This document shows positions 1-64,000 of a DNA stretch of 64,000 nucleotides, piece by piece. Position 1 is the stretch's first letter. Every line of letters starts with the position of its first letter. The notes under the pieces were generated by a model. It had not been told where the DNA came from. It worked only from the letters and a program-made list of their open reading frames with translations, and made no database searches. Source of the DNA: Clostridiales bacterium (GTDB taxonomy: Bacteria > Bacillota > Clostridia > Christensenellales > Aristaeellaceae); the NCBI GenBank assembly GCA_012729115.1, contig JAAYDR010000059.1, forward strand, positions 19,556-83,555. The letters are read 5' to 3'. The position numbers and the translations under genes are program-made.

Positions 1-32
1 CAGGAATTGACGTGGTGCCCGGCGATGTGTAA
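1..32 (+). CDS. C-terminal end of an upstream gene (partial)
   Basis: The reading frame from base 3 encodes the last nine residues GIDVVPGDV before a TAA stop at 30-32, and the next gene starts 57 bases later on the same strand. This is most likely the tail of the gene preceding the foldase. The fragment is too short to identify and no function is proposed. Confidence 0.35.
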   Translation, partial: GIDVVPGDV

Positions 33-88
33 GGGCTCCGCCCGGACCCCATCCCGATTTTGAATGGGATCGAAAGGAATGCAAAACA

Positions 89-1591
89 ATGAGAAAAACC
101 ACCCGCTGGCTCTGTTTACTGCTCTGCCTATGCCTGACGATTGGCATTGCCGCACTGGCGGAAGCCCCCGCAGCCGATGCCGCCGACCCCGTATCGGTGC
201 CCCCCACAACCGCCGCCGAGGAATATGAAGGCTCCACCCTTGTGGCTAAGCTGAACGAACGGGAGATCACCTGGGCGGATCTGAAGGTTGACTATGAAAA
301 CCTGGTCAACAACTTTTCCAGCCAATATGATTTTTCCGACCCCTCTGTGAAGGCCATGTTCCAGACCTATGTACTGGACAGCTTTATCCGTGAAACCGTG
401 ATTTTCCAGCAGGTCAAGACCGCCGGTCTGGAGCTTACCGCCGAGGAAAAAGCCGCCAGTGACGCCGAGGCGGATCAGATGTGGAGCGACGCCATCGCCA
501 GCTACATCAGCAATGAATATGCCGATCTTACAGATGAGAGCCCTGAGGAGAAGAAAGCGGAAGCCAACGCCGCCGCCGAAGCCTATTTTAACGAGATGGG
601 CTATTCCCCTGAGATCCTGCGGGAGCAGATGGCCCAGTCCAAGATGTATGATCGCCTGTATGCTCAGGTGACCCAGGACATCGTGGTTACGGATGCGGAC
701 GTGGAGGCCGACTACCAGGCCAAGGTGGCCGCGGATAAGGCCCTCTACGAGAATGATATTGCCGGATACATCAACTACAACAGCTATGTGGACCAGTCCG
801 CTTACTACGCCATGATGACCGGCAGCAGCGCCGCAGACATGGAGTACGCCTGGTACAAGCCCGCTGGCTTTCGGGCGGTGAAGCACATTCTGCTTCCTGT
901 GGACGAGGAACTGATGAGCAAGTACAAGGACCTCCAGGCCCGTCTGGAGGAGCAGATGGATGCTGAAGCGGCCAAGGAGCAGGGAACCGCTGAAGATGCC
1001 GCCGCTGCCGACGCCACCCAGGAACCTGCCCAGAATCCGGTGACCCAGGCGGATGTGGATCTGGCCAAGGCCGACATCCTCAACTCCCTGTCTGCGAAGG
1101 TGGACGAAATCAACCAGAAGATCAACGAGGGCGTGTCCTTTGACGAGCTGATCGCCACCTATGGCGTGAAGGCCGACGGCACCACAACCGACCCCGGTAT
1201 GACCAATGAGCCCACCAAGACCACCGGGTACGAAGTTGCCAAAGAGTCTGTGAACTATGTGCCTGAGTTTGTGGAAGCGGCCTTCTCCGTGGATAACATT
1301 GGCGATGTGTCGGCCCCCTACCTGAGCGATTATGGCGTACATATTGTGAAGTACATCGGGGATGTGGCTGCGGGCCCCGTTGCCATGACCGATGCACAGC
1401 GCCAGGCCAAGATGGCCTCAATGCTGGAGGATCGCAAAGCCGAAGCTTTCTCGGCCAAGCTGGATGAGTGGATTGCAGCGTCCAACATCACCTACACCGG
1501 TGTGATCCTTTCCTATGAGGAGCTGGAAGCCGCCTATGCCGCCGAGGCAGAGGAAGCGGAGGAGATGAGCGTAGAGGGCCTGGAGCCCTGA
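89..1591 (+). CDS. Secreted parvulin-type peptidyl-prolyl isomerase (SurA/PrsA-like foldase)
   Basis: A 500-residue exported protein. Residues 1-24 form a signal peptide with a hydrophobic core and an ALA cleavage site. There is no lipobox cysteine, so unlike classical PrsA it is probably not a lipoprotein. Residues of about 45-220 are helical and match the SurA_N-like chaperone region. A parvulin domain follows from about residue 265 (FRAVKHILLP) to 430 (DYGVHIVKYIG), interrupted by a Glu/Ala-rich insert around 295-325. The C-terminal tail is acidic. By family it would catalyse prolyl isomerisation and help fold secreted proteins outside the membrane. The start follows a GAAAGGAA ribosome site. 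A strong hairpin terminator lies after the stop. Confidence 0.85.
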   Translation: MRKTTRWLCLLLCLCLTIGIAALAEAPAADAADPVSVPPTTAAEEYEGSTLVAKLNEREITWADLKVDYENLVNNFSSQYDFSDPSVKAMFQTYVLDSFIRETVIFQQVKTAGLELTAEEKAASDAEADQMWSDAIASYISNEYADLTDESPEEKKAEANAAAEAYFNEMGYSPEILREQMAQSKMYDRLYAQVTQDIVVTDADVEADYQAKVAADKALYENDIAGYINYNSYVDQSAYYAMMTGSSAADMEYAWYKPAGFRAVKHILLPVDEELMSKYKDLQARLEEQMDAEAAKEQGTAEDAAAADATQEPAQNPVTQADVDLAKADILNSLSAKVDEINQKINEGVSFDELIATYGVKADGTTTDPGMTNEPTKTTGYEVAKESVNYVPEFVEAAFSVDNIGDVSAPYLSDYGVHIVKYIGDVAAGPVAMTDAQRQAKMASMLEDRKAEAFSAKLDEWIAASNITYTGVILSYEELEAAYAAEAEEAEEMSVEGLEP

Positions 1592-1639
1592 GGCGACCCG
1601 GATCCCCGCTGCGTAAGAATTGATATTAAATCCATGAAC

Positions 1640-1680
1640 AGCAGCCCCCGGCCGTGTGCCGGGGGCTGCTGCTTTGCTTT
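1640..1680. terminator. Bidirectional rho-independent terminator
   Basis: A perfect 13-bp stem (1640-1652 with 1658-1670) has a five-base loop and is followed by a T-rich stretch. It lies between the convergent foldase and O-antigen-ligase-like genes and can serve both. Confidence 0.7.
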
Positions 1681-1687
1681 CATGGAG

Positions 1688-3007
1688 TCACTTTGCCTTG
1701 GAGGATGCACCGGTCTGGGGAGCAGCCGCCATCATGGACAGCGTCGCTCCCAGGCAAAGCAGCAGGGGAATCTCCCGGCTGTAAACGACGGTGGAGACCA
1801 CTGTCAGGGCCAGGAGCACGGCCCATTGCAACAGCAGGTGAGGCCTGGCTTCACTGTGAAAAGCACCTCGCAGACTTCCCTGGCCCAACAACCAAACCAG
1901 AGCAATGAAGGCCAGCCCGCCCAGGATGCCCAGGGCGGAGAGCAGGTCCAGCAGGTCGCTGTGCTGGCTGAGAAGGGCACCGGTTCCAGGGAGAGCTCCC
2001 AGCAGGGGTGAGGCGGCAATGCCCTGCAGGGGCAGGCGGTAATAGTCCAATCGGGTGGCTGAATCCGTGATTGTGCCGCTCATGGCGTCAAGAAGCTGGT
2101 GAAGGCTGATGGAAAAGTTTTCCATGCCCAAGTGCCGGCAAAGGGAGGCAGCCCAGGAGACCAGGGGCACCCGGGCCAGAAAGACGGCCAGAAACAGGGG
2201 GAGAGTCCAAAGCAAAGAGGCAAGGACACTCATGGGACGCTTAAAAAGCCGCAGGGACAGGCGGCGAAGCAGTGCGGCCAGGCCCTCCATGACCAGCAGG
2301 GCCGTGGCGAAGATCAGCGCGTAGGTATACTGGGACAGGGCGATCATCCCGTATTGGAGGATGCAAAAAACCGAAAAGCCAAGCCGCTTCCAGCCACGGT
2401 ATTGTTGCATGGCAAAGCAGGTAAGAGGCAAGGACAGCACGGAAGCGTAAATGAAGTCATACCCGCCGATGTTGCGAAGCATGAGTTCTGTCAGATAGGC
2501 CTCCCGCCCCGGCTCCCCCGAGCCCAGGGAACGGGCATAGGCATAAATGCGCCCTCCCCGCAGCATGCCCTGAATGAGCCAGCCCAGGGTGGTGAGGGTG
2601 GTGAGGGCAAAGGCGCACAGAAGCGTTTCCTTCACCCAGCGCCACAGGCGGGGGTCTTCCCGGTCCCTGGCATATCCGCAAAACAGCAGCGGGAACCAGA
2701 ACATGACCTGCTGCGCGTAATAGCCCAGAAAATGATCCGTGCCCCGACGTAGAAAAAAACGAAGCACCAGAGGCAGCGCCGCCATCAGGAGAAGGCGAAG
2801 CAAAACCCGGGGCCAGCGGGATTTAAGATAGGGGAAGTCCAGGAGCAGACCCACCCCGAACACAGCCACCGTCGCACCGCCTGCCAGGGCGCCGCCGATG
2901 GTTTGTACAGCCGGGAGAAGAAGCCACAGGATGTACAGGAGCAGGGAAGCATTGCACAGCCCGGCGGACAGGGCCGAGGCTTTGGGCATCGGTGAGGAAG
3001 GGGACAT
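1688..3007 (-). CDS. O-antigen ligase/polymerase-like integral membrane protein
   Basis: A 439-residue protein with about ten to twelve hydrophobic segments. Near residue 345 a periplasm-facing loop reads GALPGTGALLSQHSDLLDLL. It resembles the Wzy_C/O-antigen-ligase signature of a Gly-rich turn followed by a His and a Leu-rich helix. Members join or polymerise undecaprenyl-linked glycans on the outer face of the membrane. I chose the ATG at 3007 because AAGGAG lies just upstream. A longer frame to 3112 overlaps the promoter region. It stands alone and convergent to the foldase gene. The glycan substrate is unknown. It fits the envelope-polymer theme of the neighbouring LCP gene and the operon at 10-20 kb. 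Confidence 0.65.
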   Translation of the reverse strand: MSPSSPMPKASALSAGLCNASLLLYILWLLLPAVQTIGGALAGGATVAVFGVGLLLDFPYLKSRWPRVLLRLLLMAALPLVLRFFLRRGTDHFLGYYAQQVMFWFPLLFCGYARDREDPRLWRWVKETLLCAFALTTLTTLGWLIQGMLRGGRIYAYARSLGSGEPGREAYLTELMLRNIGGYDFIYASVLSLPLTCFAMQQYRGWKRLGFSVFCILQYGMIALSQYTYALIFATALLVMEGLAALLRRLSLRLFKRPMSVLASLLWTLPLFLAVFLARVPLVSWAASLCRHLGMENFSISLHQLLDAMSGTITDSATRLDYYRLPLQGIAASPLLGALPGTGALLSQHSDLLDLLSALGILGGLAFIALVWLLGQGSLRGAFHSEARPHLLLQWAVLLALTVVSTVVYSREIPLLLCLGATLSMMAAAPQTGASSKAK

Positions 3008-3062
3008 GGCAGTCACTCCTTGGCAGTTGGATCGTGGAAGGATTGCATTGTGCCGGATTTTT

Positions 3063-3091
3063 ATTATATCATAAAGCAGACAGGTGCTCCA
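3063..3091 (-). promoter_or_regulatory. Putative promoter of the O-antigen-ligase-like gene
   Basis: On the minus strand TGGAGC is separated by 17 bases from a perfect TATAAT, about 55 bases before the ATG. The -35 is weak and the -10 is strong. Confidence 0.4.
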
Positions 3092-3095
3092 GTGC

Positions 3096-3140
3096 GGGAA
3101 AGCGGGCGGCATCCTGCAGGGAAAGCGGGCGGCATCCTGC
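3096..3140. repeat. Two-copy tandem direct repeat, 22 bp unit
   Basis: Bases 3096-3117 and 3119-3140 are identical (gggaaagcgggcggcatcctg plus c) with one base between them. The repeat lies between the divergent promoters of the O-antigen-ligase-like gene and the small peptide gene. It could be a recent slippage duplication or a doubled protein-binding site. Confidence 0.8.
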
Positions 3141-3147
3141 CGTTTTC

Positions 3148-3176
3148 TTGCAGAACCTGGGATCCTGTGGTATATT
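3148..3176 (+). promoter_or_regulatory. Putative promoter for the small peptide and vanZ-like genes
   Basis: TTGCAG, a 17-base spacer and TATATT lie about 40 bases upstream of the 32-residue reading frame. Confidence 0.5.
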
Positions 3177-3217
3177 TTTCCATGATGAGCATCGTTTTTC
3201 GAACAAAGGAGAAGATC

Positions 3218-3316
3218 ATGCCCAAAGTAAAAATTGCTGTATCCGCCCTTCGCCGTGCCCTGGTGGCTGCAATGGCGGCAGCGCTCCTATTGTTTCTGGC
3301 GCTCGGCGATTCATGA
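3218..3316 (+). CDS. Small single-pass membrane peptide (32 residues)
   Basis: A short frame begins at an ATG preceded by AAAGGAGAAGATC, a near-ideal ribosome site, and downstream of a plausible promoter. The product has a basic N-terminus (MPKVK, then LRR near residue 12) and one Ala/Leu-rich hydrophobic helix from about residue 13 to 29. It ends 64 bases before the VanZ-like gene and is probably cotranscribed with it. I recognise no family. It could be a membrane microprotein or a leader peptide. A longer frame starting at 3020 overlaps the divergent promoter region and lacks such a ribosome site. Confidence 0.45.
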   Translation: MPKVKIAVSALRRALVAAMAAALLLFLALGDS

Positions 3317-3380
3317 ATGTATGTGAACTTTCACTGACCCGTGGCGTTGCGGGGTGTACAACTGAGGAAAGGGCTATGCG

Positions 3381-3956
3381 ATGGATGAGGTAACCGCGAT
3401 CTCTTTTGTGGTGCTGGCTGCGGCGCTTGCCCTGCCCGTGATAACCGGGGCCTTGGAGGAGCGGCACCAACTTTTGCAATGGATTCGCTATGTAATTTTT
3501 ACGGTCTATGTTTTTGCCAATCTCTATGAAACCCTCCTCTTTCGGGTGGTGACGCCAGAGCCCAGGTATGAGCTGGGACTGCTATGGTCCTATCGGGAGG
3601 CCCTGAGTATCCACCGGGATGGGGGCAGCGGGATCCGCCTTCTGATCACGGATTACGGGCTGCTGAAGGAGATCATTCTCAACATCCTGCTTTACATTCC
3701 TCTGGGCTATCTGCTCCCCTTTACCTGGCCTGCGCTGGCCCGGGGGAGGGGAGATACCTCCCCGGAGAGCGGGCTTTCGTGGCTTGTGGCTATATCCCAC
3801 AGGATCGTGCCCATTGGGCTTATTTGTAGCGTGCTCACGGAGCTTAGCCAGCTGCTTTTCCATCTGGGACTCTTTGAGTTTGACGACATCATCAACAATA
3901 CGCTGGGCTGTTTCTTGGGCGTGGGGCTGTACTGGCTGCTGATGAGACGGCCGTAG
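3381..3956 (+). CDS. VanZ-like family membrane protein
   Basis: A 191-residue protein with four to five membrane helices. It has the VanZ-family pattern: an early TVYVFANLYETLLFR helix, the NILLYIPLGYLLP loop-helix around residues 95-110, and the late ELSQLLFHLGLFEFDDIINN segment around 155-175. Its acidic FDDIINNTLG motif is the family hallmark. VanZ of Enterococcus gives low-level teicoplanin resistance by an undefined envelope mechanism, and most chromosomal homologues have unknown roles. The start follows GGAAAGGG. It sits between a small membrane peptide and a metal exporter. Confidence 0.8.
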   Translation: MDEVTAISFVVLAAALALPVITGALEERHQLLQWIRYVIFTVYVFANLYETLLFRVVTPEPRYELGLLWSYREALSIHRDGGSGIRLLITDYGLLKEIILNILLYIPLGYLLPFTWPALARGRGDTSPESGLSWLVAISHRIVPIGLICSVLTELSQLLFHLGLFEFDDIINNTLGCFLGVGLYWLLMRRP

Positions 3957-3961
3957 CCGCC

Positions 3962-3990
3962 TTGTTTCGACCATGCCGCTGTGGTATAAT
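3962..3990 (+). promoter_or_regulatory. Putative promoter of the cation diffusion facilitator gene
   Basis: TTGTTT, a 17-base spacer and a perfect TATAAT end 37 bases before the chosen ATG. A longer frame beginning at 3962 would translate this promoter, which argues for the downstream start. Confidence 0.5.
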
Positions 3991-4027
3991 CGAATCTCCA
4001 AACATAAATACACTTCAGCGGAACAGG

Positions 4028-5212
4028 ATGGGAGGGGTGCGGGTGACAGGCTGGCTGATCCGGCGCTTTATCTCAAACCCGGGGCAGGCGGAGGACCCCC
4101 AGGTGCGCAAGGCCTATGGAACCCTGGGCAGCAGCGTTGGCATTGGGCTGAACCTGCTTTTGGCCCTGGGCAAGTTGGTGCTGGGGCTCATCACGGGCTC
4201 GTTGGCTATCATCGCCGACGCCGCCAACAACCTCTCCGATGCGTTTGGAAGCATTGTATCCCTGGTGAGCATCCGGCTGGCGCAAAAGCCCATGGACAGG
4301 GAGCATCCCTTTGGCCATGGCCGTTTGGAATACATTGGGGCGCTGGGCGTAGGTGTGCTGATTCTGACGATGGGCGTCAACCTGCTGAAAAACGGCATTC
4401 AGGCGATGTTTCAGCCTGTTCCCCTGACCCTGTCCCTGCCTGTGCTGCTGCTGCTTTTGGTTGCTGCGCTGGTGAAGCTGTGGCTCTTTTTCTTTTACCG
4501 CACCCTGGGAAAAAAGGTGGGAAGCGCTACCCTTCTGGCCGCTTCCAAGGACAGCCTCAGCGACGTGCTGGCCACCGGCGGTGTACTGGTGAGCATCGGG
4601 CTGCATTACGCCTTTGGCTGGCAGACAGACGGGATCATGGGCGTGCTGGTGGCCCTGGTGGTGCTGCGGGCGGGCTATGGCGTGTGCAAGGACACGGTGG
4701 GGCAGCTGCTGGGGGAGAAACCGGACCCGGAAAAGGTCAGGAAGATACGGGAGATGCTGCTGGCATTCCCTGGCATACTGGGCATTCATGACCTGGTGCT
4801 CCACGATTACGGGCCGGGACGCTGCATAGCCTCCGTCCACGCGGAGGTAAGCGCCCAGGGCGACATCGTGGAGATCCATGAGGTGATTGACCAGGCCGAG
4901 CGGGAGATCGGAAGGGAACTCAACATCGTCATCTGCATCCACACGGACCCCATTATCACCGAAGATGAGACGGCAAACCAGGTGCGGGAGAAGCTGGAGA
5001 GCTTTTTGCAGGATATGGACAAAAGGCTGACCCTGCATGATTTTCGTATGGTGCCGGGGCAGCAGCAGGTGAATCTGATTTTTGACTGCGTGCTGCCTGG
5101 CGCTTACGGGGACAGGGAGGCGCTGCTGCGCTCCCTTGCCGCCTATGCCAAGTCCATTGACCCTCGCTATGAGGTGATTGTGCAGTTTGATACCGATTAT
5201 CTCTCCTGTTAA
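4028..5212 (+). CDS. Cation diffusion facilitator (CDF) family metal exporter
   Basis: A 394-residue transporter with six predicted helices in the N-terminal half and a cytoplasmic ferredoxin-like domain in the C-terminal half. The second-helix metal site reads DAANNLSD, giving Asn-x3-Asp. The fifth-helix site reads KDSLSD, giving Asp-x3-Asp. The loop HPFGHGRLEY is typical of the family. An Asn/Asp plus Asp/Asp site resembles MntE-type manganese exporters more than the His-containing zinc members, so Mn(II) export coupled to protons is a reasonable inference. A GTG at 4043 behind GGGAGGGG is an equally possible start. A terminator hairpin follows the gene. Confidence 0.85.
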   Translation: MGGVRVTGWLIRRFISNPGQAEDPQVRKAYGTLGSSVGIGLNLLLALGKLVLGLITGSLAIIADAANNLSDAFGSIVSLVSIRLAQKPMDREHPFGHGRLEYIGALGVGVLILTMGVNLLKNGIQAMFQPVPLTLSLPVLLLLLVAALVKLWLFFFYRTLGKKVGSATLLAASKDSLSDVLATGGVLVSIGLHYAFGWQTDGIMGVLVALVVLRAGYGVCKDTVGQLLGEKPDPEKVRKIREMLLAFPGILGIHDLVLHDYGPGRCIASVHAEVSAQGDIVEIHEVIDQAEREIGRELNIVICIHTDPIITEDETANQVREKLESFLQDMDKRLTLHDFRMVPGQQQVNLIFDCVLPGAYGDREALLRSLAAYAKSIDPRYEVIVQFDTDYLSC

Positions 5213-5240
5213 TCATTGACAAGTGAAACAAACCAGCCGC

Positions 5241-5276
5241 CAGAGCCGTTCCATAATGGATACGGTTCTGATTTTT
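5241..5276 (+). terminator. Rho-independent terminator after the CDF gene
   Basis: CAGAGCCGT pairs with ACGGTTCTG and CCAT with ATGG around one base, followed by TTTTTG. It ends only 20 bases before the LCP start codon. Confidence 0.6.
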
Positions 5277-5295
5277 GATGTGGGGGGAACACCGC

Positions 5296-6333
5296 GTGAA
5301 AGCTGGAAAGTGGATAAAAACCCTGGGTGGGTGCGCCCTGGCGCTGATCTTTTTGCTGGGCAGCGGGGCGCCGGCGTCTGCAACGTCCATACCCTGGGCC
5401 ATCTTTGGCACTCCCACGGGTAAGCCCTGGGAGCTTCCCCTGCCAACCCCCCGGCCTACACCGGCCCCCTCCCCAGAGATAATGGACGACGAAACACCGC
5501 TGCCCACGGATACTCCCCAGCCGGAGGAAACCCTGGCCATCCCCACCCAGGAGGAAGGGGTGCTGTCTCTGCTGCTCATCGGCGTGGACGCCCATGGCAG
5601 CGACAACCATGGCCGCAGTGACACGATGATCCTGGCCCGGCTGAACACGAACACCGGGGAGATCAAGCTGGTTTCCTTTCTTCGGGATCTGTATGTGAAG
5701 ATCCCCGGCAAGGGAAAGACCCGCTTGAACGCGGCCTATTACTACGGCGGGGCTGAGCTGCTGAAGAAAACCCTGAGCAGCAATTTCGCAGTCAACGTGG
5801 ACGGCGCGGTTGCCGTGGATTTTCGCTCCATGGTGGCGGTGATCGATCAGATTGGCGGCGTTCCGGTGACTTTCAATGAGAAGGAGCGGCTTGCGCTGAA
5901 CAAGCTGCTGAAGGAATACAACCGGGATTATGGTTTTGATCGCAACGACGGGCTTGTGGAAAAGGCCGGAGAGCAGGTACTCACCGGAAAGCAGGCCCTG
6001 TGCTTCAGCCGCATCCGCAAGCTGGACAGTGATTTTGTGCGCACCGACCGGCAACGGCGGGTGCTGGAAGGCATGCTGAGCAAGATCCGTACCCTGAGCC
6101 TGCCAAAACTGCTGGGGGTGGCTGCGAAGGTCTGGGGCAGCCTGGAGACCGACCTGAAGCTCTCAGACGCCATGGCGCTGCTGCCCCTGCTGAGGAGCGA
6201 CAAGGAGCTGACCCTTTCCGGCATGCAGATTCCCACTGATAACGGATACCAGAATGACGTGATCAACGGGATGATGGTGCTTGTGCCCAACTTGAAAAAG
6301 AACACCCAGGCAATACGGAACTTCTTTCAGTAG
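5296..6333 (+). CDS. LytR-CpsA-Psr (LCP) family cell-wall glycopolymer ligase
   Basis: A 345-residue protein with an N-terminal export signal or anchor (about residues 1-32) and a Pro/Thr-rich linker to about residue 85. The LCP domain follows. Its signatures are visible: VDAHGSDNHGRSDTMILARL, then FLRDLYVKIPGKGKTRLNAAY with the conserved Arg and Asp, and RIRKLDSDFVRTDRQRRVL near residue 245. LCP enzymes transfer teichoic acids, capsules or secondary wall polymers from undecaprenyl-pyrophosphate to peptidoglycan on the outer membrane face. I chose the GTG at 5296 because GGGGGGAA precedes it and the signal peptide starts there. Upstream in-frame TTG/ATG codons overlap the terminator tail. The 3' end overlaps the convergent gene by 7 bases. 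Confidence 0.9.
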   Translation: MKAGKWIKTLGGCALALIFLLGSGAPASATSIPWAIFGTPTGKPWELPLPTPRPTPAPSPEIMDDETPLPTDTPQPEETLAIPTQEEGVLSLLLIGVDAHGSDNHGRSDTMILARLNTNTGEIKLVSFLRDLYVKIPGKGKTRLNAAYYYGGAELLKKTLSSNFAVNVDGAVAVDFRSMVAVIDQIGGVPVTFNEKERLALNKLLKEYNRDYGFDRNDGLVEKAGEQVLTGKQALCFSRIRKLDSDFVRTDRQRRVLEGMLSKIRTLSLPKLLGVAAKVWGSLETDLKLSDAMALLPLLRSDKELTLSGMQIPTDNGYQNDVINGMMVLVPNLKKNTQAIRNFFQ

Positions 6334-6905
6334 CCGCCGACCCCGATGACCAGGTACACGACCAGGCCGATCAGGCCGGATCCGCCCATGACCAGCAGAG
6401 GACTGACCTTCCATCTCTTCAAAGCAAACAACCCCAGGGCGAAAATGCCGATGGAGAGAAAACGGACATCATGGAGGGTGTGAGGGAGTACACCCTTTGT
6501 AAAAAACGCCAGCATAACGATGGAAACGCCGGCGGAAGCGATCATGGCAACAACGGCAGGGCGCAGCCCTGAGAGTATATATTGTATGGCATTGAGATTG
6601 CGGTATTTGTAGTAGAGCTTTGCCAGCAGCAGGACGATGATGCAGGGGGCCAGGATACAGCCCAGGGTGGCAATCAATGCCCCCGGGATCCCCGCCATGC
6701 GCATACCCACAAAGGTGGCGGCATTTAAGGCAATGGGGCCCGGCGTCATTTCCGCGATGGTGATGATGTCGGTGAACTCTGTCAGGGACAGCCAGCCATG
6801 CAGCGTGACGATCTGCTCCTGGATGAGGGGGATTGCCACATAGCCGCCGCCAATGCTCAGCAGGCCGATTTGGATCATGCTCCACAGCAGCTGCCAATAG
6901 ATCAT
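6327..6905 (-). CDS. Chromate transporter family half-protein, second of a pair
   Basis: A 192-residue membrane protein matching one CHR domain, with the family marks LSIGGGYVAIPLIQEQ near the N-terminus and EMTPGPIALNAATFVG around residues 52-68. The ATG at 6905 follows GAAGGAGGAGG and overlaps the stop of the upstream paralogue by 4 bases (ATGA), so the two are translationally coupled. Short-chain CHR proteins occur as pairs that together equal one long ChrA and export chromate or related oxyanions. The true substrate here is unknown. An upstream extension to 6998 would run far into the partner gene. Confidence 0.85.
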   Translation of the reverse strand: MIYWQLLWSMIQIGLLSIGGGYVAIPLIQEQIVTLHGWLSLTEFTDIITIAEMTPGPIALNAATFVGMRMAGIPGALIATLGCILAPCIIVLLLAKLYYKYRNLNAIQYILSGLRPAVVAMIASAGVSIVMLAFFTKGVLPHTLHDVRFLSIGIFALGLFALKRWKVSPLLVMGGSGLIGLVVYLVIGVGGY

Positions 6906-7498
6906 TCTTCCTCCTCCTTCGGTCCCGCGGCTTTCGTGCCGCGGGCGCGGAACATGCCACCTACCAGGCCCAGCAGCGCGCACAGAAGGATGACCCAAAA
7001 GATGTTCACCCGGAAGAAATAGACGGCCACGAACACTCCTGCCATCACTGCGATGGATAGGAGGTTTTTGCTTTTCAGGACCCCATTTCCCAGGTCCAGC
7101 ACCACATTGCTAATCACCGCCGCCACACCTGCCTGCATTCCGCCCATCACCGCGCTCACATAGGCATTGTCACGGAATTGCCGGTAAAAAAACGATAGGA
7201 CGGATATGATCAGCAAGGGAGGGAGCGCGGTGCCGAGTACAGCCAGGAGAGCCCCTGGAATGCCGGCCATGCGGTAGCCCACCATCAAAGCGGCGTTTAC
7301 GGCCAGGGGTCCCGGGGCGGATTGGGATACGGATATAAGGTCCAGCATTTCCTGCTCGTCAATCCAGTTCAGCTCCTCCACAAAGCGCTTGCGCATCAAG
7401 GGCACAATCACATAGCCCCCGCCGAAGGTAAAGGCGCTGATTTTCAAGGTGGAGAGGAACAGCTCTCCCATCATCCTTTGATGCTGTTTCATGGTCAT
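6902..7498 (-). CDS. Chromate transporter family half-protein, first of a pair
   Basis: A 198-residue paralogue of the next gene with the same CHR layout: SAFTFGGGYVIVPLMRKRF near residues 21-39 and SVSQSAPGPLAVNAALMVG near 55-75. It ends in an acidic tail (KEEEE) where the ribosome site of its partner is embedded. The two genes overlap by 4 bases. The pair probably forms a heterodimer equivalent to full-length ChrA. It lies 13 bases downstream of the COG2509 flavoprotein gene and may share its transcript. Confidence 0.85.
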   Translation of the reverse strand: MTMKQHQRMMGELFLSTLKISAFTFGGGYVIVPLMRKRFVEELNWIDEQEMLDLISVSQSAPGPLAVNAALMVGYRMAGIPGALLAVLGTALPPLLIISVLSFFYRQFRDNAYVSAVMGGMQAGVAAVISNVVLDLGNGVLKSKNLLSIAVMAGVFVAVYFFRVNIFWVILLCALLGLVGGMFRARGTKAAGPKEEEE

Positions 7499-7510
7499 TC
7501 CCTGCTGTGC

Positions 7511-8920
7511 TTATCCCTTCGTCGCGATGTCGTCCGCCACGGCCATGCCGGTAACGCTGGCCTGCATGAGGCCGCGGGTGATTCCCGCGCCGTCGCCGAT
7601 GGCGTACAGACCCTTGATAGCGGTTTCAAAGCGGTTGTCCACCAGAATCTTGCTGGAGTAAAACTTGACTTCCACACCGTACAGGAGGGTGTTGCGGCTG
7701 TACAGGCCCGGCGCCAGATGATCAAAGGCCTTCAGGGCCTCCACAATGCTGGTGAGGTGACGGGGCGGGAGCACAAAGCTCAAATCTCCGGGCACGGCGG
7801 TGGAGAGGGTGGGGATGGTGGTGGACTTTTTCAGCCGGTCCGCATCGGTGCGCCGGCCCATGAGCAGGTCGCCCAGGCGCTGAACCATGATGGGCCCGCC
7901 GGTGAGCATATTGCCCAGTTGGGCGATGTATCGGCCGTACTCGATGGGCTGGTTGAAGGGCTCGGTGAAGCGGGTGGATACCAGGAGGGCAAAGTTGGTG
8001 TTGCCCGTATGCTTTGCCGGGTCGGAGTAGCTGTGGCCATTGACCACGGCAATGCCGCCCTCGTAATATTCCTGGCTGACCTCGCCGCCGGGATTCATGC
8101 AGAAGGTGCGCACCTTGTTTTCATAGGTGTCGCTGTAATAGACCAGCTTGGCCTCGTAGAGGTCGCCTGTGAGGCGGTCCATGATGGCGTTGGGCACTTC
8201 CACGCGCACACCGATGTCCACCTCGTTGTTCTGGGTGCGCAGGCCCAGCTTGGCCGCCTGCTGGGTGAGCCACTTGGCCCCGCCGCGGCCGGGGGCCACG
8301 ATTACATAGGGGGCCTTGGCCACAAAGGGCTCCTGGCCGCGCTGGTGAAGCCGCACGCCCACAACGGAGTCTCCCTCGCAGAGGATGTCTTCGGCGGTAG
8401 TGAGCTCCAGAAAGGTGGTATGGGTTTTTTCCACCAGGAAGTCGTGCATGGCCCCCAGCACAGGGCCTGCGTTTTCCGTGCCCAGGTGACGCACGGGGCA
8501 GGGCACCAGGCGGATGTTGTGGCGGCTGGCCTCGTAGGCGATTTCCTCCACCCGGCGGTCATTGAGGCCATGGACGGTTTCATTGGCCCCAAAGCGCAGG
8601 TAGATCTGGTCCGCTTTGCCGATGTATTCCATGGCGCGTTTGTGGCCCAGGTAGTCGCTGACCTGGCCTCCCACCTCATCGGAGAGGGAAAGCTTGCCGT
8701 CGCTGAAAGCCCCTGCGCCGGCCCAGCCGTGGACGATGCTGCAGGGGTCGCAATGGACGCATTGGCCGTTGATGCGGGCGGGGCAGGTGCGCCTTCGAAT
8801 GGCACGTCCTGCATCCACGATGAGAATGCTGGCCTGGGGCTTCCTGTCGGCAAGTTCCAAGGCGGCAAAGATGCCTGCCGGGCCTGCGCCGATGATGATC
8901 GCGTCATATGAATGTTCCAT
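7511..8920 (-). CDS. COG2509-type FAD-dependent dehydrogenase
   Basis: A 469-residue flavoprotein beginning with a Rossmann dinucleotide-binding motif (AIIIGAGPAGIFAALEL, residues 7-23). A cysteine-rich stretch, CPARINGQCVHCDPC at about residues 46-60, and GAGAFSDGKL follow. Both are typical of the uncharacterised COG2509 family. A C-terminal FAD-contact motif (GLYAIGDGAGITRGL) is at about residues 435-450. The family is widespread in anaerobes and its substrate is not established. The clustered cysteines could bind a metal centre or act in redox. The gene lies 21 bases downstream of trpS on the same strand. Confidence 0.8.
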   Translation of the reverse strand: MEHSYDAIIIGAGPAGIFAALELADRKPQASILIVDAGRAIRRRTCPARINGQCVHCDPCSIVHGWAGAGAFSDGKLSLSDEVGGQVSDYLGHKRAMEYIGKADQIYLRFGANETVHGLNDRRVEEIAYEASRHNIRLVPCPVRHLGTENAGPVLGAMHDFLVEKTHTTFLELTTAEDILCEGDSVVGVRLHQRGQEPFVAKAPYVIVAPGRGGAKWLTQQAAKLGLRTQNNEVDIGVRVEVPNAIMDRLTGDLYEAKLVYYSDTYENKVRTFCMNPGGEVSQEYYEGGIAVVNGHSYSDPAKHTGNTNFALLVSTRFTEPFNQPIEYGRYIAQLGNMLTGGPIMVQRLGDLLMGRRTDADRLKKSTTIPTLSTAVPGDLSFVLPPRHLTSIVEALKAFDHLAPGLYSRNTLLYGVEVKFYSSKILVDNRFETAIKGLYAIGDGAGITRGLMQASVTGMAVADDIATKG

Positions 8921-8941
8921 GATCCTTCTCCTTTACAGTCT

Positions 8942-9967
8942 TTAGCGGCTGTCTTTGCCTCTGGCCGCCAGGCCGATTTTGCGCTTCACCTTGTCCAGGG
9001 TGCGGGATGCCAGGGCAGATGCCCGCTCGGCACCCTGATCCAGTACCCCCTGTAGATAGGCCTTGTCGGCCATCAGCCGGGCATACTCCGCCTGGATGGG
9101 CTCCAGGGCTGCGGTCACGGCATCGCAGGCCCGCTCCTTCAGCTTGCCGTAGCCCTGTCCGGACAGGGAGTCGGCCACGGCTTGCGGGGTTTCCCCGGTA
9201 AGGGCGGCGATGATGGCCAGCAGGTTGCTGACGCCTGGCTTTTGCTCCACGTCATAGCGGATTTCTGCGTCACTGTCGGTGACGGCACGCTTGAGCTTGC
9301 GGCGGATGACCTCCGGAGGATCGAGTAGGGAGATGTAGGTGTCCTCCGGATCGGATTTGCTCATCTTCCGGGTGGGCTCCTGGAGGCTCATCACCTTGCC
9401 GCCCACCTTGCCGATGTAGACCTCGGGAATGGTGAACACATTGCCGTACAGGTTGTTGAAACGCTGGGCGATGTCCCGGGTCAGTTCCAGGTGCTGTTTC
9501 TGGTCCACGCCCACAGGCACCAGGTCGGCCTGATACAGGAGGATGTCCGCGGCCATAAGCACCGGGTAGGTGAACAGGCCCGCGTTGATGTTGTCCTCGT
9601 GGCGGGCGCTCTTGTCCTTGAACTGGGTCATGCGGGAGAGCTCGCCCATGTAGGTGTAGCAATTGAGGATCCAGGACAGCTCCGCATGGGCGGGCACATG
9701 GCTCTGACAGTAAATCAGGCTTTTTTGCGGATCCAGGCCCACGGCCAGATAGATGGCGGCCAGGTCCAGGCAGCGCTTTCGCAGGGCTGCCGCGTCCTGG
9801 CGCAGTGTGATGGCGTGCAAATCCACCACGCAGTACAGGCAGAGATAATCATCCTCCAGCAGCTTAAAATTGCGCAGGGCGCCGATGTAGTTGCCCAGGG
9901 TCAGGGTGCCGGTGGGCTGGATGCCGGAAAAGATGACTTTTTGGCGGGCCGGGGTTTGCTGTTCCAT
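8942..9967 (-). CDS. trpS: Tryptophanyl-tRNA synthetase
   Basis: A 341-residue class I aminoacyl-tRNA synthetase of normal bacterial length. The HIGH-like motif is seen as [14 protein letters not shown] (residues 18-31). The KMSKS loop is [10 protein letters not shown] near residue 200. The enzyme charges tRNA-Trp with tryptophan in the cytoplasm. GGAGGTACCCC precedes the ATG. Only 43 bases separate it from the SMR gene upstream, with no visible terminator, promoter or T-box. It may therefore be read from the long operon above it or from a promoter inside that operon. Confidence 0.95.
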
Positions 9968-10010
9968 AGGGGTACCTCCGTTGGGTCGCGGCAGGGCGCG
10001 GAATGGGGGA

Positions 10011-10352
10011 CTATTTCCAGGTGAGGGTGAGCACGATCCCCGCGATGATCAGGGCATTGCCGATGAGCTTGCGGCGGGTGATCTTCTCCCCCAAAAAGAG
10101 ATGAGACAGAAACAGGACATATAGATATCCGGACGCCTCCAGCACCCCCGCCACGGACAGGTCCAGCTCGCCCAGGGCCAGGATGTTGAGCAGCATGCAG
10201 CCAAAGAACAGGGCATAGGCGAGGATGGCGGGAAGGTTCAGGTAGAAGCGCAGGCCCTTGTGGGCAGGATTGCTGGCCGCCTTTTTGAGGATCACCTGGG
10301 AGAGGGCGGCCACCAGGGGGGTGATGAGGTAAATAAGCACACTAACGGTCAT
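10011..10352 (-). CDS. SMR/EamA-type half-transporter, subunit B
   Basis: A 113-residue protein with four membrane helices in the small multidrug resistance/DMT fold. Its first helix ends in [10 protein letters not shown], and its last pair includes [23 protein letters not shown], the usual E-K-I-T loop between helices 3 and 4. It overlaps the upstream SMR gene by 11 bases, so the two are coupled. Paired, non-identical SMR proteins next to a DPM1/ArnC-like glycosyltransferase recall ArnE/ArnF, which flip undecaprenyl-phosphate-aminoarabinose. I infer a lipid-linked-sugar flippase here rather than a drug pump. Confidence 0.7.
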
Positions 10353-10746
10353 GATCCGTCACCACGAGCACCACTCCCGCCAGCACCACCAGGATGCCGA
10401 CGGCCTTTCCCCAGGTTATCTCCTCGCCAAAAAACAGAAGACCAAACAGGATGGTCCACAGGGTGCATACCGCCCGGTTGCTGTAGGCAAAGGAGAGGTC
10501 TACCCGCCGGAGGATGAGCTGCCATAGCAAAGTATAGACCAAAAGGGCTAAAAACTCCAGCCCTACGAACACAAGGGTGGTTTCCCACAGGCCCGCCAGG
10601 CGGTACAGCCCCGCGTACTTGGCAAAGACGCTGGCCAGGCTGTACAGTAGCAGCGTCAGATGGAGAAAGAGATAGGAACGGATGTCCGGCCGGGGAGATT
10701 CGATCCGGTGGGAGGGTTGAAACCTGCCGGATTTTCTGGGTGTCAC
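10342..10746 (-). CDS. SMR/EamA-type half-transporter, subunit A
   Basis: A 134-residue protein with a polar 25-residue N-terminal extension and four membrane helices. Its LLFFGEEITWGKAVGILVVLAG stretch matches the E-x-I-T loop of SMR/DMT proteins, and its first helix carries LASVFAKYAGL. It overlaps the second SMR gene by 11 bases and starts 13 bases after the GNAT gene stop. The two subunits are clearly different in sequence, as expected for an obligate heterodimer. The proposed role is flipping the undecaprenyl-phosphate-sugar made by the nearby GT2, by analogy with ArnEF. This is inference from context. Confidence 0.7.
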   Translation of the reverse strand: MTPRKSGRFQPSHRIESPRPDIRSYLFLHLTLLLYSLASVFAKYAGLYRLAGLWETTLVFVGLEFLALLVYTLLWQLILRRVDLSFAYSNRAVCTLWTILFGLLFFGEEITWGKAVGILVVLAGVVLVVTDHDR

Positions 10747-10759
10747 AGGCTCGCCTCCC

Positions 10760-11497
10760 TCATCCTACATGCTTCACATAGGTGTACAGGGTGCTGGAGA
10801 GGGTCGCTCCGGCATTCATGTAGACCCGCAGCACTTTCCAGTTGTTGCTGACAATTGTGCTGGAAAGCTGCTTGCAATCCCAGGCAAAGCAGGTATCCAG
10901 GGTCTTTTTGTGGAGCAGGGCCCCCATGCCCCGGTCGCGGGACTCGTCATACAGCCCCATGAGCACCGGGTCCACGGTATCCTCATCCACCCGGCTGACC
11001 ACAAAAAAACCAAAGGGCCGTGCACCCTGCAAAACCTCATACAACTTTCCGCCGGAGGCAATGATCCTGTCCACCCAGTTGGCAAAGCGGTTACCGGACT
11101 GGGCATGGGAAAAGAAAGGGTCGATGGACACCCGGTCCGAGGTAAAAATTCCATCCCGAATCAAGCGGCCAATCCGTTCCCGATCATCGGGCAAGGTCCG
11201 TTCCGCTACGGTCAGCCCCCGATCAAAGCGGGCGATGGTGGCGGGCATGGCATAGTCTCCCCGCTTGATCGTTACATGAAACACGGTTTCAACGAAGGTA
11301 TATCCCAGGGATGGCAAGCCGAAAAGCAACTGGGAGCAGTTCACCGGGGTTTTGACCACCAGATACCGGGCCCCCTTTTGGATGCAGTCCTGCTCCACCT
11401 GGGACAGATCCTGGAGGGTATCCCGGGGCTCCAGCAGGAGTTCACAGGTGTCAATGCCCAGGTTTTCAAGTTCCCAGGTGGCGTGTATAGTCTTCAT
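10760..11497 (-). CDS. GNAT-family N-acyltransferase (WecD-like)
   Basis: A 245-residue protein with a GNAT fold in its second half. The acyl-CoA pyrophosphate-binding loop is SRDRGMGALLHKK around residues 187-199. The following NNWKVLRVYMNAGA segment is typical of sugar-amine acetyltransferases such as WecD. The first 100 residues form a separate region, also as in WecD. It overlaps the glycosyltransferase gene by 32 bases, which implies tight coupling. A likely reaction is acylation of an amino group on a nucleotide-linked or lipid-linked sugar, with the donor possibly coming from the acyl-ACP module of this operon. The substrate is not known. Confidence 0.7.
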   Translation of the reverse strand: MKTIHATWELENLGIDTCELLLEPRDTLQDLSQVEQDCIQKGARYLVVKTPVNCSQLLFGLPSLGYTFVETVFHVTIKRGDYAMPATIARFDRGLTVAERTLPDDRERIGRLIRDGIFTSDRVSIDPFFSHAQSGNRFANWVDRIIASGGKLYEVLQGARPFGFFVVSRVDEDTVDPVLMGLYDESRDRGMGALLHKKTLDTCFAWDCKQLSSTIVSNNWKVLRVYMNAGATLSSTLYTYVKHVG

Positions 11498-12449
11498 GGC
11501 GACCCTCCTTCCCTCTGGGGTCGATGATGCTGCGCACCACGTACTGGGGGCTGCGGTTGATACTCAGATAGATGCGGCCCACATACTCCCCGACAATGCC
11601 GATCAGCGCGATAATGACGCCGCCCAGGGTGAGCATCACTGCCAGCGTGCTGGCCCAGCCTGCCTGAATGGATGGATCGATGAGCTTTCGAATGATGGTG
11701 ACCAGAGCAAACAGGAAACCAAAGATCGCGGTGAACCAGCCGATGTAATTGGCCAGGCGGAGAGGCTTGATGGAAAAAGCGGTTACGCCGTTGGACCACA
11801 GCGAGATGAGCTTGCGCAGGGTATAACCGCTTTCTCCCTGCAGCCGGGCTTTGTGGGTAACAGGCACATTGGTGCAGGTGCTGACGCTTTGAAACAGCAG
11901 TCCCGTAATGTAGGGGAAGGGGTTTGGATAGCGCAGGGCGCTGTCCACCACAAAGCGCTGGCAGGCAAAGTAGCTGTTGGGGGTGATGTCCTTGGGCTGG
12001 CCAAAGAAGAAATGGTTGCAAGCGGCATTGAAGCGGCTGCCCAGGTTGCGGAAGAGGCTTTGCTTGCGCTGGGCATACTGGGCGAAGACAATGTCATAGC
12101 CCTCCCGAACCTTGTCGATGAGCTTGAAGCATTCCAGGGCAGGGGTCTGGCCGTCGTCGTCCAGACAGATGATGATGTCGCCCCGCACCTGCCCAAAGCC
12201 CGCCATCAGGGCGCTGTGCTGGCCGAAGTTGCGGGACAGGTTGACAAAGACCAGCCGGGGATCGGCAGCGCACAAGGCGGCGATGGCGCTTGCCGTATCG
12301 TCCGGGCTGCCGTCGTTGACCAGAATGATTTCATAATCAAACTCCGCCAGGCGGGGGTCCACCGTGGCATGGATTTCCGCCACCACCTGACCGATGGTGT
12401 TCTGGGAGCGATAACAGGGGATCACGAAGGAGAGAAGGGTCTTGTCCAT
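11466..12449 (-). CDS. DPM1/ArnC/GtrB-like undecaprenyl-phosphate glycosyltransferase (GT2)
   Basis: A 327-residue GT2 enzyme. It has the GT-A nucleotide-sugar motifs VNDGSPDDT (about residues 44-52) and LDDDGQTP (about 95-102, metal-binding DDD). GESGYTLRKLISLW follows near residue 210, characteristic of polyprenyl-phosphate transferases. Two membrane helices come next (about 230-255 and 265-290). Such enzymes move a sugar from UDP/GDP/TDP to undecaprenyl-phosphate on the inner membrane face. Together with the SMR pair and the GT-C-like proteins this gives synthesis, flipping and transfer of a lipid-linked monosaccharide. The start ATG at 12449 lies 37 bases after the LuxC-like gene. Confidence 0.9.
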   Translation of the reverse strand: MDKTLLSFVIPCYRSQNTIGQVVAEIHATVDPRLAEFDYEIILVNDGSPDDTASAIAALCAADPRLVFVNLSRNFGQHSALMAGFGQVRGDIIICLDDDGQTPALECFKLIDKVREGYDIVFAQYAQRKQSLFRNLGSRFNAACNHFFFGQPKDITPNSYFACQRFVVDSALRYPNPFPYITGLLFQSVSTCTNVPVTHKARLQGESGYTLRKLISLWSNGVTAFSIKPLRLANYIGWFTAIFGFLFALVTIIRKLIDPSIQAGWASTLAVMLTLGGVIIALIGIVGEYVGRIYLSINRSPQYVVRSIIDPRGKEGRHEDYTRHLGT

Positions 12450-12486
12450 GGGGGAATCACCTCAAATGAGTATAGGCCGGGATGCG

Positions 12487-13719
12487 TTACCAGGTTTCCA
12501 CCTGGCGGGATAGGATGTTGATCAGGTCGTATCCGTCCCAGGCAAGGGAAAAGTCCAGGCTATGGCCCAGCGGCACAATGCGGTCGATGCCCTTGAGCCC
12601 ATGGGACAGGATCAGTTGCCGGAGTTCCTGAGGGTCAATGCCCAGATACGTCACCGTCTGAAACTTCGGGCTTACGAGGGCCAGGAGAGCGCTCAGGTCG
12701 GTGTCGATGTATTCCACAAAAAGGCCTCCGGGGCAGCGGATGCTTTCCACCTGAGGGCTGAGTTCCTTCACACCGATGCGGGCAATCAGGTTGTCCCCGC
12801 CGGCCGGGCGGTAGACCTCCCCAAGCCGGAGGGCAGCCTCATAGAAAGCTGTGAGCTTGTCCACAGACACCACGGGCTGGAGCGTATAGCGAGGCGCGGC
12901 GTAGCTATGGACAGCCTTCCAGAAGCGGTCCTGGGCAGCACGGGTCTTGTGAAGGGAGGGAGTATCCTCATTCTCCGCCAGCCAGTACAAAAGCCTGGGA
13001 GAGGTGCAGGCATTCTGGTCCAGAAGATAAGTGTCGTTGTAAAAGCCCTGTGCTGCGGCCTGAAGCTGCTTGTCCTCCAGGGCAAGCACCGCCGAGGCTC
13101 GCAGAACCAATAGGGAATAGCGGTCCGGAAAGGTGATGTCAAAGGCCCGGGGAGACAGGGGGATCCGGCGGATATGGGTCACGGTTTCGTCCCCGCCCCA
13201 GATGATCCTTACATCGCAGAGGGTGCTGAGTTCCTGGGTGATCTCCTGCCGCTCCCGGGGATAGGAAATCACATTCACATAGGGCCGAAGGGTTTGAAAG
13301 GAGGAAGCAAGCAGGCCCTCCATCACCTGGCAGACAAGGCGGGTCTGGGGGAAGTCCCGGCTTGGGGCCTTCACCAGGGAAGCATTGCCCGCCAGCAGAG
13401 CGGCAACCAGGGAATAAGCAAAGTTGAGGGGAACATTTCCTGGGGCGATGTGGAAGACCAGCCCCCGTCCAACGCGGTTGCCTTTGCTCCAGGTTTCGTA
13501 ATCCCGGCGGTGTTTTTCCAGATTGCCCCTGCGGCAGAAAAAGGCCAGAGCGGTCAGGTCCGGATACTCCCGGAGCGCTTTGTCTTCAAGCAGTGCGGCG
13601 GAAAGAGCCTCTAAAAACGCCATCACGGGAGGGGCAAAGGGCGTCAGGGGAGGAGCTGCCGCGGCCAGGGTGAAATCTCCCGCGCCGCACAGCCAGGCGC
13701 AGCTCTCATGTGTGCTCAT
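12487..13719 (-). CDS. LuxC-like acyl-CoA/acyl-protein reductase
   Basis: A 410-residue member of the LuxC (PF05893) aldehyde-dehydrogenase-like family. FHIAPGNVPLNFAYSLVAALL (about residues 87-107) and NASLVKAPSRDFPQTRL mark the nucleotide-binding half. DQNACTSPRLL near residue 235 contains the catalytic cysteine. In luminous bacteria LuxC reduces acyl groups, delivered by LuxE, to aldehydes with NADPH. No luciferase or LuxD is present, so the product must serve another pathway. It overlaps the LuxE-like gene by 14 bases, which fits the LuxC-LuxE complex. The N-terminus is about 60 residues shorter than Vibrio LuxC. Confidence 0.85.
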   Translation of the reverse strand: MSTHESCAWLCGAGDFTLAAAAPPLTPFAPPVMAFLEALSAALLEDKALREYPDLTALAFFCRRGNLEKHRRDYETWSKGNRVGRGLVFHIAPGNVPLNFAYSLVAALLAGNASLVKAPSRDFPQTRLVCQVMEGLLASSFQTLRPYVNVISYPRERQEITQELSTLCDVRIIWGGDETVTHIRRIPLSPRAFDITFPDRYSLLVLRASAVLALEDKQLQAAAQGFYNDTYLLDQNACTSPRLLYWLAENEDTPSLHKTRAAQDRFWKAVHSYAAPRYTLQPVVSVDKLTAFYEAALRLGEVYRPAGGDNLIARIGVKELSPQVESIRCPGGLFVEYIDTDLSALLALVSPKFQTVTYLGIDPQELRQLILSHGLKGIDRIVPLGHSLDFSLAWDGYDLINILSRQVETW

Positions 13720-14785
13720 AGGTATCGCTGCACCCCCTTACCTCCGCCCGGGCGACCCGCCCGAACACGGTGAAATACTTGCCCTTGCGGCCGCAGGGGC
13801 AGTCGTCCTCCCCCAGAAGGGAGCCTTCGTCCTCGGTGAGGAGGATGTGCCCGGGATAGCTGCGGGGCAGGAGGCTGCTGACCTGGATCAGACCACGCTG
13901 GCCCATGGGAGCAACCGAGAAATCCCAGGGGTCCCGGATGGTCACATCGGACCAGACCGGGGCATGAAGATGCCCCTGTTCGCATTCCAGATAGATGGTA
14001 CCGGTCTGCTCCACCATACCATAGTAATCATGGATTTGGGTGATACCGCAGACCTCGCCCAAGGCGGCCTTGAACCCCTGGGGGGACACAGCCTGGGAGG
14101 TCAGCTTTTTCCAGCCGCCCCCATGGATGAGGATGCCGGCGGATAAATCCGGCTTTTCTCCAAGACGCAGAAGCTCTTGATAGAAATGCTGCCAGATGAT
14201 AAACGTGAAGCCAAACAGGAAGATGGGACTCCCCCGATGCCTGGAGAGAAAGGCCTTCAGGCCCTCCACATCCAGGGCCATGGACTCATCCAGGGCGAAA
14301 AACCTGTCCCTGGCAAAGATGCTGAAGCCCAGGATGCCCGCCCCGCGAGCGGAGAATTGGGTCCGGCTGGACACCAGGGCGCTGCTGTCCAGGATGATCA
14401 TGGGCAGGCGGCTGTTCCCCAGAAAGCTGGCCACGATCTTTGACAGAGCCTTGCTCTGGGCTGTGCTGGTTTCCCGGTCCAGGTAAATACGGCTGACTTG
14501 CTGACCCGTCGTGCCGCTGCTGGTCATGGTCCTGTAGAGCTGCTCCTGGGGCACGCTTTTCAGGGAAAACTCCTTGAAAAGCCGCACAGGCAGAAAGGGG
14601 ATCTCCTCATGGCTTTGGATCCGGTCCAGATCCGTTCCCCAGGCGGAGAGCATCCGGGCATACTCCGGGCAGCCGGCCGCATGATGGCGGCTTAAGGCCA
14701 GGAGTTCCCGGGTGAGAAGAGCCTGCTTGGCTTCCCTGTCCAGACCATAGGGAGCCAGGGCCAGCAGGGCGTCCATGTCAGTCAT
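13706..14785 (-). CDS. LuxE-like acyl-protein synthetase/acyl-AMP ligase
   Basis: A 359-residue protein of the LuxE family (PF04443). The ATP-binding loop TMTSSGTTGQQVSRIYLD is near residue 95. The C-terminal third carries DYYGMVEQTGTIYLECEQGH and a Cys pair in GEDDCPCGRKGKYFTVFGR, a typical LuxE ending. LuxE adenylates a fatty acid, transfers it to its own cysteine and hands it to LuxC. I chose the ATG at 14785, which overlaps the preceding ligase stop by 8 bases. A frame reaching 14890 lies entirely inside that ligase. A second adenylating enzyme sits in the same operon, so LuxE may act on the ACP-bound or released product. Confidence 0.85.
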   Translation of the reverse strand: MTDMDALLALAPYGLDREAKQALLTRELLALSRHHAAGCPEYARMLSAWGTDLDRIQSHEEIPFLPVRLFKEFSLKSVPQEQLYRTMTSSGTTGQQVSRIYLDRETSTAQSKALSKIVASFLGNSRLPMIILDSSALVSSRTQFSARGAGILGFSIFARDRFFALDESMALDVEGLKAFLSRHRGSPIFLFGFTFIIWQHFYQELLRLGEKPDLSAGILIHGGGWKKLTSQAVSPQGFKAALGEVCGITQIHDYYGMVEQTGTIYLECEQGHLHAPVWSDVTIRDPWDFSVAPMGQRGLIQVSSLLPRSYPGHILLTEDEGSLLGEDDCPCGRKGKYFTVFGRVARAEVRGCSDTYEHT

Positions 14786-16184
14786 AGTACTGCTCCAGCT
14801 CCTTATAGAGCGTTTTGCCCGCATCGTTGTGGGGGATTTCCGGGATGACCTTGGCATGGAAGGCCACCGGGTTAAGGCCGGTTTTTTCAATCAGGTAGCG
14901 GCGCAATTCCGGCAGGAGATCCTCCCTGGTGGCAAAGAGGTAGAGATGGTCGTCCTTGCCTCCGCAGACCAGATCCACATCAGGAAAGGCGGCTTTCAGC
15001 AGCCCTTCGGCTTCGTCCAGGTTCACCCGGTTCCCGAAGATCTTCAGAAAGCGCTTCTGACGGCCTACGATGGTGAAATAGCCGTCGGCGTCCATTTTGG
15101 CCATGTCCCCGGTATCCAGCACGCCGCCCCGCTCATCCCCCAGGACCAAATCGGCGGCGCTTTGGGCATATCCCAAAGTGACGTTGTCCCCATGGTAGCG
15201 CAGCTCGCCGGTGATTTCCGGCTGGGTAATCACTGTTCCATCCCCGTCCAGGAGTTCAAAGCGCCCTCCTGGAATGGCGATGCCTATGGTACCAGCCTTC
15301 TCCAGGCTCCGTGTCCAGGGCAGGTAGGACATGCGGGCAGTGGCCTCGCACTGGCCGTACATGACGTAAAACTTCCGCCCGGTTTCCAGGCACCAGCGGG
15401 CCAGCTTCTCATGGAGAGCAAGGGACAGTTTGCCCCCGGCCTGGGTCATGACCTTAAGACTGGGCAAATCCATGCGGGTAAAGCGCATCCGGTCCAGCAT
15501 TTCGTAGGTGTAGGGAACGCCGCCGAAGCTGGTTGCCTCCCGGGCCTTGAAAAAGCTCCAGAAGTCCTTCTGGGCAATGCCTTTATCCGTAAGCAGGATG
15601 GCAGCCCCCACGTCCAGATGGCTGTTGATGATACTCAGCCCATAGGTGTAGTGCATGGGCAGGGTGGTGATGGGCCGCTCCCCTGCGGTCAGCTCCAGGT
15701 ATTCCACAATGCTGTCTGTGTTGGAGCGGATGTTGCGGTAACTCTGCCGCACAAACTTGGGGCTGCCTGTGGAACCGCTTGTGGTGAGCAGGAGCGCCAG
15801 ATCCGCATGCAGCTGTGTTCTGTCCTCAAAGGGCGTTGCCAGAAGCTGGTAGCCAAAACGTTTGTACACCGGCATGCACTTTTTTACGCGCATGCCCTCC
15901 GGCACCCACAGAAACTTGGGAGCATAGGCCTGGTACAGGGCTTCCAGTGTTTCCGGATTTGTGTCTGCCCCCAGCATGGCAGGAACAATGTTCCCTTCCA
16001 GAAAGGAGGCATACCCCAGGAAGCTGCCCAGGGTATTCTGGCAGACCTGCAGGACCAGGCAGCGGCTCCCGACAGCCTGGCACAGAGCGCGGCCCTCCCG
16101 GGCCAGCTCTGCGTAGGAAAGGCGCTGACCAAATTCGTCGACAACGGCAACCTGGCTGCCGAAACGATCAAATGTCCACATCAT
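14778..16184 (-). CDS. AMP-forming acyl-ACP/acyl-CoA ligase
   Basis: A 468-residue ANL-superfamily enzyme. The phosphate loop is LLTTSGSTGSPKFVRQSYRN around residues 125-144. The adenine-binding region includes MYGQCEATARMSYLP near 285. The hinge is DTGDMAKMDADGYFTIVGR near 360. The catalytic lysine is likely in NDAGKTLYKEL close to the C-terminus. It adenylates a carboxylic acid and loads it on CoA or, more likely here, on the ACP encoded just upstream. The start ATG at 16184 overlaps the ACP stop region by 17 bases. It is shorter than long-chain acyl-CoA ligases and resembles DltA/peptide-synthetase adenylation proteins in size. The substrate is unknown. Confidence 0.8.
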   Translation of the reverse strand: MMWTFDRFGSQVAVVDEFGQRLSYAELAREGRALCQAVGSRCLVLQVCQNTLGSFLGYASFLEGNIVPAMLGADTNPETLEALYQAYAPKFLWVPEGMRVKKCMPVYKRFGYQLLATPFEDRTQLHADLALLLTTSGSTGSPKFVRQSYRNIRSNTDSIVEYLELTAGERPITTLPMHYTYGLSIINSHLDVGAAILLTDKGIAQKDFWSFFKAREATSFGGVPYTYEMLDRMRFTRMDLPSLKVMTQAGGKLSLALHEKLARWCLETGRKFYVMYGQCEATARMSYLPWTRSLEKAGTIGIAIPGGRFELLDGDGTVITQPEITGELRYHGDNVTLGYAQSAADLVLGDERGGVLDTGDMAKMDADGYFTIVGRQKRFLKIFGNRVNLDEAEGLLKAAFPDVDLVCGGKDDHLYLFATREDLLPELRRYLIEKTGLNPVAFHAKVIPEIPHNDAGKTLYKELEQYYD

Positions 16185-16404
16185 ACTTCCGCAGAATCTC
16201 CTTGCCCTTTTCAAAAGAACTCAAATCGATGATATCATCCATCTCCATCATGATATCAAAGGCATCCTCCAGCCTGGCCACCAAAGTCATATGGCCTACG
16301 CTGTCCCAGGAAGGGCTTTCGCCGTAGACCAGAGAAGGTACCTGGTCCGGCGCCACTTCCAGGGCGGCTGCAAAGGCGTCTACGTATTTATTCAGATTGC
16401 TCAT
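16168..16404 (-). CDS. Acyl carrier protein
   Basis: A 78-residue acidic helical protein with the phosphopantetheine attachment site in WDSVGHM (Ser near residue 35), the classical D-S-x-G-H pattern. It is a dedicated ACP, separate from fatty-acid-synthase AcpP, lying between a FabG-like reductase and an AMP ligase. It should carry the acyl group through activation and reduction. The ATG at 16404 follows AAGGAGGAAATCCC. The frame could extend to 16749 through the reductase gene in another phase, but that part is a shadow. It overlaps the ligase gene by 17 bases. Confidence 0.9.
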   Translation of the reverse strand: MSNLNKYVDAFAAALEVAPDQVPSLVYGESPSWDSVGHMTLVARLEDAFDIMMEMDDIIDLSSFEKGKEILRKYDVDI

Positions 16405-16435
16405 GGGATTTCCTCCTTGCTGTTGATAAGCGCTG

Positions 16436-17179
16436 CTACAGGATGCCGCCGTCCACCCGCCAGGTCTGGCCGGTAACGTAACTGGCTCTGTCGCTGGCCA
16501 GAAATGCCGCCACCTGGGCAATTTCCATGGGATCGGCCGGGCGTCCCAGGAGAATCCTGGCCAGGGTTTCCTGGCGAACCTTTTGGGAAAGACCGCTGAC
16601 CAGATCCGTATCTGTGTAACCGGGGGCAAGGGCGTTGACCCGGATGCCCTGGCCCGCATACTCCCGCGCCAGCTTTTGGGTGGCGGCGATGACAGCTGCC
16701 TTGCTGGCCGAGTAGTCGATCCGGCTGTCCCCATCCAGGCCAGCCACACTGGCGATGTTTACCACCGCTCCCCGGCTGCGGCGGGCCATCAGGCGGGTCG
16801 CAAAGCGGGTGACCTCCAGAAGGGCGAAGAAATTGACATCAAAGATGCTGCGCATTTCCGCTTCGGATGTCATCTGGAAGAGCCTGTCCTCTCCCATGAT
16901 TCCCGCGTTGTTCACCAGAATGTCCAAAGGCTGCTTGTCCGCCAGCACCTGGGCAAAGGCCGCCTTGCGTGCGGCCTCGTTGGTGAGTTCGGTATACACA
17001 GGCCGCACCCAGACCCCGTGCCGCTGGGACAGAGCTTGGCAATCTTCCATAAAGCTCGCGCTTTCCTTGCGCGCAAAGGCCCATACATTGGCGCCCTCCC
17101 GGGCGAAAGCCGTCATCAGGGCATGGCCGATGCCCCGGGCGCATCCGGTAATGAGTGCGTTCTTTCCTTCCAGCAACAT
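16436..17179 (-). CDS. FabG-like short-chain dehydrogenase/reductase
   Basis: A 247-residue classical SDR. The NAD(P) motif is ITGCARGIGHAL (about residues 9-20), NNAGIMGED is near 87, and the catalytic triad uses Ser in NIASVAG and Tyr/Lys in DYSASKAA near 148. The C-terminal TGQTWRVDGGIL is typical of FabG. It would reduce a 3-oxoacyl-ACP or an aldehyde. Its place next to the ACP suggests it works on that carrier. The ATG at 17179 follows AAGGAGTAACGCG and lies 4 bases after the preceding stop. An upstream start at 17200 would overlap that gene. Confidence 0.85.
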   Translation of the reverse strand: MLLEGKNALITGCARGIGHALMTAFAREGANVWAFARKESASFMEDCQALSQRHGVWVRPVYTELTNEAARKAAFAQVLADKQPLDILVNNAGIMGEDRLFQMTSEAEMRSIFDVNFFALLEVTRFATRLMARRSRGAVVNIASVAGLDGDSRIDYSASKAAVIAATQKLAREYAGQGIRVNALAPGYTDTDLVSGLSQKVRQETLARILLGRPADPMEIAQVAAFLASDRASYVTGQTWRVDGGIL

Positions 17180-17183
17180 CGCG

Positions 17184-18656
17184 TTACTCCTTTGGGACAA
17201 GGGTTACGGACTCCTTGCGGTAATACTCCGCATAGAGGCTTAGCACATAATCGATGGCCTGGCTGTCTGCCGCGTCGCCCATAAACACCTTGGGAACCGG
17301 GTCCACGGGGCGGAGGGCAACGGTTGTCTGGGCGGGGTCGTTCATGGCTGCATCCCGCGTATCCATTTGCCGGTCATAGGCCTGGGCTTCCCCCTTGAGG
17401 AGAGAGAAAACGGCCGTACCGGCGGTGGAGTTCTGAGGGCCATAGCTTTCCCGGCCCTGGGGGCGATAGGCTGCCATGCCCACCACCAGGAGCACGGCGG
17501 CTAAAGCCAGCACAGGAAGGGAAACCCGGGGCGAGGGCTCCGGCTGGATGCCGGTGTTCCTTGACAGGAGAAAACCTGCCCAGTAGGTGGCAAGGCCGCA
17601 GACCATCAGGCAATAGGAGTAGTAATAGGTGTTCATCACCCGGCCATCCCCCAGAAAGTTGCCTGTATAGAGGGTGGGGGCAAGCTGGGCGCAGAACAGG
17701 CATAGGGCAGCCAGGGTGACCCACAGGGGATGGGCAAAGGCTGCGCTGTTCCGGCGCAGGGTGGGCAGCAGGAGCCAGGTTAAAATCAGAGCTACCGCCA
17801 ACAGGGGCAGGGAGAACCAATGGCCCATGAGGGCCAGGCCAAAATAGAGGGCCTGGGCCACGGCCATGGGGGCGCTCAGACCGCCCTGCAGAGTCTTGGC
17901 CCGGACGGCATTGCCGGGGGCGGATGCGCTGAAGGCCAGGCACAGGAGGAGGACCAGGGTCAGCATAGCAAAGGCAAGGCGCTTTGGATGCCGCCGTACA
18001 AAAGCCAGGAGGGTAAAGGCGAGGGCCAGGAGCAGCGCCACAAGAACCATGGAATATTTGCCTCCGCCCAGGAGCACGGCGAGTACCAGAAGCAAAGCAA
18101 AGAGAGCGGCGGACTTGCCCCTGGTTTTTAAGCGGGCATAGGCCAGCCAGCATCCGGCGGTCAACAGCAGCAGGCTCCACAGAAAGGTATAAGCCACGCC
18201 CCCATTGAACCAGAAGAAGGCCTCCGATGGGCTGGGGGCCAGCTGCACCATCAAAAAGGCCAGCCCGCAAAAGGCGATGATAACCGTGGGGGCATCCGCG
18301 TGCAGGGTTTTCCCCAGCACCTGCCACAGGAAGAAGCCCAGGGCCAACAGCAGCCCCGTAACCAGCACAAAGGTACCGATCCAGTAATGATCTTCTCCCC
18401 AGACACCGGGCTGGAGACCGCTGAGAAAAGTGGTGGTATAGGTACCCTCCCAGGTATTGCGGGTACCCAGGGTGTTCTCCCAGGCGGCGCGCAGGACGGC
18501 CATGTGGCTGCCGGTGTTCCGCCAGGCAGCGTGGGGCTTGATGGAAAAACCAAAATCGTCATAAAAGGGATGGTTGAAAAAGGAGAGGCCATAGACGGGG
18601 AGCAGGCTTAACAGCAGCAAAATCACGCAGAGAAAGGCCAGGATTTTTTTGCTCAC
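17184..18656 (-). CDS. DUF6056-type polytopic membrane protein, GT-C-like (copy 2)
   Basis: A 490-residue protein with about eleven hydrophobic helices. The first extracytoplasmic loop has FFNHPFYDDFGFS (residues 25-37), and another loop has SEAFFWFNGGVAYTFLWSLL near residue 135. Both match DUF6056 family proteins. An acidic Asp-Asp pair in the first loop after helix 1 is the layout of GT-C glycosyltransferases that use lipid-linked sugars outside the membrane. It is a clear paralogue of the gene before it and overlaps it by 4 bases (ATGA). I infer transfer of the flipped undecaprenyl-linked sugar to a surface acceptor. No activity is demonstrated for the family as far as I know. Confidence 0.7.
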   Translation of the reverse strand: MSKKILAFLCVILLLLSLLPVYGLSFFNHPFYDDFGFSIKPHAAWRNTGSHMAVLRAAWENTLGTRNTWEGTYTTTFLSGLQPGVWGEDHYWIGTFVLVTGLLLALGFFLWQVLGKTLHADAPTVIIAFCGLAFLMVQLAPSPSEAFFWFNGGVAYTFLWSLLLLTAGCWLAYARLKTRGKSAALFALLLVLAVLLGGGKYSMVLVALLLALAFTLLAFVRRHPKRLAFAMLTLVLLLCLAFSASAPGNAVRAKTLQGGLSAPMAVAQALYFGLALMGHWFSLPLLAVALILTWLLLPTLRRNSAAFAHPLWVTLAALCLFCAQLAPTLYTGNFLGDGRVMNTYYYSYCLMVCGLATYWAGFLLSRNTGIQPEPSPRVSLPVLALAAVLLVVGMAAYRPQGRESYGPQNSTAGTAVFSLLKGEAQAYDRQMDTRDAAMNDPAQTTVALRPVDPVPKVFMGDAADSQAIDYVLSLYAEYYRKESVTLVPKE

Positions 18657-20194
18657 GGGGCAGCCTCCTCTCCCGCCAGGTGGATGGCGGTTTTTCCATA
18701 GTACTTCTGAAGCATAAGCCGCACGGTTTCCCCTGCGTCCAGGGTCAGCTGGTCCTTCATAAACAGTTCCGGAACCACCGAAAGGGGGCTCAGGGTAATC
18801 TCGGGCTGGGAGGCATCGTTCAGCAGGACCTCTCTGGCCGTCATCTCCCGGTCATACTGCCGGGCCTCCCCGGTTACAATGGACAGGGCCGCGCTCATCC
18901 CCGCCAGGTTGGGCAGGCCGTAGGTTTTGTCCGCGGGGCGTTTGTAGCCAAGGCAACCCACCACCAGCACGAGGGCAGAAGCCAGAACCAGACCCTGCTT
19001 GACGGGTGCGGGGAAGGAGGCCGGCAGGTGGGCGCGCCCGGCTTTCTCCAGCCGGCGCAGGGCAAAGCCCGTCAGATAAAAGGCATACAGAAGCCACAGC
19101 ACCACAAAGCTTAGCCAGTAGGTATCCACAATGCGGCCCCCGCCGATAAACACGCCGCCATAGAGGGGCGGGACCAGCTGGGTGCAGAACAGGCCCAGGC
19201 CGCCCAGAAGCCATAACCAGGGATGGGAGAAGGAGAAGGGGCTGGCCTTGGCGGCGGTATATAAGAAGGGGAGGACCAGGGCCGTCACCCCCAGCAGGGG
19301 AAGTGACAGGAAGCTGCCTGCCAGGGCCGTGCCATAGTACAGGGCCTGGGCAACGGCTTTCACAGGGGATATGCTGCTGGCAATCACACCGGCCCGGACC
19401 GCATTCCCCGGCGCCGACATGTTGTACAGGAAGCAGCCCAGGAAAACCAGCGTGAACATAAGAAGCAGCGGAGCCTTTGGCCACCTGCGGACAAAGGCCC
19501 AGGCGGTGAGCCCCAGGTACAGGCACAGGCCAAACAACCCGCCCCCATAGCTTCCGCCGCCCAGCAGCACCATGAGAATCAGCAGGGCGAGAGTGAGGAA
19601 GATAGGCGCTCCGCGGGAGGCGGTGCGGAGCAGTCGGGCACACAGCCCCAGGCTTAGCACCAGCAGGGAATAGATGAAAGTGTTGCCGATGCCTCCGTTA
19701 AACCAGAAGAAGGCTTCATCCGGATCGGGCATGAGCTGCACCAGCAGGGTGAGGGTAAGGCTGATCAATATCACCAGGGAAGGCCTGTCAAGACCCAGCA
19801 GATCCCCAAAAAGAACCTTCAGAAAAAAGCCGAAGCAGAGCACAAAGGCTGTGAGGAGCACAAAGGTGGTGAGGAAGTACAGGCTTTCCGAAAAAACTCC
19901 GGGCTGGAGATTGCTTAAAATGGTGCCGGTATAGGTTCCCTGCCAGGAGGCACGGATGCTGGCCGCGCTTTTTAGAGCAGCCTGAAGCACCGCTTGCAGG
20001 CTGCGGGTCTCACTCCAGGCGGCATGTACGTCTGCGGAGAACTGGTAATCGTCATAGTAGGGGTGATTGTACAAGGACAGGACATACAGCGGCAGGGTGC
20101 TTGCCGCCAGCAGCAGGGCGCACAACCAGGCAAGCAGCCTTTTGGAAGGCAGGGGAAGGCTGCGCTTTTTGCGAGCGGTGGGGGAATGATCCAT
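18653..20194 (-). CDS. DUF6056-type polytopic membrane protein, GT-C-like (copy 1)
   Basis: A 513-residue paralogue of the next gene with the same signatures: LYNHPYYDDYQFSADVHAAW near residues 43-62 and DEAFFWFNGGIGNTFIYSLL near 165. Both share the long middle loop and about eleven helices. The conserved YDD after the first helix resembles the catalytic acidic pair of GT-C enzymes. It is the first gene of the 10-kb operon. I prefer the ATG at 20194, where AAGGAG lies 11 bases upstream. A GTG at 20206 sits directly on that ribosome site. The two copies may act on different acceptors or donors. Confidence 0.7.
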   Translation of the reverse strand: MDHSPTARKKRSLPLPSKRLLAWLCALLLAASTLPLYVLSLYNHPYYDDYQFSADVHAAWSETRSLQAVLQAALKSAASIRASWQGTYTGTILSNLQPGVFSESLYFLTTFVLLTAFVLCFGFFLKVLFGDLLGLDRPSLVILISLTLTLLVQLMPDPDEAFFWFNGGIGNTFIYSLLVLSLGLCARLLRTASRGAPIFLTLALLILMVLLGGGSYGGGLFGLCLYLGLTAWAFVRRWPKAPLLLMFTLVFLGCFLYNMSAPGNAVRAGVIASSISPVKAVAQALYYGTALAGSFLSLPLLGVTALVLPFLYTAAKASPFSFSHPWLWLLGGLGLFCTQLVPPLYGGVFIGGGRIVDTYWLSFVVLWLLYAFYLTGFALRRLEKAGRAHLPASFPAPVKQGLVLASALVLVVGCLGYKRPADKTYGLPNLAGMSAALSIVTGEARQYDREMTAREVLLNDASQPEITLSPLSVVPELFMKDQLTLDAGETVRLMLQKYYGKTAIHLAGEEAAP

Positions 20195-20255
20195 TGCGGC
20201 TCGCACTCCTTTGCTTCAGTATGGGCCGGAGGGATGGGGGAGCCACCAAAACCAT

Positions 20256-20284
20256 AGTATATCATTTTCTTTAAGGAATGGAAA
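20256..20284 (-). promoter_or_regulatory. Putative promoter of the 10-20 kb envelope operon
   Basis: On the minus strand TTTCCA, a 17-base spacer and TATACT lie about 60 bases before the first gene. No other candidate is visible between this point and the tRNA. Confidence 0.4.
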
Positions 20285-20345
20285 GCGCTGCCGGCATATG
20301 GGAGGGAGTTTTGCAAGTTTGCGCCGGGTTTGAATGGGTTTTGCC

Positions 20346-20374
20346 TTGACAAGCTGCGGATCATCCGCTACAAT
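20346..20374 (+). promoter_or_regulatory. Promoter of the tRNA-Arg gene
   Basis: A consensus TTGACA (20346-20351), 17-base spacer and TACAAT (20369-20374) end 21 bases before the mature tRNA 5' end. Confidence 0.8.
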
Positions 20375-20395
20375 ACATAAGCGCATAAAGCGTAT

Positions 20396-20472
20396 GTGCC
20401 CGTAGCTCAGCTGGATAGAGTGTCAGACTCCGACTCTGAAGGTCGCTGGTTCGAACCCAGTCGGGCATACCA
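20396..20472 (+). tRNA. tRNA-Arg (anticodon CCG)
   Basis: A 77-base cloverleaf. The acceptor arm GTGCCCG pairs with CGGGCAT (one G-U), and the D arm is GCTC/GAGT. The anticodon arm TCAGA/TCTGA encloses CTCCGAC with anticodon CCG, reading CGG. The T arm GCTGG/CCAGT carries TTCGAAC, then discriminator A and an encoded CCA. It has its own promoter and terminator and is not in a tRNA cluster. CGG is used in this GC-rich sequence, so the gene is expected. Confidence 0.95.
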
Positions 20473-20476
20473 CAAA

Positions 20477-20514
20477 CCCCCGTGAATTAACAGATTCTCG
20501 GGGGTTGTCTTTTT
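20477..20514 (+). terminator. Terminator of the tRNA-Arg gene
   Basis: CCCCCG and GAAT pair with ATTC and CGGGGG around a short loop, and a T-rich run follows, four bases after the encoded CCA. Confidence 0.8.
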
Positions 20515-20586
20515 CATCATGCTCATAATATTCACAACTTTGACCCCCAAAGGGTTCAAAATTGGGTCAAATTTCTCCCCAAGAAA

Positions 20587-20616
20587 GCTCCCGCCAACGT
20601 TCACGCCGGCGGGAGC
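20587..20616. terminator. Terminator after the nucleoside ABC operon
   Basis: GCTCCCGCC pairs perfectly with GGCGGGAGC. On the minus strand it follows the permease stop and is trailed by TTTCTT. On the plus strand TTTTA follows it, so it may work both ways. Confidence 0.7.
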
Positions 20617-20642
20617 TTTTACAGTCCACTGATTCGAAAGGT

Positions 20643-21629
20643 TTATCTGCCGCCCTTGTCGTAGGGGATGCCCTCGGCCTTGGGGGCGCGGCTGCGCTTG
20701 CTGGTGAGGATTAAAAGGATCATGGTGACGATGTAGGGGAGCATGAGATAGATATACTCGCTGGATTTCACGTTGGTGAATTTGGGCAGGAAGGGGATGG
20801 AGCCTGCATATGAGCCAACGATTTTAAACAGCGCGAAGAACAGGGAAGCGCCCAGAATATTCAGGGGCTTCCAGTTGCCAAAGATCATTACGGCCAAGGC
20901 AAGGAAGCCATAGCCCGCCACGGTGCTCTGATAGCCGCTGCCCGCCGCCAGGGAGTAGGCCAGGCCGCCGATGCCGCCCAGGAAGCCGGAGATGGCAACC
21001 CCCAGGTAGCGCATGTGGTATACATTGATGCCCACGCTGTCCGCGGCCTGGGGATGCTCGCCGCAGGCACGCAGCCGGAGGCCTGTTTTGGTTTTGTACA
21101 GGATGATGACGGACGCCACAAGGATCAGGATGGCGATGGGGGTGGTGAGGTAGAGGGACTTGAAGATCAGGCGGGAGAAGAAGTCCTGGCTGGTGGCCAT
21201 GCCCAGGCTCTCCTGGGTGATGCGCACCCAGCCGGGGATCAGAATGGTGGTCTGGCCCTGGCCCTGGATGGCCCAGGTGACCACGATGGCCACGGCGGGA
21301 GCCAGCATGTTCAGGGCTGTTCCGCCGATGGTCTGGTCCGCCTTCAGTTTGATGGCGGCAAAGGCCAGAAGCATGCTGAACAGCATGCCGGTAACCGCAG
21401 CAATCAGGATGGCCAGGAAGGCCAGAAGCTGTGGATGCATTCCGTGAAGGCCTGCCTTTTCCATCAGGCTGAGGAACAGGCAGGAGGTGAGGGCACCCAC
21501 CAGCATGATGCCTTCCAGGGCGATGTTGACCACGCCGCTGCGCTCGGAGAACATGCCTCCCAGAGCCACCAGCAGCAGGGGAATGGCGAAGAGGATTGTT
21601 CCGCTCAAAATATCGGCCAGTATGTTCAT
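20643..21629 (-). CDS. Nucleoside/simple-sugar ABC transporter permease (NupQ-like)
   Basis: A 328-residue permease of the BPD_transp_2 family with nine to ten helices. The N-terminal GGMFSERSGVVNIALEG (about residues 24-40) is the hallmark of the second permease of BMP-type nucleoside importers such as Bacillus YufQ/NupQ. A cytoplasmic coupling loop, LRACGEHPQAADSVGINVY, is near residue 190. It forms a heterodimeric channel with the protein encoded upstream, overlapping its gene by 4 bases. The operon order is binding protein, ATPase, permease, permease. The substrate is probably ribonucleosides or deoxynucleosides. Confidence 0.9.
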   Translation of the reverse strand: MNILADILSGTILFAIPLLLVALGGMFSERSGVVNIALEGIMLVGALTSCLFLSLMEKAGLHGMHPQLLAFLAILIAAVTGMLFSMLLAFAAIKLKADQTIGGTALNMLAPAVAIVVTWAIQGQGQTTILIPGWVRITQESLGMATSQDFFSRLIFKSLYLTTPIAILILVASVIILYKTKTGLRLRACGEHPQAADSVGINVYHMRYLGVAISGFLGGIGGLAYSLAAGSGYQSTVAGYGFLALAVMIFGNWKPLNILGASLFFALFKIVGSYAGSIPFLPKFTNVKSSEYIYLMLPYIVTMILLILTSKRSRAPKAEGIPYDKGGR

Positions 21630-22816
21630 TGGGCAGCCTCCTCTTGTTCAGATGCCGCATCCTGAGGGAGGGCGGATGTGTCGGGCAGGTCGGCGAGCTC
21701 CCGGTTGGAGTTTTCCTTTTGCTTGCGGATGAACAGCTTGCCAATCCAGCCCCGCAGGAGCAGGGCAAAGGCGCTCAGGTAGATGATGGCGGCGATGATG
21801 ATGTCGATGATCTCCTTGGCGTACTCAGGCTGGAGTGCGTCGCCGCCCACCTGAATGTAGCTGATGAACAGGGCGCTGAAGATGGTGCCGATGGGGTTGC
21901 TGCCCGCCAGCAGGGCCACCGGGATGCCGTTGAAGCCCGTGGCGAGCAGGGCCTTTACCAGCGTGTACTGGGCTGTGCCGCTGAGGAAGTACAATCCGCC
22001 GCCAATTCCGGCCAGGGCTCCGGCGATGGTCATGGACAGGATGATGCTGCGCTTGGCGTTAATCCCGGCATAGTCGCTGGCATGGCGGTTGTAACCGCAG
22101 GCTTTCAGCTCGTAGCCGAAGGTGGTGCGATTCATGACCACCCAGATGACCAATGCAATCCCAATGGCAATGAATACCGCGATGTTCATGTACTGGGAGT
22201 TCATGAGCTTATCCAGGCCTGCCCTGGGGATGATGGCATTGGGATTGTACTCCATAAAAGGCGCTCCGATCAGGGAAACGGTGCGCTCCTTGTTGGTGGC
22301 ACCCCAGGCATTGGCCAGCATCAGGGGCATGTTGTTGATGCACAGGTTAACTGCGAATAGGGAGATCCAGTTGAACATGATGGAGGTGATGACCTCATTG
22401 ACGTTGAACAGCGCTTTGCAGATTCCGGGGATGGAGCCCAGCAGGGCGCCGCCCACCATGGCAAGAATCAGCGCCGCCCACCAGGGCAGCCTCCACTGGA
22501 TCACGCCCACCAGGGCGAAAAACGCTCCCAGGGTATACTGGCCGGTGGCGCCAATGTTGAACAGGCCTGTCTTGAAGGCAAAGGCCACGGAAAGGCCGGT
22601 GAGCAGTATCGGGGCGCTCTGGTACATCACCTTGCCCAGCTTGTCCAGATTGGCAATGCCGGTGGTGAGGATCTTGTTGAGCCCATACATGGCGTTGCCG
22701 GGATTAAACAGGATGAGCAGCAAAAAGCCAAAGAGCAATCCGCCCAAGATGGAGAGCAAAGATGCCAGGATGTTGATGAGACCCTGACGGTTGGTCCTGC
22801 GGCTGGGGGCTTTCAC
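21626..22816 (-). CDS. Nucleoside/simple-sugar ABC transporter permease (NupP-like)
   Basis: A 396-residue permease with about ten helices and a polar C-terminal tail. GLNKILTTGIANLDKLGKV and FKTGLFNIGATGQYTLGAFF (about residues 83-102) are typical of YufP/NupP-type first permeases. The coupling loop is FGYELKACGYNRHASDYAGI near residue 235. It overlaps the ATPase gene upstream by 4 bases and the second permease gene downstream by 4 bases, so all three are translationally coupled. It pairs with the other permease to import a nucleoside delivered by the BMP-type binding protein. Confidence 0.9.
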   Translation of the reverse strand: MKAPSRRTNRQGLINILASLLSILGGLLFGFLLLILFNPGNAMYGLNKILTTGIANLDKLGKVMYQSAPILLTGLSVAFAFKTGLFNIGATGQYTLGAFFALVGVIQWRLPWWAALILAMVGGALLGSIPGICKALFNVNEVITSIMFNWISLFAVNLCINNMPLMLANAWGATNKERTVSLIGAPFMEYNPNAIIPRAGLDKLMNSQYMNIAVFIAIGIALVIWVVMNRTTFGYELKACGYNRHASDYAGINAKRSIILSMTIAGALAGIGGGLYFLSGTAQYTLVKALLATGFNGIPVALLAGSNPIGTIFSALFISYIQVGGDALQPEYAKEIIDIIIAAIIYLSAFALLLRGWIGKLFIRKQKENSNRELADLPDTSALPQDAASEQEEAAQ

Positions 22817-24366
22817 GCTTGTGCCACCTCCTCAAGATGCTGCTGGTCCTGTCTGCTGGCCCCGGACATGTACAGGCCCAGCTCCTGGGCGGTTGCCGAG
22901 GCGGCCTGCACTTCCGCCACGATTTCGCCCTCATACATCACCGCGATGCGGTCGCTGACATTCATGATCTCGTCCAGTTCAAGACTGACCAGCAGCACCG
23001 CCTTGCCGCTGTCCCGGGCCGCGATGATCTGCTTGTGGATGTACTCGATGGCCCCAACATCCAAACCGCGGGTGGGCTGCACGGCGATGAGCACTTCCGG
23101 GGCCAGGCTCAGTTCCCGGGCCACGATGGCTTTTTGCTGGTTGCCGCCGCTCATGCTGCGGGTAATGGTGGCCCCCCCCTGTCCGGAACGGATGTCATAA
23201 CGGTCAATGAGCGTCTGGGCGTGGTCATACATCGCGTCAAACCGCAGGAAGCCTCCCCGCTGGAACTCGGGGGTATGATAGCTTTTGAGGATCAGGTTTT
23301 CGGCCAGGGTATAATCCAGCACCAGGCCGTGCTTGTGCCGGTCCTCAGGGATGTGGCTCATCCCATGATCGTTGCGGGCTCGGATGCTGGCATGGGTGAT
23401 ATCCTGATCGCCCAAAAAGATGGATCCGCTTTCCGGCTTCACCAGCCCGGTGAGGGCGTAGACCAGTTCGGTCTGCCCATTGCCGTCGATGCCGGCAATG
23501 CCCAGAATCTCGCCCCTGCGCACGGTGAAGGAAACATTGTTGACCTTTTTTTTGTCGTGACGCTTGGAGCCTACCGTGAGATTCTGTACTCTCAGGGCTG
23601 GGGCTCCGGCCTGGCTGGCGCTCTTATCTACGGCAAAGCTTACCTTGCGCCCCACCATCATCTCCGCCAACTCGTCCTTGGTGGTTTTGGCCACCTCAAC
23701 CGTGCCGATGCACTTGCCCTTGCGCAGCACCGTGCAGCGGTCCGCCACGGCCATGATCTCATTGAGCTTGTGGGTGATGAACAGAATGGACTTGCCTTCC
23801 TTGGCAAAGCCCCGCATGGTGTTCATCAGCTCCTCGATCTCCTGGGGAGTAAGTACGGCGGTGGGCTCGTCAAAGATGAGGATCTCATTTTCACGGAAAA
23901 GCATTTTGAGGATTTCCGTGCGCTGCTGCATGCCCACGCTGATATTTTCAATCAGGGCGTCCGGATCTACCGGCAGCCCGTATTTCTTGCTGAGTTGAAG
24001 GACCTGCTCCCGGGCTTTCTGCTTTTGAAGAAAACCGTTTTTGGTCTCCTCCGCCCCCAGGATGATGTTGTCCAGCACGGAAAACACTTCCACCAGCTTG
24101 AAATGCTGATGGACCATGCCGATGCGCAGGCGGTTGGCGTCATTGGGGTTGTTGATTGTCACAACCTCCCCGTCCTTTTTGATAACGCCTTCCTCAGGGT
24201 GGTAGAGGCCGAACAGGACGCTCATCAGCGTGCTTTTCCCAGCCCCGTTTTCCCCCAGCAGGGCATGAATCTCGCCCTTTTTCAGCTGGAGGGTGATGTT
24301 GTCATTGGCCACAATGCCGGGAAAGATTTTGGTGATCCCCAGCATTTCGATGACGTATTCGCTCAT
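22813..24366 (-). CDS. Nucleoside/simple-sugar ABC transporter ATP-binding protein (NupO-like)
   Basis: A 517-residue protein with two ABC cassettes, as in YufO/RbsA. The first has Walker A GENGAGKST (about residues 38-46), signature VGMQQR in place of LSGGQ, and Walker B ILIFDEPT. The second has a degenerate Walker A (GIDGNGQTE), a full SMSGGNQQK signature, and a Walker B region ending QPTRGLD. One catalytic and one degenerate site are normal for this family. The ATG at 24366 replaces a longer frame to 24420. A strong hairpin lies between it and the binding-protein gene, which may lower its expression relative to that gene. Confidence 0.9.
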   Translation of the reverse strand: MSEYVIEMLGITKIFPGIVANDNITLQLKKGEIHALLGENGAGKSTLMSVLFGLYHPEEGVIKKDGEVVTINNPNDANRLRIGMVHQHFKLVEVFSVLDNIILGAEETKNGFLQKQKAREQVLQLSKKYGLPVDPDALIENISVGMQQRTEILKMLFRENEILIFDEPTAVLTPQEIEELMNTMRGFAKEGKSILFITHKLNEIMAVADRCTVLRKGKCIGTVEVAKTTKDELAEMMVGRKVSFAVDKSASQAGAPALRVQNLTVGSKRHDKKKVNNVSFTVRRGEILGIAGIDGNGQTELVYALTGLVKPESGSIFLGDQDITHASIRARNDHGMSHIPEDRHKHGLVLDYTLAENLILKSYHTPEFQRGGFLRFDAMYDHAQTLIDRYDIRSGQGGATITRSMSGGNQQKAIVARELSLAPEVLIAVQPTRGLDVGAIEYIHKQIIAARDSGKAVLLVSLELDEIMNVSDRIAVMYEGEIVAEVQAASATAQELGLYMSGASRQDQQHLEEVAQA

Positions 24367-24426
24367 GATGCTTGCCCCTTCTATCCAGATCGGCCCCCGC
24401 AGGCCACAAGGAAAAGCCATATGGAA

Positions 24427-24456
24427 GGAAAGGCCGGGCGGCTGCCCGGCCTTTCC
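24427..24456 (-). promoter_or_regulatory. Intercistronic hairpin in the nucleoside ABC operon
   Basis: GGAAAGGCCGGGC pairs perfectly with GCCCGGCCTTTCC around four bases. On the minus strand it is followed by TTCCATATGG rather than a run of T. A partial terminator or an mRNA-stabilising hairpin that raises binding-protein levels is likely. Confidence 0.65.
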
Positions 24457-24473
24457 AAAGGCACAAGGAGGAA

Positions 24474-25529
24474 TTACTCCTGATAGTCCACGGTCACGTT
24501 GGTGGCGGCGGGAGCCACATCGGTGGCGTTGGAGATTTCGATTTCACCGCTGAGCACCTTGTCAAACAGGGCGTTGTACTCTTCCACAGTGAAGGTGTTC
24601 ATCCGCCAGGAGGTTTCGGCAGTGGGCAGACCCACGCACTTGTCCGCCGCCCCGAGGTTGGCCACGGTGCCGCCCAGCTCGCCCCAGGTGCCGTTGTTTT
24701 CATACAGGGCGGTCAGGGCCAGAACCACGGAGTTCTTCAGTTCCTTCATAGCGGAGGTGATGATGCGCTCGCTGACATAGTACTGGTCAACGTCTACGCC
24801 GATCACCTTGGTGTCGGCCTCATCGGCAGCCGCCAGGGCGCTCAGGTAGATGCCGCCGCCGCAGGCAAACACGACCTCGGTGCCTTCAGTGGCCCAGCCG
24901 CTCATCTTGGTCTTGATATCATCGGTGGGGCCGAAGCCGCCGCAATACCAGTACTTGATTTCCACATCGGTGAGGCCCATTTCCTTGGCAGCCAGATCGG
25001 CGCCCTGGACGAAGCCATAGCCGTAACGGACCACAGCGGGAACCGCCATGCCGCCCAGGAAGCCCAGCTTCTTATAGCCATCCTTCACGGCTGCGTAGCC
25101 GGCGAAGAAGCCGCTCTGCTCTTCCTGATACAGGATGGAGTAGGTGTTGGTCAGGCCTTCTTCGGAGGGAGCGGTGTCCAGCAGCAGCAGTTGCACGTCG
25201 GGATACTGCTTGGCAATCGCGGAAGCGGAAGCGGCAAACAGATAGCCGGGCAGCACGATCACCTTGGCGCCCTTCTCGATGGCGGCCTTCATGGCCTCTT
25301 CACGGGCGGCGTCGCTGTCCTCGGAGGGACGGTAATAGGCATGGGTGATGCCGTTCGCCTCGGCATAGGCTACACAGCCTTCCCAAGAGGATTGGTTGAA
25401 GCTCTGGTCATCGATGTTGCCAACGTCGGTTACCAACGCGATTTCGTAGGTGTTGTCGCCGGCCAGCGCCAGGGAGCTCATGCCCAGGGTGAGAACCAGC
25501 ACCAAAAGAAGAGCAAGACCCTTTTTCAT
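24474..25529 (-). CDS. BMP-family nucleoside-binding protein of ABC transporter
   Basis: A 351-residue exported protein. Residues 1-22 are a signal peptide ending SLALA, with no lipobox cysteine, so its anchoring differs from the usual lipoprotein form. ALVTDVGNIDDQSFNQSSWEG (about residues 30-50) is the basic-membrane-protein (PnrA/NupN) signature. Later GGMAVPAVVRYGYGFVQG and VIGVDVDQYY also match. It binds the nucleoside outside the cell and delivers it to the two permeases. The ATG at 25529 follows GGAGGAAACCATTT. A longer frame to 25568 has no ribosome site. Confidence 0.9.
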   Translation of the reverse strand: MKKGLALLLVLVLTLGMSSLALAGDNTYEIALVTDVGNIDDQSFNQSSWEGCVAYAEANGITHAYYRPSEDSDAAREEAMKAAIEKGAKVIVLPGYLFAASASAIAKQYPDVQLLLLDTAPSEEGLTNTYSILYQEEQSGFFAGYAAVKDGYKKLGFLGGMAVPAVVRYGYGFVQGADLAAKEMGLTDVEIKYWYCGGFGPTDDIKTKMSGWATEGTEVVFACGGGIYLSALAAADEADTKVIGVDVDQYYVSERIITSAMKELKNSVVLALTALYENNGTWGELGGTVANLGAADKCVGLPTAETSWRMNTFTVEEYNALFDKVLSGEIEISNATDVAPAATNVTVDYQE

Positions 25530-25586
25530 AAATGGTTTCCTCCTTGAATTTTTCGTGCATTGCTGCACAACGGATTAATCCAATTC

Positions 25587-25592
25587 ATTATA
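25587..25592 (-). promoter_or_regulatory. -10 element for the nucleoside ABC operon
   Basis: A perfect TATAAT on the minus strand lies about 58 bases before the binding-protein start. The sequence upstream is an eight-T run and a poor -35. The resulting leader of about 50 bases is too short for a purine riboswitch. Confidence 0.5.
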
Positions 25593-25702
25593 ACAGAAAA
25601 AAAAGAACTATGAAAGTACATTTATGCAACTTCATAATCTTCCCATGAATGAGAAACCTTTTTGTAATAGATGGGGTGGCGGGAAACGAAATCAGAAAGC
25701 CG

Positions 25703-25731
25703 TGGACAGGATGAAAATAATACGATATAAT
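25703..25731 (+). promoter_or_regulatory. Promoter of the ROK-like gene
   Basis: TGGACA, a 17-base spacer and a perfect TATAAT. The -10 abuts a long palindrome at its downstream edge. Confidence 0.7.
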
Positions 25732-25759
25732 GGAAAACGCAAATTACAAAGCGTTTTCC
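25732..25759. promoter_or_regulatory. Palindromic operator or start-site hairpin
   Basis: GGAAAACGC (25732-25740) and GCGTTTTCC (25751-25759) are perfect inverted copies separated by ten AT-rich bases. They span the expected transcription start of the ROK-like gene. Position and symmetry suit a repressor site. The RNA could also form a 5' hairpin. Confidence 0.65.
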
Positions 25760-25799
25760 ATAAATACGATTCTATTGAATCCCGAAGGAGTTGCAGCCC

Positions 25800-27167
25800 A
25801 TGGAATCCCTCCCCATCAAGGCTCCCCTGGATGCCGATTTTTTGCCCATGATCACGGAGCTTCGGTGTTTCGCCAGGGATGCGGCCCCTGCAGGCGGCCC
25901 GGTCCTTACCCTGGCGGTGGAGCGCAACGATGGCCTGGTAGAGGTCCAGGAACTGCAGATCCTGCCTGACGGGCGCGACGACCCCCGGAATCTTTTGATG
26001 GCGGAGCGGATGGTCAAAAGCATGCTTTGGATCTATGGTGGCTTTCGGGTTACGGTGGCAGGAAGCCGGCTGGTGTATGAGGGCATCCGGGACCAATACC
26101 GCACAGGTGGAAAAAGGGAATTTGACGCCCATTTTATGGCCGATGTGTATGAAAGCCCTTTTGAGGTCCGCTATGTGGAAAGCCGGGAGCACGCGCCCCG
26201 TCGCAGGGCGGCACCCCAGGCCATCGGCCGCCACCTGGACGGTTGCCGCATCGGCTTTGATGCGGGCGGCAGCGATCGCAAGGTCAGCGCTGTGGTGAAC
26301 GGCCAGAGCGTGTACAGCGAGGAAGTGGTCTGGTTCCCCAAGACCCATAGCGATCCAGCCTATCATTACCAGGGGATTGTGGAAGCGCTGAAAATCGCTG
26401 CCTCCCATATGCCCAGGGTGGACGCCATCGGCGTGAGCAGCGCGGGAATCTATGTGGACAACCGCACCATGAAAGCCTCCCTCTTCTTGCAGGTACCCCA
26501 GGAGGCCTTCCACCGGGAGGTCAGGGATATCTATATCCGGGCTGCCAAGGAACTGGGGGATGTGCCTCTTGTGGTCTGCAATGACGGTGACGTGACCGCT
26601 CTGGCCGGAGCCATGAGCCTGGGGGAGAACGGAATCCTGGGCATCGCCATGGGTACCAGCGAGGCAGGGGGCTATGTGGATCCCCATGGGAACATCACCG
26701 GCTGGCTTAACGAGCTGGCCTTCGTGCCCTGCGACCTGGCTGTCACAGCCATGAGGGACGAGTGGAGTGGGGATCTGGGATGCGGCGTCAAGTATTTCTC
26801 CCAGGATGCGGTGATCAAGTTGGCGCCCGCCGCGGGGATTGTGCTCCAGGAGTCTCTGAGCCCTGCGGAAAAGCTGAGGAGGGTGCAGGAGGAGATGGAG
26901 CAGGGAAACCCCCATGCAAGGAAAATCTTTGAGACCATCGGGGTATATTTGGGATATACATTGGCGTATTACAGTCTGTTTTACGATATTCGCCATGTGC
27001 TGCTCATGGGCCGCGTCACCAGCGGCCAGGGCGGCGAGCTGGTGCTGGCCAAGGCCCAGGAGGTGCTGCGGGCAGAGTTTCCGGAGCTTTCCCTGCCGAT
27101 CAATCTGCCGGATGAAAAAAGCCGCAGAGTGGGCCAGAGCGTGGCAGCGGCCAGTTTGCCGGAGTGA
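25800..27167 (+). CDS. ROK/BadF-like ASKHA-fold protein with N-terminal extension
   Basis: A 455-residue protein. The first 140 residues are not recognised. From about residue 148 the ASKHA fold begins with IGFDAGGSDRKVSAVVNG, a phosphate-1 loop as in sugar kinases. Further motifs are AIGVSSAGIYVDNRT near 200, CNDGDVTALAGAMSLG near 262 with the likely catalytic Asp, and LGIAMGTSEAGGYVDPHG. It may be a sugar kinase or an inactive ROK-type sensor. There is no helix-turn-helix to make it a NagC-type repressor. The ATG at 25800 follows GAAGGAG. It is divergent from the nucleoside importer and carries its own operator-like palindrome. Confidence 0.6.
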   Translation: MESLPIKAPLDADFLPMITELRCFARDAAPAGGPVLTLAVERNDGLVEVQELQILPDGRDDPRNLLMAERMVKSMLWIYGGFRVTVAGSRLVYEGIRDQYRTGGKREFDAHFMADVYESPFEVRYVESREHAPRRRAAPQAIGRHLDGCRIGFDAGGSDRKVSAVVNGQSVYSEEVVWFPKTHSDPAYHYQGIVEALKIAASHMPRVDAIGVSSAGIYVDNRTMKASLFLQVPQEAFHREVRDIYIRAAKELGDVPLVVCNDGDVTALAGAMSLGENGILGIAMGTSEAGGYVDPHGNITGWLNELAFVPCDLAVTAMRDEWSGDLGCGVKYFSQDAVIKLAPAAGIVLQESLSPAEKLRRVQEEMEQGNPHARKIFETIGVYLGYTLAYYSLFYDIRHVLLMGRVTSGQGGELVLAKAQEVLRAEFPELSLPINLPDEKSRRVGQSVAAASLPE

Positions 27168-27187
27168 AAGCGATAAAACACACCCGT

Positions 27188-27218
27188 AAAAACGGCTCCA
27201 AAGCATCGCTTTGGAGCC
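27188..27218. terminator. Bidirectional terminator between ROK-like gene and tag
   Basis: GGCTCCAAAGC pairs perfectly with GCTTTGGAGCC around three bases. On the minus strand a GTTTTTAC tail follows, so it best serves tag. On the plus strand a weaker T-rich tail serves the ROK-like gene. Confidence 0.75.
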
Positions 27219-27257
27219 GGGCATTTCTTTGGAGCCCTTTACCCTCTGCTTGCGCTT

Positions 27258-27830
27258 CTACCAGCCCGGTTCCCTGGGCTGCTGATAGCAAAAGCACGTG
27301 GTTTCGTGGTCATTGACCACGCCCACGGCCTGCAGATAGCTGTACAGCGTCACCGAGCCCATATAGCGCATGCCGCGCTTTTTCAGGTCTTTGGACATGG
27401 TGTCGCTGAGCGGCGTGGTGGTGGAAAACCGGTCCGTGGTATTGGTGACGGGATGGCCCCCTGTAAAGCTGTACAGGTACTTGGCAAAGGAGCCGAACTC
27501 CTTTTGGATGGCAAGGAAGCAGCGGGCGTTCTGGATGGCCCCCAAAATCTTGCTCCGGGAGCGGATGATGCCCGCGTCCTGGAGGAGCTGCTGAACCTTG
27601 TCCTCGCCGTATTCGGCGATCTTCTCGGGGTCAAAGCCGTCAAAGGCCTTGCGGAAGTTTTCCCGCTTTTTGAGGATGATTGCCCAGGAAAGCCCGGCCT
27701 GGAAAGCTTCCAGCAGCAAAAACTCATAAAGCAGCGCATCGTCGGTAGTGGGCACGCCCCAGAGGGTATCGTGATAATGCTCCATGTCAGGGCCTTTGGC
27801 CCAGGTGCAGCGGGGCTTATTCTCCGGCAT
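27258..27830 (-). CDS. tag: DNA-3-methyladenine glycosylase I
   Basis: A 190-residue Tag enzyme of normal length. RCTWAKGPDMEHYHDTLWG at the N-terminus supplies the zinc-binding Cys and His. The C-terminal VVNDHETTCFCY supplies the remaining His and Cys. FQAGLSWAIILKKRENFRKAF and KILGAIQNARCFL form the helix-hairpin-helix-like core that flips alkylated bases. It removes 3-methyladenine from DNA in base excision repair. The start overlaps the end of the AI-2E-family gene by 14 bases. A hairpin terminator follows, making it the last gene of a four-gene operon. Confidence 0.95.
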   Translation of the reverse strand: MPENKPRCTWAKGPDMEHYHDTLWGVPTTDDALLYEFLLLEAFQAGLSWAIILKKRENFRKAFDGFDPEKIAEYGEDKVQQLLQDAGIIRSRSKILGAIQNARCFLAIQKEFGSFAKYLYSFTGGHPVTNTTDRFSTTTPLSDTMSKDLKKRGMRYMGSVTLYSYLQAVGVVNDHETTCFCYQQPREPGW

Positions 27831-28980
27831 GGGCAGCCCCCTCTCTGCCGCGCTTCCAGCGGCGTGTCATATACCGGGACAGGGTGCGGCAATCCGCCAC
27901 AATGCCGTCAAACAGACGGGCGCGAACCGCGCTCACCAGGATCACCATGGCCACAGGACCCAGAATGAGCCCCATCACCCCGGCCAGCTGCATGCCCGCG
28001 AACATGCCCATCAGGGAGAGCAGGGGGGACACCCCCAGGTTGCTGCCCAGAAGCAGGGGCTCGGTGCCCCGGCGGATCAGCTGGTACACCAGGTACAGCC
28101 CCAGTACGATCCAGCCGTTGCGGCTTTGGCCAACAATGAAGCTGATAACGGCCCAGGGGAGATAGAGGGTGCCGCAGCCGAACTGGGGAATCAGCTCCAG
28201 CAGGGCCGCAATCACGCCGATAAGCATGGCGTACTCAAAGCCAAAGGACTGGAAGCATATCCAGGACAGGAGCAAGGTGATGAGGGAATAGAGGAGCTGC
28301 ACCCGCATATAGCCCAGCAGGCCTTTCATGGCGGACTTGCGCAGCAGGGAAATTTGCTTGTTCTCCTTGTTGTCCGTGCCTGTGGTTAAGAATTTGTGGA
28401 TCTGCGGGTAGCGGGAGGTGATGAAGAAGATTCCCGGCACCAGAAAGCTGGTGTAGATCAGGGCGTAGGGGAGGCTCGCCGCAAAGGAGAGGGCCCAGTT
28501 GCCCAGGCCGGTAACCAGGGCCATGCCCGCCTCGCTCAAGGTCTTGATGGCACTGTCCAGGGAAGTGCGAATGGCGCTCCCCACCTCGTTGGGCATGGCC
28601 TGGGCGGCATCCAGCACCCGATTGACGGCGGTTTGCAGCACCCCGGTGACGCTGCCCACGATGCTGGGGGCATTTTGGACCACCGTGCTGATCTGTACCA
28701 CCAAAAAGGAAACAAACCAATACAGCAGGATGAAAGCCGCGATACAAACCACCAGCACCCAGAGGGTGACTGCCAGGCCGGGCTTCAGGCGAAGCCGGTC
28801 CCGGAAAAAGCGGATGGCGGGCTGCAGGGAGGCAGCCACAGGAATGGCAATCAGAAAGGGGGAGAACAGCCGCCAAACCTGCGGCACCACGGCCAGCAGG
28901 CAGAAAACCGCAAGCACGGCTCCGGCCAGCCGGAGGGCAAGCCGTTCCGCCGCGTAGAGTACGGGAAGCTCGGATTTCAT
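27817..28980 (-). CDS. AI-2E family transporter (YtvI-like membrane protein)
   Basis: A 387-residue integral membrane protein with about eight helices. It has two near the N-terminus, a long amphipathic middle region (about residues 110-165), and the late LGYMRVQLLYSLITLLLSW and LLELIPQFGCGTLYLPWAV segments that mark the AI-2E (PF01594) family. Clostridial and Bacillus members include the sporulation protein YtvI and sodium/lithium-proton antiporters. Transport of autoinducer-2 is not the general function. It overlaps tag by 14 bases and begins 42 bases after the TPM gene. Confidence 0.8.
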   Translation of the reverse strand: MKSELPVLYAAERLALRLAGAVLAVFCLLAVVPQVWRLFSPFLIAIPVAASLQPAIRFFRDRLRLKPGLAVTLWVLVVCIAAFILLYWFVSFLVVQISTVVQNAPSIVGSVTGVLQTAVNRVLDAAQAMPNEVGSAIRTSLDSAIKTLSEAGMALVTGLGNWALSFAASLPYALIYTSFLVPGIFFITSRYPQIHKFLTTGTDNKENKQISLLRKSAMKGLLGYMRVQLLYSLITLLLSWICFQSFGFEYAMLIGVIAALLELIPQFGCGTLYLPWAVISFIVGQSRNGWIVLGLYLVYQLIRRGTEPLLLGSNLGVSPLLSLMGMFAGMQLAGVMGLILGPVAMVILVSAVRARLFDGIVADCRTLSRYMTRRWKRGREGAAHAGE

Positions 28981-29022
28981 CTGGGGCCTCCTTTGGCGGG
29001 ATGGGTGCGCTTTGCGCAGGCG

Positions 29023-29877
29023 CTAGAACTTGCCGCCGCCACCGCCATGGCTGGTGCCGCTGCTGCCGATGTGGACGCCGCTGCCTCCGCCGCCAAAGCC
29101 GCCGCCCCCTATGCCGCCTCCGGAACGGGGGTCAGGCTTGCGGGCCTGGGTGGTGGCCGAACGCAGGAACTGGTCCTGGGTGTCGGTCAGTTCCATGGCA
29201 GTGTTGCCTTCCAGCTGATACCGGTAGGTGGAACCCTTGAGCTGATAGCGGCGGCTGACAATCAGGGCGAAAACCCCACCCACGGCCGCGGCGATCAGCA
29301 GGCTGATCCAGATTTCGTTCATGGTCAGGGCCTTGTGCCGGCGGGTAAGCTGCTTCCCGGTGAGGATGTCGTACTGGTACTGGCCTTCGGGAATGCCCTT
29401 TTTGATATTCTGCCGCAAAATGGACAGCATGGAGGATACCGCATCGGGATAGTCCCCTGCGGTCAGGTCCGGCTGTACGGAGTTGATGGCGCTGTCGATC
29501 CGCTGGTCCGTCATGATATCGATCATCTTGCCGGTGGTGGACAGGTAATGCTCCCGCTCGTACATATCAATGTAATACAGAACGCCGCTGTGCTCCTCGT
29601 CCATGCCAAAGCCGTACTTGTCATAATAGTCGTCGGCAATGGTTTGCACCGAAACACCTTCATGGGGCTTGTTGGTGGTGACCAGCACAAAATCCATGCC
29701 GGTGTCCTGCTGGAACTGGGCAATTGCAGTTTCCAGGCTGTCCTCCTGGGCAGGGGTGAGCAGGTTCGCCTGGTCAAAGATGCGCTGGCTGGTGGTTCCG
29801 CCGGCCAGGGCGCAGGCAGCCATCACGCAAAGGATGCAGCAAAGGAATGCAGCCAGGGATTTCCTCATCTTCTTCAT
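29023..29877 (-). CDS. TPM-domain (YgcG-like) secreted or membrane-anchored protein
   Basis: A 284-residue protein with a signal peptide (about residues 1-26). A TPM domain follows from RIFDQANLLTPAQEDSLETA through MDFVLVTTNKP and YYDKYGFGMDEEHSGVLYYI to about residue 150. A single membrane helix lies near residue 200, and a glycine-rich tail (GGGIGGGGFGGGGSG) is the usual YgcG ending. TPM proteins are tied to membrane protein quality control and phosphatase-like activity, but most have unknown roles. I chose the ATG at 29877, as the GTG at 29886 sits directly on the ribosome site. It is paired with a zinc-ribbon protein gene 13 bases upstream. Confidence 0.8.
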   Translation of the reverse strand: MKKMRKSLAAFLCCILCVMAACALAGGTTSQRIFDQANLLTPAQEDSLETAIAQFQQDTGMDFVLVTTNKPHEGVSVQTIADDYYDKYGFGMDEEHSGVLYYIDMYEREHYLSTTGKMIDIMTDQRIDSAINSVQPDLTAGDYPDAVSSMLSILRQNIKKGIPEGQYQYDILTGKQLTRRHKALTMNEIWISLLIAAAVGGVFALIVSRRYQLKGSTYRYQLEGNTAMELTDTQDQFLRSATTQARKPDPRSGGGIGGGGFGGGGSGVHIGSSGTSHGGGGGKF

Positions 29878-29890
29878 CCTCTCCACCCTC

Positions 29891-31009
29891 CTAGTACAAG
29901 AAGTATCCGGCCACGCACAGCCCCGCGAAAACCAGGGCTGCGATCAGGGCGCTGACAACAAGCAGCTTCCCCTTGTTGATGGGCAGCTTGCCGCACACGG
30001 TTCCGGTGCGGCCGTTCATGACGTAGTAATAGGGCTTTTTGTCAGGACCGCCCCGGCGGGCGTAGGTAAGCACCCAGGTAGGCAAAAGGGTATATCGGGT
30101 TTTCTGCCCGGTCACATTGGCCGATACGGAACCGCTGAAGGAGTGGTAATGGACGGTAGGGGACAGCATGGGCTGCACATAGCCCTTGAGCTCTTCCTGA
30201 ACATCCTGGGTGATGTCCGCCGCGTTGATGTCGCGGCGCTCTGCCAGAAAGCCGGAAAGATAGGCGCTGGAGAAGGGCTTTACCTCCTCCAGGGGAAAGG
30301 GATGGATGCCGTCGGAGAGCTTGCGGTCGATACTGCGCAGTGCCGGGCGCATCACATTGCGGAAGGTCAGCTTTCCCCGTCGCAGGAAGGAGTAATAGTC
30401 GGTTTTGGTAATCACATACTTGGGGGTGTCCATGGTGGACACATTCTGGCCCTGGCCGGAGTAGGTGGCGTCCAGCTCGCACTCGGTGATGAAATGGGGG
30501 TAGTAGACCCCGGACATGTTTTGAATTTCCTGCTTGGAGAAGAAGCCCTTGGGGATGAATTTTTTGGTTTTTACCCAACTGAGAAAGCTTTCCACAGCGG
30601 CGTCCTTGCTGATGGCAAAGGGCAGCACCGCGTCCGGCGTCATGTCGCTGGTCAGCTTGCCCTGAAGTACCACAGGGTTGTGGCAGTAGTAGCAGTGGGT
30701 GGCCACGGTGGTGGCGTCGGTCATGACCTGGCTGCCGCAGCTGGGACAATGATAGGCGACCTGGTCCTGCTGGGCTGCCCCGGCATCCTCCCGGCCTTGG
30801 GAGGTTTGGGCATCGCCGGGCCTGCCGTCGGCATCCCCGGCGGCGGACCGGGCTTCCTGGGCCGCCTCCTGGGCGTAGGCGTCGGCCTTGGGCAGAAGGT
30901 CCTTTTCGGTAAACTGGGACTTGCAAAAAGCGCAGCTCCATTTTTGAAGATCCGGCGCAAAGGACACGGGACCGCCGCAGTTGGTGCATTTATAGGTCAC
31001 GCCTGCCAT
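29891..31009 (-). CDS. Double zinc-ribbon membrane-anchored protein
   Basis: A 372-residue protein starting with two zinc ribbons. The first uses CTNCGG (residues 8-13) and CAFC (near 26). The second uses CPSCGS (near 89) and CYYC (near 106), with an Ala/Gln/Asp-rich linker between them. A middle domain with FFSKQEIQNMSGVYYPHF follows, then YVMNGRTGTVCGKLPINKGK and one C-terminal membrane helix of about 22 residues. This layout is known from genes beside TPM proteins and probably scaffolds a membrane complex. It is the first gene of the operon that ends with tag. Confidence 0.7.
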   Translation of the reverse strand: MAGVTYKCTNCGGPVSFAPDLQKWSCAFCKSQFTEKDLLPKADAYAQEAAQEARSAAGDADGRPGDAQTSQGREDAGAAQQDQVAYHCPSCGSQVMTDATTVATHCYYCHNPVVLQGKLTSDMTPDAVLPFAISKDAAVESFLSWVKTKKFIPKGFFSKQEIQNMSGVYYPHFITECELDATYSGQGQNVSTMDTPKYVITKTDYYSFLRRGKLTFRNVMRPALRSIDRKLSDGIHPFPLEEVKPFSSAYLSGFLAERRDINAADITQDVQEELKGYVQPMLSPTVHYHSFSGSVSANVTGQKTRYTLLPTWVLTYARRGGPDKKPYYYVMNGRTGTVCGKLPINKGKLLVVSALIAALVFAGLCVAGYFLY

Positions 31010-31055
31010 GGGATCACCTCACGACTTGTTTTGGTGCTTCTTTCCAGATGCACTC

Positions 31056-31084
31056 ATTATACATGCCCCTTCCTTAAAAATCAA
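31056..31084 (-). promoter_or_regulatory. Promoter of the zinc-ribbon/TPM/AI-2E/tag operon
   Basis: TTGATT, a 17-base spacer and a perfect TATAAT on the minus strand, 47 bases before the start codon. Confidence 0.65.
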
Positions 31085-31149
31085 CGGAAGGAGGGGTTTA
31101 CATTTTCAGGCCCGGTGTGATACCCTTCAAGGAAAAAGGAGGGTTCGTT

Positions 31150-31542
31150 ATGAAGCTGGGAGCAACGCTTTATATCCGCGACACGGTGCAGGCAGTGGAG
31201 TTTTACAAGGAAGCCTTTGGGCTGACCCTGGGATACCATGAAAAATATCCGGACGGAAGCTTTCTGCATGGGGCGCTGCTCAGGGACGGGCAGGAGGTAT
31301 TTGCCGTCAGCGAATCCCGCAACGACGCCTTTGTGCAAACCATGCTGGCATCCAATTTGAAGGACGCCCGCCCCACGATGAGCTATAGCATCGATTTTGG
31401 AAGCAAGGAAGAAGTGGAGAAAGCCTATGCCCTGCTGGCGAAGGAGGGAACGGTTTTGCTGCCGCTGGGATCCCTTCCCTGGTGCTCCTGCTGCGCCGAG
31501 GTGGTGGACCGTTTTGGGGTGTACTGGTATCTGTGGACATAA
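31150..31542 (+). CDS. Glyoxalase/bleomycin-resistance (VOC) family protein
   Basis: A 130-residue single-domain VOC protein with the paired beta-alpha-beta-beta-beta modules. The first is GATLYIRDTVQAVEFYKEAFGL and the second ends in AEVVDRFGVYWYLWT, where the usual metal ligand glutamate may be absent. Such proteins bind metals and small molecules and cannot be assigned a substrate from sequence. The SLPWCSCCAEV segment with three cysteines is unusual. The ATG at 31150 follows AAGGAGG. A good terminator follows at 31564, so the gene is monocistronic. Confidence 0.75.
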   Translation: MKLGATLYIRDTVQAVEFYKEAFGLTLGYHEKYPDGSFLHGALLRDGQEVFAVSESRNDAFVQTMLASNLKDARPTMSYSIDFGSKEEVEKAYALLAKEGTVLLPLGSLPWCSCCAEVVDRFGVYWYLWT

Positions 31543-31563
31543 GCCTGGGCGCATTGACAATAA

Positions 31564-31603
31564 AGACCCCCTCCTTGGCTATACCAACGGAGGGAGTCTT
31601 TTT
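31564..31603 (+). terminator. Terminator of the VOC gene
   Basis: AGAC/GTCT, CCCTCC/GGAGGG and TTGG/CCAA stack into one imperfect stem followed by TTTTTG. Confidence 0.8.
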
Positions 31604-31651
31604 GCATAGGCCGTTCCTTGAGGGTGCATGACGATCTGAGAGACCGCCCGG

Positions 31652-32548
31652 TTACTCCGGCTTGTACTTTTTCTCCAGGACGCCCATGAAGTAGCCCAGG
31701 GCGATGCCCGCGATACACGCAGCCAGGGAGATCCACAGAAAAGGAGCGGGATAGGCGGCGATGGCACCGGTTTCCAAAACCTTGCCGGGCCAGGGGATGA
31801 TCATGATGGTGGAGGCCACCACCAGGCCGATGATAAAATGGTAGATGCCGCCGTAGGCTTTGGCAAAGAGGCGGTCAAAGGCCTTGGAGAGCAGAAGGAA
31901 GCACAGCAGCGCGCCCAGGACCACAGGAATGAGGACACCAAAGTCCAAAGCGCCGATGCGCTCCATCATGACGCCGTAAATGCCCATGTACAGGAGGAAG
32001 TTGGAGGGGCTCAGTCCTGGCACGATGGCCCCCAGACCCATAAGGGCCCCGGCCATGAGCCAGACCCACAGGCTGCCGGTGGGAATGGAAACACCGGAAA
32101 GCCAGCCCTTGATGAAATAGAGGAACAGGGAGACAAGGATGACGGTGAGAAGCAAAATGGCATAATGATGGGATTGGCGGCCTTCCCTGCCCGCCTGCTG
32201 ATACAGCATGGGAAGGGTGCCCAGCACGCAGCCGATGAAGAACCATAGCAGGGGAACCTCAAAGCGTTCAAAGGCTTCACCCAGAACCTTGGAGCAGATC
32301 ACCATGCTGATGAGAACACCTATGCCGATGGGCAGGAAGAAGAACAGATTGGGCAGGAAGTTTTTGCGGATGTTGGCGAAAAAGCGGATCAGGGGCTCGT
32401 AGACGCCAAAGATGGCGGCAAATACGCCGCCGCTTACACCGGGAATGATGAAGCCGGTGCCGATCACCACACCCTTGATCAGCCGAAAGAGCCAGGAGAA
32501 CAGGGTATCGGAGCGGTGGTTGGGTTCGCCGGTCTGATGGGTTTGCAT
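31652..32548 (-). CDS. DUF368 family polyprenyl-phosphate transporter (PopT-type)
   Basis: A 298-residue membrane protein with about eight helices and two inverted-repeat signatures, GFIIPGVSGGVFAAIFGVYE (about residues 32-51) and GAIVPGLSPSNFLLYMGIYG (about 172-191). Both are diagnostic of DUF368. DUF368 proteins were recently shown to return undecaprenyl-phosphate to the inner leaflet of the membrane. That activity would supply carrier lipid for the glycopolymer pathways in this window. The C-terminal YFMGVLEKKYKPE is cytoplasmic by charge. It lies downstream of rny but behind a strong terminator hairpin, so it probably has its own promoter. Confidence 0.85.
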   Translation of the reverse strand: MQTHQTGEPNHRSDTLFSWLFRLIKGVVIGTGFIIPGVSGGVFAAIFGVYEPLIRFFANIRKNFLPNLFFFLPIGIGVLISMVICSKVLGEAFERFEVPLLWFFIGCVLGTLPMLYQQAGREGRQSHHYAILLLTVILVSLFLYFIKGWLSGVSIPTGSLWVWLMAGALMGLGAIVPGLSPSNFLLYMGIYGVMMERIGALDFGVLIPVVLGALLCFLLLSKAFDRLFAKAYGGIYHFIIGLVVASTIMIIPWPGKVLETGAIAAYPAPFLWISLAACIAGIALGYFMGVLEKKYKPE

Positions 32549-32597
32549 AGGTGCTGCCTCCCTGATGATAACAAGCCGCCGGGGCGGCCTAAATAAT

Positions 32598-32639
32598 CCA
32601 TGACCCTATCCATGGGGCACGCCCCGGATAGGGTCATGG
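32598..32639 (-). terminator. Terminator of rny
   Basis: CCATGACCCTATCC and GGATAGGGTCATGG form a perfect 14-bp stem just after the rny stop, followed on the minus strand by ATTATTT. The loop can itself pair (GGGGC/GCCCC). Confidence 0.7.
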
Positions 32640-32651
32640 GATGGGGCGAAG

Positions 32652-34193
32652 TTATTTGGCGAATTCGGTGCTGCGGGTTTCCCGGATCACATTGACACGG
32701 ATTTGACCGGGATACTCCAGTTCCTTTTCGATGCGCTTGGCAATTTCCTTGGCCAGCACCCGGGTACCGTCGTCGGTGACATCCTCGGGCTTGACCATGA
32801 TGCGGACCTCGCGGCCGCTCTGGATGGCAAAGCTCTTGTCTACCCCGATAAAGGAGTTGGCGATTTCCTCCAGCTTCTCCAGGCGCTTGATGTAGTTCTC
32901 CAGGGACTCGCGGCGCGCGCCGGGGCGGGCGGCGGAGATCGCATCGGCTGCCTGCACCAGCACAGCCTCGATGGTCTGGGGCTCCACATCGTTGTGATGG
33001 GCCAGAATGGCGTGGATGACGTCCGGGCTTTCCCGGTATTTGCGGGCCAGCTCTCCGCCCAAAGTTACGTGGGTGCCCTCGGCCTCGTGGTCAACGCCCT
33101 TGCCGATGTCGTGAAGCAGCCCGGCCCGCTTTGCCAGAGCTACGTCGGCCCCCAGCTCGGCGGCCATGAGGCCGGCCAGATGGCTGACTTCGATGGAGTG
33201 CTTGAGCACGTTCTGGCCGTAGCTGGTGCGGTAGCGCAGGCGGCCCAGAATCTTGATCAGTTCGTGGTGGATACCGTGCTGATGGGTTTCAAAGACCGCC
33301 TGTTCACCGGCTTCACGGATCTGGGTGTCCACTTCCTTGCGGGCTTTCTCCACCATTTCCTCGATGCGGGCAGGGTGAATGCGGCCGTCCATAATGAGCT
33401 TTTCCACAGCCAGCCGGGCGATTTCCCGACGGACCGGGTCAAAAGCGCTGACGATGACAGCCTCGGGGGTGTCGTCAATGATGAGGTCCACGCCGGTGGC
33501 GGTTTCCAGGGCGCGGATGTTGCGGCCCTCCCGGCCAATGATGCGGCCCTTCATGTCGTCGTTAGGCAGGCTGATGACAGAGACGGTGCTTTCGGCCACG
33601 TGGTCGGCAGCGCATTTCTGGATGGCCAGGGCGATGATGTTGCGGGCCTTTTTCTCGCCTTCTTCTTTGGCCTTGGTTTCGATGTCCCGCACCATGGCTG
33701 CGGCATCATGGAAGGCGTCCTTTTGGATGCGGCCGACCAACACCTGGCGGGCTTCATCCTGGGTCATAGCGGCAATGCGCTCAAGCTCCTGCAGCTGCTT
33801 CTGCTGGCCTTGAACCAGCTCCGCCTGCCAATGCTGAAGTTCGGCGGCCTTTTGATTGAGGGACTCCTCTCTGGCCTCTATGTTATCCTGTTTCTTGTCC
33901 AGGGTTTCCTCCCGCTGAATGATGCGGCGCTCGCTGCGCTGCACCTCGGCCCGGCGGTCCCGGCATTCGCGGTCCAGCTCGGTTTTAAGCCGCAGGACCT
34001 CCTCTTTGGCCTCCAGAATGGTTTCCTTTTTCTTTTCATCCGCCTTGCGCATGGCGTCTTCCAGCAAATTTTTAGCGTATTCCTCAGTCCGGCCGATCTT
34101 CTTTTCTCCGGATTGCTTACGGTAAAGATACCCCCCGACTACGCCCAGGGCTGCGGTGACGAGGGCAATAAGTATCGCAACGATTGGATGCAT
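32652..34193 (-). CDS. rny: Ribonuclease Y
   Basis: A 513-residue endoribonuclease of full length. Residues 1-24 form the membrane anchor. A charged coiled coil runs to about residue 190 ([20 protein letters not shown]). The KH domain has [15 protein letters not shown] near 208-222. The HD metal-binding domain has [17 protein letters not shown] near 365-380 and [10 protein letters not shown] near 405. RNase Y starts mRNA decay at the membrane in Bacillota lacking RNase E. The ATG follows AGAAAGGAGAGG. The transcript appears to start about 390 bases upstream at a consensus promoter, with an internal terminator-like hairpin. Confidence 0.97.
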
Positions 34194-34263
34194 AGGTCCT
34201 CTCCTTTCTCAGTTTTCAAATTTTCTTGTTATTTCTAGGGGGAAGGGCACTTTCTGACAACAG

Positions 34264-34292
34264 AAAAAGCCGACGGGAATTTCCCGCGCGGC
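34264..34292 (-). terminator. Terminator-like hairpin inside the rny leader
   Basis: On the minus strand GCCG and CGGGA pair with TCCCG and CGGC across a small internal loop, immediately followed by TTTTT. It sits 71 bases before the rny start and could attenuate rny or end a separate small RNA. Confidence 0.55.
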
Positions 34293-34580
34293 TGCTGTTC
34301 CCTTTGCTACGGCTTTGCACATATGAAAAAAGTACTTTGCCGTTGCATCCGCACCATCAGGCGTTTTGTTTTCTACAAGAAAACATGGTCCGCCTCACCA
34401 TGCAGATCCATATACCCAGCCAAACGCCAGAGGCGTTGCACTTTCGCAAAACCCGCCAACCCGGTTTCCTATGGAAGGTGAAACCTTCACAACGGTGGAG
34501 GGAAAGCCGATCCGTGGGAATATATCCGAAAAACAGCGAAGATTCTACCTTGGTTGCAAAGTGGAACCTTTTGAGCCGAC
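34264..34580 (-). ncRNA. Candidate structured leader or small RNA upstream of rny
   Basis: The 473-base gap before rny contains no convincing gene. On the minus strand it begins with a perfect promoter and ends with a terminator-like hairpin. In between are several local hairpins: GAAGGT/ACCTTC, an alternative GGTTTC/GAAACC, AACGCC/GGCGTT, CATGGT/ACCATG, GTTTTC/GAAAAC and ACGGC/GCCGT. The two first pairings exclude each other. I found none of the conserved cores of RNase P RNA, tmRNA, SRP RNA or a T-box. This is a candidate only. Confidence 0.45.
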
Positions 34581-34586
34581 TCCCAT

Positions 34587-34615
34587 ATTATAGAGGCCGG
34601 TAGACAATCTGTCAA
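34587..34615 (-). promoter_or_regulatory. Consensus promoter of the rny leader
   Basis: A perfect TTGACA, 17-base spacer and perfect TATAAT on the minus strand. Expected start of transcription is near 34580. Confidence 0.8.
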
Positions 34616-34644
34616 GTGCCGGGCCCGGGGAGGCATGGTGCGGC

Positions 34645-34664
34645 AGGGCCCATCCTTGGGCCCT
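34645..34664 (-). terminator. Hairpin just after the membrane glycosyltransferase gene
   Basis: AGGGCCCA pairs perfectly with TGGGCCCT around four bases, two bases past the stop codon. No T run follows on the minus strand, so termination is uncertain. Confidence 0.4.
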
Positions 34665-34666
34665 TA

Positions 34667-36079
34667 TCAGGCTGTTTTTTCGCTGTGTTCGGCCACCAGT
34701 TCCAGCAATCCTTCTGTTTCTTTTGTGTCTTTTGCCATTGCCACTTTGGCCTGGGAGATGTCCTCCTGACCGATCAGCCCCGTATCTTCCAGACACTTGA
34801 TGCTGTGCTCGGTCTTGTCCCAGTTGCTTTGCTGCCTGTGCTTGATGAGGCCCAGCACCTGGGCGATGGTCACCAGGACGGTATTGAGCAGCACGCTGAC
34901 GATCATGGGAATCAAGGTGCGCAGGGTAAAGCGGTTGCCGTTGTCCAGGCGGTCGCCCACATAGAACAGAAAAATGAAGGAATACAGGAACAGGAGGATG
35001 TTGGGCAGGTTGACGGCAACCCAGTTGTCCAGCGGGACGACGCCGCCGGAGGAAGGCATGACACCTGTCCATTCCAGGATCATGAGAATGGAGCTCAAGA
35101 GAAACTGAATCATCAAGAAGATATAGGGCACCAGGGAATACATGTACAGCAGCGTAGAGAGAAACTCCTTGGCCGACACCTGTTTGTGTTTCAGGGCGCG
35201 AAAAAGACGGCCTGTGTTTTTAAAGGCCACAAACCAGTGGCCCTGGGCCCAGCGGGTCCGCTGGCGCAGGCTGGCAAACACCTTGACGGGCTTCTCGTCG
35301 TAGATGCGCACATTATGGTTCCAAAGAATGCGCTGGCCGTCGCAGGTGGCCTCAATCTGCAGCTCAAAATCCTCGGTGAGGGACATGGAGTTCCAGCCGC
35401 CCCGCTGATGGAGGTACCGGGTATCCACGGCAAAGCCCGTGCCCCCCACCACGCTGTTGAGGCCCAGGTTGCTTTTGGCGTACTGAAAAAAACGGTTGGT
35501 GATGGTATAGGTCATGTAATAAAAAAGCGCGATCAGCCCCTGCTTGTTCTTGCTGCCCAAATAGCACTGAATGATGTCCACCTTGCCCTCGTTGCTGAGG
35601 AACTGGCTGTTGACTTCCTGGAACATGTTGGGGTCAATCAGGTTGTCCGCATCAAAGAACATCACCAGGTCGTACTGCTCCTGATACCCCTCCAGCACCT
35701 GCAATGCCTTTTGAAGCACAATGGGCTTGCCGGTGGGGGAGTCCGGGTGTTCCTTTTGGGTTTCAATTACCTTCGCGCCCAATTCCCGGGCTACTGTGGC
35801 GGTCTGGTCCGTGCAGTTGTCGGCCAGGATGTAGAAATCATAGAGTTCCGGAGGATATTCCATGTGCTTGAGGTTATTGATGATATCCCCAATCACAGCT
35901 TCTTCATTATGGGCGGGAACCAATACCAAAAAGCGAAGCTTGGGATCAAAGTCCTGATAATCCTTCGTATCGCGCTTAAATCCAAAAAAGCTGATCACGA
36001 GCTGATAAATAAGCATGAAGACGATCCATGCACTCATCACGCTCATGAGAGAACGGATCACCACCGTAACGGTTTCCAC
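34667..36079 (-). CDS. Membrane glycosyltransferase family 2 (processive type)
   Basis: A 470-residue GT2 protein. One N-terminal helix (about residues 10-32) is followed by the catalytic domain, then four C-terminal helices and a charged tail. Motifs are LVPAHNEEAVIGDIINNLK (about 52-70), FFDADNLIDP near 142 (the DxD site), SLTEDFEL near 236 (TED) and QRTRWAQGHW near 273 (QxxRW). These make it a hyaluronan/cellulose/PNAG-synthase-like enzyme that builds and exports a polysaccharide or glycosylates a lipid. The start is a GTG very close to AGGGGA, and an internal ATG at 36046 is an alternative. It has its own promoter. Confidence 0.85.
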   Translation of the reverse strand: METVTVVIRSLMSVMSAWIVFMLIYQLVISFFGFKRDTKDYQDFDPKLRFLVLVPAHNEEAVIGDIINNLKHMEYPPELYDFYILADNCTDQTATVARELGAKVIETQKEHPDSPTGKPIVLQKALQVLEGYQEQYDLVMFFDADNLIDPNMFQEVNSQFLSNEGKVDIIQCYLGSKNKQGLIALFYYMTYTITNRFFQYAKSNLGLNSVVGGTGFAVDTRYLHQRGGWNSMSLTEDFELQIEATCDGQRILWNHNVRIYDEKPVKVFASLRQRTRWAQGHWFVAFKNTGRLFRALKHKQVSAKEFLSTLLYMYSLVPYIFLMIQFLLSSILMILEWTGVMPSSGGVVPLDNWVAVNLPNILLFLYSFIFLFYVGDRLDNGNRFTLRTLIPMIVSVLLNTVLVTIAQVLGLIKHRQQSNWDKTEHSIKCLEDTGLIGQEDISQAKVAMAKDTKETEGLLELVAEHSEKTA

Positions 36080-36128
36080 GTCCCCTGAAGCCTCCCATCG
36101 ACATGGCCCTTACGTAGGGCAACAGTTA

Positions 36129-36157
36129 TTTATACAATATTCTGATAGGCCTGTCAA
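36129..36157 (-). promoter_or_regulatory. Promoter of the membrane glycosyltransferase gene
   Basis: TTGACA, a 17-base spacer and TATAAA on the minus strand. The -35 overlaps the stop codon of the nucleoside kinase gene. Confidence 0.7.
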
Positions 36158-37839
36158 TGTCTGTCATAAAAGGAGCACTCCCCGATGAACTCGCGCAGGA
36201 TGGAGGAGGGCGGGATCTCCTGGAGCACATCCTCCCCCACAGGCAGGAGATAGTGAAGGATTTTAATCAGCCTGCGGGCGGTAAGATATTCCGGCGCGGT
36301 TTTGGGGATCGACAGCAGAAGGTCGTAGGCCTTGGCTTTCAGAATGGGCAATTCATAGTGCAGGGAGGTGTTGAACATCACATCCGCTTTCTCCTGGTTG
36401 GGGAAGATCCACTTCTCCTCCCCGGCACGGACGCTGGGCCACATCGCGATGGTCTCCTCGGGGGAGGTGGCCCGGACGCGGATGTCCCGCACGATGCGCC
36501 GCAGAAGGCGCACATCCGTTGTGCGGATGCGGTTGTGATTGTCCAGATTGATACAGGGCAGGGCGCTCACATAAACGCCGTAGGTGAGCTGCTCGGGGAG
36601 TTGGCTGGTGATGCGGTCGTTCATGCCGTGAATGCCCTCCACCAGCAGGGGCTGACCGCCGGTGAGCTGCAGGGGGTAGCTTTCCTTGGCACGGGCGGCG
36701 GTTTTGAAGTCAAAGAGGGGCATCTCCACTTTCTGGCCTGCCAGGAGCCACTCCAGGCAATTGCACAGATGGGGGATATCCAGGGCGTCCACGCTTTCCA
36801 GATCCGGCAAGCCATCCCTCTCCAGGGGAATGTCCGCCCGGTCCCGGTAGAAATCGTCCAGAGAGATCAGTTGGGGAGACTGGCCCAACACGCGCAGATG
36901 CACCGCCAGACGGTTGGCAAAGGTGGTCTTGCCGCTGGCGGAGGGTCCGAAGATCATGACGATGCGCGCCTGACGGGCCATGATATCATCGGCGATGGCG
37001 GCGATGGACTTGTCGTGGAGGGCCTCATTCACCCGGATGAACTCCCTCAGGCGGCCTGTGGAGATCAGTTCGTTCACGTCCGCCACATTGTCCGCCCCCA
37101 GGATGTTGCACCAGCGCTGGGACTGGGTAAAAACCCGCAGGTGCTTGGGCCTGGGCAGGTAGGGGGCAGGCCGGGTTGGGTCCTCCGGGGAGGGGAATTG
37201 CACCACCATGCCCGGGAAATGGGGCTTCAGGGCAAAGGTCCTGATATAGCCTGTGGAGGGGAGCATGGCCCCATAGAAATACTCGCACAACTCGCCGATG
37301 CGGTACATGGTGATGGTCTCCTGGGGCCGGTAGGCCAAAATACGGGCCTTGTCCGGCCAGCCCACGCTTTCAAAGTAGCGGATGGCCTTTTCCCTGGACC
37401 AGGTTTCCTTCTCAAAGGGCAGGTCCTGGGCAACCAGGTTCCGCATGTCCTCCTCCAGAGCGCGGACCATTTCATGGGTCATCTCCGCCTCCAGGAGGCG
37501 CAGATAAACCCCGTAGCCCACGGAGTTGAGGATGCGTACATTTTTGTCCGGGTAAAGGCGGCGCATGGAGAGCAGCAGCAAAAAGCGCAGGGAACGCTCG
37601 TAGATGCGGCGGCCCTCCTCGTCCAGATAGGTGAGGGATGTAAGGCAGCAGTCACGGTCGATGGGCTGGCCCAGCTCCACGCACAGGCCGCCGCACAGGC
37701 AGCAGAGCACCTGGGGGGCCCGCTTGGGAAGAAGCCGCTTCAGGATCTCCAGCAGCGGCATACCCTTGGGAAAGAAATCCTCCTGGCCGTCAAGGCTGAC
37801 CCGCACCAGGGACTCCGCAGGTTTTGCTTGATCCATCAT
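36154..37839 (-). CDS. TGS-domain-fused uridine-kinase-family nucleoside kinase
   Basis: A 561-residue protein. The first 65 residues are TGS-like (SLDGQEDFFPKGMPLLEILKR). Residues of about 70-240 resemble the threonyl-tRNA synthetase second additional domain. A phosphoribulokinase/uridine-kinase domain follows with Walker A FGPSASGKTTFANRL near 295, LISLDDFYRDR near 328, and the substrate/lid region GIHGMNDRITSQL near 405. This fused architecture is common in Clostridia and Thermotogae. It probably phosphorylates a nucleoside with ATP or GTP, and the exact substrate is not settled. It is the last gene of the operon that starts near 42.25 kb. Confidence 0.85.
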   Translation of the reverse strand: MMDQAKPAESLVRVSLDGQEDFFPKGMPLLEILKRLLPKRAPQVLCCLCGGLCVELGQPIDRDCCLTSLTYLDEEGRRIYERSLRFLLLLSMRRLYPDKNVRILNSVGYGVYLRLLEAEMTHEMVRALEEDMRNLVAQDLPFEKETWSREKAIRYFESVGWPDKARILAYRPQETITMYRIGELCEYFYGAMLPSTGYIRTFALKPHFPGMVVQFPSPEDPTRPAPYLPRPKHLRVFTQSQRWCNILGADNVADVNELISTGRLREFIRVNEALHDKSIAAIADDIMARQARIVMIFGPSASGKTTFANRLAVHLRVLGQSPQLISLDDFYRDRADIPLERDGLPDLESVDALDIPHLCNCLEWLLAGQKVEMPLFDFKTAARAKESYPLQLTGGQPLLVEGIHGMNDRITSQLPEQLTYGVYVSALPCINLDNHNRIRTTDVRLLRRIVRDIRVRATSPEETIAMWPSVRAGEEKWIFPNQEKADVMFNTSLHYELPILKAKAYDLLLSIPKTAPEYLTARRLIKILHYLLPVGEDVLQEIPPSSILREFIGECSFYDRH

Positions 37840-37853
37840 AGGTTCCGCCTTTC

Positions 37854-38849
37854 TCAGGCATCCTCAAAGGGCATGTTGCTGCCAAAGGATGCTCCGATGT
37901 CCTCCACGTCAACGTGGTCAAAGTCACCGCGCTTGCGTCTGTATTGATACTGCAGCTCTTTGGTGTGGACGTAGGCCTTGCTTTGGTGGGTGGCGGGCAG
38001 CACGCTCATGTGCAAACCTTTTTGGCCGTCGGGAAGAAGGGCAAAGATGATCTTGACCAGCATCAGCCCGTGCTGAGGGCATTTGCTTAAGGCAGTATAC
38101 TTCCCCACAGCCTGGGGAATGACTTCCGTTTGCAAAAGGGTGGGCTTTTTGCAGGTGGGGCATTCCGGGGTCTGGATGGCCGGGCTTGCCAGGGCTGCCG
38201 CAACGGAGGGAACCGTCTGGTTGATGCGCACCCTGCTGCGCTTGGGGTTGTGGCAGAACTTGCGGGGCTGTTCCTCAAAGGCCAGCACGGCAGAGGGATC
38301 GGGCAGCTTTTTCAGCACGAGGGCGGTATAGTAGGCGTCGTGCATGGCGTTGTGAAAGCTGCGGTCCTCGTCCTCCTGGATTTCCAGCTGTTCCATGGCG
38401 CTTTTCAGGCCCTTCTGCTGGTTGGCCTTCAGCCCCTGCACCTGGGCATAGAGCCGCTGAATGTCGTACATCTTGGGCAGGGGGCGCTGAAATTGAAAGA
38501 AATCGACGTTCTGCTGAAGCACGCTCACATCGTCGCAGCCCCAGGTGAGAAAGACGTAATCCTCTCCGCACCAGTCCGTGAAACGGTCCATGGCCTCCAG
38601 AAACTCCGGGGCATCGCAGAGCTCCTCCTGTCCCAGGCGGGTCATGCGCCGTACCCGGGGATGGATGGTAAGGTAATGGGTGGGGCGCACGGGGATGCTG
38701 ATGGCGTCCAGGATGTCAAAGCGGTCGTTCAGCTTCACGGCCCCGATCTGAATGACCTCAAAGAGAAGGCTGTCTCCGATCCTGCGGTACACTGCGCTGT
38801 GATAGCTGGTGGGCTGGTTCCACTCCAAATCCAATACAATAAACTGCAT
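37854..38849 (-). CDS. DEDDh-family 3'-5' exonuclease (KapD-like)
   Basis: A 331-residue protein. The exonuclease domain has FIVLDLEWNQ (residues 3-12) with the first Asp and Glu, TWGCDDVSVLQQN near 104 with the third acid, and HNAMHDAYYTALVLKK near 166 with the final His and Asp. This matches DnaQ/KapD/ERI-1-type nucleases acting on RNA or DNA ends. A C-terminal extension of about 130 residues contains CPTCKK and CPQHG, possibly a zinc site. The ATG at 38849 follows GGAG by ten bases. A longer frame to 38864 lacks a ribosome site. Confidence 0.8.
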   Translation of the reverse strand: MQFIVLDLEWNQPTSYHSAVYRRIGDSLLFEVIQIGAVKLNDRFDILDAISIPVRPTHYLTIHPRVRRMTRLGQEELCDAPEFLEAMDRFTDWCGEDYVFLTWGCDDVSVLQQNVDFFQFQRPLPKMYDIQRLYAQVQGLKANQQKGLKSAMEQLEIQEDEDRSFHNAMHDAYYTALVLKKLPDPSAVLAFEEQPRKFCHNPKRSRVRINQTVPSVAAALASPAIQTPECPTCKKPTLLQTEVIPQAVGKYTALSKCPQHGLMLVKIIFALLPDGQKGLHMSVLPATHQSKAYVHTKELQYQYRRKRGDFDHVDVEDIGASFGSNMPFEDA

Positions 38850-38916
38850 GCTGCTTAGCTCCAAACAAAAGCCGGGGAAGGGACTTCACCCAGCCGGGAT
38901 TTTCATCGGTAGATTC

Positions 38917-40164
38917 CTAGTTTGCCCCCGCCGCGCTTCTTCCAGCCACATAGCCGGTGGAAAAGGCGATGTGCAGGTTGAAGCCCCCCGTGAGGGCATC
39001 CACATCCAGCAGCTCCCCGGCAATGTACAGGCCCGGTATGCGCTTGCTTTCCATGGTGGCGGGGTTCACCTCCCGTACATCCAGGCCGCCCCTGGTGATG
39101 ATGGCCTCGCCCAGGGGACGGGTGCCTGTGACAGGCAGGGGAAGGGCTTTGGTGATGCGGACCAGGGCAAGACGTTCCTCCCGGGAGATCTCACAGGCGG
39201 GCTTGCGGCCGTCCAGCCCGCACAGGGCCGGAACGGTTTCCGCCAGACGGATGGGATACAGGCCGCACAGCAGGGTCTGGAGCTGCTTTTTCCCGGCAGC
39301 GCCGATGTCACGCAGCAGCCGGTCCTCCAGTTGGGCCTGGGTGAGGCCGGGCTTCAGGTCCAGGGTCAGTTCCAGATCCCTCAGGTCCTCCCCGGCCATG
39401 TAGCTGGAAGCGGAGAGCACCAGGGGCCCGGAGATGCCAAAGTGGGTAAACAGCATCTCCCCCAGATCCGTAAACAGGATCTTTTTGCCCCGGGTCAGGG
39501 TGAGCCGCACATTTTTCAGGGACAGCCCCTGCAGGGCGCTTACCCAGGGCTCCGCGCAGGCAAGGGGTACCAGGGCAGGCAGGGTGGGGAGCAGGCGGTG
39601 GCCCAGCCTGCTCAGAAGGGCATGCCCGTCTCCGGTGGAACCGGTGGAAGCATAGCTCTTGCCCCCGGTGCACAGGATCACTGCGTCGGCGGGGATGCGC
39701 TCCCCATTTTCGGTAAGCACGGCCTGAAGGGAGACGCTGCCTTCCTCGTCGGCCGTCAGGATGCTGCGAACCCTTTGGTTCAGCCGCACGTCAACCCCCA
39801 GATTCTCCATCTGCCGCTCAAAGGCCCTGGTCACATCGCTGGCCTTCTCGCTTTGGGGAAAAACCCGCTCTCCCCGCTCCACCATCACCGGGCAGCCCCA
39901 GGAGGTCAGCAGCGCCATCAGATCCGCCGGGGAGAGGGCACTGAGCGCGCTGAACAGGAACCGGGGATTATGGGGCACCTGCTTTTGGAAGTCCTCCGGG
40001 GGGACGGCGTTGGTTACGTTGCAGCGGCCCTTGCCTGTGATGTAGAGCTTTTTGCCCAGCTTTTCGTTCCGTTCCAGCAGGATAACCCGGGCTCCGGCCT
40101 GGGCTGCCGCCACGGCGGCCATCATTCCGGCGGCTCCGCCGCCAATGACCACGACTTTATTCAT
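38917..40164 (-). CDS. BaiN/HI0933-family NAD(P)/FAD-dependent oxidoreductase
   Basis: A 415-residue flavoprotein. VVVIGGGAAGMMAAVAAAQAG at the N-terminus binds FAD. LLERNEKLGKKLYITGKGRCN (about residues 30-50) is the HI0933 signature. AVILCTGGKSYASTGSTGDG and the C-terminal GLYIAGELLDVDALTGGFN complete the pattern. Members include BaiN, which acts in bile-acid 7-dehydroxylation, but most are uncharacterised, and housekeeping copies like this are widespread. The ATG at 40164 overlaps the rpiR-type gene stop by 8 bases. A frame to 40308 is a shadow inside that gene. Confidence 0.8.
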   Translation of the reverse strand: MNKVVVIGGGAAGMMAAVAAAQAGARVILLERNEKLGKKLYITGKGRCNVTNAVPPEDFQKQVPHNPRFLFSALSALSPADLMALLTSWGCPVMVERGERVFPQSEKASDVTRAFERQMENLGVDVRLNQRVRSILTADEEGSVSLQAVLTENGERIPADAVILCTGGKSYASTGSTGDGHALLSRLGHRLLPTLPALVPLACAEPWVSALQGLSLKNVRLTLTRGKKILFTDLGEMLFTHFGISGPLVLSASSYMAGEDLRDLELTLDLKPGLTQAQLEDRLLRDIGAAGKKQLQTLLCGLYPIRLAETVPALCGLDGRKPACEISREERLALVRITKALPLPVTGTRPLGEAIITRGGLDVREVNPATMESKRIPGLYIAGELLDVDALTGGFNLHIAFSTGYVAGRSAAGAN

Positions 40165-41023
40165 TTTCCTTGTCGATATAGACGCGCTGGGCGTTCCATA
40201 TCCCCTCCAGGCGGCTGAAATGACGGCTGAGTTCCTCCCGCCGGCGGAGGCCCAGGCTGACGATGAGGGCATTGATGAGGGACAGGGGCGCAGCCAGGGA
40301 ATCCACAAAGGAGGCCATGTCGGTGCGGGCGCACAGGCTCACATGGGCCACCTTGCACAGGGGCGACATGAGGCCGTCGGTGATGCCCACCACCTGGGCG
40401 TCGTGCTCCCTGGCAAAGCGCATGCACTCCAGCGTCCGGGTGGAATAGCGGGGAAAGCTGATCCCCACCAGCAGGTCCCCGGAGCTGATGCGGGCGATTT
40501 CCTCAAAGACATCCCCGATGGAGTTTTGCACCAGCACCACCTCATCAAAGATCAGGTGGAGGTAGTGGTACAAAAACAGAGCCAAAGGGGCTGCCGAGCG
40601 CAGGCCCATGACATAGATGCGCTTGGCTGTCAGCATGCGGTTGGTCACGTCGTTAAAGTCCTCCTGGGAGAGGGCTTCGATGGTGTCGCGGATGTTCTGG
40701 GCGTCGTTTTTCAGCACGGTGCGCAGGATGTCATCCTCGTGGATTTCCGAAGCGATGGCAAAGCGCTGCTCCGCCGTAAGGCGCTGGCGGACCAGCTCCC
40801 GCAGGGCTGTTTGCAGCTGGGGGTATCCCTCATACCCCAGGGCGGCGGCAAAGCGCACCACCGTGGACTCGCTGACCCCGCACTGCTTGCCAAGGGTGAC
40901 GGCGGTCATGAAGATGGCCTTGTCATAATGCCCGGCGATGTATTCCGCGATGCGGCGGTGACCCTTGGACAGGCTTTCGCCCCGCAGATTCAGCCGCTGG
41001 ATGAGCTCTGATGATTCCTTCAC
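40157..41023 (-). CDS. RpiR/MurR-family transcriptional regulator
   Basis: A 288-residue regulator. The N-terminal HTH (about residues 20-75) includes FMTAVTLGKQCGVSESTVVRF, and the C-terminal SIS domain (about 125-260) includes RIYVMGLRSAAPLALFLYHYL and GDLLVGISFPRYSTRTLE. RpiR proteins sense phosphosugars through the SIS domain. No sugar gene is adjacent, so its targets are elsewhere or it controls this operon. It lies between surE (34 bases upstream) and the BaiN-type gene (8-base overlap). Confidence 0.9.
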   Translation of the reverse strand: MKESSELIQRLNLRGESLSKGHRRIAEYIAGHYDKAIFMTAVTLGKQCGVSESTVVRFAAALGYEGYPQLQTALRELVRQRLTAEQRFAIASEIHEDDILRTVLKNDAQNIRDTIEALSQEDFNDVTNRMLTAKRIYVMGLRSAAPLALFLYHYLHLIFDEVVLVQNSIGDVFEEIARISSGDLLVGISFPRYSTRTLECMRFAREHDAQVVGITDGLMSPLCKVAHVSLCARTDMASFVDSLAAPLSLINALIVSLGLRRREELSRHFSRLEGIWNAQRVYIDKENE

Positions 41024-41057
41024 AATACTCCTCCTTGGGTGGTTGCGTTTCCTGCAG

Positions 41058-41837
41058 TTATCGCGGCTTGAGGGGGTTTTGGCAGGCGGTCACGAAGTCG
41101 CAGAAGGCCGCCCCATGATCGGAAGGATTGCCCATGAAGGTCATGGTGATGTGCCCCTTGGACAGCAGATCCTGATCCGCTCCGGGAGTGGGGGGCTCGG
41201 TGGAGGAAGAGCCGTCCAGCCAGTAGTAAACACCGGCTCTGGGGCTTTTGCGGCGCAGATAGCCATCGGTGAAGTTGGAGGTGCACAGGGGAGCCAGGAC
41301 GGGCTCCTTCCAGGGGCCCTGTGAGTCATCCGGGGCATTGATGTTGAGAATCACGCCGCGGGGCAGGGAGAGAGAGACAAAGCTCTCCGCAGTATCCACC
41401 ACAAAGGCGGCAAAGCGGTCGATGAGTTCCTGGGATGCCTGGTAGTGAATGGAGCAGGCGATGGCATGGAGGCCATTAAGCGCGCCCTCCTGGGCAGCGG
41501 CCACGGTTCCGCTGTAATGGACGGCCATGCCGCTGTTGTAGCCGTTGTTGATGCCGCTGATCAGCACGTCCACAGGATCCTTGACCAGGTCCTGGAGGCC
41601 CAGGCGCACGCAGTCCGTAGGAGTGCCGGTGATGGCGTAGGCGGTGACCAGGGGACTGTCCGCAGGGTAAGGGGCCACATAGATGGGCTCCGCCAGGGTA
41701 ATCCGCTGGCTGGCCGCGCTCTGCTGGGTGGCGGGAGCGCACATGGTGACCCGATGCCCTTTTGCAGTAGCAGCGCGAACAAGGGCCTGGATGCCCTTGG
41801 CCTGGATCCCGTCGTCGTTGACCAGAAAGATATGCAT
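41058..41837 (-). CDS. surE: 5'/3'-nucleotidase SurE
   Basis: A 259-residue enzyme of normal length. The metal site is LVNDDGIQAKGIQAL at the N-terminus (Asp8 and Asp9 region). A second ligand motif is VDVLISGINNGYNSG near residue 88, and SGTVAAAQEGAL follows. It hydrolyses nucleoside 5'- and 3'-monophosphates and short polyphosphates and is often linked to stress survival. The ATG at 41837 follows GGAGGT. A longer frame to 42158 overlaps the small membrane protein gene and is rejected. Confidence 0.95.
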   Translation of the reverse strand: MHIFLVNDDGIQAKGIQALVRAATAKGHRVTMCAPATQQSAASQRITLAEPIYVAPYPADSPLVTAYAITGTPTDCVRLGLQDLVKDPVDVLISGINNGYNSGMAVHYSGTVAAAQEGALNGLHAIACSIHYQASQELIDRFAAFVVDTAESFVSLSLPRGVILNINAPDDSQGPWKEPVLAPLCTSNFTDGYLRRKSPRAGVYYWLDGSSSTEPPTPGADQDLLSKGHITMTFMGNPSDHGAAFCDFVTACQNPLKPR

Positions 41838-41854
41838 GGAATGACCTCCGATTC

Positions 41855-42208
41855 TTAATGTTTCAGCTTGCCTGTCAGCAGGTCGATCATAAAGCGTAGC
41901 AGGTTGATGGCCGCAGCTACGGCCAGAGCCCACCAAAAGTTGTCCAGTTTGACGCCGGGCTGGAAAAATCCGGCGGCGGTCCAAACGAGAAAGGCGTCCA
42001 GCGCGATGTTCATAAGCCCAAGGGTGCAGAAGCTGAACACCGCCAGCACCAGCTTGGCCAGAGGCCGCAACAGCAGGTACAGGACCCCCAGGGCCGCGCC
42101 CATGAGCAGGCCCTGGCCCAGATCTGATACGTGCACGCCCTCCATGTACTCCCCGCACAGGGGAATGGCGGCTACCGTAACCAAAAAGCGAAGAATGGCT
42201 CCTCCCAT
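41855..42208 (-). CDS. Phage holin superfamily IV-like small membrane protein
   Basis: A 117-residue protein with four hydrophobic helices separated by short loops. EYMEGVHVSDLGQGLLMGAALG and LRPLAKLVLAVFSFCTLGLMNIALD match the YvlD/holin IV-like (PF04020) family of conserved bacterial membrane proteins, which are not phage lysis proteins in this setting. Function is unknown. Its start at 42208 follows a purine-rich GGGGGGAAGGGA. A longer frame to 42283 includes the promoter. It is the first gene of the surE operon, 17 bases upstream of surE. Confidence 0.75.
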   Translation of the reverse strand: MGGAILRFLVTVAAIPLCGEYMEGVHVSDLGQGLLMGAALGVLYLLLRPLAKLVLAVFSFCTLGLMNIALDAFLVWTAAGFFQPGVKLDNFWWALAVAAAINLLRFMIDLLTGKLKH

Positions 42209-42247
42209 TCCCTTCCCCCCTTTCATGACTTTGGAGGCATTGGGAAC

Positions 42248-42256
42248 ATTATAGCA
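42248..42256 (-). promoter_or_regulatory. Extended -10 promoter of the surE operon
   Basis: TGCTATAAT on the minus strand gives a perfect -10 with a TGn extension, 40 bases before the first start codon. No convincing -35 is present. Confidence 0.55.
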
Positions 42257-42374
42257 TGAAAGGCGGATTTGTGTATCACCCATGGGGGCCGGGGGCAGGA
42301 TGAAAGGGACGCCATCCGCCTGAAAGAATGAACTCCATGGGTCGCCTCACATAAGATGGTGAGGAGGGAGCGAC

Positions 42375-42581
42375 ATGAAAAGCAAGTTCTTCAAGGATAC
42401 CCATGAACTGGAGTCGGCCTTTGACGCCTGCGCTCCCGACAAAATGAGTATTTGCCTGAGGCTCAACAAGCAGGCGTATGAGCGGATGATTGCCCAGGCC
42501 CAGCGGCTGGGTCTGAGCAGCGGGGAATATATGGAGCGGTTGCTGAGCCGGGAGGAGGAGATGGAGCATCGGCTGCATTAA
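42375..42581 (+). CDS. Small uncharacterised cytoplasmic protein (68 residues)
   Basis: A short charged protein behind an excellent ribosome site (GGTGAGGAGGGAGCGAC). It has ICLRLNKQAYERMIAQAQRL, a beta-strand plus helix, then GLSSGEYMERLLSREEEME, a second helix. That strand-helix-helix order resembles a ribbon-helix-helix DNA-binding protein or an antitoxin-like domain at residues 24-60. I cannot name a family. It is alone on the plus strand, convergent with and 11 bases from the 127-residue membrane protein gene. No toxin partner is visible. Confidence 0.6.
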   Translation: MKSKFFKDTHELESAFDACAPDKMSICLRLNKQAYERMIAQAQRLGLSSGEYMERLLSREEEMEHRLH

Positions 42582-42592
42582 GGGGTGTGAGG

Positions 42593-42976
42593 TTACCGCC
42601 TTCGGCCCAGAAAGCCGGTAAGCAGCAAAAACCCTGTTACGGCCCCCTCCGCCAGCACCACCTGGCCGTTGATGGAGATCAGCGCCTTCAGGACAGGCCA
42701 GCTCAGTACCCCAAGGGTCTCCAGGTATTGGTAGCAAAGCAGCAGAGCCAGGAGCCCGGCAGCCACGAAGAGCCATGGCATCAGGCCGTTGCTGTGGGTG
42801 GTAATCCCCGCCACAGGCAGCAGCAGGGCCACGCACAGGCCCAACAGCAGCCCTTTGAGAAGAAAGAGCAAAAAGTTGCCCTCTTTCATCAGTCCATCCA
42901 GCCACCGGAACAGGATGCAGGTGAGCAGGCACAGGATCAAGGGGCAGAGGGCGGCCACCAGTTTTCTCAGCAGCAT
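42593..42976 (-). CDS. Uncharacterised four-helix membrane protein
   Basis: A 127-residue hydrophobic protein with helices at about residues 5-25, 35-60, 65-90 and 100-122, and a basic C-terminus (GRRR). I recognise no family. It starts 12 bases after trmD and is the last gene of the SRP/ribosomal operon. In most Bacillota that position is held by rplS, so this order is unusual. It may be a lineage-specific passenger gene. Confidence 0.6.
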   Translation of the reverse strand: MLLRKLVAALCPLILCLLTCILFRWLDGLMKEGNFLLFLLKGLLLGLCVALLLPVAGITTHSNGLMPWLFVAAGLLALLLCYQYLETLGVLSWPVLKALISINGQVVLAEGAVTGFLLLTGFLGRRR

Positions 42977-42988
42977 GGGCGATCCTCC

Positions 42989-43762
42989 TTATTCACAGGC
43001 GGGGGGCTGCTCCGGATCCGCCGGCTCCGCATGCCGGGGCTGTTCCATTTCACCCAGGAAGCGGCGTTCCTTTTCTGTGAGCTCCGCGTTGTGGAGCAGA
43101 TCCGGGCGAAGCCTCGCGGTCATCAGCAGGGACTGTTCCCGCCGCCAGGCGCTGATCTTCGCATGATCCCCGCTCAGCAATACGTCGGGCACCTCCAGGC
43201 CCTCATAGACCCTGGGCCGGGTGTAGTGAGGGTATTCCAGCAACCCCTCGGAAAAGCTTTCTTCCTGGGCACTTTCGCCGCTGCCCAGGACACCGGGAAT
43301 GTAGCGGGCCACCGCATCGGTGAGCACCATGGCGGCCAGTTCGCCCCCGGTGAGGACAAAGTCCCCCAGGGAGATCTCCCGGTCCACCATCAGGTCTATG
43401 ACCCGCTGGTCCACTCCTTCGTAATGGCCGCATAGCAGCACCAGGCTTTCCTCCCCGGCCAGTTCCCGCACGATATCCTGGGTCAGAGGACGGCCCTTGG
43501 GGCTCAGATAGACACAGGGGCCGGCGACCCCCCTGGAGCGGACATGCCTGAGTGCGTCACCAATGGGCTGCGCCGTCATCACCATGCCCGCGCCGCCCCC
43601 AAAGGGATAGTCGTCGGTGTTCTTGTGCTTCTTGTCGCTGAAGGGGCGGATGTCTACCGTCTCCACATCAAGCAATCCCTGGGCTCTGGCGCGGCCCAGG
43701 ATGCTTGCGGTGAAGACGCTTTCAAACATCTGGGGAAACAGCGTCAGAATTGCGATCTTCAT
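42989..43762 (-). CDS. trmD: tRNA (guanine37-N1)-methyltransferase
   Basis: A 257-residue SPOUT methyltransferase. LTLFPQMFESVFTASILGRA starts the protein. YLSPKGRPLTQDIVRELA and LLCGHYEGVDQRVID form the deep trefoil knot that binds S-adenosylmethionine. GDFVLTGGELAAMVL carries the conserved Gly-rich turn. It adds N1-methyl to G37 next to the anticodon and prevents +1 frameshifting. It overlaps rimM by 41 bases, which is longer than usual, but both reading frames are well conserved. The C-terminal extension after residue 235 is acidic. Confidence 0.97.
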   Translation of the reverse strand: MKIAILTLFPQMFESVFTASILGRARAQGLLDVETVDIRPFSDKKHKNTDDYPFGGGAGMVMTAQPIGDALRHVRSRGVAGPCVYLSPKGRPLTQDIVRELAGEESLVLLCGHYEGVDQRVIDLMVDREISLGDFVLTGGELAAMVLTDAVARYIPGVLGSGESAQEESFSEGLLEYPHYTRPRVYEGLEVPDVLLSGDHAKISAWRREQSLLMTARLRPDLLHNAELTEKERRFLGEMEQPRHAEPADPEQPPACE

Positions 43763-44276
43763 ACAAACCTACTTCTTCCAGCCGGGTCTCGTCCATTACA
43801 ATTTTGCCCTGGGCCGGGTCGATGTCCAGCAGCACGGTCTTGAGGGCGGGGACCATCAGGGTGCCACGGGGCGTATCCAGCACGAACACGTCCACGCTGC
43901 CCGGGGTGAGCACCTCCCGAAGGGTACCGATGGGGTTTCCCTGGGTATCAAAGGCTTTCGCTCCCAGGATGTCTGCGATGAACACCTCATCCTCGGTCAG
44001 TTCTCTGGCGTTGGCCCGATCCACATACAGCTTCAGCCCCCGCAGCTTTTCGGCCCCATCCCGGTCGGCCACCCCTTGCAGGGATAAAAAAACGTCGTCC
44101 TTGTGGACCCGGCATCCGGTGATGACAAGGGGAGCGTAGCCCCCGTCCTTTTCCACAAAGACTTGTTCGAGCGTTTCAAAGCGGCTGGGGTCGTCGGTAT
44201 AGTGGCGCAGTTTGACCTCCCCCCGGATGCCCTGGGGGCGGGTGATTTCACCGATGAGCAGATAGGGGGCGAGCAT
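43722..44276 (-). CDS. rimM: Ribosome maturation factor RimM
   Basis: A 184-residue two-domain protein. The N-terminal RimM domain starts LLIGEITRPQGIRGEVKLRH (about residues 6-25), and the C-terminal PRC barrel has VFIADILGAKAFDTQGNPIG near 98-117. It binds ribosomal protein S19 and assists 30S head assembly. It begins 100 bases downstream of khpA, and that gap holds a strong terminator-like hairpin. rimM and trmD are therefore likely expressed at lower level than rpsP. GGAG precedes the ATG. The last 41 bases overlap trmD. Confidence 0.95.
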   Translation of the reverse strand: MLAPYLLIGEITRPQGIRGEVKLRHYTDDPSRFETLEQVFVEKDGGYAPLVITGCRVHKDDVFLSLQGVADRDGAEKLRGLKLYVDRANARELTEDEVFIADILGAKAFDTQGNPIGTLREVLTPGSVDVFVLDTPRGTLMVPALKTVLLDIDPAQGKIVMDETRLEEVGLYEDRNSDAVSPDV

Positions 44277-44318
44277 GACAAAACTCCTTTGCGGGCCGTG
44301 AATGGGGGGAAGAGGGTG

Positions 44319-44365
44319 AAAAAACAGCTTGCCAACGGCCCCGCCTGAGGCGGGCCATTGGCAAG
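44319..44365 (-). terminator. Intra-operon terminator between khpA and rimM
   Basis: CTTGCCAA and TTGGCAAG plus a GC-rich inner stem pair closely, with one bulge and one mismatch. On the minus strand a TTTTTT run follows. No promoter is visible between it and rimM, so read-through must be partial. Confidence 0.8.
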
Positions 44366-44375
44366 ACCGGAGCCA

Positions 44376-44603
44376 TTACTGAATCTCCACAAAAACGGGC
44401 TTCTGATCCTTGGCGGTGGCGGCCCGCACCACGGCGCGGAGCGCCTTGGCGATGCGGCCCTGCTTGCCAATCACCTTGCCCATGTCCTCGGGGGCAACGT
44501 GCAACTCCAGGATGGTGGCTTCCGGGCCTACGGTTTCATCCACCCTCACGGCGTCCTTGTTGTCCACCAATGACTGGGCGATAAACAGCACAAGCTCTTT
44601 CAT
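44376..44603 (-). CDS. khpA: KH-domain RNA-binding protein KhpA
   Basis: A 75-residue protein, essentially one KH domain, with the GxxG loop in MGKVIGKQGRIAKALRAVV (about residues 40-58). KhpA (YlqC) pairs with KhpB in Gram-positive bacteria and binds RNAs that affect cell elongation and division. It starts 5 bases after the rpsP stop, the standard position in this operon. I chose the ATG at 44603. An in-frame TTG at 44612 overlaps the end of rpsP. Confidence 0.9.
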   Translation of the reverse strand: MKELVLFIAQSLVDNKDAVRVDETVGPEATILELHVAPEDMGKVIGKQGRIAKALRAVVRAATAKDQKPVFVEIQ

Positions 44604-44608
44604 CTGGC

Positions 44609-44857
44609 TCAACCCTCAATGATGCCGGACTTCTTCAGTAGCACCCGGGCGGTGTCGGTGGGCTGCGCACCGTTGCCCAGCCACTTTTTGGCGGCCTCGG
44701 CGTCAATTTTGATGGTGGCCGGCTCGGTCATGGGATCATAGTACCCGATCTCCTCGATGAAGCGGCCGTCGCGGGGGCTGCGGATATCGGCCACCACTAC
44801 GCGGTAGAAAGGCTTTTTCTTCATTCCCATTCTCTTGAGGCGAATTTTGACGGACAT
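44609..44857 (-). CDS. rpsP: 30S ribosomal protein S16
   Basis: An 82-residue protein of standard length with the S16 signature: [20 protein letters not shown] at residues 5-24, then [17 protein letters not shown]. It binds 16S rRNA in the 5' domain of the 30S subunit. TAGGAGGAAACAACC gives a strong ribosome site. It lies 109 bases downstream of ffh. A TATAGT in that gap could provide an extra promoter close to the gene. Confidence 0.97.
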
Positions 44858-44966
44858 GGTTGTTTCCTCCTACTATAATGTTTGGTGAGGGGTTCCTGGA
44901 ATCTATCTGCATCACGATTGTGAATACAGGCTGTGGAAAAGCCGGGACATGCCCGGGACATCCGGG

Positions 44967-46289
44967 TTAGAAGGGCATCCTGCCCCGCTTCATTTTGCCC
45001 ATGCGCCCGCCCATCATCTGTTTCATCATGGACTTTGCCTGGTCAAACTGGCGGATGAGGGCATTGACGTCCTGGACGGTGGTGCCGCTGCCCGCGGCGA
45101 TGCGCTTGCGCCGGCTGGCGTTGAGGATGCCTGGGTTTTTGCGCTCCCGAAGGGTCATGCTGCGGATGATGGCCTCAGGCTTCTTCATGGCGTTTTCGTC
45201 GATTTCGGCTCCCGCCAGCTTCTGGCCTACGCCCGGCAGCATGGAGAGCATGCTTTGGATACCGCCCATCTTTTTCATCTGCTGCATCTGGGCCAGGAAG
45301 TCATCCAATGTGAGCTCTTTGGGGCTGCGCTTGGCAATCTTCTCCACCTCGGCGGTGTCGAAGGCCTCCTGGGCCTTTTCGATGAGGGTCATCATATCGC
45401 CCATGCCCAAAATGCGGCTGGCCATACGGTCCGGGTGGAAGGGTTCAATGTCGGAAAGCTTTTCTCCCGTGCCGGAGAATTTGATGGGCTTGCCCACCAC
45501 GGCCTTGATGGACAGGGCCGCACCGCCCCGGGTGTCGCCGTCCAGCTTGGTGAGAATCACGCCGTCAATGCCCAGCTGGTTATCAAAGGTCTGGGCCACG
45601 TTCACCGCATCCTGGCCGGTCATGGCATCCACCACAAAGAGGATTTCCTGGGGTTTGACGGCGGCCTTGATTCGCCGAAGCTCCTCCATCAGTTGGTCAT
45701 CAATGTGCAGACGGCCTGCCGTGTCGATGATCAGCGTGTCCCGGTTGTAGTCACGGGCATAGGCAACAGCCTCCTGGGCGGTCTTCACCGGGTCCTGGGT
45801 GCCCCGCTCAAAGACCGGCACATGAACCTGCTCGCCCACAACCTGAAGCTGCTTGATGGCGGCGGGGCGGTAGATATCGCAGGCAGCCAGCAGGGGTTTC
45901 TTCCCTGTCTTTTGGAGATAGCCTGCCAGCTTGGCGGCCATGGTGGTCTTGCCCGCGCCCTGGAGGCCGCACAGCAGGTAGATGCTGGGCAGGCTGGAGG
46001 ACCAGGTGAGCCGGGCGTTCTGCTCGCCCATGAGGGCGGTCATTTCTTCATTGACAATTTTCAGCACCTGCTGGGAGGGGGACAGGCTTTCCAGCACAGC
46101 CTGGCCTACGCAGCGCTCGGTGACCTTCTTGCAAAAATCCTTCACCACCAGGTAGTTGACGTCCGCCTCCAGCAGGGCCACGCGGACTTCCCGCATCCCC
46201 TCCCGGACAGCCTGTTCGGTGAGCTTTCCCCGGCTGGTAAGCTTGGATAGAGCGGCGGACAGCTTTTGGCTCAAGCCTTCAAAGGCCAT
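44967..46289 (-). CDS. ffh: Signal recognition particle protein Ffh
   Basis: A 440-residue SRP54 GTPase. After the N domain, the G domain shows LCGLQGAGKTTMAAKLAGYL near residue 105, IIDTAGRLHIDDQLM near 187 and LTKLDGDTRGGAALS near 245. The Met-rich M domain (about 325-440) includes QMKKMGGIQSMLSMLPG and ends MGKMKRGRMPF. It binds signal sequences on nascent chains together with SRP RNA and docks at FtsY. AGGAGTGACC precedes the ATG, 6 bases from the ylxM stop. Confidence 0.98.
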   Translation of the reverse strand: MAFEGLSQKLSAALSKLTSRGKLTEQAVREGMREVRVALLEADVNYLVVKDFCKKVTERCVGQAVLESLSPSQQVLKIVNEEMTALMGEQNARLTWSSSLPSIYLLCGLQGAGKTTMAAKLAGYLQKTGKKPLLAACDIYRPAAIKQLQVVGEQVHVPVFERGTQDPVKTAQEAVAYARDYNRDTLIIDTAGRLHIDDQLMEELRRIKAAVKPQEILFVVDAMTGQDAVNVAQTFDNQLGIDGVILTKLDGDTRGGAALSIKAVVGKPIKFSGTGEKLSDIEPFHPDRMASRILGMGDMMTLIEKAQEAFDTAEVEKIAKRSPKELTLDDFLAQMQQMKKMGGIQSMLSMLPGVGQKLAGAEIDENAMKKPEAIIRSMTLRERKNPGILNASRRKRIAAGSGTTVQDVNALIRQFDQAKSMMKQMMGGRMGKMKRGRMPF

Positions 46290-46295
46290 GGCAGG

Positions 46296-46703
46296 TCACT
46301 CCTCTCCCTGGATTTGGGTGATGGTTTCGGTAATCAATCGGATGGCGTCTGCAAGTGGCTGGGGATCGCCCTGGGTTTTTGGATCCTGCTGCACCTGCTG
46401 CAGGAGGGCCAACGCTTCCTCCAGCTTCGCGGAGGCTCGCCGGGCCGCCGCGATGGCCCCCACCTTTTCCTCCATCCGCTGGAGCTTTTGGGCGGAGCGG
46501 GTGATGAGGTCGTGGATGTTCTGCCTGCTGACCCCGTACTGCCGGGCTACCTCTCCCAGAGACCAGTCCTCGTCATAATGAAGCAGCAGGGCGGTTCGCT
46601 GCTTTTCCGTAAGCAGGCCGCCGTAAAAGGCGCAAAGGGTGCCAATTTCCACGTTCTGCCGGAGTCGATGCTCCGGGGAGGCTGCTGCTTGGGGGGAGAT
46701 CAC
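46296..46703 (-). CDS. ylxM: YlxM/p13-like DNA-binding regulatory protein
   Basis: A 135-residue protein with a sigma-region-4-like helix-turn-helix: FYGGLLTEKQRTALLLHYDE, then WSLGEVARQYGVSRQNIHDLI, then a helical tail. This is the YlxM family, nearly always encoded before ffh and thought to modulate the SRP pathway. I chose the GTG at 46703, preceded by AAAGGAG at seven bases. The longer frame to 46790 runs into the promoter. It is the first gene of the operon ylxM-ffh-rpsP-khpA-rimM-trmD. Confidence 0.9.
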   Translation of the reverse strand: MISPQAAASPEHRLRQNVEIGTLCAFYGGLLTEKQRTALLLHYDEDWSLGEVARQYGVSRQNIHDLITRSAQKLQRMEEKVGAIAAARRASAKLEEALALLQQVQQDPKTQGDPQPLADAIRLITETITQIQGEE

Positions 46704-46761
46704 AGGCAGGCTCCTTTCACAAACGCTGTCAAGCGGTTTCTCTTGATAGGCTCCGGGAGGG

Positions 46762-46790
46762 ATTGTAGCATGGGATGGAGGAGCTGTCAA
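46762..46790 (-). promoter_or_regulatory. Promoter of the ylxM-ffh-rpsP-trmD operon
   Basis: A perfect TTGACA, 17-base spacer and TACAAT on the minus strand, about 60 bases before the GTG start. Confidence 0.8.
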
Positions 46791-46831
46791 GGGTTTTTGG
46801 TAGACAGCCCGGCAACGTTGGATGGAGCATC

Positions 46832-46857
46832 AAAAAGGACCGCGCTGCATGCGGCCC
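46832..46857 (-). terminator. Terminator of the xre/membrane-protein pair
   Basis: GGGCCGC pairs with GCGGTCC (one G-U) around seven bases, followed by TTTTTG on the minus strand. Confidence 0.65.
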
Positions 46858-46883
46858 CTGTTGTGAATCGATATTCATTCCAA

Positions 46884-47321
46884 TTACATTTTTCTGTTAT
46901 ACACCCGATAGGCGATCAAAAAGGCGGCCATCTGCACATACAGTGCGCCCAGGCATAGATAGGATGCGAGCCTCAGATCCAGATAGGTAAACAGGAAGAT
47001 CAGGACTACAAGCACGGCGGCCCCGGCAAAGAAGCCCACGGAATAGGCGGCCCGGGTAACGGCAAGGGTGCGCTCGTCCTGTTTGGCAATTTCCTCCTCC
47101 TCCCGCTTCCGGGGAGAAATAAGCCTGCTTCGGATAAGCCCAAAGACGGCCACAGCCATGAGCCCGGCTCCGAAGCCGGTGAACATGCCAAAGAGCATGG
47201 CGATATGACCCTCTTCGGGGGTGGCGGTAAGGTGGGCAACCACGCCGAAGGCCAGGCTGACCACGCCGACCCCCAGAATGAACAGCCAGGTTTTGGTGCC
47301 AGGTTTGAGTTTACAGAGCAT
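46884..47321 (-). CDS. Uncharacterised four-helix membrane protein, Xre partner
   Basis: A 145-residue protein with helices at about residues 11-30, 40-62, 90-110 and 117-138. A basic-acidic cytoplasmic loop (SRLISPRKREEEEIAKQDER) lies between helices 2 and 3. Proteins of this size and layout (DUF2178-like) are often encoded with a small Xre regulator. I cannot assign a precise family. It overlaps the end of the xre gene by 11 bases, so the two are translated together. A terminator follows. Confidence 0.65.
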   Translation of the reverse strand: MLCKLKPGTKTWLFILGVGVVSLAFGVVAHLTATPEEGHIAMLFGMFTGFGAGLMAVAVFGLIRSRLISPRKREEEEIAKQDERTLAVTRAAYSVGFFAGAAVLVVLIFLFTYLDLRLASYLCLGALYVQMAAFLIAYRVYNRKM

Positions 47322-47526
47322 GGTTTTGATCCTCCTCGTCCAGGATGAATATTTCCTCCACGGTGCAACCGAAAAATCTTCCGATTTTCAGCGCCAGCAA
47401 TATGGAAGGGTTGTAGCGTCCGTTTTCCAGGGAACTGATGGTCTGGCGCGACACCCGCAGGAGGGACGCCAACTCCTCTTGCTTGATGCCGCGCTGGGTG
47501 CGCAATTCCTCCAGGCGATTGTTCAT
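47311..47526 (-). CDS. Small Xre-family helix-turn-helix regulator
   Basis: A 71-residue protein consisting almost only of a Cro/C1-type HTH: LRTQRGIKQEELASLLRVSR with recognition helix SRQTISSLENGRYNPSILLA. A short acidic tail follows. This YozG-like class usually controls its own operon with a small membrane protein. The ATG at 47526 follows AAAGGAAACCGAT. Two near-identical palindromic repeats bracket its promoter and are likely its binding sites. The ATG at 47526 replaces a frame reaching 47601 that would cover one of them. Confidence 0.9.
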   Translation of the reverse strand: MNNRLEELRTQRGIKQEELASLLRVSRQTISSLENGRYNPSILLALKIGRFFGCTVEEIFILDEEDQNHAL

Positions 47527-47571
47527 ATCGGTTTCCTTTCGGGAATGGGTGCTGGGAACGATTTGTAATGG

Positions 47572-47633
47572 AAAGCATGCTTTACATCCATAGAATAACA
47601 TGAACGAAAACGGATGTCAAGCACGCTTTACAT
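47572..47633 (-). promoter_or_regulatory. xre promoter with paired operator repeats
   Basis: On the minus strand TTGACA (47615-47620), 17 bases and TATTCT (47592-47597) form the promoter. The 16-bp repeats at 47572-47587 (aaagcatgctttacat) and 47618-47633 (caagcacgctttacat) overlap the -35 and the start site. Their cores AAGCATGCTT and AAGCACGCTT are palindromic. Confidence 0.7.
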
Positions 47634-47736
47634 TTTGTTTGATTTGCCATTATGCAATTTTGTCTCATACTGTCTCATCTTTGGGGAGAGGTCTTCCGCT
47701 GGATGTGAAAATATGGTATTCTGTGGAAAGGGAATA

Positions 47737-47750
47737 GGAACATATGTTCG
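47737..47750. promoter_or_regulatory. LexA/DinR-type SOS box
   Basis: GGAACATATGTTCG fits the Gram-positive SOS consensus CGAAC-N4-GTTCG with one mismatch at the first base, and its GAACATATGTTC core is a perfect palindrome. It lies 14 bases downstream of a TATTCT -10-like element and about 40 bases before the sigma-like gene. Confidence 0.6.
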
Positions 47751-47790
47751 CTTTTTAGCTCAAACATGACGGAATGCGCCGAGAAAGCGG

Positions 47791-48213
47791 GTGAACCCCA
47801 TGGAAATGCGAAAGTTACTGTCGGCAATCCTGCGCCTGAATCGGGAGCTCCTGCGGGCGCAGGAAGAAAGCCGGCGCTGGAGGGCCGGCGCATACCGGGT
47901 CTCTTCGGGATTATCGTTTTCTCTTCGCCAGGCGCGCCTTAGCAGCGATTGCCGCCATGAACGGGCCTTGCTGGAAAGTGATGCCTCTGCCTTTGAGGAG
48001 AGGGAAATTCTGTCGGAACTCAAAAAGCTGCGGGAAGAACTGACTCCCCATCTCCAGGCCCTTCCCCCCACCCTGGAGCGTTCCGCCTTGCGCTACCGCT
48101 ACCTGGAGGGTATGAGCTGCGAGCAGATCGCCCGGCAGCTGCACTACAGCCGCGCTCATGTATACCGGATGCTGCAGGCGGGGGAGAAGGCGCTGGAAGA
48201 GAAGGGGATATGA
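47791..48213 (+). CDS. Sigma-70 region-4-like protein (ArpU/DUF1492-like)
   Basis: A 140-residue protein (from GTG 47791; an ATG at 47800 gives 137). The N-terminal two thirds are a charged helical region rich in Arg and Glu. The C-terminal 45 residues are a clear sigma region 4: ERSALRYRYLEGMSCEQIAR followed by LHYSRAHVYRMLQAGEKALE. No region 2 is present, so it cannot be a complete sigma factor. Similar proteins (DUF1492, ArpU) are late regulators in phages and mobile elements. No phage gene is nearby. A probable SOS box upstream suggests DNA-damage control. The ribosome site is weak. Confidence 0.65.
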   Translation: MNPMEMRKLLSAILRLNRELLRAQEESRRWRAGAYRVSSGLSFSLRQARLSSDCRHERALLESDASAFEEREILSELKKLREELTPHLQALPPTLERSALRYRYLEGMSCEQIARQLHYSRAHVYRMLQAGEKALEEKGI

Positions 48214-48236
48214 AGGGATTCGGCTATGCCGCCGGC

Positions 48237-49442
48237 TCAAACGGTCTGCGGCACCTGGGGGTTATTGTTGGCAAAGTTTTGCAAAATCACCAGCGGCTCG
48301 CACAGGCTGTGGTTTTCCACCAGGATACCGGCCTTGGCGGTGCTTTCGGCCACGAAGTACTCATCGGCGCTGAAATCCGTAAAGCGCAGCAACGTTGGCG
48401 TTTCGCAGGCGAAGGCTCCAAAGCGGCCATGACCCTGTACCACCAGAGCCGTGTAGCATGCGGCGTCTTTCAGTAATGCCTTCGCACCGGGCTGGAGGGT
48501 CACCTCTTTGGCGGCGACCCAGTCGTTTGCGTAAGCGACCCATTTCTCCGTCATGCCGTCCTGCGTTTGCTCAATCGGTTTGGGAGCGCGGAAGTAGGTT
48601 TGCCGGTAATCAGGCCGGGTGCTCTCCTCCCAGTCGATCATGTCAAACAGCGCATCCACATCGCCCTTCTCTTCTTCAGGCTGGCAGGCTGTCAGCAGTC
48701 CTTCGGGGTTTACTTCGCCCATAGTCACGTTCTCCATGATGGTATTCACATCGCTGTTCCACTGCGGCTCAAAGGTAACTACGGATGCCGGCGCATGGAT
48801 CACGCCTGCGGGGGTATACCAGCCCGTGCCCAGCTGCACGCGGTAGGCTCGCGACATCTCGGTAATGCGCGTGTCACGCTTGCCATAGTTGCGGATGGCT
48901 TCCTTGACCTGCTCCCTAGTGGTGGCGGGATCAAAGCCAAAATAGGTAAGGGGAAAGCGGCCCAGATAGGTATTGTACTGAACAGGGAAGTAATAGGCTT
49001 CGGGTTTGCCATGGCGGCCGATGCGCTCGGCCAGTTCCTCGGTGAGGTGCAGGTGATGGAAGAGAGGCTTGTCGTAATCATAGAGCTTTGCGAAAGTGGG
49101 CCAGGTGCCATAGCGCTCCATCAATGTTTCACCGATAAGCGCTGCTCCCAACTCGCGCACCACGTCTGCAAAGAGAATGGTTTCGCCGGTTTTCCGGTCT
49201 GCCAACACCCGGCTCATACCCTCGGTGGGACCGGTTTTCGGCCCGTTCAGCGCTACGGTGATCGACCCAAGCCAACGCTCGCAGATGCCGCCCCGATCCA
49301 TGCCGAAGGCGTACAGATCGTCCGGGTGCAGCCGCAGGCGTTTTCCGGGCTCGTTAAAGCTGCGGGGTACCCAGGTGGGCGTTAGCTGCAATACTCCGCC
49401 GCCTTCGTTCAGTACCTGTGTGATGCGTGTGTGTTGATCCAT
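48237..49442 (-). CDS. Mannose-6-phosphate-isomerase-like cupin sugar isomerase
   Basis: A 401-residue protein with a metal-binding cupin region: FHHLHLTEELAERIGRHGKP with several His and a Glu (about residues 128-147), then KPEAYYFPVQ, and GWYTPAGVIHAPAS near 208 providing the last His. This matches the class I phosphomannose isomerase superfamily, though overall it is unlike ManA. It probably interconverts an aldose and a ketose, free or phosphorylated. The ATG at 49442 follows AAAGGAGCGAGTCAC. It is divergent from the aldolase operon and shares its control region, so it should belong to the same pathway. Confidence 0.65.
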   Translation of the reverse strand: MDQHTRITQVLNEGGGVLQLTPTWVPRSFNEPGKRLRLHPDDLYAFGMDRGGICERWLGSITVALNGPKTGPTEGMSRVLADRKTGETILFADVVRELGAALIGETLMERYGTWPTFAKLYDYDKPLFHHLHLTEELAERIGRHGKPEAYYFPVQYNTYLGRFPLTYFGFDPATTREQVKEAIRNYGKRDTRITEMSRAYRVQLGTGWYTPAGVIHAPASVVTFEPQWNSDVNTIMENVTMGEVNPEGLLTACQPEEEKGDVDALFDMIDWEESTRPDYRQTYFRAPKPIEQTQDGMTEKWVAYANDWVAAKEVTLQPGAKALLKDAACYTALVVQGHGRFGAFACETPTLLRFTDFSADEYFVAESTAKAGILVENHSLCEPLVILQNFANNNPQVPQTV

Positions 49443-49646
49443 GTGACTCGCTCCTTTCCATAATACAGGGGATATGGGCACATTGCCGGGTTTTATGTGA
49501 AATATCATTTCTTGACCGGAGCGCCGGGCGCCACCCGGACGTTATAATTTGGAAATAAGTTGGCCAGATTGTCACTTATCCTCCTTATTTTATCGGAAAA
49601 TGGAGCGGAATGCAATATTGTAATTAATTTTTATTTCATGAAGCGC

Positions 49647-49675
49647 TTGACGGATTATTTTACCCATGCTATACT
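49647..49675 (+). promoter_or_regulatory. Promoter of the sugar catabolic operon
   Basis: TTGACG, a 17-base spacer and TATACT. The predicted leader to the aldolase start is about 115 bases. Confidence 0.7.
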
Positions 49676-49697
49676 GATTTTACAAATCAGGCGTGAG

Positions 49698-49727
49698 TTT
49701 CATGGATAGATTGCGTTCTATATGAAA
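49698..49727. promoter_or_regulatory. Imperfect palindrome in the operon leader
   Basis: TTTCAT-GG-ATAGA pairs with TCTAT-ATGAAA, giving 11-bp arms with a two-base bulge and a six-base loop, starting about 16 bases after the predicted transcription start. It is a plausible RpiR operator or an RNA hairpin. The TTTCAT arm recurs upstream of the -35. Confidence 0.55.
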
Positions 49728-49795
49728 TAGACCGACACCGAAATGAGCCTCCGCGAGGATTGTAAAGAAATTAACATACAGGAGGAAGCGCATAG

Positions 49796-50665
49796 ATGCT
49801 GCTCAACATGAAGGATCTCCTCGCGGTTGCGAATGAAAGGTATTTTGCCGTACCGGCTTTCAACATCGGTACCAATGTAATCCTTAAAACCGTGCTGGAA
49901 TGCTGCGAAGAAAAAAAAGCCCCTGTGATTCTGGCCATTCACCCCTTTGAGCTTCAATTTCAGGGGGACGACTTTTTGGCCCATTGCATCGCTGCAGCGC
50001 AAAAAGCAAGCGTGCCTGTGACCATCCACCTGGATCATGGATCCGAAATCGGCCAGATCTACCGCGCTATCCGGGATGGATTCACCTCTGTAATGATTGA
50101 CGCATCTCATGCCAGCATGGAAGACAACATTGCCATCTGCAAAAAGGTGGTGGAGATTGCTCATCCGCTGGGTATTTCGGTGGAGGGTGAGCTGGGCACC
50201 ATCGGCACCGTAGGCAATGACACCGAGGGCGGCACCGGCGAAATCATCTATACCAAGCCCGAAGACGCGGTACGTTTTGTGCAGGAGACAGGCGTGGACA
50301 CGTTGGCCATCGCCATCGGAACCGCGCACGGCATCTACCCCAAGGGCTTCAAACCGGAGCTGAAGCTGGACCTGCTCAAGGAAATCAAGAGCAAGGTGCA
50401 TGTGCCGCTGGTACTGCACGGCGGCTCGGCCAATCCGGATTCGGAAATCGCCGAAAGTGTTCGCCTGGGCATCAACAAGATCAACATTTCTTCGGATATC
50501 AAGGACGCGTTCTACCAGCAGCTGCGCCTCGACCTGGCCGCCGATCCCAAGGTGCGCGAGCCCTTCGAGCTGTATCTTGGCAGCATCGAGGCGATGAAGA
50601 AGGTCATCAACCAGAAGATCGACCTGTTCCAGGATGCGGATCAGGCACAGTACTACCGTCTGTAA
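49796..50665 (+). CDS. Class II ketose-bisphosphate aldolase
   Basis: A 289-residue zinc aldolase of the FbaA/GatY/KbaY family. VPAFNIGTNVILKTVLE is at the N-terminus, and VTIHLDHGSEIGQIYRAIRD near residue 75 has the zinc His and catalytic Asp. ISVEGELGTIGT follows near 129, IAIGTAHGIYPKG near 175, and VLHGGSANPDSEI near 206 with further zinc His. NKINISSDIKDAF near 228 binds phosphate. It cleaves a ketose 1,6-bisphosphate to dihydroxyacetone phosphate and glyceraldehyde 3-phosphate. Whether it prefers fructose, tagatose or another epimer is open. AGGAGG lies ten bases before the ATG. It is the first gene of an eight-kilobase operon. Confidence 0.9.
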   Translation: MLLNMKDLLAVANERYFAVPAFNIGTNVILKTVLECCEEKKAPVILAIHPFELQFQGDDFLAHCIAAAQKASVPVTIHLDHGSEIGQIYRAIRDGFTSVMIDASHASMEDNIAICKKVVEIAHPLGISVEGELGTIGTVGNDTEGGTGEIIYTKPEDAVRFVQETGVDTLAIAIGTAHGIYPKGFKPELKLDLLKEIKSKVHVPLVLHGGSANPDSEIAESVRLGINKINISSDIKDAFYQQLRLDLAADPKVREPFELYLGSIEAMKKVINQKIDLFQDADQAQYYRL

Positions 50666-50707
50666 TCCGCTGAGCCGAAAGCCGACAGGAGGAGGTGGAC
50701 GCGGCAG

Positions 50708-51571
50708 ATGATCGATAACACGTCCGTGCTGGGCGCTATCCGCGACAGCTTCGAGCAGATGTTTGCTGCGGAACGCAAGGTGGCGCAGTACATCCTGGAC
50801 GAACCGGAAAAGGCGGTGCTGATGAACGTATCCGAGCTGGCCAATGCCAGCGACGTGAGCGATGCCACTGTGGTCAGAATGTGCAAGCATGTAGGCTACA
50901 GCGGATATTATCAGATGAAGATCCACCTCTCCCATGAACTGGGCCGCAACATATTGCAGGAGAAGCAGCGCAGCCGCCAGCCCGCCACCGTGAAGGAGAT
51001 GCTGGAGATACAGGCGGCAGGCCTGCTGGAATTGGCCAAGTCCCTGGACCTGAAAACCCTGCTGGACATCGCGGAGATGATCCAGCAGAGCACCGTGGTA
51101 CATGTGGTGGCCGTTGGTCATACCACGCCGGTGGCCATGGATCTGGGATTTCGCATTTCACGCATGGGTAAATCCACCATGTATTCCCAAATCCCTGAGC
51201 ATTTCCTGGCCGGGCTGAACAATGCGCGGGAGGGTGAACTTCTCATCGCCATTTCCCGCTCCGGCAGCTCAAGGCAGGTATTGCAGGCCGCAGAGCTCGC
51301 GCAGGAAAACGGGCTGAAAATCGTGGTGATTACCGCGCGGGAAAACTCACCCCTTTCCAAATATGGTGACCGGCGTATCCTCACGATGAGTGAGAACGGA
51401 CTCTTTGGCGAGAACTACAGCCCGGCTTCGCACCTTTGTGAGATGGTGGTCAATGACCTGCTGATCCACATGCTGGAAAGCTGGGACCGGATTGTGCGGG
51501 TTGTGGATGACAAGTCCAAGGAGAAGGAAATCGACCATGTCGAGTACATCCTCTCGGAATATAAGCTGTAA
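50708..51571 (+). CDS. RpiR-family regulator of the sugar operon
   Basis: A 287-residue RpiR protein. The HTH spans about residues 20-70 with LMNVSELANASDVSDATVVRM and CKHVGYSGYYQMKIHLSHEL. The SIS domain (about 125-250) has VVHVVAVGHTTPVAMDLGFRI and GELLIAISRSGSSRQVLQAA, where the Ser-rich loop binds a phosphosugar. Its position as second gene of the operon suggests it responds to a pathway intermediate and controls the divergent promoters at 49.5-49.7 kb. The C-terminal KSKEKEIDHVEYILSEYKL is a charged tail. Confidence 0.9.
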   Translation: MIDNTSVLGAIRDSFEQMFAAERKVAQYILDEPEKAVLMNVSELANASDVSDATVVRMCKHVGYSGYYQMKIHLSHELGRNILQEKQRSRQPATVKEMLEIQAAGLLELAKSLDLKTLLDIAEMIQQSTVVHVVAVGHTTPVAMDLGFRISRMGKSTMYSQIPEHFLAGLNNAREGELLIAISRSGSSRQVLQAAELAQENGLKIVVITARENSPLSKYGDRRILTMSENGLFGENYSPASHLCEMVVNDLLIHMLESWDRIVRVVDDKSKEKEIDHVEYILSEYKL

Positions 51572-51584
51572 CGTGGAGGCTGCG

Positions 51585-52904
51585 ATGCCTTACCAAGACC
51601 TGTACCAACAATGCCTTGACAGGATTCCCGGCCAGATACGCAAATGTGTTCAAAGCGGAAAGTATCCGGTTTTGGGCTATACCAGCAACCTGGATGTGCT
51701 GGTTACATGGGATGCTGCGCTGTTTAATGCCATGACAGACAGCCACTTGAGCGAAAAACCCTCTTTTCGCACCGGAGATGTATTAGCCAGCGCAAGCGAT
51801 TTTGTTCGCGTGGTTTGTTACATTGTTCTCAACGGGCTGGGCGGCGAGATCGAAATCGTCAGCCGCGAGTTGTGCGAGCTGCTCAAACACACCTTTGAGT
51901 GCCGTTATGCGCTGGGCGGCACCAGCGCCCAGGGTAGCGCAGCGCTGGCCAGCGTGGGGATGCCGGTGGTGATGCAGATATCCGACCGCAGCCCGCAGGT
52001 TTGCCGCCTACTGGACTATCCCACGATTTCGATGATCTCGCCGGAAGGCAAGCCTGTACCCGTGATGAAGATGGTGAGCGATCGCCCGCCAGTGGAGCAC
52101 TTCATCTTGCAGTATGACCACGGGGATGTGGTGCGCATCGGGCAGACCGAGCACATCATCCCCACCTCCAACCGGCTGATCATGGATTTTGACGATCTGC
52201 ACAAAACCTTGCCGGTGGACCCGTACTTTCTGGAATACCTGGAGGCGCACGCGGCAGAGATTTCCTCCTACAATATTTCCGGCTTCAACGCGATTGTGTC
52301 TCTCCCTGTACTGGAGCAGACGGTCGCACGGATGGCGGAGCACTACCGCCGCATCAAGGAACGCAATCCCGAATGCATATTGTATCTGGAAAGCGCGCAT
52401 TACCTGAACCCGGAAAGCCGCCACATGGTGTATAGCGGTTTTGCCCCGACGCTGGATATCTTGGGCATGAACGAGGAGGAGCTTGCAGACCTGGCGCAGG
52501 CCCATGGCCAGACGCTGATCCTGCAAAACCTTGATTCCTTGCTGGATACGCTGGAAAAGGTGCATCAGGCCTACCCGGCCAGGGGGCTGGTGGTACACGC
52601 CAAGGATTATTCGATCTATTACGGATGGCCAAGGGAAGGGGTCGATATGGCCCAGGCGCTTTGTTATGGCAACCTTCTGGCAGGCACCCGGGCACGAATC
52701 GGTCATTATGCTTCCCTTGAGGATTGCCAAGGCACGCTGGCGCTGCCGTTAAGCCCCGCAGGGCTGGCACTGGCGGAGCAGATGCCTGCCCGCCACAGCG
52801 GGCGCACCGTGAACATCGTGCCCAGCCGCTATCTGGAAAAGCCAATGACCACCATCGGCCTTGGCGATACCTTTGCGGCCGGCATGCAGATTGCGTTTAT
52901 CTAG
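51585..52904 (+). CDS. ADP-dependent phosphofructokinase/glucokinase-family kinase
   Basis: A 439-residue ribokinase-fold protein matching the ADP-specific PFK/GK family (PF04587) better than PfkB. LGYTSNLDVLVTWD (about residues 30-43) is the substrate strand. ALGGTSAQGSAALASVGMPV near 109 is the sugar-binding glycine loop. ISGFNAIVSL near 232, YLESAHYLNPE near 264 and VVHAKDYSIYYG near 345 follow. TTIGLGDTFAAGM near the end carries the anion hole and catalytic Asp. The family uses ADP as phosphate donor in archaea, and bacterial members are less studied. I infer phosphorylation of a ketose phosphate to the bisphosphate cleaved by the aldolase. GTGGAGG precedes the ATG. Confidence 0.75.
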   Translation: MPYQDLYQQCLDRIPGQIRKCVQSGKYPVLGYTSNLDVLVTWDAALFNAMTDSHLSEKPSFRTGDVLASASDFVRVVCYIVLNGLGGEIEIVSRELCELLKHTFECRYALGGTSAQGSAALASVGMPVVMQISDRSPQVCRLLDYPTISMISPEGKPVPVMKMVSDRPPVEHFILQYDHGDVVRIGQTEHIIPTSNRLIMDFDDLHKTLPVDPYFLEYLEAHAAEISSYNISGFNAIVSLPVLEQTVARMAEHYRRIKERNPECILYLESAHYLNPESRHMVYSGFAPTLDILGMNEEELADLAQAHGQTLILQNLDSLLDTLEKVHQAYPARGLVVHAKDYSIYYGWPREGVDMAQALCYGNLLAGTRARIGHYASLEDCQGTLALPLSPAGLALAEQMPARHSGRTVNIVPSRYLEKPMTTIGLGDTFAAGMQIAFI

Positions 52905-52951
52905 GAACAGCCGTTTCCATTCGCGCGGCGCCGTAGTGAGGAGGAGGGTGC

Positions 52952-54472
52952 ATGGCCTGTATTGCCGGTGTGGATCTGGGCACATCCAGCCTCAAGGTGA
53001 TTGTGATGGACGAGGGCGGGACAGTGCTGGCCGAAGCGTCCGCGCAGTATGACTATGATTCGCCCGTTAACGGCTATGGTGAGCAGAATGTGGACGTATG
53101 GTGGCAGGCCTGCGTCACATGCTTCCAAAGCGTGGTGCGCCAGGTGGACGCAAGCACGATTGCCGGCATCGGGTTTTCCGGCCAGATGCATGGCGCGGTA
53201 TTCCTGGATGAGCACTGCCGGCAGGTGAGACCGGCGATCCTGCATCTGGACGCGCGCAGCGGGGCGCAGTTGCAGGAGATGAGCACGCGCTTGGCGCCTG
53301 AAACCATCCTCAGCGTGCTGATGAACCCGCCATATTCCGGCTTTCTCGTCCCCTCGCTGCTGTGGGTCAAGGAGAACGAGCCGGAGCAATACCGCCGCAT
53401 CCGCCATGTGATGATGCCCAAGGATTATCTGCGCTACCGTCTCAGCGGCGAACTGTACTCCGATTATTCCGATGCTTCGGCCACGCTGGCCTTTGACATC
53501 CGCCGCATGGTCTGGGCCGACGATGTGTTGGCTGCGCTGGAGATCCCCCGCGTGTTCTTCCCCGATTGCCTGGCTACGGATGCGATTGCCGGACGGGTTA
53601 CGGAGCAGGCGGCCAGGGAAACCGGCCTTCTGGAAGGGACGCCCATGGTGGCAGGCGGCGGCGATCAGGTAATGCAGTCCATCGGCAACGGTGTGATATT
53701 GCCGGGGCAGGCCACGGTGAACATCGGCACCAGCGCACAAGTCAGCTTTCAGTCCAGCCGCGCCATCGAGAACCCGGCGCTCAATACCAATACGTTTTGC
53801 GGCTACGGCAGGGGGCGCTGGTACACCATGGGCGCGACCATGAGCGCCGGCCTGTCCATGAGTTGGCTGGGCAAGGTGCTGGGCATGAGCTTTCCCCAGA
53901 TGGAAGCGCAGGCGTGCACGGTACCTCCCGGTGCGGGCGGGCTGCTGTATATGCCCTATCTATCCGGCGAGCGCACCCCGCATCTGAACCCGGACATCAG
54001 TGGGATGTTCTGGGGCCTGAGCGTGAACACCGACCGGTCCCGGCTGGCGCGGGCCGTGATGGAGGGTGTGGCCTACTCGCTGCGCGAGTGTATGGAGCTT
54101 TGCCGATCGTTGGGCTGTGACACGGATGTGTATGTGGCCTCGGGCGGCGGCGCACAAAGTTCCTTGTGGCTACAAATCCAGGCGGACGTATATGGCGTGC
54201 CGCTCATGGTGGCCAATATCAGGCAGCATGCGGGCGTTGGCGCGGCAATCGCTGCCGGCTCGGGCATCGGGCTGTACCGTGATATCGCGGAAGGCTGCCG
54301 CCGCGTGGTTCGCTATCAGGATCAACGCTACCTGCCCAATGAAGAAAACCATGCGCTGTATGAACGCTATTACCGGCTGTACCGCCGAGCTTACCAGGAT
54401 GGCCGGCAGGTGCTGGAAGAGCTCACGGCGCTGGGCAGGAGTAGAGATACGACCAAACACTCCAGGGGGTGA
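52952..54472 (+). CDS. FGGY-family carbohydrate kinase (xylulokinase-like)
   Basis: A 506-residue kinase of XylB length. The N-terminal ATP motif is AGVDLGTSSLKVIVMDEGG (residues 5-23). IGFSGQMHGAVFLDE near 72 is the xylulokinase-type sugar loop. AGGGDQVMQSIGNGV near 233 holds the catalytic Asp, NIGTSAQVSF follows, and YLSGERTPHLNPDISGMFWG near 335 is typical of XylB. VASGGGAQSSLWLQIQADV closes the second domain. It phosphorylates a ketose with ATP. D-xylulose is the default guess, but the neighbouring aldolase and second kinase point to a ketohexose. GAGGAGG lies upstream. Confidence 0.85.
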   Translation: MACIAGVDLGTSSLKVIVMDEGGTVLAEASAQYDYDSPVNGYGEQNVDVWWQACVTCFQSVVRQVDASTIAGIGFSGQMHGAVFLDEHCRQVRPAILHLDARSGAQLQEMSTRLAPETILSVLMNPPYSGFLVPSLLWVKENEPEQYRRIRHVMMPKDYLRYRLSGELYSDYSDASATLAFDIRRMVWADDVLAALEIPRVFFPDCLATDAIAGRVTEQAARETGLLEGTPMVAGGGDQVMQSIGNGVILPGQATVNIGTSAQVSFQSSRAIENPALNTNTFCGYGRGRWYTMGATMSAGLSMSWLGKVLGMSFPQMEAQACTVPPGAGGLLYMPYLSGERTPHLNPDISGMFWGLSVNTDRSRLARAVMEGVAYSLRECMELCRSLGCDTDVYVASGGGAQSSLWLQIQADVYGVPLMVANIRQHAGVGAAIAAGSGIGLYRDIAEGCRRVVRYQDQRYLPNEENHALYERYYRLYRRAYQDGRQVLEELTALGRSRDTTKHSRG

Positions 54473-54476
54473 CGGA

Positions 54477-55985
54477 TTGGAACAGGGCAACAATAGGGAC
54501 ATCATCCTGTCCTGCCGGCATATATCCAAGGCGTTTGGCGGTACGCAGGCTTTGGATGATGTGCAGTTTGACATCGCTCGCGGCGAGGTGCATGCGCTGC
54601 TTGGCGAAAACGGCGCGGGGAAATCCACCCTGATGAAAATCATCATCGGTCTGTTCAAGGCGGACAAGGGTTCTATTACTTTTGACGGCGAACCCTATCT
54701 GGCCAAGGATCCGGCCGACGCTATCCGCAAGGGGATCTCCATGATCCATCAGGAGCTAAACCCTGAGTATCACCTGACCATCGCCGAAAACATCTTCCTC
54801 AAACGCGAGGATGTGCGCGGCAAGGTGTTTTTGGACAAAAAATCAACCAACCTCAAGGCGCAGCAAATTCTGGATGAACTGGGCGTGAAGCTCAACGCCA
54901 AACGGATGATCGAAGGACTGACGCTGGCGCAATGCCAGATGATTGAAATCATCAAGGCTGTGTCCTTTGACGCGAAACTGATCATCATGGATGAGCCCAC
55001 CTCCTCCCTGGACAGTGAGGAGACGGAGGCGTTGTTCAACATGATCCGCCGCCTGAAAAGCCAGGGTGTTTCCATTGTGTATATCTCCCATCGGATGGAT
55101 GAGATCTTCCAGATCTGCGACCGTGTGACGGTGCTGCGTGATGGACGGTACGTGGGCTCGGAGGAGATCGGAAACGTAGACCGGGAAAAGCTGATTTCCA
55201 TGATGGTGGGCCGCACCGTCAAGAACATCTTTCCCAAGACCGAGTGTGCGATCGGCGAGACCGTGCTTAAGGTGGAGAACCTGACGGGAAAGGGTTTCAG
55301 CGACATTTCCTTTGAGGTGCGCGCGGGCGAGATTGTGGGCATATCGGGACTGGTGGGCAGCGGCCGCAGCGAAACCATGCGCGCGCTCATCGGGCTGGAT
55401 CCGCTTACGTCAGGCAAGGTATACCTGAGCGGCAAGGAGGTGCGCATCCGTTCCGTACGGCATGCGCTTCGCCTGGGCATCTGCATGGTCAATGAGGACC
55501 GCAAGAATTTCGGGCTGGTGCTGCACCGCTCCATCCGTGAAAACATCTCACTGCCCAATCTGCGGGAAAGGCATCGCAAGGGGTTGATCAACAAGCGGCG
55601 TGAGGTGCGGGAGACCGCCGAAGCGGCACAGACGCTGACGGTGAAAGCCGCTAGCCTGGAACTGGATGCGTACTCCCTGTCTGGCGGCAACCAGCAGAAG
55701 GTTGTATTGGCCAAGTGGCTGATGTCCAAGCCAAAGGTCCTGATCCTGGATGAGCCCACCCGCGGTGTTGATGTGGGAGCCAAAAGCGAAATCCACAGCC
55801 TGATGGGGCGCTTTGCCAGCGAGGGCATGGCCATTGTGATGATATCATCCGAATTGCCTGAGATCATGGGCATCAGCGACCGCATCCTGATCTACCGCGA
55901 AGGCAGGCTGAACGGTGAAGTGATGCGCCAGGATATCCTGAGCGGCAAGGAGAACCAGGAAACGGTCCTTGCGCGCGAGTTTTGA
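54477..55985 (+). CDS. Sugar ABC transporter ATP-binding protein (RbsA/MglA type)
   Basis: A 502-residue protein with two ABC cassettes. The first has Walker A GENGAGKST (about residues 40-48), a degenerate signature, LTLAQCQM, and Walker B LIIMDEPTSSLD. The second has Walker A-like SGLVGSGRSE, signature LSGGNQQK and Walker B VLILDEPTRGVD. This is the monosaccharide-importer pattern. No ATG fits the start. A TTG at 54477 sits just after GGGGGTGA and 4 bases past the kinase stop, which I take as the start. The frame is open upstream through the kinase gene only by chance. Confidence 0.9.
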   Translation: MEQGNNRDIILSCRHISKAFGGTQALDDVQFDIARGEVHALLGENGAGKSTLMKIIIGLFKADKGSITFDGEPYLAKDPADAIRKGISMIHQELNPEYHLTIAENIFLKREDVRGKVFLDKKSTNLKAQQILDELGVKLNAKRMIEGLTLAQCQMIEIIKAVSFDAKLIIMDEPTSSLDSEETEALFNMIRRLKSQGVSIVYISHRMDEIFQICDRVTVLRDGRYVGSEEIGNVDREKLISMMVGRTVKNIFPKTECAIGETVLKVENLTGKGFSDISFEVRAGEIVGISGLVGSGRSETMRALIGLDPLTSGKVYLSGKEVRIRSVRHALRLGICMVNEDRKNFGLVLHRSIRENISLPNLRERHRKGLINKRREVRETAEAAQTLTVKAASLELDAYSLSGGNQQKVVLAKWLMSKPKVLILDEPTRGVDVGAKSEIHSLMGRFASEGMAIVMISSELPEIMGISDRILIYREGRLNGEVMRQDILSGKENQETVLAREF

Positions 55986-56002
55986 CTGTGAGGAGAATGC
56001 AA

Positions 56003-56986
56003 ATGATCAATGCGGATCGACCCAGCAGGAAACTTTTACGGGTGGACCAGACGGGGCTGGCCCTCTTCATGCGCAGGTACGGCATCGGTATCGTCATGCT
56101 GGGCATGATTGTGCTGCTGTCGGTGATTTCACCCACCTTTCGCAAACCCAGCAATGTGATCAGCATCCTGTTGCAGATATCCATTAACGGCATTCTGGCG
56201 CTGGGCATGGTATTTGTCATCACCGCGGGCGGCATTGATCTGTCCATCGGCTCGATGCTGGCGCTCACCAGCGTGATCGTAGGCGTGGTGCTCAACAGCA
56301 CGGGCAATATCGCGCTGGCCTGCATCCTGGCGATCAGTGCCACCACCCTCTTTGGACTGATCAACGGTCTGCTGATTGCCAAGTTTCAGATGTTCCCCTT
56401 TGTGGTTACGCTGGCGACGCAGCTGGTGATACGCGGCGTAGCGTACATCATATCGGGCGGGTATTCCCAGTCGCTTGCCAATGCGGACTTCAAGAACATC
56501 GGCAACGGCAAGGTATTCTCCACGATCCCCATTCCCGTTGTCATCCTGTTCGTGATTGCGCTGCTGGCCTATGTGCTCATGCACTGGACACTGTTTGGCC
56601 GATATACCTACGCGGTGGGCGGCAACATCAACTCCGCCATCGCATCCGGTGTAAATGTATTCTGGACGCGGGTGTTCTCCTTTGTGATTATGGGCTTTTG
56701 CGCGGGTGTTGCGGGCGTGATTATGACCAGCCGCATCTCCGCCGCCCAGCCCAACATCGGCGTGGGGTATGAGACGGATGCCATCGCTGCCTGCGTGATT
56801 GGCGGCACCTCCTTTGCAGGCGGGATCGCCACCATCCCGGGAACCGTGATTGGCATTGTGATCATCGGCCTGATCTACAACGGCATGAACCTGGTGGGCA
56901 TCAACTCCTATATGCAGACCATCACCAAGGGCTTGCTGATCATTGGCGCGGTGATGCTGGATATGTTTATCAACAAGCGCAAGTAA
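56003..56986 (+). CDS. Sugar ABC transporter permease (RbsC type)
   Basis: A 327-residue permease with about ten helices. ISINGILALGMVFVITAGGI and DLSIGSMLALTSVIVGVVLN (about residues 58-97) are the RbsC/XylH signature. LFGRYTYAVGGNINSAIASG near 205 is the coupling loop, and ACVIGGTSFAGGIATIPGTV follows near 263. It forms a homodimeric channel for a monosaccharide. I prefer the ATG at 56003, seven bases after AGGAGA. The ATG at 55997 and an upstream TTG are too close to or before that site. It follows the ATPase gene by 17 bases. Confidence 0.9.
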   Translation: MINADRPSRKLLRVDQTGLALFMRRYGIGIVMLGMIVLLSVISPTFRKPSNVISILLQISINGILALGMVFVITAGGIDLSIGSMLALTSVIVGVVLNSTGNIALACILAISATTLFGLINGLLIAKFQMFPFVVTLATQLVIRGVAYIISGGYSQSLANADFKNIGNGKVFSTIPIPVVILFVIALLAYVLMHWTLFGRYTYAVGGNINSAIASGVNVFWTRVFSFVIMGFCAGVAGVIMTSRISAAQPNIGVGYETDAIAACVIGGTSFAGGIATIPGTVIGIVIIGLIYNGMNLVGINSYMQTITKGLLIIGAVMLDMFINKRK

Positions 56987-57041
56987 GGTTGAATTCGACT
57001 GCCGACTGGCAGTTAGAATAAAAAACAGGAGGTATCCAAGT

Positions 57042-57989
57042 ATGAAGAAACTGTTTACCCTGCTGATGGTCCTGTGTATGCTGCTGGGAATGGCAAGCTT
57101 TGCGGCTGCCGAAGATGACGAGTTCATCGTTGGCTACATCGCAAAGAACACGGTCGACGCTTTCCATGCGACCATCAACAATGCTGCCAAGGTTGCGCTG
57201 GATGCGCTGGTGGCGGACGGCACCATCGACAAGTGGAACCTGTACGACGGCCTGACCGATCCCGTAACGCAGAACAACCTGTTGGAAGATGCCCTGAACA
57301 TGGGCGCTGACCTGATCATCCTCCTGCCTGCCGAGGCGGCCGGCTGCGCACCGATCCTGGAGCGCTGCAAGGAAGAGAATGTGCCGATCATCGTTGTCAA
57401 CTCCATGACCGACAACACCGCCGAGCTGGCCACCAGCTATGTGGGCAGCAACGACGTGCAGGCCGGTGAAATGATGGCGGACTTCGTTGTGGAGCAACTG
57501 CCCAATGGCGGCGGCTACGGCCATCTGCAGGGCATTATCGGCAACAGCGCGCAGATTCAGCGCGGCGAAGGCCTCCACAAGGTACTGGATGTCAACCCCA
57601 GCTGGAAGCTGCTGGATGGCTGTGAGCAGACTGCCGAATGGCAGGCCGAAAAAGCCGTGAAGTTTGCCGAGGACTGGCTTGCCAAGTACGGCGACCAGCT
57701 CAACGCCATCATCTGCGATAACGACGACATGAGCTCCGCTGTGCAGGCTGCCATGAACGCCGCCGGCCGCAGCGACATCGTCTGCATCGGTGTGGACGGC
57801 AATGCGGGCCCCCTGGCCATGGTAAAAGCCGGCGAACTGAAGGCGACCGTGTTCCAGGATGGCGCTGGCCAGGTGACCACCGCGATCGGCCTGATCAAGG
57901 ACATCAAGGAAGGCAAGACCGTTGAGAAGAACGTCACCGTGCCCTTCGTGCTGGTAACTTCTGAGAACGTGGACGAGTACCTCAAGTAA
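57042..57989 (+). CDS. Sugar ABC transporter substrate-binding protein (type 1 periplasmic-binding fold)
   Basis: A 315-residue exported protein. Residues 1-23 form a signal peptide ending SFAAA, without a lipobox cysteine, like the BMP protein elsewhere in this window. VGYIAKNTVDAFHATINNAA starts the first lobe, LEDALNMGADLIILLPAEAA is near 80, and VPIIVVNSM follows. AIICDNDDMSSAVQAAMNAA near 225 and CIGVDGNAGPLAMVKAGELK near 250 are typical of RbsB/XylF-type proteins. It should bind the pathway sugar outside the membrane. AGGAGGTATCC precedes the ATG, and a terminator follows the stop. Confidence 0.9.
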   Translation: MKKLFTLLMVLCMLLGMASFAAAEDDEFIVGYIAKNTVDAFHATINNAAKVALDALVADGTIDKWNLYDGLTDPVTQNNLLEDALNMGADLIILLPAEAAGCAPILERCKEENVPIIVVNSMTDNTAELATSYVGSNDVQAGEMMADFVVEQLPNGGGYGHLQGIIGNSAQIQRGEGLHKVLDVNPSWKLLDGCEQTAEWQAEKAVKFAEDWLAKYGDQLNAIICDNDDMSSAVQAAMNAAGRSDIVCIGVDGNAGPLAMVKAGELKATVFQDGAGQVTTAIGLIKDIKEGKTVEKNVTVPFVLVTSENVDEYLK

Positions 57990-58046
57990 AACACCATATC
58001 AGCCTGGGCCGGTGAGGGCGACCTCTCTGGGTCCAGGAAGCCCCAA

Positions 58047-58084
58047 AGCAGCCCGCCCCTAGGAAGGAGGCGGGCTGTTTGTGC
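58047..58084 (+). terminator. Terminator of the sugar catabolic operon
   Basis: CAGCCCGCC (58049-58057) pairs perfectly with GGCGGGCTG (58069-58077), followed by TTTGT. Confidence 0.7.
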
Positions 58085-58136
58085 TTGCGGAAGAATATTT
58101 GCACAAATACAGGGATGGGCTCATCTGTATATTCTT

Positions 58137-59066
58137 CTATGACAGAGAGTAGGCGGCGATCCCGATGAAGAGAGCCAGGGACAGCAGCGTTTGAACAGAA
58201 AGTGTGGTGGAGATGTACTCTCCATGGCCTGTCACGTCCGCATACAGAGGGATAATGAAGGGCGCGGGCATGCTGTATGCCAGCAGCATCGCAACAAAGA
58301 GCGGCTTGTCAAAGGGAATGAAATGAAAAACAATGAACGCACTTGCCACCAGAAGGGAGACCATCACGGCAAGACGCAAACCGACGGTTTTGAGCACCGG
58401 CAACAGCAGCGATTTTTCAAAGCTCAGTTCATATCCCACGATGATGAGAATGAGCGCGCTGGTGGGCGCGGCGATAAACTGGATTACATCCTGGAGGATG
58501 GCGCCCACCGGGGAGGTGAGCACCCATTGTCCAATGCCCAGCATGCCCAGCAGCGCGCCCAGCACGATACATACAAACACAACATTGTGCAGCATGTTCT
58601 TTCCCAGTATTCTCAGGTCCGTCTTCTCTCCGCCGGTTGCTTTCAGCGCGGCCAGAAAGACCGTGAATGCACAAAAGGTCTGCCCGATATCCACCATAGC
58701 GAAGAGTTGGGTTTGTCCGGCATACAAAAGCCCAAAGAGAGCATAACCCAGCATGCCGCCCTCAAAGTTCGTCAGCAGAAAGGGCAGAAATTTCCCATAG
58801 GGCTTCACCAAGCGCCGCAGCAGAAAACCCAGCGCCAACCCAAGCACACAGGACAGAAACACGACGGCAAAGGTGAGAGCGATTCTGCCTGAATACTGGG
58901 CAGTGAGAAACGCAAAGAACAATACGGCAGGAAGCGTCACATTTCCAACCACTGCCTTCAGTCCTGCAAGACCGTCGCTTCTAAAAACCTTCCGATGATT
59001 ACACAGGCATCCCAGCCCAAAGGTGATGAGTACCGGCAGCGCCATCCGTAAAATCGACAAGACCAT
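58137..59066 (-). CDS. AEC (auxin efflux carrier) family transporter
   Basis: A 309-residue membrane protein with ten helices in two five-helix halves. VLITFGLGCLCNHRKVFRSD and GNVTLPAVLFFAFLTAQYSG at the N-terminus and SMPAPFIIPLYADVTG with ISTTLSVQTLLSLALFIGI at the C-terminus are AEC (PF03547) features. Bacterial members export or import organic acids such as malate or malonate. The substrate cannot be read from sequence. It is convergent with the sugar operon and separated from it by that operon's terminator, so a functional link is not implied. Confidence 0.85.
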   Translation of the reverse strand: MVLSILRMALPVLITFGLGCLCNHRKVFRSDGLAGLKAVVGNVTLPAVLFFAFLTAQYSGRIALTFAVVFLSCVLGLALGFLLRRLVKPYGKFLPFLLTNFEGGMLGYALFGLLYAGQTQLFAMVDIGQTFCAFTVFLAALKATGGEKTDLRILGKNMLHNVVFVCIVLGALLGMLGIGQWVLTSPVGAILQDVIQFIAAPTSALILIIVGYELSFEKSLLLPVLKTVGLRLAVMVSLLVASAFIVFHFIPFDKPLFVAMLLAYSMPAPFIIPLYADVTGHGEYISTTLSVQTLLSLALFIGIAAYSLS

Positions 59067-59276
59067 GCGATCTGCTCCTTCGCGCGTTACTCCAGAAGGG
59101 GACTGAGGTCATTGTAACGCGAACGGTGGGCGGTGGCAAGATTGGTAATCGCTTCATCCCAATCCGACGATTTTTTACAGATTGATTAAAATTCTACAAT
59201 TACTTTATCAATTTACCGTAATTTGACAAAAAATGGAAGGAGAACACAGCTGTATGTCGAAAGCGAGGTGTGTAGA

Positions 59277-59282
59277 TACAAT
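59277..59282 (+). promoter_or_regulatory. -10-like element before the large secreted protein gene
   Basis: TACAAT lies 78 bases before the start codon. A TTGACA occurs further upstream at 59224-59229 but is not spaced to it. The 293-base gap otherwise shows AT-rich sequence and no gene. Confidence 0.3.
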
Positions 59283-59359
59283 AGAGAACAATTGAAAACA
59301 TCCCTTAATCTATGCAAATCGCCCGGTATGCCGGGACAGATTCATGGAGGACTATTCTC

Positions 59360-62300
59360 ATGAAACGGCTATTGCAGAAGGCTCTCTCGTTGTATGTGGT
59401 GTTCTCGTTGCTTTGGGGTTCCTTCCCTGCCATGGCGCTAGCGGAGGAATTGGAGGAAGCGCTGCCAACAGCGACAGCGGAGATAACCCCCGAGCCTACG
59501 CCTGACCCTGCGCCAAAAGCGACGGCAGAACCCACAGCTACGCCAGGCCCTACGGCTACGCCAGAGCCCACAAATACGCCAGGGCTCACGCCTATGCCAG
59601 AACCCACTGCGGAAGCGACAGCCGGGACGCAAACAACCGTACCTCCGGTTGATACAGCCACTCCGGAAGCGACGGCTGCCCTGGAGGTGACTGCCACAGC
59701 GGAAGTGACCGCCACCCCGGATATGGCTGCCCTCCCGGAAGCGACCGCCATCCCGGAGGCTTCTTTGCAGCCGGAGGAGAGCCTTTCGCTGCTGTCGGCC
59801 ATGGAGCTTGAAACCCCAGCCATTCCTTGGCTGGAGGGATTTGAGCTGAGCCTAGAAGAAGAGGGGATCGTGGTTACCGGCTACACCGGCGCAGATTCCT
59901 TCGTCACTGTGCCTGACAGTGTGGGCGAGTGGCCGGTGACAGCCATTGCCACAGGCGCATTTGCCGACAATGACACGCTGGCAAGCGTGGAGGTTGCCCA
60001 AGGCATATTGCGGCTGGAAAACCGCGCTTTTGGCAATTGCCCCGCCCTGGAGCATCTTGCCCTGCCTGCCAGCTTGACTTATATCGCCCCCGGCGCTGTG
60101 CAAGACTGCCCCCTGGTTGTGATCAGCGCACCGGGAGGCAGCGTTGCCGCAGATTTTGCCGCTGCCTATGCTGCTGAACGGGTTGATGATAGTCCGCCTG
60201 AGGAGCCTGAAGAACCATCTGGGGAGGAGTACGGCGACTTTGGCCTCTGCTTCCGAGTGGAAAGCGACATTGGCTGCGGCATGCCCGCCGCGCTTTTTGG
60301 CGGAGAGTATATCAACTCCTTTGATGCCAGCCTTTGCCTTGCTGAGGGTACACAATTGGATGGCTTTACTGTCCTTGAGTTTGAATCCCGGACTCCTGAC
60401 ATCCTGGAGGTGGAATGGAAGGCGGAGGGAGAACGTATACGGTTCAGGCTCTTCCCCAGGGACATTGGCCGCGCCCAGCTTTTCATCAGCTTGCAGGACA
60501 ATCGCGACGTCATCTATGAGCAGGATTTCTTCATTGATCTGGAGGAGCTGCCGTACGTATGGGAACAGCCCATCCTGAAGGTAAACGGTCTGACGGATGA
60601 CAATGAGCTGATAGTCGGCCTCAACGAGGCCTTCTGTGTGGACTATACCCTTGAAGGCCCCAATGCGGAAAAGTTTATGGATTATATAGCGCTTTCGCCC
60701 AACATGGAGCATCATGAGCGTTACTTTCAAGACCTTAGCCCTACCCGGAAAAGCATTACCGCGCCGGGCACCTACCCTGTGCAGCTATGTGCCGGTTATC
60801 GCAATTTACGGGTCTTCAATTTTTTCTTTATTGTGGTGAAGGATGCGGACGGCAGCATGCCCCCCCGTCCCCTGGAGGATGAATTCTACTTTACCCAAAA
60901 CGTCACCCCCCTGTACTTCGCGCCGGCCTTTGCAAAGGAGATTCGCATTGGAGAGGTTGAGCTGGCATACGGCAGCTCCTATGAAGCATCCCAGGTGGAC
61001 TACCGCCTGGAGTTCCTGGATGAGGGGGAACCTTCCGCCCAGATGCGCCTGGAGGAAGGAGCTGACTACCAGTCCGACAGTTATCGCGCGCTGCTGGTAC
61101 GCCCAAACCCTGAGGGCGCGCCGGGTATCTCCCGCTATCGGCTCATTGCCACCATCCAGGAAGAGGGCCAGGGTCCTGTGAGGTTCGGCAAAGAATTGAT
61201 GGTGGATATGCAGGAGATCAACACAAGCCAGTTGCCGGGGAGTCCCCTGACGCTGACCGATCATGAGATCCGCCTGTCCTATGAGCCGGGCCGTACGAAG
61301 TATGATGTCTCCTGGCCAGGCATTGTGCTGCCGGAAGGCAAGGCTTTCCCGGAAGGAAGCCATTTTGATTTCTACGTTGTGGAATCCGATGGCAACTGGT
61401 ACCCTTTGTCGGACCTGAGAGAGGAAGCAGCTTGGGAGGCCATCATCAGCGGACAACGGTTCCCCGGCACTCATTACGCCAGCGGCGGCCCCCGTGCGTT
61501 CGATCTGCGCTATGTGGTGAATAAAGGCAACCTTTACTGGTATGGTGAGTTTATGCTATACCATGGTGTAAATCCCAACGATGCTTCGCTTCTGTTTCGT
61601 GTTAATACACCCGGCGAGATGTACTTTGGCCAGGGGGCCGAGTGCGATGTGTGGCTTGGCAGCTTTCGCAGCGACCTGGAGCTAAATGTGCAGGACTATG
61701 GCTTTGAGCTGCTTGAAGGTGACGATGTTCTCTCCGGGGTGAGTGTATATACGGACGATGACTATGACCATGGCGGGCAGGTCTACACGGAGATTGGGAT
61801 GAACGGCAGAATCCTGGGTCTTGGAAGAGCGGTGATTCGGCTTTGGGTCCAGGTGGATGGAACCGTCTATTCCCGCGACATTGCCTATGAGGTCAAAGAA
61901 CCGCCCCGGGAGCTGCCCACGGATTTGACCCCGGTGGGCGGAGATGTACTCACCGTAAAGGCTGGCGAGCGCTTCAGCCTCCCCCGGATGGAGGAGGATC
62001 TTGAAAGCCTGGGCTGTGCCTGGTATCACAGGCTGTATATCCAAAACGACGGCCAAAGGCTCCGCGACAACGGCATCCGGGGCGCGCACGATCTATGCGG
62101 GGATACGGAGTTCTGGGTCGAAGAATCTGGCCGTTATCCACTGGTGTATGAGTTCAGAGCCGGCGGAAACTATTGCATCCGAAAAATGATGACCCTGAGG
62201 GTGACCAATGAGGAGGGCAGTATGCCCTCCACCCAGGTGCTCCTGCGCACCGATCAACGGCGTACCTGGGTGCCCACATTAACCGGCAGTGACAACGGCG

Positions 62301-64000
62301 ACACCATCTATGAACTGGGCGCTGCCTATGCCCACGGCGTGCAGCTGTTGGAAACCGACCGGGAGGAATGGACCTGGACCATCGAGCCTGGTTCCACGGG
62401 CAGGTTTGTCAGCCTGGAGACAACGGATCTGTTCCGCGGCAATGGCCATGAGGCTTCCCGGATGGTGCTCCAGGGCATATACCCGGTGGAACCCGGCTTT
62501 GTAACGCTGAAAGTACATTATGAGGCCTTTGATGAGGACAACAACCTTATTTATTCATCTGACGATGCGAAAACCAACTATTGGACTTTCGAGCTGCGGG
62601 ACAGCTATGTGAAGCCTAAGCTTCGCTTCCAGGGCATGACAGAGTATGCTGCGGATGAAAACGGCCGTGTCCGTGTGAACGCGTTGCAGCCTTCCTTTGA
62701 TGGAATGGATGAGGTGGAAGGTTTTGAACCTTTCAGCAGCAGTTTTTATTTTGTATCCGGCCCTGACTTGGACACTGCCAGGATGAATCCGTTTGGAGAT
62801 GGAATGGAGGATTCCGGCTGCGACATCGATCTGAACCCCGACAAGCCCGGCACCTACGTGCTTTGCCAACGCGTCTGGTCTGGGACGGTGGGATACGACC
62901 TTTACGGGGTTGGGCGTATCCGCATCATCGTGGGAGGTGAGGAACATGCCGGTGTGAGCATCCGTGCAGAAAACCGGTATCCCTTGACTGTCAGCAAACA
63001 ATGCGATGGCTTGACCATTCCCGGCGATTTCTATCCCCAGGGTGTTGTATTGGGCGATGAACTCACCTGGACCATCCAGCGCACCTCGGGTACATCGGCA
63101 GATATGGTGATCTACGCCGATCACTCGTACTGCACCCGTCAACTCACCGCCACCGTGGGGCCGGACAACGATAAGCCCAGGGTCCGGCTATCGGTGGTGG
63201 ATTGCAGCGATGTGGGACAATCAAGCTTCCGCCTTTCCCTGAAGGTTGACACCTCCGACGGAAAGACCTTCACGGCCGAGACCGAGTTTGCCGTCAATGT
63301 TGTGGACGACATGGCTCTTCCAACACTTCACGCCGAGCAGACTTTTTATGAGATCAAGGCGGGAGAGAGCTTCACCATCCCGCAGCCGGACATAACCTTG
63401 CCGGAGGGTGTGGATGAGGAGCAGGTGAACCGCTTCTGGAGTGTGGACCCCGGTGTGTACAACTATACCTGTTTTGACGAAGACGAGGGCAAGCTCAACC
63501 TGAACCTGTACGCCCTGCAGCCCGGCTGTTACTCAGCGCGGTTCTGCGCTTTATTGGGGCTTGCCATCACCGCGGTGGATTATCAGATTGTCGTAGGTAA
63601 GCCTTCCGGTTCTCCCAGGCTGCTTCTCAAAGACCCCTCCGGCGGGAATATAAGTGACCTGAACGCGACGCTTTGCAGTGACCCGGGTCTTTGGGGTTGC
63701 ATCGGCTATGCTGTATTGGAGGGCGCAGTCTTTGCGCCGGAGGACGAGATTGCCTTCAGGGCGGAAAACCTTTCCAGCGGCAGCAACATTCAGGTGAGCC
63801 TGGCACAGCACACCCGTACCTCATGCCAGGTCAGGGCGCTGTATCGCCAGGACTGCAAACCCACCGAAATGTTTCAGCTGACCGTTACCCGAAACGGCGA
63901 GGAAGTGGCCCACACCTCCTTCATCCTGAGTTCTCCCACCGCCATCATCGGAGTAGAGGAAATCACCCTTCACCATGAAGGGCCGGATACCTTGCTTGGA
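59360..64000 (+). CDS. Very large secreted surface protein with BspA-like leucine-rich segment (3' end outside window)
   Basis: An open frame of 1547 codons without a stop runs off the window. Residues 1-28 are a signal peptide ending AMALA. Residues of about 29-150 are a Pro/Thr/Glu/Ala-rich linker with repeated ATPGPTATPEPT-like units. About 155-275 is a BspA-type leucine-rich segment, with VTGYTGADSFVTVPDSVGEW, IATGAFADNDTLASVEVAQG and LENRAFGNCPALEHLALPAS. The rest looks like tandem beta-sandwich domains of unrecognised family, with a recurring KAGExFxxP motif near residues 867 and 1333. It is probably displayed on or shed from the cell surface. GGAGG lies nine bases before the ATG. Any cell-wall anchor would be beyond the window. 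Confidence 0.85.
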   Translation, partial: MKRLLQKALSLYVVFSLLWGSFPAMALAEELEEALPTATAEITPEPTPDPAPKATAEPTATPGPTATPEPTNTPGLTPMPEPTAEATAGTQTTVPPVDTATPEATAALEVTATAEVTATPDMAALPEATAIPEASLQPEESLSLLSAMELETPAIPWLEGFELSLEEEGIVVTGYTGADSFVTVPDSVGEWPVTAIATGAFADNDTLASVEVAQGILRLENRAFGNCPALEHLALPASLTYIAPGAVQDCPLVVISAPGGSVAADFAAAYAAERVDDSPPEEPEEPSGEEYGDFGLCFRVESDIGCGMPAALFGGEYINSFDASLCLAEGTQLDGFTVLEFESRTPDILEVEWKAEGERIRFRLFPRDIGRAQLFISLQDNRDVIYEQDFFIDLEELPYVWEQPILKVNGLTDDNELIVGLNEAFCVDYTLEGPNAEKFMDYIALSPNMEHHERYFQDLSPTRKSITAPGTYPVQLCAGYRNLRVFNFFFIVVKDADGSMPPRPLEDEFYFTQNVTPLYFAPAFAKEIRIGEVELAYGSSYEASQVDYRLEFLDEGEPSAQMRLEEGADYQSDSYRALLVRPNPEGAPGISRYRLIATIQEEGQGPVRFGKELMVDMQEINTSQLPGSPLTLTDHEIRLSYEPGRTKYDVSWPGIVLPEGKAFPEGSHFDFYVVESDGNWYPLSDLREEAAWEAIISGQRFPGTHYASGGPRAFDLRYVVNKGNLYWYGEFMLYHGVNPNDASLLFRVNTPGEMYFGQGAECDVWLGSFRSDLELNVQDYGFELLEGDDVLSGVSVYTDDDYDHGGQVYTEIGMNGRILGLGRAVIRLWVQVDGTVYSRDIAYEVKEPPRELPTDLTPVGGDVLTVKAGERFSLPRMEEDLESLGCAWYHRLYIQNDGQRLRDNGIRGAHDLCGDTEFWVEESGRYPLVYEFRAGGNYCIRKMMTLRVTNEEGSMPSTQVLLRTDQRRTWVPTLTGSDNGDTIYELGAAYAHGVQLLETDREEWTWTIEPGSTGRFVSLETTDLFRGNGHEASRMVLQGIYPVEPGFVTLKVHYEAFDEDNNLIYSSDDAKTNYWTFELRDSYVKPKLRFQGMTEYAADENGRVRVNALQPSFDGMDEVEGFEPFSSSFYFVSGPDLDTARMNPFGDGMEDSGCDIDLNPDKPGTYVLCQRVWSGTVGYDLYGVGRIRIIVGGEEHAGVSIRAENRYPLTVSKQCDGLTIPGDFYPQGVVLGDELTWTIQRTSGTSADMVIYADHSYCTRQLTATVGPDNDKPRVRLSVVDCSDVGQSSFRLSLKVDTSDGKTFTAETEFAVNVVDDMALPTLHAEQTFYEIKAGESFTIPQPDITLPEGVDEEQVNRFWSVDPGVYNYTCFDEDEGKLNLNLYALQPGCYSARFCALLGLAITAVDYQIVVGKPSGSPRLLLKDPSGGNISDLNATLCSDPGLWGCIGYAVLEGAVFAPEDEIAFRAENLSSGSNIQVSLAQHTRTSCQVRALYRQDCKPTEMFQLTVTRNGEEVAHTSFILSSPTAIIGVEEITLHHEGPDTLLG

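Follow-up and report, generated by a model that had tools for sequence, protein, structure and literature searches.

A LuxE/LuxC acyl cassette joined to lipid-linked sugar genes in a Clostridia operon: a predicted route to a hydroxyacylated surface sugar

The window analysed here, a stretch of 64,000 nucleotides, contains one tight operon of eleven genes, all on the minus strand (20194-10011), with gaps of -32 to +37 bases from neighbour to neighbour (Table 1). A preliminary description of this DNA had listed eleven same-strand genes and named their products, and both points are borne out by the coordinates, the gaps and the Pfam, NCBIfam and fold evidence, as is its statement that an acyl-reducing module is united here with genes for lipid-linked sugars. 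Pfam cut-offs are exceeded by the SDR, the AMP ligase, LuxE, LuxC and the GT2. A predicted -10/-35 pair lies at 20284-20256 on the minus strand, with a match of merely 9/12; promoter and terminator scans of the stretch barely exceed shuffles (6 versus a mean of 3.2, and 16 versus 11.0).

Table 1. Genes of the operon, with the evidence for each and its predicted role.
Gene	Position	Strand	Description
DUFa	18653..20194	-	DUF6056-like membrane protein, predicted GT-C glycosyltransferase; YDDY motif after first helix
DUFb	17184..18656	-	DUF6056 membrane protein, predicted GT-C glycosyltransferase
SDR reductase, FabG-like	16436..17179	-	Predicted to turn aldehyde into alcohol; PF13561 191.5 bits; YSASK catalytic motif
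Acyl carrier protein (ACP), 78 aa	16168..16404	-	PF00550 19.3 bits versus cut-off 20.8
AMP ligase	14778..16184	-	PF00501 119 bits; predicted loader of a small polar acid onto ACP
LuxE acyl-protein synthetase	13706..14785	-	PF04443 163.9 bits; 7xc6 LuxE E 8.2e-17
LuxC acyl reductase	12487..13719	-	PF05893 99.6 bits; 7xc6 LuxC E 2.9e-6
GT2, ArnC/PgfS-like	11466..12449	-	Predicted undecaprenyl-phosphate sugar transferase; solved ArnC 9hwj E 1.9e-47
GNAT	10760..11497	-	Predicted N-acyltransferase of a 4-amino sugar nucleotide; WecD-like predicted fold
SMR1, ArnF-like	10342..10746	-	Half of a predicted sugar-lipid flippase; NCBIfam ArnF E 1.1e-5, below cut-off
SMR2, ArnE-like	10011..10352	-	Other half of the predicted flippase; NCBIfam ArnE E 4.3e-6, below cut-off

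The catalytic residues of the acyl module are conserved. The ACP serine of the DSV site is kept in 18/18 aligned copies, window included, the C-terminal cysteine of LuxE (RGCSDT) in 20 of 20, and the cysteine of the LuxC motif DQNAC in 18 of 18. LuxE and LuxC are separate genes that overlap. As for the AMP ligase, its best solved relatives are oxalyl-CoA synthetase, oxalate-CoA ligase and malonyl-CoA ligase.

On the sugar side, DUFb passes the DUF6056 (PF19528) cut-off of 27 bits with 36.3, and DUFa, which is 43% identical to it (alignment A2), stays below with 13.5. The predicted fold of DUFb is GT-C-like, with the helical core of the GT-C superfamily and an acidic motif behind helix one. We found no mention of DUF6056 in the open-licence papers searched. 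The GT2 scores 181.9 bits with NCBIfam ArnC, below the cut-off of 529 but still homologous to the solved enzyme, and 156.8 bits with PgfS (NF047588, cut-off 500). The SMR pair is of the EamA type (PF00892, cut-off 28.2 bits), SMR2 lying above this value (37.8) and SMR1 below (25.8), and the pair does not reach the curated ArnE and ArnF cut-offs (26.9 versus 92 and 25.8 versus 99 bits). The GNAT has no Pfam match; its AF2 model (pLDDT 87.5) finds WecD as best Foldseek match (2fs5, E 1.6e-13, TM 0.65/0.71), and it scores 28.5 bits with WecD TIGR02382, short of the cut-off of 195.1. We place it as WecD-like because of these weak NCBIfam matches and the predicted fold.

The preliminary description proposed looking for co-occurrence of the acyl and sugar parts in other genomes. 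We surveyed 308 genomes of the family with a GNAT profile and a LuxC profile, leaving aside some 18 LuxC-positive genomes with weak matches (<45 bits). The GNAT profile matches 17 of the 308, and all 17 have a strong LuxC. Since 16 other family genomes carry both, the operon is not a chance array. The order DUFa-DUFb-SDR-ACP-AMP-LuxE-LuxC-GT2-GNAT is fully called in 10 of these 16; in the remaining six the block is broken by contig ends or miscalled by our simple ORF caller. The SMR pair adjoins this nine-gene block solely in the window genome and in four genomes of a sister genus (g9). In all 13 operon-bearing genomes of the window's own genus SMR1 and SMR2 lie side by side upstream of trpS; in the 12 other than the window genome this place is away from the block.

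The same genomes point to a third locus. A WecE is encoded in the window's own genome on another contig (C116; 589.8 bits, above the NF008687 cut-off of 375), and we take wecE to be the maker of dTDP-Fuc4N. Although in most genomes neither the SMR pair nor wecE is linked to the block, they track it in 17/17 same-genus genomes: operon, SMR1 and WecE are jointly present in 13/13 and jointly absent in 4/4, SMR1 itself being found in none of the four operon-free genomes. There, trpS and recJ are directly adjacent with no SMR pair between them (4/4), so its absence is not an assembly gap. This lends further support to the co-occurrence of acyl and sugar parts for which the preliminary description had proposed to look. 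Across the survey, WecE is found in 16 of the 17 GNAT genomes versus 28 of the 291 others (Fisher p 3e-14, uncorrected for kinship), the sole GNAT genome without it being 60% complete; in the six genomes with a strong LuxC but no such GNAT, WecE is found in 0/6. In an rpoB tree that covers 15 of these same-genus genomes out of 17 (G099 gave no match and G107 a fragment), the operon absences fall on two branches. Control families deviate from the pattern (RfbH 2/17, RmlB and RmlA 14/17 each), and RfbH, present in only two genomes, was rejected as the aminotransferase. Also set aside was a DegT gene on contig C8, adjoining nucleotide-sugar-dehydrogenase, Gfo/Idh and hexapeptide-transferase genes, a diacetamido-uronic-acid-like set. 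RecJ and an FAD enzyme found near the SMR pair in other genomes were regarded as housekeeping neighbours and not as parts of the system.

The ACP/AMP-ligase/LuxE/LuxC core is widespread, with at least 569 relatives. Among 58 cassette loci examined with 5 kb flanks, a transketolase C subunit lies near LuxE in 25, an acetolactate-synthase-like TPP enzyme in 15 and a NeuB-family protein in 12, while an SDR alone is found at 12. LuxE-LuxC is repeated at some loci (L064, L065, L079, L092), and in other lineages the cassette adjoins GT2, SMR or DegT genes (L062, L065, L121). Genes of the LDH/MDH family stand beside seven sister cassettes, and 7/7 have the malate-type arginine where Bacillus LDH has glutamine. 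Five window-type loci (L067, L073, L090, L095, L132) are the same records as the family genomes G105, G096, G094, G099 and G108 and were counted once. Cassettes of another kind were seen at L050 and L041.

Several known systems resemble parts of the operon. In the tetronate pathway of Vibrio cholerae, proposed from homology, LuxE and LuxC form one chain in RfbN, and the other genes encode an ACP, an AMP ligase, an alcohol dehydrogenase and an acyltransferase. Judged by gene description, this RfbKLMNO-type cassette is alike in that the window has ACP, AMP ligase, LuxE and LuxC functions together. The window differs in its separate LuxE and LuxC genes, its additional SDR, its ArnC-, ArnE/F- and GT-C-like export and its predicted sugar, Fuc4N. 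Published work on the O1 genes (VC0248-VC0252, wbe/rfb region) has a LuxE-type protein and a ligase, with a short hydroxyacyl N-linked to a 4-amino-4,6-dideoxy sugar; the papers place a LuxE domain in RfbN (PMC4772473) and report that deletion of wbeL abolishes the O1 antigen (PMC3441752, PMC4772473). Flagellin islands of Aeromonas group II and of Enterobacteriaceae have an ACP, a 3-oxoacyl-ACP reductase, an AMP synthetase, LuxE and LuxC, followed by a GT2 and beside pseH, and their authors suggest a 'liposugar' (PMC7874193, PMC4875605). The set is the same as in the window, but pseudaminic acid is added inside the cell there, whereas the GT2 of the window is ArnC-like, of the undecaprenyl-phosphate type, and comes with membrane GT-C proteins. 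In excerpts of related papers, Shewanella SfmC is a 3-oxoacyl-ACP reductase with LuxC unmentioned, nothing is said on acyl groups (PMC9290775), and strain AH-1 bears a 403 Da sugar for which no dihydroxybutanoyl fit is claimed (PMC4691044).

The sugar half recalls three further systems. The Arn system (ArnC, ArnE/ArnF, ArnT) shares a homologous GT2 and a pair of small EamA proteins whose closest matches are ArnF and ArnE, and a GT-C-like protein is a candidate for the acceptor enzyme; unlike it, the window has proteins below all ArnC/E/F cut-offs, two GT-C candidates and an added acyl cassette, and its operon lacks Ara4N genes. The WecE/WecD route to dTDP-Fuc4NAc of enterobacterial common antigen is matched by the genomic WecE and by the fold of the GNAT, which nonetheless scores far below WecD and whose predicted acyl donor is the ACP cassette instead of acetyl-CoA. 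Streptococcal protein glycosylation by the Pgf set (PgfS, PgfM1, PgfM2) is similar in its GT2 and in two multi-pass membrane partners, but the window adds the acyl cassette and the flippase pair, and its GT2 lies below the PgfS cut-off. The earlier view that the product has not been described holds for the whole operon, as in the open-licence literature searched we found no paper describing it or proving the cassette product. It fails for the core, which the flagellin-island papers (PMC7874193, PMC4875605) describe and of which a LuxE domain is known in RfbN (PMC4772473). The core is not new; what is new here is its union with ArnC-, ArnE/F- and GT-C-like genes, along with the WecD-like predicted fold of the GNAT and the shared distribution of the operon, the SMR pair and wecE.

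How might these parts work together? We give an even chance to a reading of the eleven genes, based on homology and context, as one pathway that would make a hydroxyacyl group from a small acid, predicted to be malate, place it on a 4-amino sugar (probably dTDP-Fuc4N) and bring the product to the surface on undecaprenyl phosphate. The reading builds on features that can be observed directly, namely gene order, conserved catalytic residues, the folds of predicted models and the way in which the operon, the SMR pair and wecE occur together or are missing together. LuxE would convert one carboxyl into an acyl-AMP and then hold the acyl on its C-terminal cysteine, from which LuxC would take it onto its own cysteine and reduce it to an aldehyde. 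The SDR would turn the aldehyde into an alcohol, giving, from malate, 2,4-dihydroxybutanoate (3-deoxy-tetronate), and the AMP ligase would load the remaining carboxyl on ACP. The GNAT could then move the acyl group to the amino group of Fuc4N supplied by the distant wecE, the GT2 would load this sugar onto undecaprenyl phosphate, flipping of the lipid-linked sugar would fall to the SMR pair, and the two GT-C proteins would attach it to a surface acceptor. Malate is the favoured starting acid because of the malate-type arginine in the seven sister genes, the kinship of the ligase to oxalate and malonate ligases, and the mass of a published Aeromonas flagellar sugar (376.14 Da), which is fitted by Pse5Ac7Ac with one acetyl replaced by dihydroxybutanoyl (calculated 376.148).

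The same surface route could instead use another short acyl that is not derived from malate, such as 3- or 4-hydroxybutanoyl, glyceroyl or an amino-acyl. A FabG-like SDR and an ACP would also suit 3-hydroxybutanoyl, which is carried by viosamine sugars of Pseudomonas, and the window operon has no MDH gene. LuxE and LuxC would be unnecessary for 3-hydroxybutanoyl, however, and MDH-like genes accompany seven sister cassettes; we judge this alternative unlikely, if credible.

A short hydroxyacyl amide now seems a likelier end product than the alkyl or aldehyde-derived one first put forward, because of the ligase kinship, the MDH-like gene of some sister cassettes and the likeness of the GNAT to a 4-amino-sugar N-acyltransferase. 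On the rival view, the cassette would follow the chemistry of luminous bacteria and produce a fatty aldehyde or alcohol of long chain length, while the operon would assemble a glycolipid of the cell surface whose tail is alkyl or acyl. The resemblance of LuxE, LuxC, ACP, SDR and ligase speaks for it, and so does the liposugar suggested in the Aeromonas and Enterobacteriaceae papers (PMC7874193, PMC4875605). But both proteins fall far under the curated NCBIfam luminescence cut-offs (LuxE 58.2 versus 550 bits, LuxC 45.5 versus 750), the solved ligase relatives use C2-C3 diacids, some sister cassettes include the MDH-like gene, and Pfam and NCBIfam profiles detect neither luciferase (LuxA/LuxB) nor a LuxD-type thioesterase among the eleven genes. 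On the cut-offs and the ligase kinship we set this chemistry aside as improbable.

We see a similarly slim chance that the aldehyde is used unreduced for carbon-carbon bond formation, yielding chain-extended or branched sugars, with the SDR acting later on a ketol. Transketolase, acetolactate-synthase-like and NeuB proteins all represent kinds of enzyme by which carbon is added to aldehyde or keto groups, and the repeated LuxE-LuxC genes also favour this idea; yet in the window operon and in its near relatives the SDR occurs without any of these enzymes, an SDR stands alone at 12 of the 58 loci, and NeuB may just make the nonulosonic acid being decorated. Finally, that the sugar and acyl halves are unrelated processes under one promoter, wecE tracking them by shared ancestry alone, would agree with there being merely two independent absences and with wecE having other neighbours, but is very improbable given the nine-gene order kept in 10/16 genomes (the rest cut or miscalled), the clean recJ-trpS junction, free of the SMR pair, in all four operon-free genomes and the RfbH control.

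Returning to the malate-to-Fuc4N pathway, the locus ties a LuxE/LuxC cassette to a concrete sugar, an acyltransferase and an export line, backed by three gene sets that are present or missing together, and about six soluble proteins would therefore be enough for a test in vitro. The prediction would give non-glowing 'lux' genes a testable job and, if true, would mean that a lineage with gut Clostridia among its members bears a surface sugar not described before, and would help to interpret hundreds of sister loci. More tentatively, and less likely than not, LuxE-LuxC of non-luminous bacteria from many phyla may serve surface-glycan chemistry as a general means of turning acids into aldehydes, in which the core is combined with swappable aldehyde users (an SDR, a transketolase pair, an acetolactate-synthase-like TPP enzyme and perhaps NeuB) and supplies amino sugars with made-to-measure hydroxyacyl chains. 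In the Clostridia lineage studied here it would have merged with Arn-like export into a three-locus system displaying N-(2,4-dihydroxybutanoyl)-Fuc4N, undescribed there.

As to mobile elements, a DNA search of 5,426 E. coli genomes with a Chromobacterium cassette gave no match, and phages a single weak match in one record. LuxE relatives are present in 36 plasmid records, all below 60% identity, and the one plasmid region inspected encodes an ACP, an SDR, an AMP-binding protein, LuxE and LuxC.

We give roughly even chances to the reading we find most likely, that the operon builds an N-hydroxyacylated 4-amino sugar and exports it on undecaprenyl phosphate; malate as the starting acid is its most specific yet least secure step. 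The genes encode two DUF6056-type membrane proteins (DUFa and DUFb), an SDR, an ACP, an AMP ligase, LuxE, LuxC, a GT2, a GNAT and a pair of small EamA-type proteins (SMR1 and SMR2). Most of these names are backed by Pfam and NCBIfam, while those of GNAT and DUFa required additional evidence. Elsewhere in the same genome, the gene for a further DUF6056 protein precedes one of the phosphoglucose isomerase family. A LytR-CpsA-Psr family gene (118.1 bits) lies about 4 kb away from the operon; such enzymes join undecaprenyl-linked polymers to peptidoglycan, and its proximity is possibly a hint at the acceptor of the sugar.

Features of the operon, its surroundings and related loci
Feature	Position	Strand	Remark
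Operon, 11 genes	20194 to 10011	minus	intergenic gaps -32 to +37 bases
tRNA-Arg	immediately upstream of operon	opposite to operon	
trpS	immediately downstream of operon	same as operon	
LytR-CpsA-Psr family gene	5275-6333	plus	
Further DUF6056 protein, own genome	L145 (G000:C19:2817-4376)		
Protein after GNAT, same genus	L036:5346-7187		
Protein after GNAT, same genus	L038:5831-7645		
Protein after GNAT, same genus	L044:5629-7488		
Protein after GNAT, same genus	L046:12426-		
LDH/MDH-family genes	L043, L054, L070, L084, L086, L116, L124		beside sister cassettes, with Arg

The identity of the sugar is suggested by GNAT and by a distant gene. Among solved structures, the predicted model of GNAT (pLDDT 87.5) best matches WecD, a TDP-fucosamine acetyltransferase (E 1.6e-13, TM 0.65/0.71, 18% identity). 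Among the three strong DegT genes of the genome, the one on contig C116 encodes WecE, the dTDP-4-amino-4,6-dideoxygalactose transaminase (589.8 bits versus a cut-off of 375); another is RfbH-like and accompanied by a CDP-glucose dehydratase. WecE is present in 16 of 17 operon genomes versus 28 of the 291 other genomes of the family (Fisher p 3e-14, kinship not corrected for), the lone operon genome with no WecE match being 60% complete, and in none of the six genomes that have a strong LuxC but lack this GNAT.

The same association is seen within the genus, where SMR1 occurs in all 13 operon-bearing genomes and in none of the four operon-free ones, a pattern to which that of WecE is identical across the 17. 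In the other 12 operon-bearing genomes SMR1 lies upstream of trpS, and in 11 of these 12 loci recJ flanks it on the other side; in all four operon-free genomes recJ adjoins trpS with no SMR pair between them. An rpoB tree covering 15 of the 17 places the operon-free genomes on two branches, which is most simply explained by two joint losses, too few for significance (sign test p 0.5). As controls, RfbH was found in 2 of the 17 genomes, RmlB and RmlA in 14 (12/13 operon-bearing, 2/4 operon-free), rpoB in 16 and trpS in 17. Two observations speak against the link: genome G107 has the operon and WecE with no RmlA or RmlB match, and wecE follows RimK-like ATP-grasp genes in 8/8 other same-genus loci (L210-L217). 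Genes resembling N-formylglutamate amidohydrolase and DUF308 lie near wecE in L217.

Across the 308 genomes of the family, LuxC matched in 41, of which 23 were strong (73 bits or more, a threshold read off the match table). The GNAT profile matched 17, every one among those 23, comprising 13 of the same genus, the window's included, and four of a sister genus. The nine-gene block from DUFa to GNAT keeps one order in 10 of the other 16 GNAT-positive genomes; in the remaining six it is broken by contig ends or its ORFs are miscalled. Four same-genus genomes carry, after GNAT, a protein of 604-635 aa with 8-10 hydrophobic segments, possibly a third membrane glycosyltransferase; the four share 27-47% identity, and the three searched gave no Pfam match. 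Locus L031 (G105:C47) holds a second, very different LuxC-family gene (250.6 bits, 787 aa open frame), with a weak LuxE-like gene upstream.

The LuxC cysteine (DQNAC) is kept in 18/18 aligned rows, the C-terminal LuxE cysteine (RGCSDT) in 20/20 and the ACP serine in 18/18, all of which we take to be functional residues. Both LuxE and LuxC are distant from the luminescence equivalogs of the curated profiles, and among solved structures they are related to the LuxE and LuxC chains of 7xc6; the AMP ligase has oxalyl-CoA synthetase, oxalate-CoA ligase and malonyl-CoA ligase as its top solved relatives. As for the acid, seven LDH/MDH-family genes beside sister cassettes all encode Arg at the position of a Gln in 1ldn, the lactate dehydrogenase of Bacillus; the residue at this position sets malate versus lactate specificity. 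The protein 1y6j, whose deposited name is lactate dehydrogenase, shares this Arg.

The ACP/AMP ligase/LuxE/LuxC core is already described in flagellin islands, in passages of two papers (PMC7874193, PMC4875605), and the operon is a variant upon it. According to these passages, Aeromonas group II islands carry ACP, 3-oxoacyl-ACP reductase, AMP synthetase, LuxE and LuxC genes downstream of pseH (PMC7874193), similar sets occur in Enterobacteriaceae (PMC4875605), and both papers propose a liposugar product. The linking sugar of Aeromonas AH-3 is put at 376.14 Da in an excerpt that also mentions an unidentified 102 Da moiety (PMC7874193). By our own calculation, not that of its authors, a Pse5Ac7Ac residue with one acetyl replaced by dihydroxybutanoyl has a mass of 376.148, matching that sugar, and dihydroxybutanoyl adds 102.03; none of nine other acyl groups tried on Pse5Ac7Ac matches 376.14 Da, and isomers such as O-methylglyceroyl would fit equally. 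The effect of the published Aeromonas deletion, as excerpted, is not attributable to the cassette alone (PMC7874193). Acylation of a 4-amino sugar is documented in extracts of PMC3441752, which cites Morona 1995 and in which tetronate, whose genes are VC0248-VC0252, is attached as an acyl group to the amino nitrogen of perosamine, and deletion of wbeL abolishes the O1 antigen. For RfbN of the Vibrio cholerae tetronate pathway, PMC4772473 describes a LuxE domain.

A scan with the LuxE alignment returned at least 569 relatives, the best 80 of which span many phyla. Around the 58 of these 80 loci with 5 kb on both sides, Pfam names place LuxC near LuxE in 55, AMP ligase in 57 and ACP in 51, with more variable SDR (35), transketolase C (25), DegT aminotransferase (20), TPP enzyme (15), NeuB (12) and LDH/MDH-family genes (6); from these counts we regard the core as a glycan-locus cassette that is widespread and whose partners vary. 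In other lineages the cassette is likewise joined by GT2, SMR, GNAT-like or DegT genes (L062, L065, L121 and, weakly, L111). A TPP enzyme and NeuB pair recurs beside it (L070, L083, L085, L096, L103, L115 and others), often accompanied by a FabA-like protein of 159 aa. The L043 cassette (G055) adjoins genes for KAS III, acyltransferase-domain and carboxyltransferase proteins, as well as transketolase halves and a gene resembling malate dehydrogenase. Four loci (L064, L065, L079, L092) hold repeated LuxE-LuxC pairs with SDR and transketolase sets, as though acids were reduced and chains extended more than once.
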